A program made the translations under genes and the position numbers. From positions 28,029,464 through 28,093,463 of the forward strand of contig NC_088655.1 in assembly GCF_964019385.1 (NCBI RefSeq): a stretch of DNA of 64,000 bases, in the 5' to 3' direction. Within the stretch, counting starts at the first letter, position 1. Each line of letters opens with the position of its first letter. This DNA comes from Sycon ciliatum (lineage: Eukaryota; Porifera; Calcarea; Leucosolenida; Sycettidae). The notes below the pieces were generated by a model that saw only the letters and a program-made list of their open reading frames with translations, was not told where the DNA came from and ran no database searches. Shown piece by piece: positions 1 to 64,000 of the stretch.

Positions 1-2
1 TT

Positions 3-383
3 AGCAACAGATACTTTGGCTGGGGAGGAGAAGACGATGACCTTCAGAAACGCATAAAAGTGCTTGGTGGTTATCGACGCCTGGACAAGAGCATCGGACG
101 ATACGTTGCTCAGAAGTCAGGACACACTGTCGGGCGCAAGAATCCGTTGCGTTTCCAGCTGCTACGGGTGGCGGAAAGGCTCGCGCAACACGAGGGGCTT
201 CCGACGATCAGATACCGTCTGCTGGAGCGACAATCCATTGAGCAGTTCACCCTGCTTCACGTAGACATTTGGCCACACGAGGACGGTGATGTGCACAGGT
301 TCAGCGATGCCGGCCTGAGCGAGAGACAGCTGCAAATGAAGTACCGATTCGTTCCGCCGCCCGAGATCAAGTACGAAAATTAG
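3..383 (+). CDS. Beta-1,4-galactosyltransferase family, C-terminal exon (partial)
   Basis: The reading frame is open from base 3 to the TAG at 381-383 and bases 1-2 finish the preceding codon, so the gene continues off the left edge. The first residues read SNRYFGWGGEDDD, which is the hallmark of Golgi beta-4-galactosyltransferases (family GT7). In that motif the W contacts the acceptor sugar and the acidic run sits in the catalytic pocket. Further on a GR...H...NPLRF segment and a L..I.YR.L......LL.VDI block follow the family order after the motif. About 30 residues continue past the usual VDI end and look like a lineage-specific tail. The enzyme would transfer galactose from UDP-galactose to terminal GlcNAc, or a related acceptor, in the Golgi lumen. 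The transmembrane anchor and the DVD metal motif would lie upstream, outside the window. The family call is strong. The exact member (B4GALT1-6 type versus other) cannot be set. Confidence 0.85.
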   Translation, partial: SNRYFGWGGEDDDLQKRIKVLGGYRRLDKSIGRYVAQKSGHTVGRKNPLRFQLLRVAERLAQHEGLPTIRYRLLERQSIEQFTLLHVDIWPHEDGDVHRFSDAGLSERQLQMKYRFVPPPEIKYEN

Positions 384-424
384 TACTTTGAAATAGGCAC
401 CAAGTCTCACCGGCATCCTGTAAG

Positions 425-487
425 CACAGTGTCTTGTGGATGCGGCATCCTGTAACTGCACAGTGTCTTGTGGATGCGGCGGCATCA
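425..487. repeat. Tandem duplication, 34-bp unit, about 1.8 copies
   Basis: The string starting CACAGTGTCTTGTGGATGCG at 425 recurs at 459 after 34 bases. It lies in the 3' flank of the galactosyltransferase exon and has no visible coding role. Confidence 0.7.
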
Positions 488-534
488 TTGTTGTTCATCT
501 CAGCTACATTGTTTGTTATGCTGTCTCGTTGAAC

Positions 535-621
535 TCTGGATCTGCTCAGACTCGGCTTATTCAGTCCTCCGGATATTCTCTGGATCTGCTCAGACTTGGC
601 TTATTCAGTCCTCCGGATATC
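535..621. repeat. Tandem duplication, 44-bp unit, 2 copies
   Basis: TCTGGATCTGCTCAGAC begins at 535 and again at 579. The two units differ at one base (ctcggc versus cttggc). From 622 to about 1045 I see AT-rich, non-coding sequence. ATTAAA motifs near 731 and 774 could serve as poly(A) signals for the upstream gene, but this is not established. Confidence 0.7.
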
Positions 622-1045
622 CGTATCTACCGCCGACTAAAAATATCGCTCTCATGCAGTAAGTACTTTTTTTATAATTATTATCATAATATTATTATCT
701 ACACATGCAGAACGTTGAGGCCTTCTTTAATTAAAAAACTTCAGCATTCAGGGTGGAGGCTTTGTAAAGAGCATTAAAGTTCAAACACACGATCCCCTGT
801 AGAAATGAACTTCTGATCCGCAGCATACAACATTCTATGTGGTGTGCGATACTGTGTGTTTGGTACTCCCAATTGCCTTACCGATTCAAGAGTTTAGGGC
901 AGTTGGCAAAAAGGGGGAGCATTTATATAAAAAACACCATCAGCTGCCGTCACGAAGGTGACTGGTGATGTTTGCACTACTAGTTGCATGTTTACATGGA
1001 TTGACTGCGCACTTTATCCTTCAAAAAAAATCTATATGTACACTG

Positions 1046-1430
1046 GAGGATGTACCCAGAGTGCTGACAGTGCTCGACACCGCGGAGGCAGAGCGTAATA
1101 CACAACAGAACAACAAGGACAATCAAGGCTTGTTTGCTGCTCCAGTCAACTTCGCATATAACGACACTCGGCGGGGCATCAGGAAAGTGTCCTTATTAGT
1201 GAAGTGTCGTTATACCCGAAGTCTCATTGTATGTAACTACAGTTCGATCGGACTTTGTTGCGGGCATGGAAATTCTGTCGTTATATCCGCAGTCGTTATT
1301 AGCGAAGTTGACTGTATTTCAAGTTTCATGCTCTTGCAATCATCAGGCATGTTGTTGCCTGATGATTGCGAGAGCATGAAACTTGTAGTAGCAGCAAAGA
1401 AGCCTTGATTGTCCTTGTTGTTATATTCTG
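1046..1430. mobile_element. Palindromic foldback element, copy A (interrupted)
   Basis: This is the diverged sister of the palindromic element at about 27829-28040. Both start with GGATGTACCCAGAGTGCT, share CAACAAGGACAATCAAGGCT in the left arm, and carry the inverted arm ending AGCCTTGATTGTCCTTGTTG. The left arm here is split by a separate 172-bp MITE at 1143-1314. The arms meet at the centre around 1348-1358. No coding capacity is visible. It is a non-autonomous foldback or MITE-like repeat whose transposase family cannot be told from sequence alone. Confidence 0.7.
1143..1314. mobile_element. MITE with CAGTCAAC termini nested in the foldback element
   Basis: It begins CAGTCAACTTCGC and ends GCGAAGTTGACTG, giving imperfect terminal inverted repeats of about 23 bases. 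Against the uninterrupted copy near 27920 (gctgc-ta-cttcaag), the site here reads gctgc-tc, element, ta-tttcaag. That matches insertion at a TA with the left TA later mutated. TA targeting and CAGT ends are typical of pogo/mariner-type non-autonomous elements. Confidence 0.7.
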
Positions 1431-1435
1431 TGATC

Positions 1436-1647
1436 TACTGTCGTGGACATGGAAATCCGGTTGCACGTCTAGCAGCCCCCAGGGCGATGGCCATGCAGCC
1501 GTGGAGCGATACACACATGCAGCTATGTGCTGCAGCGCGCTGGTCGCATCGGATCAACATGACTGTGCACTGCACGCAGCGTTTTGTACGCGCTGAGGGC
1601 GCCGGCCCCGGTCAATCGACTGGATTTCCATGTCCGCCGTTACAGTA
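1436..1647. mobile_element. TA-flanked MITE, about 210 bp
   Basis: The left end is TA-CTGTCGTGGACATGGAAATCC and the right end reads GGATTTCCATGTCCGCCGTTACAG-TA when followed in order. The inverted ends agree over GGACATGGAAATCC and CTGT, with a 3-base length difference. TA on both sides suggests a Tc1/mariner/pogo-type insertion. It abuts the right arm of the foldback element. Confidence 0.6.
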
Positions 1648-2494
1648 TTTGTACATGTATGTGTGTTTGTCTGATGATGATTGCCTATGGGTATGACACT
1701 ATTAAAGGGGAAGTGCATCGATTTTTCAAGTAGGGCTCACATGAAAGACAATTGGATATCGGTTCCGATGGTATATCTCTCGCTTGCGTACGGCAAGGGA
1801 AACTTGCCATATCGCCGATTTCCTGATCCCGTTTCCATGGCGACTACAGGTGATGACGCACATTCTGCTTAGCTCCGTGAGAGAGCTGCAGAATTGTGTC
1901 ATTTTCAGTTGTCTTCTGGTATTCACGAAGTGAAAGAAGTACTGTGTTCAATGCTGTTAGTGCCGTGAACTGTTTATTAGTAGTCCTCTTCGTTGTGTAC
2001 TGGGACGTGACACCGACAGGGGAAAGCTGAAGTGAGGAGACGTTAGCTGGCAAGCGAAAATCGTGACGAACCAAGTGCTGAAATCTTGGTTGGGACAAAT
2101 CAAACGTTCAGCATTTACCTCAACCAAGGACCATGCCGTTTGCTCTTTCCACTTCCTGAAGATGGATGCGTTGCCTGCTGGAGACTCTCCTATCTCTCGT
2201 AACATCTTCTGAAGCCAGTTGAGACGACGAGTAGTGGAGATTAGCGAACGAAATAATTACTGGATCCGCCCCTGACAAACATACACGGAATTAAACTGTG
2301 TGGACCCTGGCTAGCGCCAGACGTTACTGAAGTAACGTCTTTTGCATAGCTACGGGAATAACATATACTGTCACACAGAGAGACATAGAGACATAGAGAG
2401 AGACATAGACCGCAATAGCGACACTACACAAAGTGAAGGGTAGTTGGCCGCAGCCAGATGTGACTGGCTGGGGTGTGTATGGTACAAATTACTT
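1648..2494. other. Non-coding stretch with an orphan TTAA element end and hAT-like motif
   Basis: No gene is supported here. At 1702 the string TTAAAGGGGAAGT matches the outer end of the TTAA-bounded elements at 34465 and 35207, but no matching right end was found, so it may be a truncated copy. At 2262 GGATCCGCCCCTG matches the end of the small element near 27290. A short ACATAGAGAG repeat lies at about 2380-2408. Confidence 0.4.
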
Positions 2495-2854
2495 CGTCAT
2501 TGCGCAATGGGCTTATTACGTCATTGCGCAATGGGCTTATTACGTCATTGCGCAATGGGCTTATTACGTCATTGCGCAATGGGCTTATTACGTCATTGCG
2601 CAATGGGCTTATTACGTCATTGCGCAATGGGCTTATTACGTCATTGCGCAATGGGCTTATTACGTCATTGCGCAATGGGCTTATTACGTCATTGCGCAAT
2701 GGGCTTATTACGTCATTGCGCAATGGGCTTATTACGTCATTGCGCAATGGGCTTATTACGTCATTGCGCAATGGGCTTATTACGTCATTGCGCAATGGGC
2801 TTATTACGTCATTGCGCAATGGGCTTATTACGTCATTGCGCAATGGGCTTATTT
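2495..2854. repeat. 24-bp minisatellite, 15 identical copies
   Basis: The unit CGTCATTGCGCAATGGGCTT plus ATTA repeats exactly 15 times (360 bp) with no variant base that I can find. Because 24 is divisible by 3 and the unit lacks stops, several frames on both strands stay open and give periodic peptides (for example YVIAQWAY). These have no start context, flanking exon or homology that would make them genes. Each unit contains the perfect palindrome ATTGCGCAAT. Complete identity implies very recent expansion or strong homogenisation. Confidence 0.95.
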
Positions 2855-3030
2855 GCACATGTACATGGACATGTAGGTACAAGTGCACAAGATCGAGGAG
2901 AGATTGGAAGCTGTGTCGCTGTGTAGGCACAAATTATGTATTTTGTAGTACGAATGACTGTCATGTCTCTAGCTAGGCAGCATGATTCTCACCACACTGA
3001 CCTGAAACCCAAACGTTGTTAGAGACATGG

Positions 3031-3035
3031 ACACA

Positions 3036-3094
<59 letters not shown>
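3031..3094. repeat. (CA)n microsatellite
   Basis: About 64 bases of nearly pure CA dinucleotide with one AT interruption near the start. It sits just upstream of a LINE fragment. Confidence 0.97.
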
Positions 3095-3097
<3 letters not shown>

Positions 3098-3116
3098 ACC
3101 TGATGTCCTATCTCAA

Positions 3117-4400
3117 CCCAAGGGACTAAGCATAGCAGATGGCTTGAACCGCTTCGAACCAGCCACATGCGAAGAAATGCTTGCTCTCCTGCTGAAGGTA
3201 GACGAGAGGAAGGCCAAGGGTAGCGGAGGAATTCCCTGCTATGTGTTGCGACACTGTGCTCGGGTCCTGGCCCCGTCACTGACTATCTTGATGGACGCGT
3301 CACTGGCCATGGGAACGGTTCCGTTGATGCTGAAATTGGCCCATATTCGCCCCATGAGCAAGGCAGGAGACCCCGGAACTGCTAAGAACTGCCGCCCTAT
3401 ATCTTTGCTTCCGGTTGTTTCAAAGATCCTGGAAAGGATTGTGCATAAAAGGCTCTGTATGCTCCTAACCGAACATGACCTCCTTCCTGCCGAACAATTC
3501 GCTTACCGAGCACACCACTCCACAAAGGACGCAGTCTTGTTGGCTGTGGATCAATTTTACGAAGCCGCAGACCATGCAGCACCTGCATACCGGCGCGGTG
3601 CTCATTTATATGAGCAAAGCTTTCGACAATGTCCAACATCAGACCTTGCTCCAGGATCTCTTCGAACTTGGTGTCTCCTCTACGACACTGGACTGGTTTG
3701 CGGACTACCTCAGCGCACGACGCCAATGTGTGGTCACTGCCAACAGTACACGCTCAGGGGAAACAGCTTTCACGTGCGGTGTCCCCCAGGGAAGCGTGCT
3801 TGGTCCGGTATTATTCGCTATCTACACGAGATGTGTCGCATCAGTAGCTGACCTGGTGCGTACACTAATGTTCGCGGACGACATCGCGCTGTACCTGAGC
3901 CACGCTTGCGCTCACGCCATCAACATTACCCTTTCCGCAGCAGTGTCGGCTGTCGCCAGGCTACTCGATACCAAAGGGCTTATCCTCAACACCGGAAAGA
4001 CGCAAGTACTTGCAATCAAAGATGGACGGCAGGCACACCTCGACCTCCACATTACTTGCACTGGCATGCCTCTTACTCTTGCTCTTGCTACGGCTCGCTA
4101 CCTCGGAGTCACTGGGGACGAAAATCTTCTGTGGTCACCGCAAGTCACCTCTATCGTCCGACGCACGGCTATGAAGCTGCGAATCCTCCGCCAGATCCGG
4201 CACTGGCTAACAGTGCGGCAGGCGATGCTGTATTACTCTGCCCTTGTCATACCGGACATTCTATATGCGTCGAATGGGTTTCTCCCAGGACTGTCCGCTG
4301 AGCAGCGGAACACAGTAGCCAAACTAGATAAACGTTGCATTCGTTGCGTGGCCGATGAGCACCCATTGGCCCACGCTCTTCCCCTGCCGGTAGCGGGGCG
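3117..4400 (+). pseudogene. Non-LTR retrotransposon reverse transcriptase, broken
   Basis: The frame opening before 3144 reads KAKGSGGIPCYVLR, then NCRPISLLPVVSKILERIV, the first conserved RT blocks. Around 3595 it must shift by one base into the frame reading MSKAFDNVQ, GVPQGSVLGP and FADDIALYL, the catalytic palm blocks with the FADD core. The thumb region follows (LGVTGDENLLWS, ILYASNGF). The 5' endonuclease part is missing and the frame ends where an oppositely oriented LINE piece begins near 4400. This is a 5'-truncated, frameshifted CR1/jockey-like copy. The RT identity is certain, the clade is not. Confidence 0.85.
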
Positions 4401-4404
4401 TCCG

Positions 4405-4760
4405 AGGTGTAAGCCAACCTCCAGTCTGGGCGAGAGTCACAGGCCACTCTGTACCAGTCCGCTTCAAGGTCTCGTGAGCGGAGGTCCTTCACAGCGCAGT
4501 CTTTCCACCGCCGATGTGGGCCATGTGCAGGGCGACGAGATGGCAGGGTGCCGAACAGCAACTGTTTGGCCAATCGCACGTCGTCCATGCGGGCGACATG
4601 GCCTAGCCACTCGAGGCGCCGATGCTGAACCTTGGTGACGATGGTTTCGGAGTCACCCCACCACTCAAGCAGCTGGTTGTTTGATATGTGGTCATCCCAG
4701 CAACGATGGCATGTGATACCCAATATCGACCGCACGCATCGCATGTGGAAAACAGAAATG
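4405..4760 (-). pseudogene. LINE ORF2 C-terminal fragment, opposite strand
   Basis: Read on the minus strand, the peptide runs from FHMRCVRSILGITCHRCWDD through RRLEWLGHVARMDDVRLAKQ to HRRWKDCAVKDLR. This is the conserved region found after the RT domain in many LINE ORF2 proteins (RR.RWLGH..RM...R.PK pattern). The 3' end of this piece meets the end of the plus-strand RT pseudogene, so two unrelated or rearranged copies are joined tail to tail. The frame continues open upstream across unrelated sequence, but homology stops at about 4760. Confidence 0.8.
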
Positions 4761-4861
4761 CGAACACACACACACACTTGTACTTGCTCACTGCCAAAAC
4801 TGGTCATGCGGGTCTCCCCGGGAGAGGAGAGAGAGAGACTCAAAAGGAATCTTGGAAAGAA

Positions 4862-4965
4862 AGGATATTGAACCGCCCAATTGCTGACACCCCCCCCCTG
4901 AAATCCCCAAACTATGGGTGGACTTGGAAAATGATCCCACTTAAGTGGACTTTTGGGCTCACCAC
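4862..4965. repeat. Dispersed repeat also present at the right edge of the window
   Basis: The segment reading ATTGAACCGCCCAATTGC, then CCCCAAACTATGGGTGGACTT and GATCCCACTTA recurs in reverse complement at about 63910-64000 (TAAGTGGGATCAT ... GGCGGTTCAATA). The two copies differ in the middle. No coding capacity is seen, and from 4966 to 5547 no gene is supported. A LINE-like tail with AAATAAATCCAACCAACCAA occurs at about 5495-5520. Confidence 0.65.
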
Positions 4966-5547
4966 ACCTCAGTAAGTGGTGAGAACAAGGTGCATAAAAA
5001 GGATTGACCGCATCAAGGTATCCGTCCCGGGATCCAACTGCATTTACCCCTGCCCCCAAGTGAAGATAATACTTGCTACTAGTGTGGGGGGACACACAAA
5101 ATTTAATGGATACACACCCACCATGTACCGTGCACATGTATACGCCCGTCGTAAGAGAAGCACGCAAATCTGCAAATGCACTGGATGTGCAGCACTCACA
5201 GATTTTCTCTGCTACTACACTGTAGCAACGATAGCGCGGATCTGAATCTGAATGAAACAGGATCAATACTACAAAAGCGCCAGATAACTGTCTAATCCAC
5301 ACAACTGGCGAAGCCATGTGAATAAAATACCGGTATATTTTACAACTCCCTGATCGGAATAGGACGGTCAAGATGCAGTGGAGACAGCATGCTGCTTTGA
5401 TTGAAGCACTTTTCTCTTTTTTTCTGTTAGTGGTTTACTGCCAGAAGTCGTCTTCATATAAGGAGGCAGATATGCCTGTTTCTTGTACGACTTTAAATAA
5501 ATCCAACCAACCAACCAACCAAGCACACGTGACACCAAGTTACCATT

Positions 5548-5720
5548 TGACGCCCATCGCTGGAGGCGATGATAGCGATGGAACAGCAAAAGCCATTTAA
5601 ATTAAGCTACTTGTGCTGGGATTGCACCATTCAACAGCTTGCAAGGCTGAAGAATTGATAGCCACACTATTCAGCCTGGTCTACACCACACAGCTATTCG
5701 AAGTGGCATTTTCTGACCAG
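5548..5720 (+). repeat. CA-associated dispersed repeat, copy 1
   Basis: The core reads GTGCTGGGATTGCACCATTC, AACAGCTTGCAAGGCTGAAG, then CAGCCTGGTCTACACCACAC. It is preceded by a short GCCCATCGC...GCGATGATAGCGA stretch. Four more copies lie in this window (about 6008-6130, 7770-7910, and reversed at 62455-62605 and 62690-62830). All are next to or split by (CA)n tracts, and extended homology reaches the sequence GCACTGGCTGTTGG at about 5800. It looks like a SINE or MITE family, origin unknown. Confidence 0.75.
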
Positions 5721-5867
5721 TGAATCCCTACGCGTTGGTCTTTTTTGAAAGTTTTTTCCACTTTTTTCCGCACCCATGTCACACCACATACTCGGGCATG
5801 CACTGGCTGTTGGTAAACACCCAGGAGAATGAAAGAAAAGTCAGGAGTCTGGAAAAGAGAAGAAAGA

Positions 5868-5948
5868 CATGTATGCCCATAACCGTCGGGAATTGAACCC
5901 GCAACCTCTCCATTGGAAATTGACTTTTCACATACTACTGCACCATAT

Positions 5949-5955
<7 letters not shown>
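5868..5955 (-). repeat. tRNA-like sequence with intact box B (probable SINE head)
   Basis: On the minus strand GGTTCAATTCC matches the pol III box B consensus and lies in a plausible T-arm. A box A-like ATGGTGCAGTAGTATG lies about 45 bases before it. The acceptor stem does not close (GTCCCAT against TTATGGG), so it is not a working tRNA. Confidence 0.45.

Positions 5956-6002
<47 letters not shown>
5951..6002. repeat. (CA)n microsatellite
   Basis: Pure CA repeat directly after the tRNA-like sequence and before CA-associated repeat copy 2. Confidence 0.97.
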
Positions 6003-6005
<3 letters not shown>

Positions 6006-6007
6006 CA

Positions 6008-6127
6008 GACATGCCCATCGCGGAAGCGATGATAGCGAACAGCTATGTTAGACATAGCAACTGGTGCTGGGATTACACCATTCAACAGCTTGCAAGGCTG
6101 ATGAATTGACCGCCACTATTTTCTAGC

Positions 6128-6130
<3 letters not shown>
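6008..6130 (+). repeat. CA-associated dispersed repeat, copy 2
   Basis: It shares GCCCATCGC, GATGATAGCGA, GTGCTGGGATTACACCATTC and AACAGCTTGCAAGGCTGA with copy 1. It is truncated by a CA tract at about 6131. Confidence 0.7.
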
Positions 6131-6200
<70 letters not shown>

Positions 6201-6296
6201 CACATTCACACACATACACATACGTACAAATGGATTAACACTCCCCCTCCCCCCCCCCTCCCCCCCCCCAACACACACACACACACACACACACAT
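6131..6296. repeat. (CA)n microsatellites with poly-C block
   Basis: CA repeat from 6131 to about 6197, a C-rich run at 6241-6270, and a second CA repeat to 6296. Together they lie in the 3' flank of the minus-strand GST gene. Confidence 0.95.
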
Positions 6297-6479
6297 GGTT
6301 ACAAAGCACAGTGATTGAAAGGCTGCAGGAGAGCATCTCCACTTCATTGAAAGACTAGAAAAGAGAAAAAAACATACAATAGAGTAACTATAGATACTGG
6401 GCTTGACCATGGCCTAAATTTTGAAAATCACGAAACCGTGGAAACAAGAAACAAAGACGGTGCTCTGCCACGCTGTCGC

Positions 6480-6884
6480 TCACTTCTTCTCGTGCTTCTC
6501 GTTGAACGCCTTGACGGCCGGCAACTCCATGACGCGCTCGACGAGGGCGTACAGCTTCGGGTACTCGGCGGTGAACTTGCCGTCGGTGTCGATTCCTTTA
6601 AAGAAGCCGGCGATGTTCGCCCAGGCTACGTCGGCCAGCGAAACGGACGAGCCCACGAAAAAGCCGTCCCCGCCATTGTTCGCCTCCAGCTTCTTGTTGA
6701 AGAAGGCGAAGAAGACGGGTAGCTTGTCGTTGACCAGCGTCACGCGTAGAGCCTCCTTCTTCTCGGCGTCCTTTGATACCTCGCCGAAGTAGAACGGGAT
6801 CACCAGCCCGACTATGTCACCCAGCGTCGTGTGGATCTGGTCGATGGTCGCCATCTCAGTCGAACCACTGCCCAGCAGGTTTGC
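6480..6884 (-). CDS. Sigma-class glutathione S-transferase A, exon 2 (C-terminal domain)
   Basis: The exon starts after a CTGTAG acceptor at 6885-6890 and opens in phase 0 with ANLLGSGSTEMATIDQIHTT, the first helix of the all-alpha GST domain. It runs to a stop at 6480-6482 (KHEKK end), 134 residues. The SVSLADVAWANI block contains the S..D N-capping box that all cytosolic GSTs need for folding, followed by YPKLYALVERVMELPAVKAF, the usual last helices. Joined to exon 1 (10542-10766) the protein is 209 residues, normal for the family. The 3.66-kb intron between them is full of repeats, including two copies of an 0.85-kb unit. No poly(A) signal was recognised below 6480. Confidence 0.9.
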   Translation of the reverse strand, partial: ANLLGSGSTEMATIDQIHTTLGDIVGLVIPFYFGEVSKDAEKKEALRVTLVNDKLPVFFAFFNKKLEANNGGDGFFVGSSVSLADVAWANIAGFFKGIDTDGKFTAEYPKLYALVERVMELPAVKAFNEKHEKK

Positions 6885-6899
6885 CTACAGGAAAGCAAC

Positions 6900-6990
6900 A
6901 GAAACAGAAACAACAACATCAACAACGGGAACAACGACGACAATGACAACGACAACGACAACAATAACAACAACAACAACAACAACAACA
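6900..6990. repeat. ACA/ACG trinucleotide repeat in GST A intron
   Basis: Imperfect CAA/CGA triplets just upstream of the acceptor of exon 2 when read on the gene strand (TTG/TCG rich). They may contribute pyrimidine content before the splice site. From about 7000 to 7500 the intron shows nothing else recognisable. Confidence 0.8.
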
Positions 6991-7769
6991 AAACCAGTGA
7001 CATGTCAGTACCCGGAGTTGAACAGCAGGACAACTAGCCAGATTCTACAATCAAATACCGCCGAAGCCCCGTCACTTCAAACCATCCTCTGGTTTGACGA
7101 CAGAGTTGAAAAGCAAAGTCTTTTTCCCGGTCAGTTCAACCAACAAATTGGACCTGGATTGGAACAGATAAGTGATGCCTCCAGGGCGCTGTGCAATACC
7201 CACTCGGCCATAGACGAGCACTTTGTACCCGTACCGTGTGCGTGCTTGTGTTGGGCGGTGCATGTGCATGTGCTATTGTATCACGCACGTCATGTGATGG
7301 AAACCATGCCGACGGGCAATGAACGACCTTCTAGAACGCTCAGCGGTTCCCTGAAGTGAACACTTTTGCTCCAGTGAGCGTGTCAACGTAGAAAATGTGC
7401 ACGCTCAGCAAGGAGGTGAACGTTCAAAAGGTAATAAGTGGAAAAAGCAAACGATTAGGTCAACGGCTACAACTAAATGCTGGACTAGTGTCGATTTGTC
7501 CAGCTGTTCAATACACTGTTATTATCCATGGCCGAAATTGACAACCGGACGAACTCACTTTCTTTGGAGTTATTGACCGACGAAATGTTCTGCCTGTACA
7601 GTATGCAAAAATGCAACTCTATTCTACGGGGTAAGCCGGGGCTGCATGCTCTGCATGGCGCACTGTCTTTATCACCATGTAAAAATGTAAACAAAATTAG
7701 ATTCACCACACGCACACACTCACGCACACACACACACCCACACACACACGCACCCACACACACCATTGA

Positions 7770-7906
7770 CCATTTGATGCCCATCGCCGATGCTATGGCA
7801 GAAGCCGTAGCACTTGTGCTGGGATTGCACCATTCAACAGCTTGCAAGGCTGAAGAATTGACCGCCACTATTCAGCCTGGTCTACACCACACAGCTATGA
7901 AGTGGC

Positions 7907-7997
<91 letters not shown>

Positions 7998-8060
7998 CAC
8001 AAACACACACAAACACACAAACACGCTTAAACACAAACACGCGCACACACACACATGCAC
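7770..8060 (+). repeat. CA-associated dispersed repeat copy 3 followed by (CA)n
   Basis: The core GTGCTGGGATTGCACCATTC through CAGCCTGGTCTACACCACAC is intact at about 7810-7900 and runs straight into a CA tract (7907-8058, with AAACAC variants). The whole lies in the GST A intron. Confidence 0.85.
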
Positions 8061-8122
8061 ACTGTCACACATGTTTACTGAGCTAGCACACATACCCTAC
8101 ACATCAAGTTTTATTATTATTA

Positions 8123-8978
8123 CTAGCAGCACCCCCGCCAGCGTTGCCTGGCCGAATGTGGCATGCGGGTGAAGCAAGTACATGAACAGCACACGTGCTC
8201 AGCACGTGGTGGTGGCCAGACCGCTGAAGTCCTGGTGAGGGAGGTTCTTCATCGTTGGAAGGAGAAGGAGGGACGTCTGTTACGCCTTCGGGAGGCTGGT
8301 CAGGGTTGTCCATCACCTGGTGCACCGGTGGCGGATGAAGCGGCTCAAAAAATTCATAAACTAACTTACGAACAAAAGTGCGATGCGCTCTTCACTGCAG
8401 ATCAGATGCAGAGTGCAGTCAGTGCAGATCCTTTGTATCCTTTTGTTCCAGATGTTTCTATTTGCAGAGAACGGTTCACGTGGTCCGCAGCGCTTGTGCG
8501 GCTGCTAGTGCTACCTATGCCTATGACCTAGGCTAGGTGGCTACATGATTCGCACGCTTCGCGTGCTCAGTGCTTCTGCGCGCGGCTGCTACCTGGCTAC
8601 TGCTACTCGTAGAGATCTACTGATCGTGTCTGCTATAAGTATAAGCGCTACCACCGTACCTACACTGTTCGCACGCTTCGCGTGCTCAGCACGTGGTGGT
8701 GGCTACACGATTCGAACGCTTCGCGTGCTCAGTGCTTCTGTGGCTAGGCTGCTTCCGCTAGCTACACGATTCGCACGCTTCGCGTGCTCAGTGCTTCTGC
8801 GGCCGCTAGCTACACTGTGCTACACTGTTCGCACGCTTCGCGTGCTCAGGGCAGCGCTGCTCCGCAGCGCTTCAGCGTGACACAAAAACACACGTCACAG
8901 CCTCACAGGTGCCTCTTCTTTATAAGGAGCGTGACACACACACAGACACACGTCACAGGTGCCTCTCTTTTATAGTAA
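8123..8978 (+). repeat. 0.85-kb direct repeat, unit 1
   Basis: It starts CTAGCAGCACCCCCGCC and ends CAGGTGCCTCTCTTTTATA. A near-identical unit occurs at 9052-9893, differing by small indels and base changes. Each unit holds five copies of TTCGCACGCTTCGCGTGCTC or close variants, each able to form a GCACGC-TTC-GCGTGC hairpin. No terminal inverted repeats or protein homology are visible. It is either a mobile element of unknown type or a local duplication within the GST A intron. Confidence 0.8.
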
Positions 8979-9051
8979 ATATACTAAAAGTGTTGTTGGT
9001 GTTGCTGTCACGATCGCGTGTTGGCCTAGGAGAAAATGTGATGCTGTCATG

Positions 9052-9893
9052 CTAGCAGCACCCCCGCCAGCGTTGCCTGGCCGAATGTGGCATGCGGGTG
9101 AAGCAAGTACATGAACAGCACACGTGCTCAGCACGTGGTGGTGGCCAGACCGCTGAAGTCCTGGTGAGGGAGGTTCTTCATCGTTGGAAGGAGAAGGAGG
9201 GACGTCTGTTACGCCTTCGGGAGGCTGGTCAGGGTTGTCCATCACCTGGTGGCGGATGAAGCGGCTCAAAAAATTCATAAACTTACGAACAAAAGTGCGA
9301 TGCGCTCTTCACCGCAGATCAGATGCAGAGTGCAGTCAGTGCAGATCTTTTGTATCCTTTTGTTGCAGATGTTTTTATTTGCAGAGAACGGTTCACGTGG
9401 TCCGCAGCGCTTGTGCGGCTGCTAGTAGCGCTACCTAGTACCTATGGCCTAGGCTAGGTGGCTACATGATTCGCACGCTTCGCGTGCTCAGTGCTTCTGC
9501 GCGCGGCTGCTACTCGTACTGATCGTGTCTGCTATGTATAAGTATAAGCGCTACCACCGACCGTACCTACACTGTTCGCACGCTTCGCGTGCTCAGCACG
9601 TGGTGGTGGCTACACGATTCGAATGCTTCGCGTGCTCAGTGCTTCTGTGGCTGCTTCCGCTAGCTACACGATTCGCACGCTTCGCGTGCTCAGTGCTTCT
9701 GCGGCCGCTAGCTACACTGTGCTACACTGTTCGCACGCTTCGCGTGCTCAGGGCAGCGCGCGCAACGCTGCTCCGCAGCGCTTCAGCGTGACACAAAAAC
9801 ACACGTCACAGGTGCCTCTTCTTTATAAGGAGCGTGACACACACACACACACACAGACACACGTCACAGGTGCCTCTCTTTTATAAGTAAAGA
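9052..9893 (+). repeat. 0.85-kb direct repeat, unit 2
   Basis: Second copy of the unit at 8123, separated from it by about 75 unique bases. Differences include a 6-base loss at the CACCTGGTG segment and a longer CA tract near 9840. All five hairpin motifs are kept, one with an extra A (TTCGAATGCTTCGCG). Confidence 0.8.
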
Positions 9894-9957
9894 TGAAATG
9901 ACCCAAAGGCAATGTGCCTATCGAGGGGTTCATTTGATTGAAAGAACAGTAGATGTA

Positions 9958-9975
9958 CACACACACACGCACTCG

Positions 9976-10056
<81 letters not shown>

Positions 10057-10079
10057 GCACGAACACACACACACACACA
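9958..10079. repeat. (CA)n microsatellite with CGCA/CTCG interruptions
   Basis: Interrupted CA repeat in the GST A intron. From 10080 to 10541 no further feature is recognised. Confidence 0.95.
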
Positions 10080-10541
10080 TTCCAAACTCTCTCAGAAAAA
10101 CGCACTTGGACTGAGGTGGAAACCCTAGCAAAGCAAGAATGACACAGTGGACCAGCTGATTCCCCAGCTCGATGCCATGTGGGCAATGCCCTGCGCCAGA
10201 CCCAATCAACAGAGCTGCATACTATTGAGCGTGGGGGTTGTGGATTCTTGGTACTTGGAGTACTATTTCAAATTCAATTACTCAGATATGCCGGCGGCAT
10301 TGTCGGCGGCTGAAGAAATGGGGGCGGGGGTCAGCCTCCTAGCCTAGACCGTTCTTATTTTCCTGTAACAGTCTATGCGCAGTTCAGTCAACGTGTATAC
10401 ATCGGTATGCTGTGCTTGGTAAAATTCTACGCTGCTGAGCAGCTCGTTCTTCGGCGTTCCGTTGATCTGCGCCCAACAGAACTGTAATACAATGACGAGT
10501 GAAGCCCTGAACTCCAGGAATCTTTAATTGAATGAACTCAC

Positions 10542-10766
10542 CTCACGGGCAACGAAGCGCTCGATGGCGGAACTCTGGCACAGGGTATCCATGCCCTGTA
10601 CGTCCAGGATGGGCAACTGCTTGAGCGGGCAGCTGTCCTTGATCGCCATCCATGACTCGCCTCCGACGCGCTTGTCCTCAAACTCTATGCCGCCCAGGCA
10701 GAACAGGTGACGAGTGATTTGGCCACGGCCGGCCAAGTCAAAGTAGGTGAGAGTGTATTTGCCCAT
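10542..10766 (-). CDS. Sigma-class glutathione S-transferase A, exon 1 (thioredoxin-fold domain)
   Basis: The start ATG at 10764-10766 gives MGKYTLTYFDLAGRGQ. Tyr8 in LTYF is the catalytic tyrosine position of sigma GSTs, which lowers the pKa of the bound glutathione thiol. QLPILDV supplies the cis-proline loop and QSSAIERF the glutathione gamma-glutamyl contact motif. The exon ends FVARE at a GAG/GTGAGT donor (intron begins at 10541) in phase 0, exactly where the paralogue at 13400 also breaks. A GTG nine codons upstream is in frame but the family start is the ATG. The cytosolic enzyme would conjugate glutathione to electrophiles or act as a prostaglandin/peroxide isomerase. The next GST gene lies 2.6 kb away, head to head. 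Confidence 0.9.
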
Positions 10767-11707
10767 GGTGCTTTCGAACGGCGGAGTAGTCACGGGAGAG
10801 AAGAAAACAAGTACCTCTAGTTTTGTCTAATCTAAAACAGCAAGGAGAGTAGCCAGCCAGCATCATCTTTTATTTGGGGTATTTTCGGGGCGTAGCTTGC
10901 AGTCGACATTCGTTCCAGAATCTTCCGCTCGTGCACAGAGGTCATGCATGCGTCAGTCAGTTCCGATCCAGCCTGCGCCTACAAATATGCCATAATGCCA
11001 GTCTACGTGCGGTACGCGCGGGGCATATTGCGAGTGTTGGCTTATTTAGAGTACAGAGCAAAAAAGAAAGGGGGTCCACTGACATGACACGTGGTCGGCC
11101 TTGGACCGAACCTGATTTGGCCTAGCCTGTCACTACACCAGGTACACTGCAGTGCTGTCAGCTGTGTTCGGCACGTGCAAAATGATTATGACAATATGAG
11201 CTACAGCTGCACGTTCGAGCAGATTTACCGATGGAACGCAGCTGCACAGACAGTGCCTGGAGCCAGGTACCGGTGTACTGCAGAGCTCTCTTCGTATTAC
11301 CATTATGAAAATGAACCAATTCCCAAAGCAATCCTGAACAACTTTACAATCATGCACATGATCTGAGGATCATGCACATGATCTGAGGATGATTGTATTG
11401 ACGTCTCGGGCCAGTCACCCATCGATCGGCCATCGATCAGTTGCATAATCAGTGCGATTTACATGTACTTGTGCAAGTCTTAGAAGTAGGACACACTCCA
11501 GGCTCTTGAAACTAGGATGCATGTGCATGTACATGTACATTGTACTTTCAAGAGCCTGATTACCTGAAGTGTGCTTCATCGACAGCACGCTTTCGACCAC
11601 TGGGGACTGGCGCATGCAACGTCTTCTGGAGGCACCGGCCCTCCTCCACGACTGCTTCATACTCGTTGTTGCTCCAGAGCGAAAGCCGACACCGAAGGTG
11701 ATCGGCC
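10767..11707. other. Intergenic region between divergent GST genes, left part
   Basis: No gene is supported. There is a 22-bp tandem duplication (CATGCACATGATCTGAGGAT twice, about 11351-11392) and ATGTACATGT-rich sequence at about 11520-11545. A shared promoter region for the two GST genes is possible but no core elements were recognised. Confidence 0.4.
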
Positions 11708-11892
11708 TAGGCACCGGCGGATTATGCTCGAAAAGCAGTGAAATTGGCAGAATCATACAATTAAACCTTATGGCGGGCAATTCCTCGAATTCTGCTCCAT
11801 TTCTTTATGCACATACCAAACATGCATGAAACTTACCGGAAAAAGTACCGAATTCTGCCAATTTTTCTGCCGGCATAATCCGCTGGTGCTTA
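11708..11892. mobile_element. hAT-like MITE, TAGG..GGCGGATTATGC family, copy 1
   Basis: The ends are TAGGCACCGGCGGATTATGC and its imperfect inverse ending GCTGGTGCTTA. The interior (GAAATTGGCAGAATCATAC ... AAACATGCATGAAACTTACC) is shared with copies at 12269-12471 and, reversed, 40725-40929. This copy has no clear target duplication. Better-preserved longer relatives at 27472 and 41000 have 8-bp duplications, which points to the hAT superfamily. Confidence 0.75.
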
Positions 11893-12268
11893 CTGGTGGG
11901 CGTGAACCGGCAGTGGGTAATGGTGCGCACCCCATTGCTCAGGACAGCCAATCTTCTCCAGTTGCCTCTGTCTCTGCTCATAACATGCCTGGACTGGGTC
12001 ATGGACAGAATGTCAGTCGAGTTTCCAACGAGTCCTGGGAATTTACATGTACACTGAAGTTGTCCATTGGAAGAAGGCGTATTTCAGGGTTCCATGGGGA
12101 TAAGTTGGCAAGGCCTTTGTCAATCAGCTCTGCACCCATCTAAATGAGTATGTCGTGTCCCGAGGCGAAGATGCTGAGTAGCTACATGTATACTGCTTCT
12201 CCATCCTTCCTGTTCTTGCGCAGAGGAGTACAGGAGCTAGTTGCCATGATCGATAGCTGAGCGATCAC

Positions 12269-12471
12269 TAGGCCCTGGCGGATAATGCTCGAAAAGGTGG
12301 CAGATTCTGCTCGAAAAGCAGTGAAATTGGCAGAACCATACAAACCTTATGGCGTGCAGTTCCTCGAATTCTGCTTCATTTCTTTATCCACATACCAAAC
12401 ATGCATGAAACTTACCAGAAAAAGTACCGAATTCTGCCAATTTTTCTGCCGGCATTATCCGCCAAGGCCTA
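12269..12471. mobile_element. hAT-like MITE, same family, copy 2
   Basis: The ends are TAGGCCCTGGCGGATAATGC and GCATTATCCGCCAAGGCCTA. Body sequence is close to copy 1 with an additional GGTGGCAGATTCTGCTCG stretch. Flanking 8-mers do not match, so the target duplication has decayed or the element moved by another route. Confidence 0.75.
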
Positions 12472-12534
12472 CCTTGTGCCTGGCCACAAGTTCCCAGTTG
12501 ACTGTGGGTAGCAGCACGGCTGGAAAAACCGCTC

Positions 12535-12620
12535 CCAGGCAGGACTTGAACCAGGTGAACCAGGTACCTCTCGTATGGTCTTTGACCAACCCACTGTGCC
12601 TGCAATAGTAGTCATGGTGA
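12535..12620 (-). repeat. tRNA-like sequence with box B, probable SINE relic
   Basis: On the minus strand, GGTTCAAGTCC matches box B and GCAGGCA/TGCCTG could close an acceptor-like stem. The anticodon arm is not convincing. Confidence 0.35.
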
Positions 12621-12629
12621 AAAGGCCGA

Positions 12630-13399
12630 CCCAGGAGTCAAAAGTAAACCAAACCGTTGGATCCATGCCAGGGAAGGAAGGGAGTCGTAAAAATACCACT
12701 ACTCCCTGGTCGCCTCTAGCTAGCTAGCCTCTACATTGTAATTTGTAGTCTAGACTAGACTCTAGAGCTCTGCGCCTGGTGACTGGCGCCATGGCCTACA
12801 CAGACTCTCAGTCAATAGATCTGCACTTCTTCAGTTCAGGCTGACGCTGCACTACACATCGGTCTGTGCTACACACGCTCGGTACCAGTGCCGGTGGTGC
12901 TTGTCGCAAGCTAGCCGCAAAGGTTACCTCACTCTCACTCACCTCACTCAGTGTCTACATACACCAGTACACTGTACTAGTACTGGCGCTAGCAGTACAC
13001 ACACTCAATGATGACTGTATACATGTACTGGATTCAATGTAGTGTTGGTGTGAACCCCTTATATTAGTTATAATTTTTGTGATGCGCTTGTTTGAGACTC
13101 GAGCAGACGAAGAACTTCTTGATTTTCTCGTTCGACTACAGTACTGAACACATTCACGTTCGACTGTAATAGTAATACTGAACAACAACTTCACGTAACG
13201 TCGTTGGTCTGTAGATCTACTGCTGAACAGATTCTCGTTCAAGAGCCAGAAAAACAGAAAAATACCAGAGGCGAGTATTTGTTCCTGTCTGCCCAAGGAG
13301 CGTGATGCCAGTAGGCTGCTGTTGAAAAGGTGACCAAGACAACTGTGTGTCCTCCACCCGGAACTACAATTATTGTAGTCGGCGCAGACCTGTAGAGAA
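12630..13399. other. 5' flank of GST B
   Basis: No gene is recognised between the tRNA-like relic and the GST B start. The stretch presumably holds the GST B promoter and 5' UTR, but no TATA or other core motif can be placed with confidence. Confidence 0.4.
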
Positions 13400-13708
13400 A
13401 TGACGCCGGGAACGACAAGTCCCAAAGCAAAGCCCCAGCCCAGCAGTGGCAGTAGCGGCAGCAAGAGTGCCAAGACTCGGTCCAAACCCAAGTACACGCT
13501 GACATACTTCGACACGATCGGCCATGCGCAGGCGACGCGCTACATGTTCGCGCTGGCCGGCGTCGACTTCGACGACCGACGCGTGTCGGAGGCGGAGTGG
13601 CGGCGCATACAGCGGACAGTGCCGCTCGAGCAGTTGCCCGTGCTGGAGGTAGAGGGCATGGGAGCGCTGCACCAGAGCGTCTGCATCGACCGCTTCGTGG
13701 CGAAACAG
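13400..13708 (+). CDS. Sigma-class glutathione S-transferase B, exon 1
   Basis: From ATG 13400 the first 30 residues (MTPGTTSPKAKPQPSSGSSG ...) are Pro/Ser/Lys-rich and absent from GST A and from standard GSTs. The fold then begins KYTLTYFDTIGHAQATRYMF with catalytic-position Tyr36. EQLPVLEV carries the cis-proline loop and HQSVCIDRF the glutathione site. It ends FVAKQ at CAG/GTAGGA, phase 0, the same place as in GST A. The tail is low complexity and basic, so it is probably disordered. A targeting role is possible but not shown. No later in-frame ATG precedes the domain, so the tail is likely translated. Confidence 0.88.
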
Positions 13709-14149
13709 GTAGGAACACCGCTGGTTGTGACACACACTGTGACTCTGCATAAGCAACACACATACAATGTGATGGACATGTACAGTCGTCATCATACTTA
13801 CCAACCTTTGAAAACCTGAGATCGGGACAATGGCATACATGGGTGTGAAAAGTACATGACTTTGCACAAATGTAGCCATGAGGTATGCGGCGCATTCAGT
13901 TTTGGGTGCCTAGTAGATCTACCACCCTGCAAACGCAAAGGCGCCAAGCAGCCTATCGCACAGTGCTAGTCTTGGTCGTCAGGTGGAACGTCGTAGGTCC
14001 TCTCCAGGGACTGGTCCCTTGTCTACTCCCAACTCCATATCGGAACGGTCATGTCCACACCAAATCGGCATCGTTGGCAGGTATGCATGATTCACAGACA
14101 TGCACATCATTGTAAACATTAAGTGGTGTCGACTTGGCCAAGTTGGGAA

Positions 14150-14362
14150 TACTGTAGAAGCAGAAATTTTCGGTGGTGTAATATTTTCGGTATTCTCCAA
14201 AATCGGCGGTTCAGTGGAGGGAAATTTTCGGTAAACCCGTTTTCCATGTAAGTGTACTAGTACGAGTACCGACATTTTAGGTATGTCTTTTTTTAGGTAA
14301 CAAATGTCGGCACCGAAGTTACTGAAAATAAAACACCACCGAATATTTCTGATTTTGCAGTA
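14150..14362. mobile_element. TA-flanked MITE in GST B intron
   Basis: The left end is TA-CTGTAGAAGCAGAAATTTTC and the right end reads GAATATTTCTGATTTTGCAG-TA. The inverted ends match over about 40 bases with several mismatches and share the CGGTGGTGT core. The interior is rich in TTTTCGG motifs. The TA target suggests a mariner/pogo-type element. Otherwise 13709-15004 shows no gene; a tandem TTGTTGAAGA repeat (about 66-bp period) occurs at 14855-14970. Confidence 0.7.
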
Positions 14363-15007
14363 TGTGGAACTCTGATCATAAGACGTACTTGCTTGGGTAG
14401 CAGGATAGTACATGTCGACTTAGTATCCTAGCTGCTACATCTCCTAACACACTTCAGTATGTATCACGTGCTCAGGACAATGTACATTGTATGTCTGTAC
14501 TAAACAAGATCATGCCTTATTAGGGAGTGCGTACTAAGTGAGTTGCGCGGTGCAGCGGGAATCCTGATCTTTCAAATATGGGTTTTAAACTTCGAATATG
14601 CCGCTCATGATAATTTAGAAGTTCTTCCAGGACCGATTTCAGTCAATGCAATTCCCACAATAACACCGACTGATGATTCGAACCTCAAACTGGGCATGTC
14701 AGGGCCTGCTCTAGACATTCAACCCTCTTGTATTTCGCTTCAGATCGAATTGGTCTTGTCTTCAGACAAGACATACTCGTGGAGCGAACAGAAAATCCAG
14801 AGTGTGCGGCTTCTGCCTTTTCCGCCTGGGCCCGCGTCTGCCAAGGCAAATGTCCAAAACTTGTTGAAGAGTTTAGCTGTCCATTTCTCCATTGAAAAGA
14901 CTGTGTCAGTCATCGCGAAATCCCAAGACTTGTTGAAGACTTTAATTGTCCCTTTCTCCGTTGAAAAACCAATTGGTTATATCCTGAATCGTCCTTAGCG
15001 CCTTCTA

Positions 15008-15132
15008 TTTTCGGCCTGGTCCCATAACTCAGATGGTTAGAGCATTGCTCATGAAAAGCAAGGTCCCGGGTTCGAGTCCTGGTGGGCCTGGCATTTCTTC
15101 TCTATTCAGGCAGTTCACTTTCCCGACTGATC
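15008..15132 (+). mobile_element. tRNA-derived SINE, truncated copy in GST B intron
   Basis: It contains GGTCCCATAACTCAG and GGTTAGAGCATTGCTCATG, then box B GGTTCGAGTCC, followed by TTCAGGCAGTTCACTT and CCCGACTGAT of the SINE tail shared with copies at 43514, 49299 and 49616. It is cut off at about 15132, only 45 bases before the GST B exon 2 acceptor. The intron's final pyrimidine tract therefore follows the SINE directly. The anticodon loop lacks T33, so it is not a tRNA gene. Confidence 0.85.
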
Positions 15133-15176
15133 GTCCCATTTTTGTCCTTGCGATTTGTCCAATTGTGCCCATGCAG

Positions 15177-15629
15177 CTGGGATTCTATGGCAAGACGGAC
15201 GTGGAAGCGGCACAGATCGATCAGATACACACGACGATAGCCGAGGCCGGGCGGCTCGTCATGCCCTTCGTCCAGAACATGTTTGCCACCAGCCCATCCG
15301 ACGTGCAGCCGGTAGCTGTAGGTCTGGACACGGAGGAGGGGGTCGAGAAGCTGCGCACTCACCTGCCACGCTACCTGAACTTCCTCAACTCGCAAGTCGT
15401 CGCGAACGAGACGGTCAACGGGCAGGACGCAGAGGGAGTGTACTTTGTCGGTACGTCGCTCTCGCTAGCGGACATATACTGGGCGTGCGCGTGGGAAATC
15501 GCCACGGAACTAGACACGGAGAACACACTCTTGGAAGATTACCCAAAGCTGTTCAACCTGGCCAAACGTGTCTCAAAGTTACCAGCTATCCAGGAATACA
15601 AGCGACAACATGCTGAAGATCATCCATGA
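15177..15629 (+). CDS. Sigma-class glutathione S-transferase B, exon 2
   Basis: It opens after CCCATGCAG in phase 0 with LGFYGKTDVEAAQIDQIHTT and ends HAEDHP-stop, 150 residues. YFVGTSLSLADIYWACAW contains the S..D N-capping box and YPKLFNLAKRVSKLPAIQEY the terminal helices. Joined to exon 1 the product is 253 residues, longer than GST A because of the N-terminal tail and a longer helix 4-5 region (SPSDVQPVAVGLDTEEG). Both paralogues keep the IDQIHTT block, so they come from one duplication. In this exon the coding frame is open further upstream through the SINE, but the domain boundary and the acceptor fix the start at 15177. Confidence 0.9.
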   Translation: MGFYGKTDVEAAQIDQIHTTIAEAGRLVMPFVQNMFATSPSDVQPVAVGLDTEEGVEKLRTHLPRYLNFLNSQVVANETVNGQDAEGVYFVGTSLSLADIYWACAWEIATELDTENTLLEDYPKLFNLAKRVSKLPAIQEYKRQHAEDHP

Positions 15630-15854
15630 GGTAGCGATGGATAAACATAATGATCATCGGCCATGCGTACAGTATCGTGATTGGAGATGAACGTGCCATG
15701 CTGCCTCATGTTTAGCATTGCTTCCGGATAGTTCACTATTGTGCTCATGTACTGCTGGAGGCACCAATGGTGAGCAGTACATCCATGCTGTTTTGTTGAT
15801 GCAAACGCACAAACGTGCGCGCACATACATGTGCTTGCATGCACACACAGAAGC

Positions 15855-15857
<3 letters not shown>

Positions 15858-15941
<84 letters not shown>

Positions 15942-16011
15942 CTCTCTCTCTCTCTCTCTCTTTCTTTCCCAATTTTTCTCTCTCTATCTATCTAGCTAGC
16001 TAGCTAGCTAT

Positions 16012-16098
<87 letters not shown>
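15858..16098. repeat. Compound (CA)n-(CT)n-(CTAG)n-(CT)n microsatellite
   Basis: CA from 15858 to 15937, CT to about 15961, a CTATCTAGCTAGCTAG block near 15985-16012, then CT to 16098. Confidence 0.97.
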
Positions 16099-16100
<2 letters not shown>

Positions 16101-17576
16101 TTTCACATCAGTCATGCCAAAACGCCTGATACCGTGCCTCTCGCTGCCATTGCCGTTCTGAATCTCTTGTCCAGGGCGTCACTAACAACTCACGGCTTAA
16201 TTATCCGATGCACGCGTGTTTTTGTTTTAATAGTCATCATCACCTCAATTTTAAGCTACATGATTTTACATGTATACATAGAATGAAGACTGCACACATC
16301 ACCACACAACATGAAACTTGTTAGAAGTGTTGCATGGTGGTGCCTGTGGACTTCATTATATTGATAGCGTAAGTTAAATTGCTTTCTCCTCGCAGATTGC
16401 TTGTATACTCGCTGCGGAAATTGCAGCCTTGCAACAAAAGGCAGGCATTCGGCACGCAATATTGTTCTCAAACAGTTATTTTTGCTGTTTGCTTAGCGAT
16501 ATCACTCATACTAGGTTCGGCTATGTGCAAACTGAGCACAGCGGCGTATAATAATCCCACGTGAATTATCTGTAAAAGGATCTTAATAATTGTTTGTTGC
16601 TTTCGTTACGAGAGCTGTTGTTGGTGTGAGTCTGCTATCCGCTGGTCCAGCGTGTGTCCATCAACCTTTAAAATAAACTTAATCAGGCCAACATGTACAT
16701 AATAATAATAATACAACATGTCATGTATGTTTCACACACCTGTGCTGCTTAACTGTTTCTTTGTTGCCGGCTAGCTGTCTTTTTACACACATAAAACAAC
16801 ATTCCGGAACAAACCCAGCCATGCCTTGTGCAGAAGAACTCGTCTCATACATTCATAATCATACCTCTCTAATCTGGACTTCCAAGTTATGGGTACCCCG
16901 GTCTACTGAGAACATTATGCCATTTATGGGTGTGTTTTAGCATCGCAGATCACTGGCCTGAATCATTGTACATCTACACAAGTTGTAATACTAATACATT
17001 AATAATTATTGTACATGTACATGTACACAAGTCGACAAAGGGTCTGTTCGCAGATTGAGCATGTACAGTAGGTATCGGTTATAGCGTGGGTGTTTGAAAA
17101 ACGACATTAATTTTGATTCTTATTGCCGATATTTCTTACACACGATAAATCACGTGTGACATAATCATATGCACGTGTGACATAATACATGTTTGGCATG
17201 TGGACACGTACAATCATGTAGGTCTACACAATCATGATACACACGGATCAGACTCGCGGTCGTGCTAGGCGACTGCGGAGCAGCAGATAGGAGAGAAGTC
17301 GGAAGAAAGAGTCCGACTGGACAGAAAAAGTGATTCTCCAATGCTCAGTTGGACATAACTCTCTTTTTGTGTTGAATATTATTGTATTGAGCATGCACAG
17401 AGCACAGATGTTATTACTACAGGCGATACATTTTGCACTAATCTGGCATATTTTGCTACACAAAATCCATTCTCAGGGCCGATATATTCTACTATGCAAT
17501 AATACTGCTTGTAAGAATAAATATACACATAAAATAGGTGTTATGATTATGAAAAATGAGTGTTCATTCTTGTAGG
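16099..17576. other. AT-rich non-coding stretch
   Basis: No gene, TIR pair or LINE homology is recognised. Short ATGTACATGTAC runs occur near 17017, and ATAATAATAATA near 16700. Confidence 0.5.
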
Positions 17577-19601
17577 CAGTATATTCTTGTATACGCACTA
17601 CTCCCACCGCCATTGCCCAACACATCCGTCGCCTAAAGCCCAAGAAGGCGGCAGGTGCAGATGGCATATCCCATGAACTGCTAAAAGCCCTGTCTCCTAG
17701 TATAGCTATCCCTCTCAGCCTAGTTTTCAACCAGTCCTTCGCCACCGGAATCTTCCCTGATATCTCGAAGGCAGCTGTAGTTGTGCCTATTTACAAGAAT
17801 AAAGGCAGTAAACTGTCTGCATCCAATTACCGGCCGATTTCACTCCTTTCCACCATTTCAAAGCTCTGTGAACGTGTGGCATTTGGCCACTTATACCAAC
17901 ATGTGAACCCGGTCCTTGACCCGTCACAGTCTGGATTTCGGCGAGGCGATTCGACCGCCTGGCAGTTGCTGAGGCTTGTGCAGAAGCTATATGAATGCAA
18001 GGATCAGAAGCAATTTAGCCTCCTATGTTTTTTCGACCTCAGCAATGCATTTGACACTGTCTGGACAAGGGGTCTCCTCCATAAGTTAGCAGCGTTTGGC
18101 GTAGCCGGGACGTGTCTGCAGTGGCTCACCAGCTATCTCACTGAACGTCGACAGAGTGTCCGAATTGGACATGCCCTGTCCGCCCCTCTAACAGTCCACT
18201 CTGGAGTGCCCCAGGGCTCTATCTTGGGGCCTCTATTGTTCATCGTATACGTTAATGATTTGGCAGGTTTGGATCATACCTCACTCTACGCGGACGATAC
18301 AGCGCTCCATATAACCGAGCCAGGCTTATTGCAAGCCTGCGACTCGCTACAGTATCACATTTAAAATCAAGTTGTGCGCTGGATGTCGAAGTGGAAACTC
18401 CGCCCCAATGTGTCGAAAACGGCAATCCTTTGTATCCCCCCACGACCCTCCAGTGACCTCACCCTCCTTACAACTCGGCTTTTTACTTTCCCTGATGATC
18501 CCATTGCTATCAACACTGTTAACCCATTCAGCGCTACTGGGCCTTGCCTATGGTACTCTGCATATAAAATGCTAAAAACAGGGCCAATAGCAAGTTCTAA
18601 AACTCCAGGGTTCTGGCAACTGGGGTCCTCAAATATTTTGGAAATGATTGCCAAGACTATCAACCACAGGGTGACAGAATCGATACAGTCCCCCAAAAGA
18701 ATAGCGCCTCACAATAGGGGACGCAAGTTTGCTCAAATTGCGTGAAATACGCCAAATGCGTGAAATTGCTGCTGAAAGATCGCTGAAAAGAGAAGAAAAA
18801 AAGACGCGTAGTGTTTCCAAGCGGGATTCGTACCAACGACCTATCGTACAAGAGGCAGGTTCATGATCCAACTGACTAACAGTGCTTTTACACACCAGAC
18901 AGTGCCAGAAATCACTATATATCCCATGACGTCTATAGACGTCATCCCGCGCATGGGGGGCATTTTCAATGACGTCTATAGACGTCATCAGCGTTCAATG
19001 GGTTAAAAATCACAAACACCTTGGTATATTTCTTGATGAACATTTGTCCTGGGATTCGCACGTAACCTATATTGAAAAGCGAGTTTGCTCCGCGATAGGC
19101 TGCATTTCTCCTCACATCTCCCATCTACACCATGGTTGTCGAATACAAATTTATCACGCTTATGTTCTTCCTTTGTTTGATTACTGCTCTCTCGTTTGGT
19201 CCTCCGGTCTATCCTCCGCTCTTATGCATCGGTTAGAAGTCACCCACCGTAAATTACTTCGATTAATATTTCGCATGCCCCCTCTGACCTCCTCTCAGAC
19301 GCTATACATTTTGGCTTCCTCTTCCCCTCTCTCAGAACGCTTTCCCCACTCGGCATGCAAATTCATTCACCGTATTAAGCTTCAACTTGCTCCTCCTCAT
19401 GCACTTGCGCATTTAAGCTGGTTCAATAATAGCTCGCGTACTAGATGTTCTCTCCATTTCCCACTTGCCAGGTCATCGATCCTTTTAAAATCCCCTCTGT
19501 TCAAGTCCTATTCTCATTGGTCTCGGCTTCCGCAGGAGGTAAAGTCTCGTGACACCTTCGCTGCATTTTGTTCCATTCTGCCCGCGCCTAAGTTGAATTG
19601 A
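17577..19601 (+). pseudogene. CR1/jockey-like LINE reverse transcriptase split by a TTAA MITE
   Basis: One frame reads KKAAGADGISHELL, NYRPISLLSTISKLCERV, FFDLSNAFDTVW, SGVPQGSILGPLLFIVYVND and LYADDTALH, all the RT palm blocks. An in-frame TAA at 18362-18364 interrupts it, after which WMSKWKLRPNVSKT continues in the same frame. At 18519 a 480-bp element bounded by TTAA interrupts the frame. Beyond it NHKHLGIFLDEHLSW resumes and runs to LPAPKLN-stop at 19601. The AP-endonuclease half is missing at the 5' end. A tail with (AAT)n follows at about 19790 and 19873. The copy is dead but only lightly damaged apart from the insertion. Confidence 0.88.
18519..19006. mobile_element. piggyBac-type MITE with TTAA duplication inside a LINE
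   Basis: It is flanked by TTAA at 18519-18522 and 19003-19006. Ends read CCCATTCAGCGCTACTGGG and, inverted, CCCATTGAACGCTGATGACG. TTAA targets with CCC...GGG ends are the piggyBac signature. Near the right end the palindrome ATGACGTCTATAGACGTCAT occurs twice (about 18927 and 18970). A tRNA-like stretch (minus strand, TAGTCAGTTGG and GGTACGAATCC) lies at about 18826-18905. Confidence 0.85.
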
Positions 19602-20735
19602 ATTGAATTCGTTGTTTTCCATTGCTAGCCTAATCTTCATACTGCTCTCTCCAGGTTCCTATAGTACTCCTTTTGTTTTCTTTTCTTTTCTCTTTTTCTT
19701 CTCCTTCTTTTTCTCAGTTGTCCCCACCATGGCTGGTTAAAATCGCCCGCATCACATGCTTATTGGCACTATGTCATCGTGATTGTGAAATAATAATAAT
19801 AATAATAATAATACGAAGTAGTGGTTGCGACTTCGGCGATGATTTTGTGTGGGGAGCAAACCTTTCTTACAAAATAATAATAATAATAATACGACTACAC
19901 TATAACCGATACGCACTGTACATGTATATGCTCATGATTGATCATTGAACATGTACATGTAGGTATGCATTGCACAGTACTCCTCAACGAAATCCAGTCG
20001 AGTTTCTCAAGTACGCTCGGGGCGTTGCACAGCCCTAGTCCCCTAGACCTGCTAACACTGGGCTGCGAAAAGGTGCGCGGCGTCAACTGCTACTATACTA
20101 GTACATGAGTACTTGACTCTCTAGACAGTAGACTGCGCACTGGAGATGTGTTGTTGTTGTAGAAGTTTATTTAACGTCGCACCACAAACAGGCGATTTCG
20201 CCTCCTTTGATACATGTGGACGACAGAAGGAATGAGAGAGGGGGGGGGGGGGGACAGAAGTACGGAGAGAGGAAGGGTAAAAATAAATAAGCAATCAACC
20301 TCAGGGCTACACCAAAGCAAAAACGGAATGGGAACATACTATATACAAAATAGCTTCATACATATAATTGCAAAACACGTTTACTATTCTTCAGTGTTAG
20401 TAAAGTTATAGGGCTACAATCTACTTGTAGGCCTCATAGCTCAGGTCGTTGAATGTCTCAGTAGCTTGTCAGTTGCCAGTGTGCCCTGTTATCGCACTTT
20501 CTGACTACTTGTTATAGTCGTGGATAGTTGCTTCATAACTCGTTTCCATGTCACTTCTTCTACATGTTTTTTAAAATAAGTTGTAACTCGGAGTTTCATG
20601 GTTATCCGACAATCTCAGACAACAATGAACTTCGTTGTTACGCCTAGTTCCAGTGCTAACTTACTTGGGTTTTGGCTCTGCCCTCGTGCATGCCAGTGAG
20701 CACTTTTTGCAAGGGTTTAGCTGCGTAGCTTGTAC
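19602..20735. other. LINE 3' tail and mixed repeat sequence
   Basis: It contains (AAT)n at about 19791-19812 and 19873-19890, a LINE-like tail GTTTATTTAACGTCGCACCA at about 20167, and poly-G at 20240-20253. At about 20440-20600 is a diverged partial copy of the right end of the TIR element at 52410-53038 (GTTGAATGTCTCAGTA ... CGCACTTTCTGACTA ... AACTCGTTTCCATGTC). No cellular gene is seen. Confidence 0.5.
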
Positions 20736-21250
20736 TAGGCCTCGACCAAATATGCCTGCGCATATTTCCGCATATTTTGTGACACAGTTCATATATGGCA
20801 TATTGAGCGACAAAGGGAATATTGGAATGAAGCCAGCTTATAATTCAAATATTCTGAAGAAAATGAGGACAAAACATTTATATTATGGACAAAAGGCGTT
20901 CAGAAATGCCTTTTATGGCTGAATTTGGAATGGTTGAGGCGTTTGCTACATTTCCCCCCGGATGAACACTATCGCTACGGTTGCAGTGGGGACACACCCC
21001 AGCCATACTATTCCGCATGTGTTTTGATTTGCACCATAAGCATGATAGCCGTGAAGCCAATGAATATTCCAAGGTTGTAATTTTACTGAAATGATCTACA
21101 CTTTCTGCTTATGTCGAGCATATTTTGGCATATTTTGGCATATCTTTTTGCATATCTTGCTAAGCCTTTGGCATAATTATTATGGACGTTTTCCCTGATA
21201 TGCGACGAGCATAATATGCTCTTTTTTTTAGCATATTTGGTCGAGGCCTA
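20736..21250. mobile_element. hAT MITE with perfect 20-bp TIRs and 8-bp target duplication
   Basis: Ends are TAGGCCTCGACCAAATATGC and its exact inverse. The flanks carry the 8-base direct repeat GCTTGTAC at 20728-20735 and 21251-21258, diagnostic of hAT-type insertion. Subterminal GCATATTT/AAATATGC motifs occur several times near both ends, as expected for transposase binding sites. No transposase is encoded. Confidence 0.92.
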
Positions 21251-21636
21251 GCTTGTACATATACTTGCCCGGATCATCATCATCATCTGTGTTGCTGCGT
21301 TGCCGAAAAAATATACATGTAAAGTAGTAGTAAAATATAATAATAAAATAATAAACTAGGCCTGTGGGACTGCCCTATTCAAAATTTAATAATAATAAAT
21401 AATAATAAACGGCATTAACCCTTTAAGGACCATATGACGGTACTTTTTCGAATGCACTGACTGTGGACAGTTGTGACTTTTTCAGCTCCGTAGTGTTTGA
21501 CAGCCCAGCCGGCAACAGGCCGGTCTGGAAGTAGGACAGTAGTATTAGTGGCAGTGTAGGGTAGCATAGCCATAGGGTAGTAGGGTAGCGTAGTGTAGGG
21601 GTGTAAGCAGTCAAAATCAGGGAGAACCTCTTCACC
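21251..21636. other. 5' flank of the large LINE
   Basis: AT-rich with (AAT)n at about 21340-21410. TTAACCCTTTAAGGACC at 21416 resembles a TTAA-element end without a visible partner. The 5' UTR of the LINE probably starts in this stretch. Confidence 0.4.
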
Positions 21637-22892
21637 ATGGGCGAGCTCGCAGGAGAGCCTGCGATGAAACTGCTCTGCTCCCTCCCGGGCATAGAGCAGA
21701 CTCTGCTCAGCGTGCTGCAGACCCTGACGTCTCATATCAGCGAGTCGAGGGATCGTGAGGGTCGTCTCCATCAGCGTGTGGACGATCTCTCCACGCAGCT
21801 CCTAGCCCCACGTGAGGAATTTTGTTCACTGCAGAAATCCGCCATTGTTGTTCCCGACAAGGCCCCTGCACGATCTACTCAGCACCAAGTCCAAGGCGAC
21901 AAATCTCGTACCCGTACGAAACCTCGTAACCGTCCTCCCCAGCAGGGCCAGCCTGACCCAGCTGCAGCAGCAAACCAGCTCGACCCAGCCGATGCAGATG
22001 CTGGACAACAGTCAGGGCAGATCGACGTGGCCTCTGGCTCTGCACAGCACGAAACCGTACCCGTACGGACGACCCCGGCTTTGTCGATCCTGAGCCTGTG
22101 CAATCAGACTGCGAGAAGAGCCACCCTATCATGGCCGTCATCAAGGATGACAGTTGGAAATTAGTTGCGGCGGGCCCGCCAAGAAAGAAGCGATCTGTGT
22201 TCTTTGTGGGCAACTTGAGCCACGACTGCACAGTGGACAGTCTCACTGAGTTTGTACACCGTAGGTCGGAAAGCGTAGGGACGCCTGTCAAAGCCCACCA
22301 ATGCAGCCTACATACAGCCGGAAAAGGACAAGTGTCAGCCAGGATATCGGTTGATGCCACCTCCAAGCTGACAGTGACGTCCGCCAATTTCTGGCCAAGG
22401 CCACTCTACTGCAGGCCGTGGAGATTCCACACCTCCACAAATGCGAATGCAGCCAACAGCACCAGCAGCAGCAAGAGCAGCCGCCACAACAAGAACAACA
22501 ACAGCACCAGCAGCAGCACCAGCAGTCGCCGCAGTAGCACCAGTAGTCACCGCAGCAGCACCAGCAGTCGCCGCAGCAGCAGTAGCACCAGTAGTCACCG
22601 CAGCAGCACCAGCAGTCGCCGCAGCAGCAGTAGCGACAGTAGCACCAACCAGCTGGAAGCACAGCAGCATGATCAAGAGCAACAGCAACTTGGGATTGCC
22701 GCCACGAGAAATGACTTCCTGAGCGCGAGTCGTGGCCTGTCCGCTGCCGCTGCCGGCACACCTGTAACCACGCCACACAGCCACAAACGTTCTTCTGCCG
22801 AGCGGTCACCTGATTCGCTGTCGCATGATGCGAAGCGTCCTGCCCAGCCTGGTGCGCAGCCACCCCGGCAGGATAACCAATCCTCACAATGA
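21637..22892 (+). pseudogene. LINE ORF1-like protein with one frameshift
   Basis: From ATG 21637, MGELAGEPAMKLLCSLPGIE leads into a short coiled-coil-like stretch (SESRDREGRLHQRVDDL) and a basic Gln/Pro-rich linker. About position 22070 the frame must shift to continue as DDPGFVDPEPVQSDCEKS. A domain with RSVFFVGNLSHDCTVDSL and SANFWPRPLYCRPWRF follows. The F.G.L ... FWP..L..RPW pattern is found in ORF1 proteins of CR1-like elements that bind RNA. The C-terminus is a Ser/Thr/Arg triplet-expanded run ending near 22892, just before ORF2. It would package the LINE RNA. Confidence 0.65.
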
Positions 22893-25800
22893 TGGCTCCA
22901 ACACGTGCACGGCAACCACCTAGAATGCTCCGCCTCATGCTGACAAATGCTTTCGGTATCTTGTCAAAACTTGGGGAGTTCCAAGCTTCTCTCAATGCCC
23001 ACCACCCAGACATTGTCATCGTCACGGAGACAAAAGTCACGGAGGACAAGGCCACGCCTGCTGACCTCACATTCCCTGGATACTTCCCACCAGTTTGAAG
23101 GGACCGTACGGCCCAGGGGGGCGGTGTTGCTATCTGGATTCGGGCCGACCTGGCTTTCACAGAACTAGAATGTATTGATACTGGTGGAAATGAAATCCTG
23201 TGGGTTCGCCTCAAGACAGCAGCTGGCCCATCCATTGGAGTATGTGCTGTGTATCGCTCAGGTTCATCCGCTGATGGAGACATCTCTGCCCTAAACAGCA
23301 TCAGCTCTGGCATAGATGAAGCTAGGCAATGCTGCCAGAATATCATCGTTGCAGGTGACCTAAATGTTCACAACCGGGAATGGCTAGGCAGCAGTAGAAC
23401 TTCCCCTGCTGGTGAAGCTGCTGAAGATCTGTGTTACCACCATTGCCTCGATCAGCATGTCCATGAGCCAACACGTGGCAATAATATCCTCGACCTCATA
23501 ATGTCAGATATCCCTGGAAGCGTCATCTCAACTCTCCATCCACCTCTAGGGAAATCTGACCACGCAGTTGTGGTAACTGACTTTGAAGTTGCCCCCTCCT
23601 GTGACCGTCCCAGTAAGCGAACCGTGTGGCGCTACCAGCATGCTGACTGGCCTCGGCTACGGGCTTTCTTTCGGCCCACAAACTGGGTGTTGACTGATGA
23701 CAACAGCATTGACGTCTCTTGTGTGAAACTCACACAGAAGATCAAAGAGGGCATGCAGATATTCATTCCATCCAAAACCCTGAAGCTAGGCCAGGGAGAC
23801 CCAGCCTGGTGGTCACCTGAGTGCCAGGAAGCTGTTGACAGGACGCAACGTGCCTGGCGACGTCACCGATCTTCGCCCAACAATGCACACCTGCGGCTGG
23901 CCTACTCTATGGCAACAGGTGAAGCAACAAACTGTCTGCACAGAGCCAAGCAAGCGCACACTACCAGTATCCGCCGAAAGATAAGAGAAGGTGCCCTTTC
24001 CAGCCGACAATGGTGGACAACCGTCAAGCGAGCAGGTGGGCAAGGACACCGCTCTGCAGACATACCTGTTCTGCGTGCGTCGAACGGAACTGAGCACACC
24101 ACCTGCAGCGAAAAGGCCGAAGCATTCGGGCAGTATTTCTCCGCAAAGTGCAGTCTTGGTGACAACGACTTGCAAGCCAACAGCCTCCCTCCAGTCCGCC
24201 CCCGATCTCAAGCCCAACTCCGCAATGTCCACTTTCGGCCGAGCACGGTTGAGCGGAAGCTGAGGCAACTCCACCCCGCCAAAGCCACGGGTCCAAATGG
24301 CATCCCCAGGCGTGTACTCCGGCAATGCAGCAAAGAGCTGGCTGCACCAGTGTCTCGGCTCTTTTCGCAGGCCTTCCACCAAGGTCGGCAACCTACAATG
24401 TGGAAGACGGCAATGGTTGTGCCGGTGCACAAGAAAAAATCCAAGTCTGATGTTAAGAACTACCGCCCGATCTCCCTCCTCTCTATTCTGTCGAAAGTCA
24501 TGGAGGCCATTATTAACCACTCAATCCGACAGTTCCTGGAGGCACACATCATCTTATCGAAAAGTCAGTATGGCTTCCGCAGCCAACTCGGCACCCAGGA
24601 CATACTCACGCTACTCAACTACCAATGGAGTCGCGTTGCAGCCAGAGGTGGTGTAGTTCGAGTCATTGCAGTTGATGTGGCTAGCGCATTCGACCGCGTC
24701 TCTCATGTAGGCGTTTTGCACAAGGCACAATGCTATGGTGTAACTGGTCCACTTCTCGCTTGGCTGAGGGATTACCTGACTGATCGTCACTTGAGGGTTG
24801 CAGTTGGAGGTAAACTTTCCAGTCCGTACCCGACCAAAGCTGGCGTGCCGCAGGGCAGTATCCTTGGTCCCACCCTGTTCATCCTCTACACCAATGATGG
24901 CGAGGACCACCTCCCACCAGGTATGGAGCTAGCCGCCTACGCTGACGACACCACTCTCTTCCACTGCCTCACATCAAGAGCTGACATTGACTGTGGCTCC
25001 GAGCTCCTCCAGCAGGGCATTGATGCGTTTTCCCGTTGGGGACATAAGTGGAGGATCAAATTTGAGCCCTCCAAGACGCAGGCTATGTCTATAGGCCACC
25101 ATCGCCAGCCCTGGGAGCTCCCTCGAGCAACATTTGACGGCACACCGGTCAGTGAAGAGAGTCGGCTGAAACTCCTGGGAGTCACCTTTGACGACACCCT
25201 GAGCTACTCCTTCCACCTCCGCTCCCTAGCTTCCCGTGCTAACCAGCGGATTGGCTTCCTGAAGCGAGCGTCTTCCATTCTGGACGCCGAGAGCCGCCAA
25301 CGCGTCTACAACGGCTTTGTGCGACCCACACTCGAGTATTGCCCCTAAGGGCGCGGTCACACATGCACTGGGATTCGCTTCGGCGACGAGGTTCGGCGGC
25401 AGCGAGCCTGGTGTCGCTCCAGCGAAACCACGTGTGTATGGTCACACATACAGACAGGGCACAACTCCTACTTTGGCGGAAAATGAGACTGTGGTGCATA
25501 CGGTACGGAGAATGGACGAGGTCAATGACTATCTTGCACGCATTTTTGTTGCATGGACATCATACGCATACAAATTTCTCGTAGCAAGTCCATATACAGC
25601 AGACCGTGGTGTTTTCCGCTGAAGCGAATCCGCAGAAGCGACAGTCTCGCTTCGAAAATTTTGGAGGAAGCGGATTGGAGTTTCCGCTGAAGCGGAAGTT
25701 CCGCTTTTCGCCGTTGCCATGCCATTTTTCGCTCCTGCGACCTCGCTTCAGCGTATACGCTACTTTCGAGTGCATGTGTGACCGGGCCCTTAGTGTGGAT

Positions 25801-26254
25801 GGGCTCACCCTCGTCCCATCTTAAGAAGCTGGACCAGATCCAGCGAAGGGCCCTCCACATCATCGGAGCAGGTACTTGGCTCCCTAGCCTGGCACTCCGT
25901 CGCCTGGTAGCTGCACTTGCCTATACCTACAAGCTCTGCTATCTAGATGCATCCAGCCCTCTGAAGCAGATGCTGCCTAGACCAGCCACTCACCGTGCCC
26001 CCGAGACAAGACCTACTCGTCAGTCTCTCCAGCTGCAGGATTCCCATCCATACGAGATGACAACTGGCCTGCCTGCCAACACCCGGAATAGCTGTCTCCA
26101 AGGATTCCCTTCGTGCACTGTTGCAACATGGAATGCCCTGCCACCAGACCTGTTCCACCACCCACCCGCCCAGCCTCACATGCAAAGCTTTAAGAAAAAG
26201 GTATACCGTCACCTTCTTGCTCAGGACTGGCTCTCTGCTACTGATGCACTTTGA
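22889..26254 (+). pseudogene. LINE ORF2: AP endonuclease plus reverse transcriptase, nearly intact
   Basis: The frame opens at 22889 (ATG ATG) overlapping the ORF1 stop. The endonuclease shows LTNAFGILSKLGEF, IVTETK, VAGDLNVHNREW and KSDHAVVVTDF, giving the catalytic N, E, D/N and DH residues. An in-frame TGA at 23096-23098 is the only early lesion. The RT follows with NYRPISLLSILSKVME, VAVDVASAFDRVSHVG (as VIAVDVASAFDR), GVPQGSILGPTLFILY and AAYADDTTLF. After PTLEYCP the frame is interrupted at 25346-25792 by a MITE and resumes with LVWMGSPSSHLKKLDQIQRR to SATDAL-stop. The 3' UTR runs into the assembly gap. Element clade is CR1/jockey-like by ORF order. Confidence 0.88.
25346..25792. mobile_element. 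MITE inserted in LINE ORF2
   Basis: Ends read TAAGGGCGCGGTCACACATG and, inverted, TAAGGGCCCGGTCACACATG, matching over about 25 bases. The interior is rich in GAAGCG/CGCTTC motifs arranged in both orientations. The LINE reading frame (EYCP/LVWMG) is continuous once this segment is skipped. Flanking TA/TTA suggests a short target duplication, but its exact length cannot be fixed. Confidence 0.8.
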
Positions 26255-26300
26255 ATCTGCTCGCCAACGCTTTCCCTGTTCTTATTAGTGTTCAGCTGCT

Positions 26301-26500
26301 NNNNNNNNNNNNNNNNNNNNNNNNNNNNNNNNNNNNNNNNNNNNNNNNNNNNNNNNNNNNNNNNNNNNNNNNNNNNNNNNNNNNNNNNNNNNNNNNNNNN
26401 NNNNNNNNNNNNNNNNNNNNNNNNNNNNNNNNNNNNNNNNNNNNNNNNNNNNNNNNNNNNNNNNNNNNNNNNNNNNNNNNNNNNNNNNNNNNNNNNNNNN
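26301..26500. other. Assembly gap (200 N)
   Basis: Exactly 200 undetermined bases, probably a fixed-size scaffold gap. It removes the 3' end of the LINE, so anything spanning it is unreliable. Confidence 0.99.
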
Positions 26501-27060
26501 AAGGGGGGGCCAATGTGGAACCCACCTATGGAATGTTGGATGACACTTACTTGAACAGTCAAGTCCAGTTTTTACATTCAGTCTTCTGCCACGAACTCCA
26601 GATTTCCGGACATTGCAGGCTGTGCACTCAGGAGCATCATCCTCAGGGTAGCTTTACCATTCCGCTTTATATAGCCATTGTTGTAGCAGAAGAAGGGCTC
26701 GCTCATTTCCGCCATCTTCCCATCAAAAAGCAGTGCGGGTCTCTCGCCAGTAGAGAGTCTTCCAGAGTCATTTCTGCGTCTATGCATACCAAGGCATTCT
26801 GCATACATTGATCGCACCAGTTACCCTAGGGAATGTTCATGGTGACACCATTATGGACGGTAAATGCTGAGACCGATACCGCTGCCAAGCAGTAAAAAGG
26901 AAAGGGATAGGAGACCACACAAAATAGTTTTACACCTACCCACGGTAAAGTACATACACTTAATAGTAGATCCCCCAGATAGGCATTAGCCTTTGGGTAA
27001 TCCTGAAATAAAAATAAAAAATAATTAAAAAATATCAAATTATTGTCTCCTCGCCGCGTG
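26501..27060 (+). repeat. LINE 3'-end sequence after the gap
   Basis: At 26968-27010 CAGATAGGCATTAGCCTTTG and GGGTAATCCTGAAATAAA match a LINE tail also seen at 57686-57740. ATCAAATTATTGTCTCCTCG at 27034 matches another tail at 50148. Between 26501 and 26960 no gene is recognised. Confidence 0.55.
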
Positions 27061-27173
27061 TTTAAATTAAAAAATAAATAAAACGTCTAGCAGCGATTGC
27101 TGATGCTAGTACCAGAGCTATCCTATTATAACTGTATAATACACTGAAGGAGTGCATGGCAGGGCGGTAAAGA

Positions 27174-27296
27174 CAGCAGCGGCGGATCCAGCGATCTCTA
27201 CAGGGGTTGCAGTATAGTCAAAACTGAATAGCTGATACATGTACATTTACGACATCTCGGGGGTTTCGCGAAACCCCGCCTGATCCGCCCCTGGAT
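27174..27296. mobile_element. Small hAT-like MITE with GGCGGATC ends
   Basis: Left end CAGCGGCGGATCCAGCG and right end CTGATCCGCCCCTGG are imperfect inverses. The CAGGGGCGGATC-type terminus is common in hAT MITEs of many animals. No target duplication is clear. Confidence 0.5.
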
Positions 27297-27471
27297 AGTG
27301 TGATCATTATCATTAATTTTTACCTCTGTTTCACAAATAGAAGACCTTTGAGAATTTGTCAAAGACAATCATAATCTTTTCCATTTACTGGTACATGTAG
27401 TGGGAGGCTGTGAGTTGCAAATAGCAAACAGTGGATGGCTAATGTCCATCAGTTTTCACAGACTTCACAGC

Positions 27472-28789
27472 TAGCCATTGGCAGACTATGCTCAGCCAAT
27501 CGTCAAATTATGCTTTTGATTATGTCACAATTATGCCAACAAATATGCTGAATTATGCTCGGTTCCACTATGTATTCACGCTGTACGAGGTGATTTGGCT
27601 TTTTTAACATGGTTGTAAAATGACGTTTTTTCAGCCACTTCTAGGCAAGCTACGTCCAAATAAATTGTTGCAAGTGGAGTGCTATCCTTCATGCCTGTTG
27701 TCTAAAAAAAGGGGAATGATCCCACTTTGGAAAGTGTCTGGAATCATGTCTACTTTCATAGTATTCTCAGGGTTCAAATAATTGGTGTGTCATTTTTTAA
27801 CAAATTTGTAAAATGGCATCACCGAAGGATGTACCCAGAGTGCTTGACAGTGCTCAACACCACAAAGGTAGAGCGTAATACACAACAGAACAACAAGGAC
27901 AATCAAGGCTTGTTTGCTGCTACTTCAAGTTTCATGCTCACGCAATCATCAGGCAACAGCTGTTGCCTGATGATTGCGTGAGCATGAAACTTGAAGTAGC
28001 AGCAAACAAGCCTTGATTGTCCTTGTTGTTCTGTTGTGTAAAATGCATCACAAACTGGGATATTCGGTCATCAATGTTCTGAAGTTGATAGATATTACTT
28101 CAAGGAATGCTGGTGGATGAAAATTAATCTGTCAACTGCATTGTATGCTGCCCCAAAGCCGTGTTTTTGTATTGTAACTAGTGGCTGTGGCATACGGTAG
28201 AATTGGATAGGTAGCATAGCATTGCAGCCATGTTTTCGTTCTCATAGAGTGTATTCCGTGACCTACTGTTCTTCATTGTTGTCTTTAGTGATGGCCAAGA
28301 CAGCCTGACGCCGTCCAAAGGCCCTGCGGAAGCAATTCACTGCCCTCCTCGTCCATTCAGGGGCTTATTTTACACATTTTACACAAAACAGCAAAGCACC
28401 CACCACTTGGTATACCGACGTGGCAGGGAGAATTAAATTATATGCACCAAATTTTCTGGTCAATGTTGATCTACGATAAACTGGCTCTCATTTGCCACCA
28501 CCCATGTTTCGATATAGCCATCCGGAGCAGAAAACAGCCAGAAGAAAAGCAAATTTTACACATTTGTTAAAAAATGCCAAATGTTAAAAAAAGCCAAATC
28601 ACTTCGTACATAGAGGATTGAGAAACCACGCATACACACACGGCCATGCCCTAAGCATAATTTTTATCTAAACTGAAAGATTATGCCGACCTTACACGTT
28701 GGAATCCGTATTTTATGCCGGAGCATAATTTTTTGACGAAATCCCAAGATTATGCCAAATATTATGCCGGCATAATCCGCCAAGGGCTA
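27472..28789. mobile_element. hAT element with 8-bp target duplication, 1.3 kb
   Basis: It starts TAGCCATTGGCAGACTATGC and ends GCATAATCCGCCAAGGGCTA. The 8-base repeat TTCACAGC flanks it exactly (27464-27471 and 28790-28797). Many TTATGC/GCATAA motifs cluster near both ends. No transposase frame is present, and a palindromic foldback element is nested at about 27829-28040. The termini relate it to the 0.2-kb copies at 11708, 12269 and 40725 and to the 1.36-kb copy at 47172. Confidence 0.9.
27879..28040. repeat. 162-bp perfect palindrome (81-bp arms, no spacer)
   Basis: The left arm from TACACAACAG to CAGGCAACAG is the exact reverse complement of the right arm from CTGTTGCCTG to CTGTTGTGTA. 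It is the body of a foldback element whose other copy lies at 1046-1430. On the left, about 50 further bases (GGATGTACCCAGAGTGCT ...) belong to the element. AAATGGCATCAC before and AAATGCATCAC after may be a target duplication of about 12 bases. Confidence 0.95.
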
Positions 28790-28965
28790 TTCACAGCAGC
28801 TACTCATGTGAGTGTGAGCGTACCCTAACAGATGCGTGTAAGAGGGCAAAGAGCCGCGAGATTTGAGGTGCCAACTGCAAAATCAACATGACTGGTCACG
28901 TGTAAAGTATCCGTTTGTGTACGGTCGGCGGTTATGGCTTGTGTGTTCGAGGTAGACATGCGTGC

Positions 28966-29047
<82 letters not shown>

Positions 29048-29057
29048 ATGCATGTGT

Positions 29058-29140
<83 letters not shown>

Positions 29141-29345
29141 TGTGTCTGTGTGTTTGTGTCACGTCACACAGTGTGTGCGTGCTTGTGTGTGTGTGTGTGT
29201 GTGTGTGTGCGTGCGTGTGTGTGTGCGTGTGTGTGTGTCTGTGTGTTTGTGTCACGTCACACAGCGTGTGCGTGTGTGTGTATGTTTGTATGTTTGTATG
29301 TGTGCGTGCGTGCGCGTGCGTGCGTGGGTGCGTGTGTGTGTGTGT
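28966..29345. repeat. Long (GT)n microsatellite
   Basis: About 380 bases of GT repeat with a few unique islands, including a duplicated TGTGTTTGTGTCACGTCACA segment. It lies in the presumed first intron of the Ig-domain gene. Long open frames across it (CVCV / HTHT peptides) are artefacts of the repeat. Confidence 0.95.
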
Positions 29346-29443
29346 GTGTGCACTTTGTATACATTGTACAATCATGTACCGCTGGCTTTTGCAATAAAAG
29401 ATTAACTGAAAATTACTCATCACAATGTGATCGCTAGTCTCAC

Positions 29444-29825
29444 CGATGACATGTAGGTGCACCTTGCCGATAGTAGTGGGGTCTGCAGCTCCCTTGTTGT
29501 CATACATCCAAGTACATGTATACCATCCCTCGTCCGCTTCGGATACGTTCAAGATTCGTACCTTGCCCTCGTCGTCGACACGTTTGCGGACATCGGCAAC
29601 AGGCAAGGGATTCACGCTCTGGTCGCTGCCAAAGAACCAGCTCACTGGTTTCCCGGCATACTGAACTGACGGGACTCCAGGGCACTCGAGCAACACATTC
29701 GAACCGGCGTGGACGTGCGAGATGAGATGCTGAAGGAAGGTCGTTTTCGGGATCACACTACTTAAGCACCGGTGTTCAGTCGACACTATTGCCGAAAGAA
29801 CAAGGAGAACTGCTCGAATATCCAT
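29444..29825 (-). CDS. First exon: signal peptide plus one immunoglobulin domain (partial gene)
   Basis: ATG at 29823-29825 begins MDIRAVLLVLSAIVSTEHRC, a good signal peptide. An Ig fold follows with GSNVLLECPG (B-strand Cys), VSWFFGSD (C-strand Trp), then VRILNVSEADEGWYTCTWMY with the D.G.Y.C F-strand signature. The exon ends HLHVI plus one base at a GTGAG donor (29443), phase 1, the usual phase for Ig-domain exons. The mature protein would be secreted or the outer part of a receptor. Later exons would lie at lower coordinates, but only repeats and a gap are found down to 26300, so they are distant, lost or in the gap. It could also be a retro-duplicated or orphan exon. Confidence 0.7.
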
Positions 29826-30599
29826 AGCAGCTTTGTGATACTGTGGACACCAGTAACATTTTCCACAGCACTTTAGCACGGACTACGGCTAGGATAATCT
29901 ACAGGAATGTGTCACGAATGTGTCCCTCCGCTTTCAGTGCTGCAAGACAGGTTCAGGGCAAACAGGCAGCGGACAAGAGTCATGGCCGAATCCTACTGGT
30001 ACTAGTGTGATACTGCCAGTAGTCTGTCAGTACTCCTGGGTACACATGTACTTTTTGTAGTCATCTGGAGATCGAAATACCCACTGCAGCTGTCCAGAGA
30101 TTTATTCCTGTGGGTTATCTGGCTAGTATGGGCCCGTTTCAGCCAATCACTTTCGCCTCATCTGGTCAACGACGTAGATGGGTAGAGGTTTGTCTTGGCC
30201 CGGTGTAACCGCGGAAAATGGTTCCAGGCATACACCGGTAAACCACATGGAACCGTTTTCGCAGCGAAAACGGCTCCACCCTAGCCGCGAAAACGGCTCT
30301 ATGGCCCTCTTGGAACCGTTTTCGGGAATGGGGCCTGAAAACGGTTCCAGCTAGCCGCGAAAACAGCAGGTCGGCATACATGTAGAGACAGATACATGAT
30401 TGTACGTCCATGTCCATGTAGCTATGTACGAAAACGCCATATATGAACAACTCCGTACTATTTTATCAGTGTTATTCCAAAATCGATTTTCGTGTGAGCC
30501 AGTACAGCGGGGTCTGGGAAACGGTTGGGATTTTGTAGCTCCAATGATATGACGGCTTTTTGGTAGTTTATGCTAGCGGCCTTGTGCCTGTCAAACGTG
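29826..30599. other. 5' flank of the Ig exon with a GTTTTCG/CGAAAAC motif cluster
   Basis: From about 30205 to 30365, GGAACCGTTTTCG and CGCGAAAACGGCTC alternate in both orientations, with a palindromic pair around 30255 (CCGTTTTCGCAGCGAAAACGG). It may be a small MITE or a regulatory motif array. No gene is supported. Confidence 0.5.
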
Positions 30600-30603
30600 C
30601 CTG

Positions 30604-30930
30604 ATGCAGAGTGGACGATGTTGCCGCTGCAACGGCAAATCCACCTGTGTCAGGTGTGAGGTCTGTGGGAAACACCCTAGTAAAATAAATAAAAATAATA
30701 ATAATAATAATAAGAATGCAACAAGGCTGGCCGCCTTTGCACAAACTGCTATCTTCGGCGAAGGATCATTGCCGAAATCGAACCCCAACACCCAGCTCCC
30801 AGTCGACAGTTGGGGAGGCTCGTACCAGGTAGCAGTTTTGAAGCTGCTACGGGAACCAACGGACGTACAGATGATACGGTAAATGTCACGGATCAACAGC
30901 CGCAAGAAACTCGCGGATCGGCACAATGCA
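30604..30930 (+). pseudogene. 5' part of an RLE-type LINE: Cys-rich finger
   Basis: GRCCRCNGKSTCVRCEVCGK is a cysteine cluster like N-terminal zinc fingers of some restriction-endonuclease-type LINEs. An (AAT)n run at 30689-30713 interrupts it. Further on another frame reads DTVNVTDQQPQETRGSAQCK up to a MITE insertion near 30935. Whether this belongs to the RT downstream is an inference from position and frame. Confidence 0.45.
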
Positions 30931-30934
30931 AGTA

Positions 30935-31275
30935 GGGAGGTTCTGCTATACGTGAAACGTAGAGAAATCACGTAGAGAGCAGGTGTCTGGGTTAGAGTCT
31001 ACGGCTTCGCGTGTTTTGGGTCAAGATTTCTACGCGGAGATGAGGTTCTCTACGTTGTGGCACACGCAGAGAAAATGCGTACGGTTCTGCTGGGTATCAT
31101 TCGAGTGCAGGCAGAAAACTGCCAAATATGGAAGGGGGAATTCCCAGTACACATTCCACGTGACTTCTCTACGTGAAACGTAGAGCAGAACAGGATTTCT
31201 TTACGTTACGGGAACGCGAAGAGAGTTCGCGTGTTTCTTTGCGTCGCGTTCCCATAACGTAGAGCAGAACCTACG
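30935..31275. mobile_element. MITE with AGGTTCTGCT termini
   Basis: AGGTTCTGCTATACGTGAAA on the left matches, inverted, CGTAGAGCAGAACCT on the right. CTCTACGT/ACGTAGAG motifs recur at least five times inside, typical of subterminal binding sites. It separates the Cys-rich fragment from the RT frame. Confidence 0.6.
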
Positions 31276-34200
31276 GCTGTCGAGCAGAACGCGGACGAGA
31301 TCACCGTGGCTCATGCAGCTGCACTCACAACAGCACTGTTGAATGACTGCCGGAACCCGCCGTGTGTCCCTGCTGCATGCGCACCTGAAACCTGTGAAAT
31401 AGGCAGTGACAGTGACATTGACTCTTCGCTCCAAGAGGATGCTCGATTACTAGCGGAAATTGCCCAAAGCTTACCCACAGAGGATGCACACGAACCGGCA
31501 TCTCAAGACTCTGAGATTCCTCCCTTCACACAGTACGACCTACCTGATTACACTACCTCGAGGAAAGTTGGTTTCAGACTTGGAGATCTGGAGGAGGCTG
31601 CTTCAGAGGCAGCCATCACAGAAGCTTACGATGAGGCAGTTCACTTCCGTCCTAACGCCTTCAGCCCACCACGAGGGTCTGTCGGAAAGGCATTTGTGTC
31701 ACAACTGAGCCGCTATTTATCATGTTTTGGCAACGCTGGGACGTATGATGGACTGGCTATGAAAATAGCCATGGTGTTTCAGCAGCTTCTCTTGCAGAAG
31801 CCCCATACTCCAACACCGATCTCGCTATCCTCTATTCTGCAACGCCGCCTCAACTCCTGGAACAATGGAGACTTAGCCAGCTTACTCCACGAGTGCCACA
31901 AAATCCAGCAGCAGTTGGAAGACTATCACACCCGACCACATCCAGGCAGCCAGAATGAGAGCCAGGCCAAGAAATTTGCATCTTTGGTCAACAATGGAAA
32001 ACTGTCAGCCGCAGTACGTGAGTTGGACGGTTCGGCAGCCACGGGGCTCCTCCACCTGGATGAGAAGATTGATGGATCAACTGTTAGGGATGTACTCAGA
32101 GCCAAACACCCGGAAAGCAGCCCGCCCAGCCTGCAAGCATTGATACAAGGAGACATCCCGGAACCACCCCATCCAGTACGATTCGAGGCCCTGACACGTG
32201 AAGTAATGAGGAAGGCTGTTTTAAACACTCATGGTGCTGCGGGCCCATCAGGCATAGACGCGGACACATGGAGATGGATGGCAACCAGCTTTGCAGATGC
32301 TTCGGACTCTCTCTGTGATGCACTAGTCCTATGTGCTCGCCGTTTGGCTACCCAGTTCGTCGATCCGCTGGCCTTGGAGGCCTATCTCGCCTCCCGGTTG
32401 GTCCCTCTGGACAAGAACCCAGGGGTGAGACAGATCGGGATCGGGGAGGTAGTGCGCCGCATTATCGGCCGAAGCATCCTGATCGTCATCAGCGACGACA
32501 TCCAGAAAGCAGCGGGAAGTTTGCAACTCTGTGGTGGCCAGGATTTCGGAATAGAGGCAGCCATTCATGCCATGCACCAAGTCTACGCCCAAGAGGAAAC
32601 GGAGGGCGTCATTATGGCGGACGCAGCCAATGCGTTCAATAACCTGAACCGCAATGTGGCCATCCGAAACATTCGCCACCAATGCCCCCCTCTTGCAGCA
32701 GTTGTGATCAATTCGTACCGGCGGCCGAGCAACTTGTATGTGGCAGGGGAGTGTATTCTGTCCCAAGAAGGCACAACCCAGGGGGACCCCCTGGCGATGC
32801 CTTTCTATGCCCTCGGCATCCTCCCACTTGTGAGAGCGGTAGCAACCCCGGACACCTGCCAGCTATGGTACGCGGACGATTCATCTGCAGTGGTCGTCTG
32901 GTAGCAATTCGATCGTGGTGGGACAAGCTGCAGGCTGAAGGTCCGTCCTACGGATATCACCTCAATGCCCGGAAGTCTGTGCTTGTGGTCAAGCCACATG
33001 CCTACGACGACGCTGTGCGCCTCTTCGCTGATACTGGCATCCAAGTAACATCTGACGGCAACCGCTACCTGGGTTCCGCTATTGGCACGCCCGACTACAT
33101 CCACGGGTACATCCAGGAGAAGGCCAATGAATGGTGCAAGCAGATTGAGACACTCTCATCCTTCGCTTGTACCCAGCCCCAGGCAGCGTACACTACTTTT
33201 TGTTCGTGCTCTCTCATGCCGCTGGAAATTCTTGTGTCGTGTTCTGCCGGATGCGTCCAGTGGTCTTGATCAGTTGGAACACGCCATTGTTACCAAGCTG
33301 CTGCCAGCCCTGACTGGAGAAGAAGTCAGTCTGGAGCTGCGACGCCTGTTTGCCTTCCCTTGCCGGGATGGTGGCCTGGGCATCGTCAATCCAACATCTC
33401 TAACAACCCAATACGCCTCATCCCGCGCGATCACAGGCCGCGCTCACCACCAACATCCTCGACCAAGACTTCAGTGTGACGGAAGCTCTTGCCAGCGTTG
33501 CCTCAGCCAAAGCGTCACAGCGTGCAGATCACCGCCAGAAAGCGAAGACCGACATCCGTGGCTTCGCTGCCGACGCATCGCCCACTTTGCAGCACACAAT
33601 TCAGTTGGCAAGTGAGCCTGGCGCCTCCAGCTGGCTCACTTGTCGTCATGGATTTGTGCTATCCAAAAGCGAGTTCCGCGATGGTTTGGCAGTGCGCTAT
33701 GGCTGGCGGCCTTCTCGCTTACCGTCAACCTGTGTCTGTGGAGCCAGCTTCACAGTAGCCCATGCCCTGACATGCAGCACCGGAGGTTTCCCGTCACTTC
33801 GACACAATGAGGTGCGGGACATCACTGCCTCGCTATTGAAACGTGTCGCCAATAGTATCGCTATCGAGCCACACTTACAACCGCTCTCTGGTGAGCAGCT
33901 CCGCTACAAGACTGCCTCCACAGAAGACCAGGCTCGACTTGATGTTGCGGCGAGTGGTGTTTGGGGAGGTCGGTTTGAGAGAGTCTTTCTCGATATTCGG
34001 GTTTTCAACCCCTTTGCTCCCTCAAATCGATCCTCTTCCATCACCGCTTGCTACCAGCGTCATGAACGTGAAAAACGGAGGCGATACGAACAGCGCGTCA
34101 AGGAGGTCGAGCGTGGAACCTTCATCCCTGTGGTTTTCGCTGCAACTGGTGGTACTGGTCGAGCTGCTGCCGCTCTCCTCAAGAGAATAGCTGCAATGGT

Positions 34201-34410
34201 CTCCGACAAATCTGGTGAGCCATACTCTGCAGTGATGGCATGGATCCGCTGCAGGTTCAGCTTTGCCCTTCTCCGTGCCGGCGTGGCTTGCCTGCGTGGT
34301 GCACGACGGCTGTACCCGAGGTGGCTGAGTCATCCGCTCGACTCGCTGTCTCGGAAGCTGCCATACAGCACTAGACACTTGTTTATGCCTCGTCATCATT
34401 GCTTTTTCTC
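31276..34410 (+). pseudogene. Non-LTR retrotransposon with RT and C-terminal restriction-like endonuclease, three frameshifts
   Basis: From about 31276 the frame reads PTAVEQNADEITVAHAAAL and continues to GAAGPSGIDADTWRWM, NPGVRQIGIGEVVRRIIGRS, EGVIMADAANAFNNLNR, QEGTTQGDPLAMPFYALGI and LWYADDSSA, the RT blocks of a lineage with GTTQGDP and YADD. Frameshifts near 32890, 33200 and 33435 move it to IRSWWDKLQAEGPSYGYHLN, then LVRALSCRWKFLCRVLP, then VTEALASVASAKASQ. The last segment has a CVC....H...C finger (CVCGASFTVAHALTC) and an ARLDVAASG.........FLDIRVFNP block, the PD-(D/E)xK-like endonuclease. Such enzymes nick a target and prime reverse transcription. This copy is recently dead. Confidence 0.82.
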
Positions 34411-34464
34411 GTATGGTCCATGTATGTAACTACTGGTACTTGTTTTATTGTATCATTGTGTTAC

Positions 34465-35210
34465 TTAAAGGGGAAGTATACCCTAAAATCAAATTTTCAC
34501 CGTTGTAGTCTTCTGGGTGCTGAGTCGAATGGTCTTGGTCCGAGGAAGCTGCGACGCTTCCTTCCTACTTGAATCCCAATCGAACTCGCGTCACTTCCAC
34601 CGAAACTTGGTGACTGCGCCCTACTAGATGGGGATTTGTATGCAAAATGTCACTAAAAGCGCCATTTCGTTCTTATAAAAGCACGGATGACCGCGATTGG
34701 CCCATATGTTGTAGTCTTTTGACGCTGGGTCGACTGGTTTTGGTCCGAAAAGGCTGCGATGCAGCGTTCTTCCTCCTTTATTCCAATCGAACATGGTTGA
34801 AGAAGCGGGCTGCAGGCACGGTGACCAGGTGACTGGTGTACGCAGGAGCACGTGACCGCTTGTTCAACCATGTTCGATTGGGAATAAAGGAGGAACGCTG
34901 CATCGCAGCCTTTTCGGACCTTTTCGGACCAAAACCAGTCGACTCAGCGTCCAAAAAAGACTACAACATATGGGCCAATCGCGGTCATCCGTGCTTTTAT
35001 AAGAACGAAATGGCGCTTTTAGTGACATTTTGCATACAAATCCCCATCTAGTAGGGCGCAGTCACCAAGTTTCGGTGAAAGTGCGCGAGTTCGATTGGGA
35101 TTCAAGTAGGAAGGGAGCGTCTCAGCTTCCTCGGACCAAGACCATTCGACTCAGCACCCCGAAGACTACAACTGGTGAAAATTTGATTTTAGGGTATACT
35201 TCCCCTTTAA
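34465..35210. mobile_element. TTAA element A, long inverted repeats
   Basis: TTAAAGGGGAAGTATACCC at the left and its exact inverse at the right. The inverse relation continues inward for most of the element (arms of about 340 bases), meeting around a short unique centre at about 34800-34865 (GTGACCAGGTGACTGG). TTAA termini are shared by piggyBac and Kolobok families. Its right TTAA (35207-35210) is also the left TTAA of element B. Confidence 0.88.
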
Positions 35211-36077
35211 AGGGGAAGTTAAGGCAAAAATTAAAATTTCACCAGTTGTAGTCTTCGGGGTGCTGAGTCGAATGGTCGTGGTCCGAGGAAGCTGAGACGC
35301 TCCCTTCCTACTTGAATCCAATCGAACTCGCGCACTTCCACCGAAACTGGGTGACTGCGCCCTACTGGATGGGGATTTGTATGCAAAATGTCACTAAAAA
35401 GCGCCATTTCGTTCTTATAAAAGCACGGATGACCGCGATTGGCCCATATGTTGTAGTCTTTTGGACGCTGAGTCGACTGGTTTTGGTCCGAAAAGGCTGC
35501 GATGCAGCGTTCCTCCTTTATTCCCAATCGAACATGGTTGAAGAAGCGGTCACGTGGTCCTGGGTGCCCAAATCACCTGGTCACCACGCCAGCAGGTGAC
35601 AACTTTCACATCAAGGTTCAACTCGAGTTCAACTCGAGTGACAGGACTGCACCCAAAAAAGGTCAAACAGGCTAGTAAGTTGTACCCTGCAGGCACGGTG
35701 ACCAGGTGACTGGTGTACGCAGGAGCACGTGACCGCTTCTTCAACCATGTTCGATTGGGAAATAAAGGAGGAACGCCGCATCGCAGCCTTTTCGGACCAA
35801 AACCAGTCGACTCAGCGTCCAAAAGACTACAACATATGGGCCAATCGCGGTCATCCGTGCTTTTATAAGAACGAAATGGCGCTTTTAGTGACATTTTGCA
35901 TACAAATCCCCATCTAGTAGGGGCGCAGTCACCCAGTTTCGGTGGAAGTGCGCGAGTTCGATTGGGATTCAAGTAGGAAGGGAGCGTCTCAGCTTCCTCG
36001 GACCACGACCATTCGACTCAGCACCCCGAAGACTACAACTGGTGAAATTTTAATTTTTGCCTTAACTTCCCCTTTAA
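35207..36077. mobile_element. TTAA element B, related to A
   Basis: Ends TTAAAGGGGAAGTTAAGGC and inverse. The arms are close to those of A (ATGGTCTTGGTCCGAGGAAG, GCGCCATTTCGTTCTTATAA), but the terminal 40 bases differ and the centre (35550-35740) carries an extra segment with CAACTCGAGTTCAACTCGAG. No protein coding is seen. The right TTAA (36074-36077) starts element C1. Confidence 0.88.
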
Positions 36078-37127
36078 GGGGGCACATCACCCAAAAATTT
36101 CATATGGCATTCAATTGACCGTAACTTTGGTGTTTCTCAGTGGATTTGAGTGAAATTTTGACCACACACTCCTGCCACTATGCTGGCCCTCAGGACATGA
36201 TTTACAAGTTCTTGCGTCTCACTGACAGGCTTTCCAGGCCGGAAAAACTCAAATTTCCGGCATAGTGCTACGGTGTGCGAGCCACCCAGGAGCCAAACAA
36301 ATGCATTTACATTTTTTTCACATTTTCGTGCCCATTCTGTCCGTGCGCGGGACCCAAACCTAAAACAAGTCCAGAAGCAGCCATGGGTGGTGGGGTAGGG
36401 CCCCTCAACGTGGCCCTGGAATCTGTCACAACGGAACGAGTGGGCGTTCTTTCACGGACTCCCACAGACCCAAGGCAATTTTTGAATTTTTTTAGGTTTG
36501 GCACGTGCTACGAGGTCGTACCTTTGATACAACATCCAGTGCTGGGACCTCCACAGCAAGCCATTTCCACAGCGCTGCAAACCAAATCCAGGATGCCCTC
36601 AGAAACCGGCAAAGACTGCCACTCACGTTTCACTACTGCCTAGTACTGAATCGTACCTGACTTCTTGACACGACTCAAACTTGCCAAAGTCACTAAATCA
36701 ACGTCAACTACAATAATCAAGCCACATATCTGCAACGTCACGAGGGTGCTGGCAAAAGTCCTGCTGCACGGCGGCGGGCTTCGCCCGCCGCCGTGCAGCC
36801 CAATACGTGGTTTTTTAACGTGATTTTTTGGACTTTTTTGGACTTGGGGCAAAATTCTGCACACTTTCGCGTGTTTCCATAATACGACAAGTTGCGCACG
36901 GTCTGCTCACATTCAAATACAGTGCTGCCAACAAATGACAGCATGCAACAAAAAAATCTTTCCTTGCAAGGGCACATTTTCGGCCATAACTCTTGAACGG
37001 CTGGTCAGATAGGGACACAGTTTTCAGAGAATTTGCAGCTATTCATGCTCTTTCAACTGACCTAGCACTCAATATGAATTTACAAATTCGATTTTTCAGC
37101 GAATTTTTGGGTGATGTGCCCCCTTAA
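36074..37127. mobile_element. TTAA element C, copy 1 (1050-bp period)
   Basis: Ends TTAAGGGGGCACATCACCCA and inverse, TIR about 26 bases. The interior has no long inverted arms, but carries a 16-bp GC stem with TTC loop (CTGCACGGCGGCGGGC / GCCCGCCGCCGTGCAG) at about 36762-36796. Open frames of about 120 codons give no family match and their codon pattern is not gene-like. A diverged inverted relative lies at 55690-56628. Confidence 0.92.
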
Positions 37128-38177
37128 GGGGGCACATCACCCAAAAATTTCATATGGCATTCAATTGACCGTAACTTTGGTGTTTCTCAGTGGATTTGAG
37201 TGAAATTTTGACCACACACTCCTGCCACTATGCTGGCCCTCAGGACATGATTTACAAGTTCTTGCGTCTCACTGACAGGCTTTCCAGGCCGGAAAAACTC
37301 AAATTTCCGGCATAGTGCTACGGTGTGCGAGCCACCCAGGAGCCAAACAAATGCATTTACATTTTTTTCACATTTTCGTGCCCATTCTGTCCGTGCGCGG
37401 GACCCAAACCTAAAACAAGTCCAGAAGCAGCCATGGGTGGTGGGGTAGGGCCCCTCAACGTGGCCCTGGAATCTGTCACAACGGAACGAGTGGGCGTTCT
37501 TTCACGGACTCCCACAGACCCAAGGCAATTTTTGAATTTTTTTAGGTTTGGCACGTGCTACGAGGTCGTACCTTTGATACAACATCCAGTGCTGGGACCT
37601 CCACAGCAAGCCATTTCCACAGCGCTGCAAACCAAATCCAGGATGCCCTCAGAAACCGGCAAAGACTGCCACTCACGTTTCACTACTGCCTAGTACTGAA
37701 TCGTACCTGACTTCTTGACACGACTCAAACTTGCCAAAGTCACTAAATCAACGTCAACTACAATAATCAAGCCACATATCTGCAACGTCACGAGGGTGCT
37801 GGCAAAAGTCCTGCTGCACGGCGGCGGGCTTCGCCCGCCGCCGTGCAGCCCAATACGTGGTTTTTTAACGTGATTTTTTGGACTTTTTTGGACTTGGGGC
37901 AAAATTCTGCACACTTTCGCGTGTTTCCATAATACGACAAGTTGCGCACGGTCTGCTCACATTCAAATACAGTGCTGCCAACAAATGACAGCATGCAACA
38001 AAAAAATCTTTCCTTGCAAGGGCACATTTTCGGCCATAACTCTTGAACGGCTGGTCAGATAGGGACACAGTTTTCAGAGAATTTGCAGCTATTCATGCTC
38101 TTTCAACTGACCTAGCACTCAATATGAATTTACAAATTCGATTTTTCAGCGAATTTTTGGGTGATGTGCCCCCTTAA
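37124..38177. mobile_element. TTAA element C, copy 2
   Basis: By eye identical to copy 1 over the whole 1050-bp period, sharing TTAA junctions on both sides. Hairpin at about 37812-37846. Confidence 0.92.
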
Positions 38178-39227
38178 GGGGGCACATCACCCAAAAATTT
38201 CATATGGCATTCAATTGACCGTAACTTTGGTGTTTCTCAGTGGATTTGAGTGAAATTTTGACCACACACTCCTGCCACTATGCTGGCCCTCAGGACATGA
38301 TTTACAAGTTCTTGCGTCTCACTGACAGGCTTTCCAGGCCGGAAAAACTCAAATTTCCGGCATAGTGCTACGGTGTGCGAGCCACCCAGGAGCCAAACAA
38401 ATGCATTTACATTTTTTTCACATTTTCGTGCCCATTCTGTCCGTGCGCGGGACCCAAACCTAAAACAAGTCCAGAAGCAGCCATGGGTGGTGGGGTAGGG
38501 CCCCTCAACGTGGCCCTGGAATCTGTCACAACGGAACGAGTGGGCGTTCTTTCACGGACTCCCACAGACCCAAGGCAATTTTTGAATTTTTTTAGGTTTG
38601 GCACGTGCTACGAGGTCGTACCTTTGATACAACATCCAGTGCTGGGACCTCCACAGCAAGCCATTTCCACAGCGCTGCAAACCAAATCCAGGATGCCCTC
38701 AGAAACCGGCAAAGACTGCCACTCACGTTTCACTACTGCCTAGTACTGAATCGTACCTGACTTCTTGACACGACTCAAACTTGCCAAAGTCACTAAATCA
38801 ACGTCAACTACAATAATCAAGCCACATATCTGCAACGTCACGAGGGTGCTGGCAAAAGTCCTGCTGCACGGCGGCGGGCTTCGCCCGCCGCCGTGCAGCC
38901 CAATACGTGGTTTTTTAACGTGATTTTTTGGACTTTTTTGGACTTGGGGCAAAATTCTGCACACTTTCGCGTGTTTCCATAATACGACAAGTTGCGCACG
39001 GTCTGCTCACATTCAAATACAGTGCTGCCAACAAATGACAGCATGCAACAAAAAAATCTTTCCTTGCAAGGGCACATTTTCGGCCATAACTCTTGAACGG
39101 CTGGTCAGATAGGGACACAGTTTTCAGAGAATTTGCAGCTATTCATGCTCTTTCAACTGACGTAGCACTCAATATGAATTTACAAATTCGATTTTTCAGC
39201 GAATTTTTGGGTGATGTGCCCCCTTAA
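38174..39227. mobile_element. TTAA element C, copy 3
   Basis: Identical to copies 1 and 2 except for one base seen (ACGTAGCACTC at 39160 instead of ACCTAGCACTC). It ends the chain at TTAA 39224-39227. Hairpin at about 38862-38896. Confidence 0.92.
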
Positions 39228-40470
39228 ACAGCTGTGTAAGCAGTAGATGCACAGCGTGACTGCCGGGCATCTCTGTCAGATGCCAACCCGGATAAGATGC
39301 ACAAAAAACGTGAGAGCACTGACAAGATAAGATGCACAAAAAACGTGTGAGCACTGACAAGTCTGGGTGGACTCTGGGCCGGCTATGAGTGTATTTCCGC
39401 CCTCTACTTTGGTTTCCATCAGTGTGCCCAAGCTCCTTGTGACTGCGGGCACAATAAACACACGCGCAACCTCAACAGGAAGAAAATGAGCTAACATGGA
39501 GGGAGGGAGTTAAAAAGACGTGATACGTGGCTGTGAAAACAGCCTAGAGGGAGCTAAACGTATGGTGCAAGGCTAGCTAGCGTTCAAGTACAGCCTCCAC
39601 GGCAACCAGTGCCGCCCTCTATTAGTACTAGCTGCACTAGCTTAGCCAGTACAGTGCATTTCTCTCTCTCTCTCTCTCTGGATCTCCTTGCAGTGGGCAA
39701 TTAATCTGCAGTACAATGGGTACTTGAGATTTCGGCACTTTCCTTCTTCAGTGTTGCCTAACTTGAGTGGGGATGTGATTGCCCCATACATGTAGCTACG
39801 GCGCTATGTATGGGCCACTAACTACAGCAGAATTTCACTGCATAATATTTTGCACAGTGCCATCATTGACCTCTATTCTCTTGTTGCACTCGGGCCATTG
39901 TGTTTCTCTCTTCTCATTCATGCGTGACTATGTCCCAACGACCTTCCTCCTCCTCCCTCTCCCTCTCCCCCTTCCCCATACATTTCATGCCACATTGGTG
40001 CATTTTGTTTTTTTTGTTTTTTTTACTAGCAAACACAGCCCACTAATAATCGGGGTAAGAGGACAAGTGAGTGACACTGGACAACAAGACAAAGAGGAGT
40101 AGGGGCATCTACATGTACATGTACATGTAGCTCACTATGAAGCCGAGACCTCAGGTGGGCCGAGTGCATTCTAGGTCTCATATTACCACCCTTTTGCTCC
40201 TCGATTCTAACCGGATTGGAGACCATGGGCACTTGTCGAAAGAAAGAAAAAAAAGAATGTCACAATCAGCATGGTGCGGGATTCACACCACGGGCAGTCA
40301 AACCGTTGAATACTTGGCGCAATGACTACCAGCATGACAGTACACCTAGTACATGTAGAAAGTTCATGGAGTTGGACCGAGCTCAGAAACTAGGGCCAAA
40401 GGCAAAATATTCCAAGAGAGAAAAAAGGGAGAGATACAGTAAAACCTGTCAAGGCGACCACCCGCCCTGC
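39228..40470. other. Non-coding stretch
   Basis: No gene is recognised. There is a short tandem duplication (AAGATGCACAAAAAACGTG twice, 39294-39345) and a CT run at 39661-39679. A CCTCCTCCCTCTCCCTCTCC run lies near 39946. Confidence 0.5.
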
Positions 40471-40608
40471 AGGACCCGGCTTAGGTCCCCTACAGGACCC
40501 GGCTTAGGTCCCCTACAGGACCCGGCTTAGGTACCCTACAGGACCCGGCTTAGGTCCCCTACAGGACCCGGCTTAGGTCCCCTACAGGACCCGGCTTAGG
40601 TACCCTAC
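40471..40608. repeat. 23-bp minisatellite, 6 copies
   Basis: AGGACCCGGCTTAGGTCCCC recurs at 40471, 40494, 40517, 40540, 40563 and 40586. Two units read GGTACCC in place of GGTCCCC. Confidence 0.92.
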
Positions 40609-40724
40609 AAGCAGGACCACGGGGTGTTATGTTACACAGTGAGTCCAGTCAAATCACCCTGAATAAGGTGGCCACCTGTGCAAGGGGAACCCATTTGTAG
40701 GTCCCTAGAGCGTCCGTCGCAGAC

Positions 40725-40929
40725 TAGGCATATGCGGATAATTCCGGCAGAAAAAATTGGCAGAATTCGGTACTTTTTCTGGTAAGGTTCATGCATGTTT
40801 GGTATGTGGATAAAGAAAATGGAGCAGAATTCGAGGAATTGCCCGCCATAAGGTTTGTATGGTTCTGCCGATTTCACTGCTTTTCAAGCAGAATCTGCCA
40901 CCTTTTCGAGCATTATCTGCCAATGCCTA
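40725..40929. mobile_element. hAT-like MITE, GGCGGATAATGC family, copy 3 (inverted)
   Basis: Reverse-complement relative of the elements at 11708 and 12269. It contains GGCAGAATTCGGTACTTTTT and AAGGTTTGTATGGTTCTGCC. Ends TAGGCATATGCGGATAAT and ATTATCTGCCAATGCCTA. Confidence 0.78.
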
Positions 40930-40999
40930 TCTACCAGTACCAGTTTCACAGTAGTGACAGTTTGGGGGGGGGGGGGGAGTCTTCAGTACACGTGGTCAG

Positions 41000-41793
41000 T
41001 AGCCCTTTCCCAAAGGTGCTCGCCCTTTTTTTCGCGCTTTTTGGCCCTTTTTGGAAAAGCCCGTTTCTTTCGCCCTTTATTGCGTTTTTTGTGAATATCG
41101 CCCTTTTTGTACTCTATGTTCGTTCGATCCAGTCTATTGTCTCCGAGTTTTGTGTGAAAGTTATTCAATTTGCTGACGATATTCTATTGTATGTTTGCAG
41201 TACGCAGAAGAATGCGCTTTGCGTTCAGTGTACGATACTGGTTTTTGTAGCCCATCAAGCCCTTTATTTGCGAGACTTGGTCTAGATCGTTAGGCAACCA
41301 TGTATTGCACGAAATTACTGTATCTGACGTGGCGCTGTTTGGAAGGCCGCTGTAGTGTCACATTAAGTCAAATGTTCGAGCGTTTAAATAATGGTCTTGC
41401 AACGCGCAGCCTTGTATCACGCACTCTTAAGTTGCCCATGCTCAGAACTGCCTTTGCCCGTCATGGCGCTTCCTTCCAATGTGCTAAGCTGTGGAATGAT
41501 TTGCACCCTCTAGCTCACTGTGTGGATAACTCCGCCAGTTTTAAGAAACTGTTACCCCAATGCCTTGCTTTTTCACGCTAGTACTAATGACTTTCAGCTA
41601 TGCAAAATGCGAACATGATCACCTATCCAATACCGGTAGTCTATTATATTAATTATTCATATATGTTTGCATCTTTCCCTCGAGTGGGTCTATTGTTATT
41701 AGGCAATTGTCTGTTATAGTCACCACTATAAATAAAAATCCAATCCAAAATCCAATCCAATCCAATTAAAAGAGCACCTTTGGGAAAGGGCTA
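41000..41793. mobile_element. hAT element D (TAGCCCTTTCCC ends) with 8-bp duplication and a LINE inside
   Basis: Ends TAGCCCTTTCCCAAAGGTGC and its inverse ending GGGAAAGGGCTA. GTGGTCAG flanks it at 40992-40999 and 41794-41801, the 8-base duplication of hAT insertions. The middle (about 41120-41765) is a LINE fragment, so the transposon served as target for a retrotransposon. Relatives lie at about 53968-54441 and 55465-55690, with an orphan end at 47019. Confidence 0.88.
41120..41765 (+). pseudogene. LINE fragment inside hAT element D
   Basis: QFADDILLYV marks the RT catalytic block, and after stops SRTLKLPMLRTAFARHGASF and AKLWNDLHPLAHCVDNSASF match the LINE C-terminus. It ends in a CCAATCCAATCCAATCCAAT tail. 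It is heavily truncated and broken. Confidence 0.7.
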
Positions 41794-41979
41794 GTGGTCA
41801 GTGCGATGCACTCAGCAATCAATCAACCAGTTAGTGATTCTCTCTCGGAATGACACAAAGAGGGAGAGTTTGTACTCTTGACGACATAATAATTATAATG
41901 TCTACTTGAAGTACAGTGGGTCCATGGTTATTAGGCATACGCCTGTTTTGATTTCCACCACATGTATACACTATACTAT

Positions 41980-42184
<205 letters not shown>

Positions 42185-42305
42185 AAGTACATTCATACAC
42201 TGCAGTGCACACACATACTGTTCTGGACCGTAGAGTGCAGGTTTGAACAGGAACAACATTTTTGTAATTATTACAATGTACGGGTACATGTACATATGTA
42301 CATGT

Positions 42306-42916
42306 TGTTAGTTTGACAGCATGAAACAAGGTAGAGGACACTGTGTTCCGAAACAGTGACCTTACTACACCTGTTGTTGTTGAGTTCGACAAGAGACTCA
42401 CAACGGAACAGGTAGGTTGGTGGAACGACATTTACTAGAGACTAAGACCAGACGAACGAAACGACTACATGGTGACTATTGAAGAGGGAGATTATTGAAG
42501 AGAGCTTGTTGAAGAGAGAGTATTGAAGAGAGGCAACGCAATATAAAGGGCCTGGGTAGCTATGGCAAACATGGACGCGCAAGTAGCTACCCAGGCCAAA
42601 TGAATAATGCATGAACTAATGAATTATATGAATTAACACATGTATACTGTATTTACTTGTGGGTCTAACACAACCTTCCGCGGTTGCCAGAGACAGAGAC
42701 CCGGTCCCTGCGGACCATTTGAACCATATGGGTGTCGCACCCGGTTCTGACCCTCATGATGCTAGGGTGGTAGGAGACTATTCCTGACGTCCGTCGTGTA
42801 TTCTTTGATCGCTCCTGGATGTCGTCCTGGTAGTCATGTAGCTACTTAAACCTCAACTTCTTTTCGTCCAACTATTACTTCTGCCCATGACCTTGTTTCA
42901 TGCTGTCAATCTAACA
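42306..42916. mobile_element. 611-bp element with 26-bp TIRs (TGTTAG...CTAACA)
   Basis: TGTTAGTTTGACAGCATGAA at the left matches inverted TTCATGCTGTCAATCTAACA at the right with one mismatch. Inside are a TATA-like CAATATAAAGGG near 42539 and a strong hairpin GGCCTGGGTAGCTA / TAGCTACCCAGGCC at 42549-42597. Purine-rich GAAGAGAG repeats precede it. TG...CA ends and a TATA box could also suit a solo LTR, but such long inverted ends favour a DNA element. Confidence 0.6.
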
Positions 42917-42934
42917 ATATGCGTGAACTATAAC

Positions 42935-43420
42935 AACGCTATCGTACTGCCGACATTCCTGTACAATTGCGAGACTTGGGGATTATCGTCAACAGCAATG
43001 GCCAAGGCAGACGCATTCCACCGGCGTCAAATGCGATGACTACTTGGAATACGATACCCAGACACAATCTCAAACGACGACCTAAACCGCAGAACCAAGA
43101 GCAACCCTACATCAGACACAGTTGCATGTAGGCGACTACGAATGACTGGTCATGTGCTACGGATGGACACGGACACGCCACCGCAAGTAGCCATGGGTGG
43201 CTATTTTGACAAGGGCAACAAAGCACCTCGTGGACGGCCAAGGTTGACACTGGCCACAAGTCTGATCGCTTAGCTGAATACGCTGGGTGTGCCAATGAAG
43301 ACAATGGAAGACCTTTCCAGGTGCGGACAACAAGCAGCAGACAAGACAGACTGGAAGAAACTGTGCAGCTCGACACCCGAGGAGAAATCAGTATCAGCAG
43401 CTACTACACCTAGCTGATGA
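42935..43420 (+). pseudogene. LINE ORF2 C-terminal fragment
   Basis: TLLYNCETWGLSSTAMAKAD, RRLRMTGHVLRMDTDTPPQV and KAPRGRPRLTLATSLIA are the post-RT region of a LINE of the type also seen at 4405-4760. In-frame stops are present. Confidence 0.75.
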
Positions 43421-43513
43421 TGCTCACAAGACAGAAGCGGAAAAAACACTGAATTTCTTTATTTAGTGCTCTACTACGCGAAATGTGTTATTATTATTAT
43501 TATTATTATTTAT

Positions 43514-43840
43514 GAAAGGATTGGGAGAACTTCAAATTCAAAGGAACAGTAGGGGAAGTGAACTGCCTGAAAAGAGAAAAAATCGCCAGACCCACCAGGA
43601 CTCGAACCCGGGACCTTGCTTGTCATGAGCAATGCTCTAACCACTGAGCTATGGGACTGGGCTGAACCTAGAAGGCGCTGACAAGCCTTTCACTCCAAAG
43701 GCAGCTCACAACACGTGCCACACATACTGATGGCACTTGGGTCTTTCTCCCTCCCCCAGGGGACCAACCACGGTCAGTTTCTGGACCCTACCAGAAGTGA
43801 AAGAGAGTGATAAATTTATGAAAGGATTATTATTATTATT
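43514..43840 (-). mobile_element. tRNA-derived SINE, full copy
   Basis: On the minus strand it contains a tRNA-like module (GCTCAGTGGTTAGAGCATTG and box B GGTTCGAGTCC) in the middle of a unit of about 320 bases. TTTATGAAAGGATT occurs at both ends, consistent with a target duplication of 14 bases, though GAAAGGATT is also the SINE end. (AAT)n flanks both sides. Confidence 0.85.
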
Positions 43841-44254
43841 ATAACAAGGTTGATCAAATACTTGTTATACCATGTAGCTACAGTCATGTACATGTACTTG
43901 ACTTGATGCAGTTTCCACTGATTCTTTTTTGCATTGCACGTACAATCAAGAGTACATAGTACGTACTCTTGATACAATGTGCATGTACTAGTACTCAGCA
44001 GCCCTTGTGACTATTGATTTCCTCGACAGAAAAGTAGAATACAATGTACCCTCTTCGGAGCTCCAAGGGATCCCTTGACCAGGGTAACTCATGTTACCGT
44101 GCTTACTAAGTACTGCTATTCGCCAGTACACGTGTTGCTGGGCGGATGCTCTCTGACGCTGGGCTCTTCACCTCTTCAATTTCTTTCTTTTAAACACCAA
44201 TAGCCTATTTGGGAACTGCAGATATTTGTAGAATACAGTCGCGAGGTACGTACA

Positions 44255-44395
44255 ATACTACATGTACATAATACATATACATGTACATGTACATAATTAT
44301 ACATATACATGTACATATACATGTATATGTACATGTACATATACATGTACATGTACATATACATGTATATGTATAATATGTACATGTACAATCCA
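44255..44395. repeat. ACATGT/ACATAT-rich satellite-like tract
   Basis: Alternating TACATGTACATATACATG units, strongly self-complementary. Between 43841 and 45738 no gene is recognised apart from this. Confidence 0.85.
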
Positions 44396-45738
44396 GGTCC
44401 AATGACTGGCATTTCAATCTACAGTGTTCATTGTCTGAGGATTGCCTCAGCCTTGCTGTGTGCATGAAACGCAGCGACAAAAACGAGTCGTCACTGTTCT
44501 CTTGGAAAAGTACTGCCACTTGCCAGGAACTCCAACAGACAAAATCCCTGCTGTGGGTCTCGACAGTCATGAAAATCCCTCTCTGATCTCAACTGGGAAC
44601 TAGCTTTAATACAGTCATGGTACGTAAATACCATACACCAGATAGATTGCCAATCACAATTCTGCACACTGAAAAAGTGAGAATACTGACAGTGCGTGCG
44701 GCGTACTGGCAACATCAATGTCACCTGCCGCTAGTCCTATGCTATGGAGATTACCATTCGTAACTTAACTCTCTGCATACTGAGAATACGCAGCGGCGCA
44801 GTATGCACGGCCTATTTGCAACACATCCATGCCACCTGCCGAAAAGCACATCCCGTGCTCGTGCTTGCAGCCACCAAGAAATCAAGTGGACGATTCCAAA
44901 TGCTTGGAGACGGGGATGAAAATACAGCCACAAACGTGCATATCCGATCGTGATCCGGTTTATTGTTATCATATTATCGTGTAAAAATCAATGTGCTCTT
45001 ACTTTTACAGAAAAGAATTTAATGTCGCACGCGCTGGCACAACCGACTTCAGCTATCCAAGGGCAAAGCTGTATAATCTGGGGGCTCCTGGCTCCTCTTT
45101 CTGGGATATATAGACCACATACAGTCATGCATCATCTAGCTTACTCTAGCACTGGAACTATAATCAGCTGAGTGCAATGGCAGCGTATATCTACAGCAAT
45201 TGTGACCAACATTCAGCTACAGCAATTGTGACCAAAACGAGAACAAGCTCTGCTAATCCATCCCAGCAGGAAGTGAGCGACATACACAAGTCACAACAGC
45301 TAACGTGTTACTCTGGATACTGACATTTTCATGTTACATAACGGACTGCAGGTGTGTTGGTTGCCTAAGTAATTTTGTCCAGTACAAGGGATTTTGAAAC
45401 TATGTCCTGTCACGCCATTGTTGAAAATTTCATAAAACTGCAACACTGAACCTCTAGCTCTGGCTCTGGGTTCGTTTCCACTGTTCCGTATCAACTCTAG
45501 CTACCAAAAAAAAACAATGAAATAATTGAACACGACATTCCCTGCGATGTGCTCCGCTAGCGCTAGCGCTAGCGCTACACAGTCATGTACCCGTACGTGT
45601 ACGTACCAGACCGGAAAGATGGGCTTCACGAGAGCGCTAGCCGCGCGCCGCGTCGACTCGTGCTGCAGAACAGTCGCACGGCGCGGCGCCGCTATGCACC
45701 GGACGTCCTTGAACGGCATGCATGGCACGGCACGAGTT
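44396..45738. other. Non-coding 3' flank of the calcium sensor gene
   Basis: No gene homology. TACAGCAATTGTGACCAA is duplicated at about 45193 and 45223, and GCTAGC repeats at 45555-45572. Confidence 0.45.
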
Positions 45739-46329
45739 CTACTTTCCGGCTTCCTGGGTCAGAACGCGCGCGTCTCCCTGAAGCAGCCTCATGATCTGCG
45801 GGTCGGACTGGGCGCCCGCGAGAAACTCCTCTCGCGTCAGCACGCCGTCCCTGTTCGTGTCCATCTCGTCGAAAATTTTCTTCGTGCGCCGCTCCGGCGA
45901 ATCCTCTCCGGCCGGTAGCTTGGCATTGGGTCCCACCATACTATAGATGGAGCGCACGATCTCCAGCATCTCCGCCTCCGTGATGAACCCGTTGCCGTCC
46001 AAATCGTACATGTTGAACGCCCAGGTGAGCTTCTCGTCGGGCTTGCCGCGCGACGTGATCGACAGCGCCGTGATGAACTCTTTGAAGTCGATCTTGCCGT
46101 CCTCGTTCTGGTCAAAGGTGCGGAACACGTGATCGGCGAACTTGTTAGCGTCTCCGAACGGAAAGAAGTGCGAGTAGATGACTTTGAACTCGGTGGCCGA
46201 CAGCACGCCGCTCGGACAGTCCTTCCTGAATCCGCGATACCACTCGCGCACCTCCTTTTCCGTGAAACTCGTCTTGCTGGCCAGATCTGTGACGGTTTCC
46301 GGCGCTAGCTCCGACGAAGAAGAACCCAT
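45739..46329 (-). CDS. Neuronal calcium sensor family protein (hippocalcin/NCS-like), intronless
   Basis: The 196-residue product starts MGSSSSEL, a consensus N-myristoylation site (Gly2, Ser6). EF-hand 1 is degenerate with the CPSG signature (residues 38-41) typical of this family. EF2 loop is D73-E84 ([12 protein letters not shown]), EF3 D109-E120 and EF4 D157-E168, all with canonical ligands. The length and the [20 protein letters not shown] block fit the visinin/hippocalcin/frequenin group. The protein would bind Ca2+, expose its myristoyl group and move to membranes to regulate receptors, cyclases or channels. The C-terminus ([12 protein letters not shown]) diverges, so the subfamily is open. 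The coding sequence is one uninterrupted GC-rich exon, whereas relatives usually have several introns, so it may be a retrogene or reflect local intron loss. Confidence 0.92.
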
Positions 46330-47155
46330 GATGACTGTTAGCTAGCGATTATACTCTGCGCAGCCTGCTGCTGCAACTACAATCATGCACACAAGAATAG
46401 TAATAGTAACTAGGATGTTTTCTACTGCCAGAAGCAGTTCTACTTGTGCTGTCTATAAAAGAAACTGAACTGCAACTGCAAAACCAAACCCTGACCTAGT
46501 ACCTGAGCTGCCGTCGCCGCTAGCGCTGCATGCTAGCGAGTGCATCATTCCGATCCTAGATTCATAATCCTGCCATTCCTAGGCTGTACTGACTGTCACA
46601 GACTCACACACTTGACACAGAGCTCTGCACGATGACTGGTCCACTGCCAGCTAGTGGCATGGCATGATGGCACTGGCAGACTCAGACTCAGAGCGGCAGT
46701 CTGCCAGTCTGGCACTGCACAACTGCACATGCGACGTCGTGGCAGTCATTGTTACGTCATGCAGTCGATCGCTCATGCATCGCTTCGCAGAAGAAGAGTG
46801 ATGCCGCGCCATCGAGCGTGTGCGTTCGCGCGTGTGGGTACTTTTCCGACACTGGCGACAGGCCTGCAGCCTGCAGGCTGCAGGTGACCATGCCAGGCGA
46901 CAGCAGCTAGCTCGCAGCTACAACTCTATTCTAGACTCTAGTTCTAGTACTGGCACCCAGTTCCTGCGTACCCCAACCAACACTAGCGACGTCCTGGAGT
47001 TGCTTGTCGCTCTCATGAGTAGCCCTTCCCCAAAGATGCCATTGTTTTTCCAATTAATTTTATGCTTTTCACAACAGTGCCGAGATAAGAGCAAGTTGCT
47101 GAAATCGCACCCATTTTTTCATTAACTACTTTGCAGGGTAAACACCGTCCATCGC
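46330..47155. other. 5' flank of the calcium sensor gene
   Basis: GC-rich upstream sequence without recognised coding. TAGCCCTTCCCCAAAGATGCC at 47019 is an orphan end of hAT family D. Immediately before 47156 the sequence probably belongs to the LINE that continues at 48544. Confidence 0.4.
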
Positions 47156-47171
47156 TTCACCAGTACGGCAG

Positions 47172-48535
47172 TAGGGTCCAGCGGATAATGCTCCAAAACC
47201 TACCTTGTAATGCTAATTATAATGCTTCAACAAGGGCTACAATGCTCTTGGTTTGGAACAAAAATGGAAGAGAGGCTGCTCATTGTCAAATTTCCAGGAA
47301 AGGATGCATTTAGTCGATCTGCCTCTGAAGCTGCAACAATATCTCTCACGAGCTCCACCACTTCTTAGCACTATAAGACATGATCGTGTCTCCATTGGCT
47401 GCTCTCCATTGCAACTTTGATGCAGGGCTGTGGCTGGATAGTGGGTGAATCAAATCTTTTCCCTTGCTTATCCATGTAGCGAGAGGTGAAACCATTATTG
47501 CTGGTGATCATTTGGATGCTGGAAGCTTATCATGGGAAGTGGTATTCTTGCCTGCAGACAAGCTGTCACTGCTTCCACTCTGTGAAAAAATTATTCATCC
47601 GAAACAGCTCACGTGAGGCCAGTTCCTGAGAGACGATCTCAGATCGAAATCCCTCCCATTTCCGGAAATCCTGAAAACATGTGGTCAGAAGTTATTTTGC
47701 CGCTCTACGTCCTCTGCTTGCCGCTTGCTGTCTTCTTCTCCTGAGGTTGCGTGGAGACAAATGGTTGGCCACAATACACTTCTTTTCTGATGGCACTTGA
47801 CTGTACCTTGCATTACAATCGTCCATGACGAACGGGACGTGCTTCACCAGGAAAGTAAGACACGCGCTCCTGAGCACTCAAATCGACTTGGTACTGCGTC
47901 CATGGAAAAATCTAGTTCTTTTCGAGCCTGCTGAGCTGGACTCGGCAAAGGCAATTATTTGGAACAAGCTCTTTCTGTTTATAGCCGCTCCTTCATCCAG
48001 GTCCAAATTTATCAATGGATCAGTGTTTACTTCAGTATCGCTAGAGATGCTATGGCCAGAGCCTATGGCATAACAGGAAAACTGCTCTTCGTCTGTTTGA
48101 TACTCATTTCGCGTACGTCTAGTCTCCTCCACGGCCCTCCATGATTTCTAAAAAAGAACTTCTCGTAAATCATCGTTACGGATGTTGTGTAACAGCCTCA
48201 GTCGCAATGCTGTGCATACTACATCACCTGACTACGTTGCTACATAAAGACTTTATGTAGCAACGGCATTACATGTATACATGTACATGCATGTAGTCAG
48301 GTAAATGTAGCATTGGTGCTAAAGCCAGTAAAGGTGTTTGCACCTCATGACTTTAGCCGATTGTTGCCAAAAACCTGAGATTTCCCGAATGATTATCCAC
48401 TATGAAACTCGTTGTGCCGCTCAAACCTCACAGTCATAATGCTCGTCTTATTCCTTTCTAATGCTCCATAATGCTCTGATGCTCGGATAGTCTCATAATG
48501 CCGAATATAATGCCGGCATTATCCGCTGGACCCTA
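47172..48535. mobile_element. hAT element, 1.36 kb, GGATAATGC family
   Basis: TAGGGTCCAGCGGATAATGC and its exact inverse bound the element (19-base perfect TIR). TTCACCAG lies right after it (48536-48543) and also at 47156-47163, 8 bases before the left end, so the target duplication is present with TACGGCAG extra on the left. TAATGC motifs repeat densely near both ends. A near-perfect palindrome GTTGCTACATAAAG-A-CTTTATGTAGCAAC lies at 48236-48264. Only short frames are found inside (61-codon minus-strand frame at 47692-47877), no recognisable transposase. Confidence 0.85.
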
Positions 48536-48543
48536 TTCACCAG

Positions 48544-49290
48544 TAAGTTAGTGAGACAAGCAAGAATTCGAAACGCCCAGTGTGCCTCTGTGACTCGGCC
48601 AGATGACCCGATGCTCTCTTTGCCTCCTATTCTCACCCCCTCAGAGCCCTCCGCTTGTTTCACGTTCGTCATCACCACATTAACGGGTTTTACTGCCACT
48701 GTCCGCTCATCTGAGGATGCTTCCGACAGGTGAGGCATCCGGTCCCGACGGCATCCCCAACCGGGTCCTCAAGGCCCTAGCACCATCCAAAGCATTCCCT
48801 TTGTGCCATGTTTTCAACATGTCATTTTACCACGGGCATATTTCCTTCAGCAAGTACATGTAGTACAATTTGTTCCCAAAATAACTTCGGGACAGTCTGT
48901 TCATGGTTTTCATTTGTATTGGACTCATTCTCTACACTTTCGATAATTTAGCGGCAATTCTAATATTGGAGCGTTGTTCTCTTGTAATTTAGTGGAACCT
49001 GTATTGAGTAACTGAGTTTAATGTTTCGTTACATTGTCGACAGATTTCCTGAGTACGAGTTTTGTGGCACAATGATTATAGCCATTAATTTTGTCGTCTT
49101 CATTCTTGTGCAATCATGCATATGTACATGTAGGTTGGGTCTCTTCATGTTATTGTGACCTACTTCAATTCATAGATGTTGGTTGCCTTGTTGCTTTCTC
49201 TCCCCTCTCCTCTTACCCAAGCCATTCTGCATAAGCGAAGCTGTGGACGCAGCATACTGCTGCTTCACTTCAACGCGGAAATGCGTATAA
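48544..49290 (+). pseudogene. LINE fragment interrupted by the hAT element, plus LINE tail
   Basis: GEASGPDGIPNRVLKALAPS and FPLCHVFNMSFYHGHISF, near 48725-48850, match the start of the LINE RT domain. Upstream KLVRQARIRNAQCASVTRPD continues the same type of protein. A LINE-like tail ending CATACTGCTGCTTCACTTCA and (TAA)n precedes the SINE at 49299. Confidence 0.6.
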
Positions 49291-49298
49291 TAATAATA

Positions 49299-49598
49299 AC
49301 TTCAAATTCAAAGTATCAGTCGGGGAAGTGAACTGCCTGAAAAGAGAAAAAAACGCCAGACAACCAGGACTCGAACCTGGGACCCTGCTTGTCATGAGCA
49401 ATGCTCTAACCACTGAGCTATGGGACCAGGCTGAACCTAGAAGGCGCTGACAAGTTTTTCACTCCAAAGGCAGCTCACAACACGTGCCACACATACTGAT
49501 GGCACTTGGGTCTTTTTCCCTCCCCCAGGGGACCAACCACGGTCAGTTTCTGGAAACTACCAGAGGTGAAAGAAAGTGATTAAATTTGGAAAGGATTG
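49299..49598 (-). mobile_element. tRNA-derived SINE, inverted copy of a back-to-back pair
   Basis: Minus-strand copy with the same central tRNA-like module (boxes A and B intact). It meets the plus-strand copy at 49599-49615 head to head, together forming an inverted repeat of about 290 bases per arm with a short hinge. Confidence 0.88.
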
Positions 49599-49615
49599 GG
49601 AGAACTACAAATTCT

Positions 49616-49928
49616 CCAAATTTAATCACTTTCTTTCACCTCTGGTAGTTTCCAGAAACTGACCGTGGTTGGTCCCCTGGGGGAGGGAAAAAGACCCAAG
49701 TGCCATCAGTATGTGTGGCACGTGTTGTGAGCTGCCTTTGGAGTGAAAACCTTGTCAGCGCCTTCTAGGTTCAGCCTGGTCCCATAGCTCAGTGGTTAGA
49801 GCATTGCTCATGACAAGCAGGGTCCCAGGTTCGAGTCCTGGTTGTCTGGCGTTTTTTTCTCTTTTCAGGCAGTTCACTTCCCCGACTGATACTTTGAATT
49901 TGAAGTTCTCCCAATCCTTTCCAAATAA
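49616..49928 (+). mobile_element. tRNA-derived SINE, plus-strand copy
   Basis: From TTTAATCACTTTCTTTCACC to CCCAATCCTTTCC followed by AAATAATAATAA. The tRNA-like part at 49778-49850 has box A TAGCTCAGTGG and box B GGTTCGAGTCC, both perfect. The anticodon loop CATGACA lacks T33. The tRNA module is internal, with about 160 bases before it, which is unusual for a SINE. Confidence 0.9.
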
Positions 49929-49943
49929 TAATAACAATAATAA

Positions 49944-50153
49944 TTTGATAACTGCAATCAGTAATACAAGCTGGATCGACATTTGTGTACACTTTATTCA
50001 TGTAATGTAAAACTGTGGAGACAATGTGCAATAAAACGATGAAAATGTGAAGAAATGGTGTAGAGAAAATGAGAATTCAAACAAGTTTAACATTACATGA
50101 ATAAAGTGTACACAAATGTCGATCCAGCTTGTATTACTGATTGCGGTTATCAA
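49944..50153. repeat. Inverted repeat, 65-base arms
   Basis: TTTGATAACTGCAATCAGTA ... CATTCATGTAATGT-like left arm and its inverse, with one mismatch (GCAATC/GATTGC GTT variant), around an 80-base spacer. It is probably a small foldback element or two opposed LINE tails, and it is flanked by (AAT)n on both sides. Confidence 0.7.
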
Positions 50154-50207
50154 ATTGTTGTCTCCTCGCCGTTTGTTCAAATAATAATAATAATAATAAT
50201 AATAATA

Positions 50208-51799
50208 GGGGATACAGAGTCAGCTGCAGAGACGCCGAGTTGTCTATCAATCACTCTTGGTACATGGACGACATTAAACTCTATGGGAAAACTACAAAGG
50301 ATGTGACTACCCTCGTGTCTACCGTGTGTGGCGTTGGTGATGACATCGGCATGAATCTCAACCCGGCCAAGTGTGCCGTGCTGCACGTCAGGAGAGGAAA
50401 ACCAGATGAAGGATGCTCTATCCAGGTTGGCGATGAGACCATTGCAGAGTCGCTACGACTCAATGAAACATACAAGTACCTTGGAGTAGTGCAAGCAGCC
50501 ATGATACCTCACCCGAAGCTCAAGACGCAACTCACTGCAGAATACAAAAAGAGATTGTATTTGCTTCTTAACAGTGGATTGAATGCGCGAAACATGATCA
50601 AGGCCATCAATACGTATGCTCTGCCGGTTATGACATATAGTTATGGAATCGTAAATTGGACCGAGGCTGAAATCAAGACCACAGATCGAGTGACAAGATC
50701 AGCCTTGACTGCGTCTGGATTTCACCACCCCAAAGCCTCAGTCAACAGGCTCTACATGAAGAGGGGAGATGGAGGCCGGGGCTTGGTCTCTTGTGAGGAT
50801 ATGCACGGCCGGAGCATGTGTGGCCTGGCCCGCTACATGAGTACCAGCCCAATAGACAGAATAAGCCTGCTTTATCAGTATCATCAACAAAAACCTACAA
50901 CAAAAAGCCACTCAATAACTGCAAAGGCCGCTAAGTTCCTGTCGAGTTTGGATCTGCCAGCAGCTGGACCAGCTTTACCCAATAAGCATACCATTAAACA
51001 AGCGTGCGCTGAGCGAAAATCCAAAACACTTTCCACTATGCCGCTGCATGGGAGATATTGGAGCCGATTGGAGGAGAATCGCCTAGATAAGGAGCTTACC
51101 TTCATGTGGTTGAAATCAAGGACACTGAAACCTTCAACTGAAGGCATGATTATGGCAGCACAAGACCAATCCCTCAAAACGAAAAATTACCAATACGCCA
51201 TAATGAAGTCAATTCCTCGAACTGATGCCAATTGCAGGCTTTGCAAGGGCAGCTTAGAAACAATTGACCACATTGTCAGTGCCTGCCCAGTTCTTGCTCG
51301 GACCAGTTACATTGAACGACATAACCGGATAGTAAAGTATGTGCACTTCGAAATGTGTAAAGCACGAGATCTACCTACTGGTGCTTCACGATTCGACCAC
51401 CAGCTCAAGGCATTGGTCAAGAGTAATCAGTATCGCCTCTATTGGGAGTATTCGGTCCCAACTGACCTGAAACTATCAGCAAACAGGCCCGATCTGCTCC
51501 TTGTTGATGACAAGGAGCGCATCGCCTACATTATAGACATCAGCGTTCCTGGTGAGAACAACATCAATAAGAAAATGGCTGAAAAGCGCTCGAAATATTA
51601 TGATTTGAAGCGGGAGATTTCGAGGATTTGGTCCCTCAACCAGGTTGACGTGGTCCCTGTGGTTGTCGGTGCCCTGGGAGGCTTGGTGGGGGAGACTCCT
51701 CAATGCCTTCGGACTGTGCAGGGAGGAGACCTGGCTATTGTGCAACAGGAGGCTATACAAGGTTCGATTAAAATACTGAGAACTATCCTTAACATGTAG
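50208..51799 (+). CDS. 5'-truncated RLE-type LINE ORF (RT end, zinc finger, restriction-like endonuclease), uninterrupted
   Basis: The open frame enters from an (AAT)n run and reads WYMDDIKLYGKTTKDVTTLV (RT catalytic MDD), YKYLGVVQAAMI, then CRLCKGSLETIDHIVSACPV, a CCHC finger, and RPDLLLVDDKERIAYIIDIS followed by E and K residues, the PD-(D/E)xK endonuclease. It ends RTILNM at 51799 with no stop or frameshift across about 530 codons. The layout matches R2/R4/NeSL-like elements. The N-terminal half of the RT is missing, so the copy cannot move by itself, but it is young. A 3' UTR with a T-rich run follows to an (AATA)n tail at 52130. It is not a host gene. Confidence 0.85.
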
Positions 51800-52144
51800 A
51801 TGCACTTCTGCTGCGTTTGCATGTTCAATAGCTAAGAGACTTGAATAACGACTGATAAAGACTGATATTTCCTTTGTTACTACTCCCTTCATTGGTTGAT
51901 GTATTTTGCCTGTCGCTGCAAATTCTTTATTATTGTTTTGATGTTGGAGTTCGGATTGAGTTTCTTTCCTTTCTTCCTCTTCCTTCAACTAGTTCTTGTC
52001 CCTTTGGTTTTTAGGTTTTATTTATTTATTTATTTTTGTTTTTGTTTTTTCACTTTCTTTTTACTGTCCCACCCATGGAAATATTTCCCGGTGGGTCTGG
52101 CTTATCGCCTTCGAAAGAAGTGAATAAAGGAGAAATAATAATGT

Positions 52145-52402
52145 CTATTTCCCTCAAACAAGTGAAGAATAATAATAACCTCGTTGAGCACTCTCAGTAG
52201 GCTGCTCTAGTGCTGCTGCATCGCGCAATGCCCGCTACTTTTTGTAGTTTGACCACTCTGGCGCTAGAGCGACGAGCCACCTTAAGGTTTGTGGTGCCTC
52301 CTTTGCACCATGGCTGGTAACTCGGCCTATTTAGCTCGTAGCTGTACTGATGAGGCCTTTAAGGCCGAAACAGCTTGCTGTCTACAGCATTGGGAATAAT
52401 AA
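52145..52402 (+). repeat. Small (AAT)n-bounded repeat unit carrying hammerhead 1
   Basis: About 240 bases between two AATAATAATA runs, starting CCTCGTTGAGCACTCTCAG and ending GCATTGGGAATAATAATA. It codes for nothing and ends just after the ribozyme. It resembles a short SINE or retrozyme-like unit, a family not recognised. Confidence 0.5.
52341..52388 (+). ncRNA. Hammerhead ribozyme, type I, motif 1
   Basis: Stem I GCTGTA (52341-52346) pairs perfectly with TACAGC (52383-52388). CTGATGA (52347-52353) is the invariant core. Stem II is GGCC(T)...(A)GGCC (52354-52366) with a 3-base loop, followed by the invariant GAAA (52367-52370). Stem III ACAGC/GCTGT closes on TT (effectively four pairs with a CTTG loop) and ends with GTC, so self-cleavage is predicted after C52382. 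All invariant bases are present. The very short stem III is typical of animal retroelement hammerheads that act as dimers. It was folded by eye. Confidence 0.88.
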
Positions 52403-52409
52403 TAATAAT

Positions 52410-53038
52410 GTAAAAGAGAAAAGGACATATGGATACGAGGTAAGAGTAACTCTCCATCACTGTAGTTTCAAATTGCACACCTGATGAGCCGTCACGAACC
52501 ATACGGCGAAACGTACGTCGTGTGAAACAACTTGTTTTGTAGTCAACTAGTCCATCACAATGTCATGCATGAGGAGTACTGTAGGAGTTTGGCTTTCGGC
52601 TTGTACAATTCGTTTTCGCAAAGCTTCCCTTTCTTTACTTATCTTTGATATTTATGACCCACCCAAGTTGGGTGGTGTGCTGCTTTGCTGCTTCGAATTG
52701 TAGTTAGACCGCTTTGTCAAATATCGAACTGGTCTCGTCATCGTCCAGTAACAATCGACATTCTTTGTTCCGTTGGGACTATAGCTTTTGCTCGTTTTCG
52801 TTGCGCTTGCCTTCCCCTCTTTGGTCTTTTCCATAACCTTGAACCTTCCAAGTTGGAAGGCTGTCGGTTAGCGCTACGAAGATGTGTTGAAGTTAGGTGT
52901 CAGGACGTCGAATGTCTCAGTACTCTGTCAGTTTTGTGCCTAGTTATTGCACTTTCTGACTGTATATAGTATCATGTTACAGTGATGGAGAGTTACTCTT
53001 AACTCGTATCCATATGTCCTTTTCTCTTTTACATTTAT
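52410..53038. mobile_element. TIR element of about 630 bp carrying hammerhead 2
   Basis: ATGTAAAAGAGAAAAGGACA at the left matches, inverted, TGTCCTTTTCTCTTTTACAT at the right. The inverted match runs about 57 bases with one or two mismatches (GTTAAGAGTAACTCTCCATC). Between them lies the second hammerhead at 52476 and low-complexity sequence. The right half has a diverged copy at about 20440-20600, and a collapsed end-to-end copy lies at 54990-55165. The mode of movement is not clear. Confidence 0.75.
52476..52524 (+). ncRNA. Hammerhead ribozyme, type I, motif 2
   Basis: Stem I CACAC (52476-52480) pairs with GTGTG (52520-52524). CTGATGA core at 52481-52487. Stem II GCCGT/ACGGC (52488-52492 with 52503-52507) has a 10-base loop. 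GAAA at 52508-52511. Stem III is the self-complementary ACGTACGT (52511-52518), followed by C52519, the predicted cleavage base (GTC). All invariant positions are kept. It lies 88 bases after motif 1 on the same strand but in a different repeat. Confidence 0.85.
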
Positions 53039-53075
53039 TTATGGCTCAACATCCGAGTTTCAAATAATAATAATA

Positions 53076-54895
53076 ATGATAATATTTCCTTCCGCATGGA
53101 AAACCGCTAAAGTCATACATGTACATGTACCTGTATACAAGAAAGGTTCCCGCCACGAACCTGAAAACTATCGCCCTATCTCCCTTCTTCCCTGCGTGTC
53201 CAAAGTATGTGAACGCATCTTTTATGACCACTTATACAGACATGTTTCGTCGTTCCTAAGTCCTGCATAATCTGGATTTCGTAAAGGCGACTCCACCTCC
53301 CGTCAACTGACGCGCATCGTGCAACAGGTATGCCAGCATAGGGATAACAGAAACCTTGCTGGTTTTTTCCTTCTTTGACTTGGCCGAGGCATTTGATACC
53401 GCCTGCCATCGAGGATGTTTGGCACAGTTCGAGCATCCATTCAGGGTAAGCAAACCGCCAATCTCCTGGCTGAACTCGCATCTCTCTGAGCGTTATCAGT
53501 ACGTAACTGTGCTTGGCACATCCTCGGCTGCAGAGCCAGTATTGTCAGGAGTTCCTCAAGGATCAATATTATTATTGGTCGCAACCGGTTTATAATTTAC
53601 ATAAACGGCCTACCTGCAGTCTTCCCTGGGACGTCTTTGTTTGCTGACGACACGATCCTTCTCACCTCATCAGCTTCCCTCGCTGGCCTGCAAAACAACT
53701 AGCGTGTTGGCATTCAGGAAGTTCTTTCCTGGAGGCTGTCCCCAAATCTATCAAAAACAAAGATCATGCAAACAAAAATCATGCTCTTCCCTCCCCAGCC
53801 GGAACTCACATCCCTCATCCATCCCAACTTTCCAAATCCAATTGATATAGGGTCTTCTCACAAACATCTTGGCAATGTTATTGCCTCTGCACTCTCTTGG
53901 GTGCCCCACATCGAATATATCTGTCAAAAATCAAGTAAATCCTTAGGAATTCTCCCCCCCCCCCCCCAGCCCTTGGCCTTTCCCAAAGGTGCTTATTTAA
54001 TTCGCACTTTATGCTTTTCGTGTCCCTCGAAATATGCTGAAAAAGTGCTCTTTTTTCAGTGAAAACAGGCAAAACGTGCTCTTTTTTCAGTGAAGCATAG
54101 CCATGATACATGTTCAGATATGAACCCAAGCTGAGAAATGAATACGCACTCTTCCATTTATGGGTCCACGAAAGGCAAAACAGGAAAACACCCACTTTTT
54201 ACAGCATTCTGTACACCGGGTACAAGCTTCACCAACTTGTCGCCCCCCCCCCCCCCGAAAATGCGGCGTGCCAAGGCCCAGATCGAGCACTCGGAAACTG
54301 TGACCGCATGCATGAGCAAACAGATTTTAGCACTTTACAAGCTAAAAAAGCTCAAAAAGGGCGATATTCACCAAAAAACGCAATAAAGGGCGAAAGAAAC
54401 GGGCTTTTCCAAAGAGGGCGAGCACCTTTGGGAAAGGGCTACCCCCCCCCCCACCCCCCCCCCCCCCCCACTGCTCCTACCTCCCAATCTCTTGCAAGCT
54501 TCTTTATATTCAGCCTACCTTCGCCCAATAATCGATTATGCCGACACGTCTTGGGCTGGAGTATCCTCGTCCACTGCTGCAAAGCTTGAAATACACCACA
54601 AGAAAATCCTTAAAATTCTCCTCCGTCAACCCCGCATGCTCTCATCATCCGCTCTTTATAAACTCGCTCACACAACTCCGTTATTACATGGACGCAGTGC
54701 ACACTTGGCTGCTCTTGTCCATTCGATTAAAAGCTCGAGTTGTGCCCACCTCATCTCATGTGTTTTTTGGTCCCCTTCTCTAAGAACTAGGGATTCGCCC
54801 TTTCTCCCCAAGTGTAACTTATCCGCCTTTTTGCGCTCCTTCCTCCCTTTATTGCTCTTTCTGTTTGGCTCACTCTTCCCAGGGTTAGGGATATG
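53076..54895 (+). pseudogene. LINE reverse transcriptase, many lesions, split by hAT D
   Basis: PENYRPISLLPCVSKVCERI, VLSGVPQGSIL and SKTKIMQTKIMLFPPQPELT-type blocks mark the RT, and HIEYICQKSSKSLGIL ends at about 53950. After the inserted element, SLYSAYLRPIIDYADTSWAG and KILKILLRQPRML continue the C-terminus to GSLFPGLGI-stop near 54895. There are stop codons near 53268 and several frameshifts. It is an old copy. Confidence 0.78.
53965..54443. mobile_element. hAT element D relative inside the LINE
   Basis: CCTTTCCCAAAGGTGCTTAT on the left and GAGCACCTTTGGGAAAGGGC on the right are inverted ends of family D. Poly-C tracts flank it (53947-53960 and 54444-54468), which makes the exact ends and duplication unreadable. 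Confidence 0.7.
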
Positions 54896-54989
54896 ATCTC
54901 ACTCCGCCTGTAGAAGGACCGTACCGCCTCGTATTTAATATGACATACATGTAAGTACATGTAATTCGAAACTCGGGTATTGAGCCAAT

Positions 54990-55165
54990 AATAAATGTAG
55001 AAAAGAAAAGGACATATGGAAACGAGTTAATTAAGAGTAACTCTCCACCACTGTAACTACATGTAGATACTATATACTTTCTGACTGTATATAGTATCTA
55101 GTTACAGTGGTGGAGAGTTACACTTAACTCGTTTCCATATGTCCTTTTCTTTTCTACATTTTTAA
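54990..55165. repeat. Inverted repeat, ends of the 52410-53038 element joined
   Basis: AATGTAGAAAAGAAAAGGAC ... GATACTATATAC meets GTATATAGTATC ... inverse, arms of about 80 bases with a short centre TTTCTGACT. It is a foldback derivative of the TIR element. Confidence 0.8.
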
Positions 55166-55464
55166 AAGTACATGTAGTTCATTATTTATTTATTTATTTA
55201 TTTTATTTTTTCACCTTCCCGTGGCCCGTGGCCAGGGAATATATGCCAACATGGCGGGAGGGGGGCAATAGCCATGGCAGTAAGCAAAAAACAATGCAGG
55301 AAAAAAACAATGCAAAAATGACAAATTACGAGAGACAATAACCTACACAGGGCGAGGCAAAGAGAAATAAATCTGAATGAAGAATTAGCAGTTATTAGAA
55401 CATTAGCTTCATGTTGAACTTTGAACTTGATTATCCACATGTCATTTGCATCTCTGTTGCTTTT

Positions 55465-55689
55465 AGCTCTTTCCCAAAGGTGCTCACCCTTTTTGGCCCT
55501 TTTTGGAAAAGCCCGTTTCTTTCGCCCTTTATTGCGTTTTTGGTGAATATCGCCCTTCTTGAGCTTTTTTAGCTGAAAAGTGCTAAAATCTGTTTGCTCA
55601 TGCATGCGATCATGACACAGTTTCCGAGTGCTCGATGGGCCTTGGCACGACGCTTTTTTGCGGGCAACAACAAGTTGGTGAATCTCTTA

Positions 55690-55690
<1 letters not shown>
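55465..55690. mobile_element. Half copy of hAT family D
   Basis: GCTCTTTCCCAAAGGTGCTC then CGTTTCTTTCGCCCTTTATT and GTGAATATCGCCCTT match the left half of the element at 41000 and, inverted, the right half of the copy at 53965. The other end is lost. Between 55166 and 55464 only AT-rich filler is seen. Confidence 0.65.
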
Positions 55691-56628
<938 letters not shown>

Positions 56629-56639
56629 GGACCAGGCTG

Positions 56640-57250
56640 CTACCTTAACGGCATCAAGGCCAAACAACTTCCAGAATAGAGAGGCATGCTGGGGTATGGG
56701 TGTAAGGAGTTGGTGAAAATGGTTCCCAGCCACATTCTCAACGCTGCAAGGGTGATATTGGCCCACTCTCTGGCATAAGCAGCCTCCTCAAGACAAACAT
56801 CAGCAGCTCCTTGATAAAAATACAAAATTTGTTTGTGTACACGCTTCCTGAAGGCATATCGTCAGTTATGTACAACAAGAATAGGAACAACGGTGAACTG
56901 ATTTGTTCAGGAGACAGGTCCTCCCGCAGGCCTGGGGTACCTGTGAACTCAGGCAAGTCGTTCGGTGGCATCATTTCACTCCATCCTATGCCAATTGCAT
57001 GTTCACGTCTACTCTCCGTTCGGCTTGTTCCAGTAGTAGCGTTGTTAGTTGCTGGAGCAGGGGGGGACAGATTCTTGTGGACTCGCCAGCAGTTCATCGT
57101 CGCTCTCTGCTTCAACATCAGGCGCAAACTCTACATCATTACTGCTCCCAGTGGCCTCAGCAGCCTCAGCAGCCCCAACCTCCATCCTCAAACCAAAGCC
57201 TTGAACAACTTTAAAAACAATATCCGCCAACCGAATACCTCCACCTGACA
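56640..57250 (-). pseudogene. piggyBac-like transposase, N-terminal relic
   Basis: On the minus strand FAPDVEAESDDELLASPQES is the acidic leader usual in piggyBac transposases. LPEFTGTPGLREDLSPEQ matches the F.G.PG entry to the catalytic region. In another frame EWANITLAALRMWLGTIFTN then PSMPLY follows, like the W..VT..E...FLG...MG....P....YW helix block. At least one frameshift lies between. The DDD catalytic core would fall below 56640, where a TTAA-type element copy now sits. It is the only visible transposase source in the window for TTAA-bounded elements, though linkage to them is inference. Confidence 0.55.
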
Positions 57251-57745
57251 AAACTATAACTTCGTTTGGCCAACAGCCTGTTATCGCCTAGGCCGGATCA
57301 CGTGGACGCCATTCTGGCCATGGGCAGTTGTTTCCGTGGTAACAGGGAAGAGGCAAACTGCACCATCTTATTGGCCTCGGTGTCTGTGTTAGTAGAGCCA
57401 GCTCTGAACAGCCACATCACCAACCCTCTCGAAGACGCCAACCTAGCCTGGCTCAGCATTGACCATGGTGTAATGTCTGCAGTCACAGTCTCATACATAT
57501 CCTTGACTGTCAGATGAATCCGGCGTTTACACGCTAAGTTCAACTGTCACTCACTGGCAACAAAGTGCCATGACAGCACTCTTTTTTCTTTTCTTTTTGC
57601 CGTCAACAACAATTCTGCGTCCACTTTACCACCACCACACTTGCGCTCTGCGGCCGACCACGTTCATTCCCCACTATATATCCCCCCGATAGGCGTCCGC
57701 CTTTGGGTAATCCTGAAATAAAGATTATTATTATTATTACATCAA
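57251..57745 (+). repeat. LINE 3' region and tail
   Basis: CCCGATAGGCGTCCGCCTTT and GGGTAATCCTGAAATAAA then (TTA)n end a LINE of the family seen at 26968. Upstream of it, to 57251, no clear frame is seen. Confidence 0.55.
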
Positions 57746-57749
57746 CTTC

Positions 57750-58430
57750 AAGTGCGGAGTGCTGCTGCTTACTTTCTTCTTAGTCAACAACAAACCATAA
57801 TTATATTTTGGGCCATGACAGTACTAGATGATCTTGCACCATTCGTCAGCCTGAAGCGCACAGCTTACTCCAAACCCCCGTCCCCAGCCCTGGATCACCC
57901 GAGAGCTGAAACAGGTTATATCCTCGACGAAGCTCTGCCCGTTGCGCTTCAATAAAGCACCCCATGGATGACCACCTCAGACAACAGTATCGGGCAATAC
58001 GTCCTCAAGGAACCCTACTAAATCCAGCGTAAACTGAAATGTGTGCACTACAAAGATTGGTTCAGGGCCGCAACAGGCAATCCTACTTGAAGTAGACTTC
58101 AATGGGTAGAGCTGAATCAACTAGCGGTTAAATTAACTGGAAGGAGAAAATCCCACCCCATGCCGAAGGCCTCGCTCTCATCTTTGTAAGATACCCTCAG
58201 CAATATCGTTCATGATGAACACCGCGCTGTTCTTACGACCCCAGATACTCGGGCGGAGGAATGTTTGGGCAACTGCCTTCTCGAGTTTCAACCAGTGAGT
58301 TACTTCAAAGTACAACAGAAGCAGTAACGAAGTTAGTTTCTCGAACGGGTGAATGCCAAGAAAGCATGTGGATCAGACGGCATGCCACTTGCCAGCTACA
58401 ACACTACAGCCAGGACGGGCGGAGTGTCAC
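57750..58430 (+). pseudogene. LINE fragment, linker and start of RT
   Basis: VLDDLAPFVSLKRTAYSKPP, then in broken frames KDWFRAATGNPT-like and FLERVNAKKACGSDGMPLAS match the segment between endonuclease and RT in CR1/jockey-like LINEs. There are many stops. Confidence 0.6.
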
Positions 58431-59037
58431 CTCGTGACCATGGTGACGTGAGCACCAGATCGGCACCCAACACCACATGCGCGGTCAGTGCAGTAGCCAA
58501 GGTGACACATCTGCAGCTTCAGTGGATGCGCACGTGCACATTGTGAGAAAGGTCGAGAGTGTCGTCAGTGCAGTGGGCCATGAGTCCCATGACGCCATGG
58601 GGACCACGGCCTCCAAGGAGTCGCGCGAGACCAGGCCGACCCAGGCCGAGGGAGTTGTGCCTTGCGGCAGCTCAGCTGTCACGACTCCCCAGCGCGCGCA
58701 TGCTATCATGCTCGCTAAATTTAGTAGCCTTTATTATGTTCGTAGATCTACATCATATTCATTGCCTTTTTGACATTTTTACAACAGGTAGACCGACCGA
58801 CAAAACACGTCTTCACTCAGTCAGTCAGTCACTCAGTCAGTCACTCAGTCAGTCAGTCAGTCAGTCCGAGGATCATGCGTGCACGGCGCGGATCCAGTCG
58901 GACGACACAACGTCTGGCAAAGATCAGTGATTTATCTGATTTCTGCAATGACATGTAGATGTACATGCCAATGACTATGCATGAGTATGAATATAGCCAC
59001 GATCGATAGTCCTTGAAGCCAGAATGAAGGTGTGACG
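58431..59037. other. 5' flank of the NACHT-LRR gene with (AGTC)n
   Basis: A CAGT/CACT tetranucleotide repeat lies at 58816-58866. No upstream exon could be recognised. ATGTAGATGTACATG runs near 58950. Confidence 0.6.
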
Positions 59038-61761
59038 ATGGCGGAGGACCTCACGTTGCCAGCGTCTATCTTGAAGGCGCAGAAGCTGTTGCGTGATGCA
59101 GCCGAGGATTGTGGCGTGCAGATCAGCGGAGGCTTAGGAACGGATAGTGAAATTGCTTTGAGCGAGCTCTTTGTCAATCTTACTCTGCTGACGAAGAGTG
59201 AAGTAGGAACACTTTTCAAGAGCGAGTCATTCTTTTCCTCCGAATCTGAGAGAGCACGCCAGCTTGCTGCTATCAGAGTAGCGCAGGATGGAACGCCTTC
59301 GAAGACACGCGGTGTTGAGCTCAGTGAGATCTTCCCTGACTCAAGTAGCGATAGCGCAAAGGACCAAGCAGGTGCCAGCGAAGTAGTTGATGCCGAATGT
59401 GGACTGCTTGCTCGCGCAGCTAGCGATGTGTCCAGCGCTGGAGCGAAAAAGAAGAACGTGCTGGCATTTGGCAGCGCTGGCAGTGGCAAATCAACGATCT
59501 TCCTTCTCATGTTGGAATACCTGTGGGCTACACGTTCGTTGTGGAAGGAGAAGATTGATCTTGTCTTGGCTGTAGAATTACGACATGCCAAGGTGCGAGC
59601 GGCAACTAGCCTGTCTGAGTTACTGGAGCGGCGGTTCGCTAATTTGAACATGAAAAAAGACGAGCTGTTGGAGATGGAAAGTTACTTTTGCCGCCATCCG
59701 TCACGTCTTTGTGTTGTTCTAGACGGCATGGATGAATGCAGCCTGCAGGAATGTAGTGAGTATATGCAAGCCATGCTGTTGAGAAGGAACAATGTTGAGA
59801 TGCATGTGGTGGTCACATCTCGACCCTGCGCTGATGCATACAGGCTAAGCCAATGCGGAAAGTACCACCAACAGCTGGAGGTTGTCGGATTCTCACAAGA
59901 GAACGTGAAGACGTACGTGAGAAAAGTGGTGGGTGGAAAACAAGCGGAGGAGATGCTGGAGAAGCTGCACGCACAGCCGGACATGCTAGCACTGATGGGA
60001 ACTCCGTTATTTGCTGCTCTGGCATGTGAGCTGTACTGCTGTGGCCGTGGCTTGGCGAAATCGAGCACGGCATTGTACGAGTCACTACTTCTACGTGTCC
60101 TGGAGCGGAATGCAGGAAAATTGTACAAGTCGTTTGCCGAGGCGGATGCACAGGAGCTGGAGCTGCTGAACGAGGTCTCCCGCTTTGCACTTGCAATGCT
60201 GTCGGTGCAAAAGGCCGTGTTCAGCGAATCGGAAATGAAAAGCGCAGGTCTAAGTGATGCCGCTCTTCAGCTTGGACTTCTGATCGCTTACAAAGACGGC
60301 AGCTCGACGGAAAACCGACAGTACCGCTTCGCTCACCTGTCCCTACAGGAGTTCATGTCGGCATGGTATCTGTCACGTGAAGTGCTGAAGGACGAGCATG
60401 ACGCGGCGTGGCTGGTGAAGAGAGTCGGCCATTACAGTGGTCACATGACAATGTTCTGGCGCTTCGTCATCACACTGCTACCGCGCAAGGCCTCGTTCGT
60501 CACCATGGAGCATCTCTGGCACCTTATCTGTGGGCAGCGTATAGCGTCGACATCGGACGCTGCTGACTCTCGTCTTGTGGCGGACATTGTCAGCTACTCC
60601 CATCCCAAGTCTGCAAGGCCAGGCCTTGAAAGGATGCAGACCATGCTTTGTGCCAGCCTGACGTATGAGAAAATGAAGGAACTCGCCGACAAGCTGCTGG
60701 AGGAGACGTGCGGTGAGGGCAACGGCTGCCAGCGTGTCGAGAGCGCCTTGCCGCGGGGCAGAGAATTAACAGACGAACTATTCCTGTCAACTCTCATCGA
60801 TGTGTGGAAGAAGGAGGCAGTGGATGCCGACACGGAAGTATTCCTCGCTGCTGTGCGCAACGTCAATCCCGTCGTGGCATCACAATGCGAGCGTATGATG
60901 CTTCCACGCCCCAATGTGTCGATTCCATCGTCAACCGAGGACGGTATTGCTACGGATATGCCTGAAGTCCGCCCAGCGGAGTCCGAGAAGGAAGAGCGCT
61001 ATCTGGTTCATCTTCTGGTGGCTCATCATGAACACTGCCAGTATCAAGGTGCGTCCGATCAAGGTGCGTTCTGTGATGGTCATTGTTCATTCTTTTCACA
61101 AGTGTTTTCTAAAGGCATTCGCTTTTGGTCTACACAGCTATCTCTTTTTGATTGTGTTTCTATTGGGCACTTTCTCAAGACGCATGTTTGCTTTGATAGC
61201 AGTGCATTTCACATCGCTAATTCTGGCTGTGGCAGCGCTGGTCTGCAAAGCATTGCTGCTGGTCTGTCGCACTGCACGAGTGTGCGCATGCTTACTCTTG
61301 CCAAGAATGGATGTGTTGATGGCTGTGTTCTGTCGTCCATCATTCTGTCTTTGTCCGGCAGTCTAGAGATTGTCAATTTGGGTTATAATGTATTAAGTGC
61401 TGATGGTTTGGTATCAGTCTGTCGAGCACTGTCTTCTTGTTCTAAGCTGAGGGAAGCCGATGTATGCTACCCCGCCTTTCTTCGTAGTCAAGATGTTCCT
61501 CTCTCATGTGTTAGCGAAGTTTTCGAGTCATGCCCTAACCTACATAGGCTGGATCTAGAGGGTTGTAGCTTCCAGTGTGATGATGATTGTGTGGAAAGGT
61601 TTGTGGGAGCCGTTCAGTCCCATGCTGTGCTGGAAATTCTAGGCGTCACACGCCATTATCAGAATGCCCGATTCCTGTCCAGGCTTGATCAGCTAGTCTG
61701 GGACCCCACCTGTACCCTTACTACAATCTTGAATACACGCATAGTAGCTGTAGCTGACTAG
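59038..61761 (+). CDS. NACHT-LRR (NLR-like) protein, single exon, 907 residues
   Basis: The ATG at 59038 is in good context (GTGACGATGGCGG). Residues 1-130 have no recognisable death-fold domain. The NACHT NTPase shows P-loop GSAGSGKST (145-153), Walker B CVVLDGMDEC (acidic D229-D232-E233), sensor-type VVVTSRP, and the winged-helix hallmark RFAHLSLQEFMSAW (from 430). After a helical stretch and a Ser/Glu-rich linker (about 625-660), leucine-rich repeats follow from about 725: GLQSIAAGLSHCTSVRMLTL, SLEIVNLGYN, NLHRLDLEGC. Such proteins sense microbial or stress cues and oligomerise on nucleotide binding, and large families occur in sponges, cnidarians and echinoderms. The LRR part is short (four to five repeats), so 3' exons may exist beyond 61761, though the frame ends with a normal stop. 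It is intact, with no stops or shifts. Confidence 0.9.
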   Translation: MAEDLTLPASILKAQKLLRDAAEDCGVQISGGLGTDSEIALSELFVNLTLLTKSEVGTLFKSESFFSSESERARQLAAIRVAQDGTPSKTRGVELSEIFPDSSSDSAKDQAGASEVVDAECGLLARAASDVSSAGAKKKNVLAFGSAGSGKSTIFLLMLEYLWATRSLWKEKIDLVLAVELRHAKVRAATSLSELLERRFANLNMKKDELLEMESYFCRHPSRLCVVLDGMDECSLQECSEYMQAMLLRRNNVEMHVVVTSRPCADAYRLSQCGKYHQQLEVVGFSQENVKTYVRKVVGGKQAEEMLEKLHAQPDMLALMGTPLFAALACELYCCGRGLAKSSTALYESLLLRVLERNAGKLYKSFAEADAQELELLNEVSRFALAMLSVQKAVFSESEMKSAGLSDAALQLGLLIAYKDGSSTENRQYRFAHLSLQEFMSAWYLSREVLKDEHDAAWLVKRVGHYSGHMTMFWRFVITLLPRKASFVTMEHLWHLICGQRIASTSDAADSRLVADIVSYSHPKSARPGLERMQTMLCASLTYEKMKELADKLLEETCGEGNGCQRVESALPRGRELTDELFLSTLIDVWKKEAVDADTEVFLAAVRNVNPVVASQCERMMLPRPNVSIPSSTEDGIATDMPEVRPAESEKEERYLVHLLVAHHEHCQYQGASDQGAFCDGHCSFFSQVFSKGIRFWSTQLSLFDCVSIGHFLKTHVCFDSSAFHIANSGCGSAGLQSIAAGLSHCTSVRMLTLAKNGCVDGCVLSSIILSLSGSLEIVNLGYNVLSADGLVSVCRALSSCSKLREADVCYPAFLRSQDVPLSCVSEVFESCPNLHRLDLEGCSFQCDDDCVERFVGAVQSHAVLEILGVTRHYQNARFLSRLDQLVWDPTCTLTTILNTRIVAVAD

Positions 61762-62150
61762 GCTTCTTATTCGTCCCTCGAACCCAGACCAGGAGCAGCA
61801 GCAAAGCCTACACGGTGTTTTTCTTTTTTTTGCCGATCTAATGTACATAGAGAGGATATATCGGGCTGCCGACGAACTTGAATTTCTATTTTTTCTATTG
61901 AGTATTGCTTGAAATAATTTCTAAGTTTGTACTACTCTCTAGCACAGCCACATAATCATTAGAGTGAACTTTTTCTTGGTTGGTCTCTTTCCACATATTT
62001 TTTGCTACAAAATCCTCATATCTCCAGACACTGGGGTGAATAATGGAGTGTGGTGGTGGGGCCCATTAAGCTCCGCCGACCAGAGGTCTCGGCTTCATAG
62101 CTCCATGGACATATAAATGAATTAAATGGCTATTGCGTTCCGTTAGGCGT
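61762..62150. other. 3' flank of the NLR gene
   Basis: Mostly T-rich sequence. GCCGACCAGAGGTCTCGGCT at about 62079 resembles GCCGACCTTGGGTCTCGGCT at 55814, a short dispersed repeat. No clear poly(A) signal. Confidence 0.45.
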
Positions 62151-62454
62151 GTGTGTATATACATGTACAAGTATGTGTGTGTGTGTATGTTTGTGTTTGC
62201 TTGAGTGTTTTCGCTGTTCATTTAATATTTTGGTTGATTATTCTTGGTTGCAATGTTACCTTCAATATTAGCAATGTTGTAAGATATCAAAGTATTCTCA
62301 ACCCCAGACTTGCCCTCGTGACCATCAAAATAATGCTGATGCTGTCCTCGCCATTGTGTGCCACTGGGTTGCTTGTGTGTGCATGTGTACTTGTATGTGT
62401 GTGTGTGTGGGGGGGGGGGGGGGTGAGTGGGGGATTCACTGGCCAGAAAAAGTC

Positions 62455-62605
62455 ACTTAAAATAGCTGTATGGTGTAGACCAGGCTGAATAGTGACGGTC
62501 AATTCTTCAGCCTTGCAAGCTGTTGAATGGTGCAATCTCAGCACAATTTGCTTTGGCTTCTGCCGTAGCATTGCTATCATCGCCTCCGGCGATGGGCGTC
62601 AAAGG
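62455..62605 (-). repeat. CA-associated dispersed repeat, copy 4
   Basis: Inverted copy: GGTGTAGACCAGGCTGAATA ... CCTTGCAAGCTGTTGAATGG ... GCGATGGGCGTCAAAGGTCA. GT/poly-G tracts precede it (62396-62423). Confidence 0.78.
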
Positions 62606-62614
62606 TCAGGTGTG

Positions 62615-62830
62615 TGTGTGTGTGTGCCAACAGCCAGTGCACGGTGGAGTATGTAGTGTTGTACGTATTTTTAAAAAAGAAGTGAAAATAGGGGTTCGTT
62701 GGCCAGAAAAGCCACTTCAACCACTGGGTGGTGTAGACCAGGCTAAAATCAATGGCGGGCAATTCATCAGCCTTGCAAGCTGTTGAATGGTGTAATCCCT
62801 GCACAAGTTGCCATGCCTAAATAACATGGC
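62615..62830 (-). repeat. CA-associated dispersed repeat, copy 5
   Basis: Inverted copy starting CAACAGCCAGTGCA after a short GT run, with GGTGTAGACCAGGCTAAAAT and CCTTGCAAGCTGTTGAATGG. Copy 4 and copy 5 are adjacent in the same orientation. From 62831 to 63020 only a poly-G run (62973-62986) stands out. Confidence 0.75.
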
Positions 62831-63023
62831 TTGTTCGCTAACATCTCTTCAGCGATTGGCAGGAATATGAGCATGAGTGTGTGTCAATGGTCATCAATAC
62901 TTCTAGTGAAGATTATATTTAGATCCCCTCTGATTTAGCCACCTACACCAGCAGCATATATTGCCTTCACTGGGGGGGGGGGGGGTAAATGCACTTGGAT
63001 CGCAGGGCGGATACCCTGATACG

Positions 63024-63861
63024 AGGGAGGTTCCGGAGTACGATTTTTCGTGCCAAAATCCGTAGAGGCGCTACTACGGATTTTTATACGTCGTTTTCGA
63101 GCAGTGAAATGTTCCGGAGTACGGAACTTACCGGTATGTGTTTGCCGTCATTGCCTAGGTTACGATCCCAAACACGTCACATTCCCGCGCTATGCCTTTT
63201 TATTTTGAAAATTTGTACCGAAATCAAAACTTCCCGCGGAAAGTCCATGTTTCTCGTACCAAATTTGTACGCGAAAAATCTTTCTGCACCCGATGACGCA
63301 AAATCTCCATACGAAACATAGGGCATGTTCGATTGGTAAGGATCGGGATCGGGATCCAGATCTCAGATCCTTCGGATCCTTCAGATTCAACTGAACACTT
63401 TATTTTGGACCTTGAGTGTTGCCATGTTGACAATGGCGCTCACAAGTCACCCAAAAGGGTGAACGTCGTACTCATCGCGTGCGTCGTACCAAAAGTCAAC
63501 AAGCTCTATCTCTATCCACGTGTGCGTACCACAATGTGTACAAAAATGATTTTTACCCGCCATATACGCACAAAGGTCACATTTGGATCCGTTGGATCCG
63601 GTCAACCCTGCTCCCCGAGGTGGGTTGACCGGATCCAAATCCGAAGGATCCGGATCCGGATTCGACCAATCGAAAGGGTGCGAATCCAGTGGATCCGGTG
63701 GATCGGGATCCCGATCCTACCAATCGAACATGCCCATAGTTCGTGTGAAAGCCAGTCCACACGGATTCTCCGTGCCGAAAAATCGTATGGAGCTCGCCTG
63801 GAAAAAATCCGTAGCGCCCACACGGATTTTGGCACGGAAAATCGTACCCCGGAACCTCTCT
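63024..63861. mobile_element. MITE with about 38-bp TIRs, host of a nested MITE
   Basis: AGGTTCCGGAGTACGATTTT at the left matches inverted AAAATCGTACCCCGGAACCT at the right. AATCCGTA/TACGGATT motifs recur inside. It is interrupted at 63321-63735 by another TIR element. Confidence 0.8.
63321..63735. mobile_element. Nested MITE with GGATCC-rich interior
   Basis: GGGCATGTTCGATTGGTAAG and inverse ends, with an ATA trinucleotide on each side that may be the target duplication. The interior has at least eight GGATCC or GGATCT motifs and a second inverted repeat TTGGATCCGGTCAACCC / inverse at 63591-63637. Confidence 0.85.
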
Positions 63862-63909
63862 ACTGTCAATCCGTTTTGTCCTCGCCCACTGGCTGAGGTA
63901 TTGGGAGCC

Positions 63910-64000
63910 CGTAAGTGGGATCATATCCAAGTTCACCCATCATAGTTTGGGGATTTCAGGTTGTGTACAATGTACTAGTAGGCCGTTGGGCGGTTCAATA
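63910..64000. repeat. Dispersed repeat, second copy (cut by right edge)
   Basis: Reverse complement of the repeat at 4862-4965, ending at the window edge. Confidence 0.65.

Follow-up and report, generated by a model that had tools for sequence, protein, structure and literature searches.

Two hammerhead ribozyme motifs that lie close together on one strand of Sycon ciliatum DNA probably serve as the processing ribozymes of two families of non-coding retrozymes, and insertions of one of these families, whose unit is 592 nt long, consist of tandem copies running head to head between two set but different ends. The motifs reside in a stretch of 64,000 nucleotides (C14:28029464-28093463 of the 538-Mb assembly that was searched; hereafter the window). 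Self-cleavage is predicted from the sequence of the motifs, and we have reasonable confidence in the explanation as a whole. The layout of the 592-nt insertions suggests that a circular 592-nt RNA is copied from both strands of the target by the enzyme of a Penelope-like element (PLE) acting in trans, a proposal that we consider likely and in which the circular template, the order of events and the enzyme are the parts that we infer.

The descriptor used to locate hammerheads required CTGANGA, GAAA and a UH before the cut, together with at least four, three and two base pairs in stems I, II and III respectively. Scanning both strands of the 64-kb window gave exactly two matches, each on the plus strand, and 500 simulated windows in which dinucleotide frequencies were kept gave two matches in total. 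The preliminary description of this DNA had reported two complete hammerheads on one strand; the motifs and their cut sites are those found here, but their coordinates give a gap of 87 bases rather than 88.

52341-52388, plus strand: HHR1, type I hammerhead; cut at C52382/T52383; 6, 5 and 4 pairs in stems I, II and III
52476-52524, plus strand: HHR2, type I hammerhead; cut at C52519/G52520; 5, 5 and 2 pairs in stems I, II and III

Both motifs have the type I core (CUGANGA, GAAA, UH), stems I to III and an open stem I. The invariant core bases and the fully paired stems I and II claimed earlier, with six and five pairs in stem I, are present in each. A minimal stem III had likewise been claimed for both, and this applies to HHR2 but not to HHR1, whose four pairs are closed by a CUUG loop. 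An outer CUC/GGG helix is possible beyond the six pairs of stem I in HHR1, as is an outer helix beyond an AAA bulge in HHR2.

At Rfam gathering scores the window contained no hammerhead and four tRNA matches only, an outcome that had been named beforehand as grounds for rejecting the motifs. With a relaxed threshold applied to positions 51500-53700, HHR2 matched RF00163 with 26.8 bits (gathering score 34, E 8.8e-4), and HHR1 was matched by the type III model only (27.8 bits, gathering score 48.5, E 0.0033), in an alignment that misses its true stems I and III. In our view the miss at gathering score does not settle the matter, given that related ribozymes at other places in the genome exceed this score and copies of the motifs keep the core. 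Among the best 74 of 76,236 candidates scored in a genome search with RF00163, 21 matches were listed and four exceeded the cut-off. Conservation of the core in other copies, which the preliminary description had proposed as a check, was confirmed in the copies read of both host repeats.

The four tRNA-like sequences (15018-15090, 43587-43658, 49363-49421 and 49784-49842) are closely similar to one another, the last two form an inverted pair, and all four are perhaps tRNA-derived repeats. The window also carries a 24-bp sequence repeated perfectly in tandem fifteen times (2495-2853), a neurocalcin frame (45742-46338; 98% identical to a protein with an scpid identifier) and a 914-aa open frame with NACHT and NOD2_WH domains (59017-61761).

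Predicted folding energies for the hammerhead structures were -17.3 kcal/mol for HHR1, compared with a regional minimum of -19.7 kcal/mol, and -9.2 kcal/mol for HHR2, compared with -14.6 kcal/mol; the hammerhead is not the minimum-energy fold of the HHR2 region. Minimum-energy folding of the single motifs, with z-scores of -1.5 and -0.1, carried little information. The more stable alternative fold and the two-pair stem III of HHR2 would agree with a reading in which the hammerheads are decayed, inactive relics and the signals for reverse transcription alone matter. We consider such decay unlikely, as all eight HHR1-family ribozymes in five loci read whole pass the full descriptor despite the units of these loci being 3-4% diverged from the window copy. 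Copies of the 592-nt unit are too alike for conservation of HHR2 to bear on this reading. Across nine hammerheads of this genome all stem positions are paired, and a single position may show as many as four pair types; because pairing is a requirement of the descriptor itself and two of the nine share one sequence, this pattern is not used as evidence of covariation.

That type I hammerheads reside here in mobile repeats of two different families, as had been supposed, is borne out by the copies of a 237-nt and a 592-nt unit found genome-wide. HHR1 belongs to the former, and its surroundings are as follows:

50141..51799, plus strand: LINE ORF with the end of the reverse transcriptase and a zf-RVT domain (Pfam RVT_1 6e-6, zf-RVT 1.9e-4, both under the Pfam gathering scores)
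52179..52394, plus strand: 5'-truncated monomer of the 237-nt family carrying HHR1, with AATAATAATAA on both sides
52395..52408, no strand: (AAT)n tract, evident in the sequence, that separates the two ribozyme elements and is the target of both

A genome search with the HHR1 unit, in which the best 40 of 1223 candidates were scored, gave 107 matches at 39 loci. Among the matches listed, 37 of these loci have a single orientation, one runs minus-then-plus and one plus-then-minus; the tandem step is mostly ~237 bp, and seven of the 39 hold a single match. The window copy has the 3' end ATTGGG, directly past stem I of the ribozyme, and seven of eight loci read share this end (..TACAGCATTGGG) right behind the ribozyme. 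The eighth, L257, ends a few bases earlier; there CAGGATTGTAACAA occurs beyond both ends, on the left ~15 bases away from the start of the element. Target site duplications (TSDs) of 12-15 bp flank the element in five of the eight loci, and two others have duplications of 5 and 7 bases.

The LINE upstream of the ribozymes, to which the preliminary description had drawn attention, does adjoin them but looks like an (AAT)n landing site rather than a parent. Its (AAT)n-bearing 3' region probably supplied that site, and the LINE is not part of the ribozyme elements. The proximity of HHR1 and HHR2 is explained by both elements occupying (AAT)n beside this region, and a joint function is not needed. 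A SINE or LINE parent of HHR1 was dropped from consideration because the 237-nt tandem family accounts for this motif, and it is possible that the family uses a LINE-like route of insertion. Of the undescribed retrozyme-like or SINE-like families suggested earlier, the retrozyme-like kind fits these tandem, non-coding families. The SINE-like Schistosoma Sm-alpha repeat, like the elements here, is a small retroposed repeat with a type I hammerhead; Sm-alpha elements are single SINEs, whereas those of Sycon are tandem units.

Hammerheads abound in this genome, with seven descriptor matches in a sample of twenty 10-kb stretches (200 kb; 195 kb without N). An abundant kind, family A, forms tandem arrays of 226-228 bp, and its copies mostly end just past the ribozyme (..CGCAGATTGAG), exceptions including L128, L141, L142 and the last unit of L123. 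TSDs at 17 family A insertions measured 9-13 bases in eight cases, 39 bases in L160, where the target is repetitive, and 7 bases or fewer in eight. Outside the ribozyme, comparison of the window HHR1 element with the 228-nt family A gave a local score of 48, where the highest of 400 shuffles reached 46, and a global score of 12, where the shuffles reached at most -7.5; as judged from these alignments, the two are related outside the ribozyme.

Several further observations were made on these loci. One family A copy (L142, 592-618) ends at the ribozyme cut, with ..CTGTC followed by AGATAGATAGA, as if the end of a self-cleaved linear RNA had been copied. L135 (1-510) holds a hammerhead, GAAACGTACGTC, with a stem I of GATTGC/GCAATC, located between direct repeats ~348 bp apart and possibly representing a further family. 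Additional kinds in the sample lie on the minus strand at 7077 of L168 and at 905, 2534 and 8886 of L156, and one of them has GUA at the cut.

Metazoan non-LTR retrozymes have been described as small tandem repeats of 150-450 bp, typically 170-400 nt, with a type I hammerhead, and the discussion of the same report allows for circular RNAs of 150 to >1000 nt (PMC7229834). The Sycon families have in common with them, as far as that account was available, the type I hammerhead, short non-coding tandem repeats, a GC content below 50% and TSDs longer than 4 bp. The tandem units of the 237-nt family fall within 150-450 bp, and its TSDs exceed 4 bp. The unit of the HHR2 family is tandem and non-coding (longest frame 103 aa stop to stop) with a GC content of 0.44, but its 592 bp lies outside the 150-450 bp range and exceeds the typical 170-400 nt. 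Head-to-head arrays, the end rule set out below and targeting of (AAT)n were not found in the accessible part of PMC7229834. The literature searched (titles and abstract starts, with limited coverage of subscription journals) yielded no description of head-to-head retrozyme arrays and no report on Sycon ciliatum and hammerheads. Neither a 21-mer of the inverted repeat nor the HHR2-type pattern occurred in viral contigs, and the 21-mer had one chance match in GTDB genomes. Stretches of IMG/VR contigs that contain the core CTGATGAGGCC..GGCCGAAAC number at least 120.

HHR2 had been placed just inside one arm of a 630-bp element with terminal inverted repeats (TIRs). The inverted repeat exists (58-nt arms, 98%), but it belongs to a head-to-head retrozyme insertion and not to a TIR element, and what had passed for TIRs are the 3' ends of two copies primed in opposite directions. 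The insertion has the following parts, with the two kinds of outer end termed SHORT and LONG:

52409..52466, minus strand: minus arm, formerly the left TIR, with the SHORT end ..TTTTACA (from the inverted repeat and a comparison of ends at 34 loci)
52467..53061, plus strand: plus arm of about one full 592-nt unit, formerly the TIR interior and right TIR, with the LONG end ..GAGTTTC
53034..53061, plus strand: 'tail' of ~28 nt between the SHORT and LONG end points (from the comparison of ends)
53062..53085, no strand: (AAT)n, the right-hand continuation of the target tract, evident in the sequence

The two arms share a few bases in the window copy, which has its SHORT end on the left and its LONG end on the right. 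A genome search with the interior of the supposed TIR element gave 141 matches at 36 loci, with 97-100% identity to the window copy; the best 38 of 1091 candidates were scored, and this set is therefore biased towards young, close copies. The copies follow one another with a tandem step of 592 bp. At 26 of the 36 loci the minus copies come first and the plus copies second, head to head, no locus has any other mixed order, and ten have a single orientation. For six of these ten (the window, C11:9297994, C5:22355034, C1:2663624, C1:60877857 and C11:1472909) the opposite arm was found in the fetched flanks; the flanks of C1:16317006, C1:43558388, C1:96911148 and C2:39363625 revealed none.

The same loci indicate how the arms meet. 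Of 26 minus/plus junctions, 13 have an overlap of 1-5 bases between the arms, three have directly adjoining arms, four have a gap of 1-3 bases and six a larger one. Truncation points inside the query, 46 in all, are spread over positions 7-502, and these 46, which leave 65 bases outside the query uncovered, show no accumulation at the ribozyme cut (query 60/61; the nearest is at 58). The two arms appear to break off independently of each other: the median distance in 26 pairs is 196, compared with 152 in permutations, and two pairs, one of which is a coded pair, lie no more than 10 nt apart, compared with 1.5 expected, where eight of the 52 values fell outside the query and were all coded as 5. 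The longer arm is at the LONG end in 12 of 23 loci (Wilcoxon p 0.62), and a rule placing it there always was thereby ruled out. Arms range from ~45 nt (L179) to ~4 kb, with up to about seven copies each; those longer than one unit run uninterrupted across the ribozyme cut site, and the ribozyme is intact in the array copies read.

Near-identical 58-nt arms, 98% complementary, might be taken as the mark of a MITE or another non-autonomous TIR DNA transposon that carries a hammerhead by chance, a view that we regard as having practically no chance of being correct. Such elements have constant terminal repeats at both ends, and the 592-nt loci do not; arm length varies over the range given above, the long arms are tandem full units, and the two ends are never alike in the 26 loci with both ends resolved. 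The array layout likewise ruled out a TIR transposon carrying the ribozyme.

Diverged relatives of the 592-nt unit were also noticed. One in the window (54967-55164; 83-92%) is arranged head to head and lacks the ribozyme, with its LONG end on the left, its SHORT end on the right and AAGTACATGTA on both sides as an 11-bp TSD. Other diverged fragments occur at 20441-20549 of the window, in L157 (9791-9930) and in L126 (1675-1844), and in L157 the LONG end and the SHORT end of two 592-type fragments face each other ~20 bp apart.

Ends were fetched for 34 of the 36 loci, C1:52347633 and C1:69000421 being left out. Both ends could be resolved in 26 of the 34, and every one of these 26 has one LONG and one SHORT end. 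The SHORT end reads ..TTTTACA or ..TTCCACA, except that the calls for C9:1017741 and C7:6021051 rest on a loosened pattern and differ from these plain forms. The LONG end, ..CATCCGAGTTTC, lies ~28 nt beyond SHORT, with a tail sequence of ..ATGGCTCAACATCCGAGTTTC, and at C9:1017741 and C3:12258427 the LONG sequence breaks off at GAGT. The other eight loci comprise C1:43558388, which the loose pattern scored as SHORT/SHORT but whose left side is non-element sequence, and seven with a missing, unresolved or continuing end.

The target is AT-rich. At least three AAT units lie near both ends in 22 of the 26 resolved loci, always as one continuous tract whose direction is split evenly (11 each way), whereas tracts of (AAT)4 or more account for 0.14% of the bases sampled. 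At targets other than plain (AAT)n, TSDs of ~8-12 bp were recognized at the few readable loci, mostly by eye; examples are TTATCATTCG, TTCAAATTTA and ATAATTAT. At L248 a 592-type insertion lies within the 3' end of a PLE copy, with a 12-bp TSD (TAAAATGAAATG), its LONG end on the left running a few bases past the usual point and its SHORT end on the right.

Set outer ends, independent arms, small overlaps at the junctions and uninterrupted passage across the cut site are what would be expected if both ends of a DNA break prime synthesis on a circular or multimeric RNA. We propose that the template is a circular 592-nt ribozyme RNA copied in trans by a Penelope-like reverse transcriptase/GIY-YIG endonuclease. 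The enzyme would make a staggered break, preferably in (AAT)n, and both exposed 3' DNA ends would then serve as primers for reverse transcription, which would start on the RNA at SHORT for one of them and at LONG for the other. An arm could cover less than a single turn of the circle or as many as about seven, and the growing arms would be connected, head to head, at random positions, often via microhomology. That the process is a dual-ended, rolling-circle form of target-primed reverse transcription, with obligatory SHORT and LONG starts and head-to-head tandem arms at each insertion, is a formulation to which we give even chances. A strict rule of one start of each kind, if true, would imply that the circle is gripped by one dimeric RNP at two fixed positions, each of which serves one target strand.

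A circular template is suggested by tandem arms that cover up to about seven turns, by a ribozyme that is intact and by strong folding of the sense circle, which at -175.7 kcal/mol compares with -143.1 +/- 6.0 kcal/mol for 60 shuffles (z -5.4); the antisense circle gave -151.8 kcal/mol. Insertion could proceed in the same manner on a long, uncleaved multimeric transcript of an array with no circle. Such a template would be compatible with uninterrupted passage across the cut site and up to about seven copies per arm, and a PLE hammerhead was dispensable for insertion in vitro, according to the available part of PMC11167929. Even so, the intact ribozymes in the array copies read should cut such transcripts, and the self-paired sense circle resembles the circular retrozyme RNAs presented in PMC7229834, to the extent that they are described there, and we regard a linear multimer as possible but doubtful.

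Two other routes to inverted structures were weighed against dual priming on a circle. Snap-back self-priming on an antisense template has been proposed for Adineta Penelope (in the available part of PMC3846280) and predicts head-to-head inverted repeats as its product. It should leave the break points of the arms close together, whereas those observed look independent, and the 592-nt insertions meet the target DNA on either side at a defined element end, LONG on one side and SHORT on the other; we consider this route very unlikely. Twin priming during LINE-type target-primed reverse transcription also yields inverted pieces, and a LINE with (AAT)n near its end adjoins the elements. Twin priming produces one fixed and one variable end, however, and the 592-nt insertions have both ends set, differing by the tail, which makes mobilization by this route improbable. 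Two-ended insertion is not a general property of the retrozymes here: one family A array (L140) runs head to head, with three minus units and a stub followed by plus, but its 3' ends on the two sides are roughly alike, with no LONG/SHORT difference, and insertions of the 237-nt family are mostly one-way.

PLEs were considered a strong candidate for mobilizing metazoan retrozymes in the portion available to us of Cervera and de la Pena 2020 (PMC7229834). As described in part of PMC3846280, Adineta Penelope has inverted, head-to-head pLTRs with a 31-bp tail at one of them, and some copies have TSDs of 8-10 bp, others having no TSD or direct pLTRs only. The Anolis PLE protein, according to the part of PMC11167929 available, cleaves both strands, extends both, and begins synthesis internally at two neighbouring sites between which the tail lies. 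The 592-nt family has in common with PLEs, as these two partial sources present them, head-to-head inverted ends, a tail at one end, an AT-rich target, TSDs of 8-10 bp and a hammerhead near the end (PMC3846280, PMC11167929). It differs from them in its multi-copy tandem arms and in having no frame longer than 103 aa. The in vitro PLE assay showed no difference in start site between the strands, unlike the strict use of one site per strand in the 592-nt family (PMC11167929, in the same part).

An open reading frame with reverse transcriptase and GIY-YIG domains is absent from the 592-nt unit, which is thus not a PLE itself, its head-to-head ends, one-end tail, TSDs and AT-rich target being those of a PLE insertion. 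This PLE-like grammar without a long frame makes a PLE enzyme acting in trans the best candidate. The earlier observation that no Penelope-type reverse transcriptase lies nearby holds for the window, where none was noticed, but PLE-type open frames are present elsewhere in the genome. A genome search for GIY-YIG domains listed 13 matches among the best 150 of 944 candidates scored. One region, L240, has a PLE-type open frame of 807 codons between stops with a GIY-YIG match (E 3.4e-5) and no RVT_1 match of its own (Pfam, E 0.001). Precomputed annotation gives RVT_1 in many and GIY-YIG in some of its 62 relatives, and it is from these relatives that we infer its reverse transcriptase. The frame follows the same end grammar as the 592-nt insertions, with flanking inverted, head-to-head ends of 390 bp (96%), the left one LONG with a 34-nt tail and the right one SHORT, and GTCTTCC was read by eye beside both; in its relative L244 the LONG end abuts (TTA)n.

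Among the matches listed, L240 and L241, like eight further GIY-YIG regions that were fetched, have no 592-type tail of their own, and apart from the 592-type insertion in L248 the PLE-type regions examined have no notable sequence similarity to the 592-nt unit.

PLEs have so far only been suspected of mobilizing animal retrozymes, in the portion of PMC7229834 available. The 592-nt family, which looks young from the similarity of its copies, is simple and numerous, and each of its insertions records both priming events. If true, the two-ended rolling-circle model would provide a mechanism for the formation of animal retrozyme arrays, and the rule of one LONG and one SHORT end, if it too is true, would offer a reason for the tail of Penelope-like elements.
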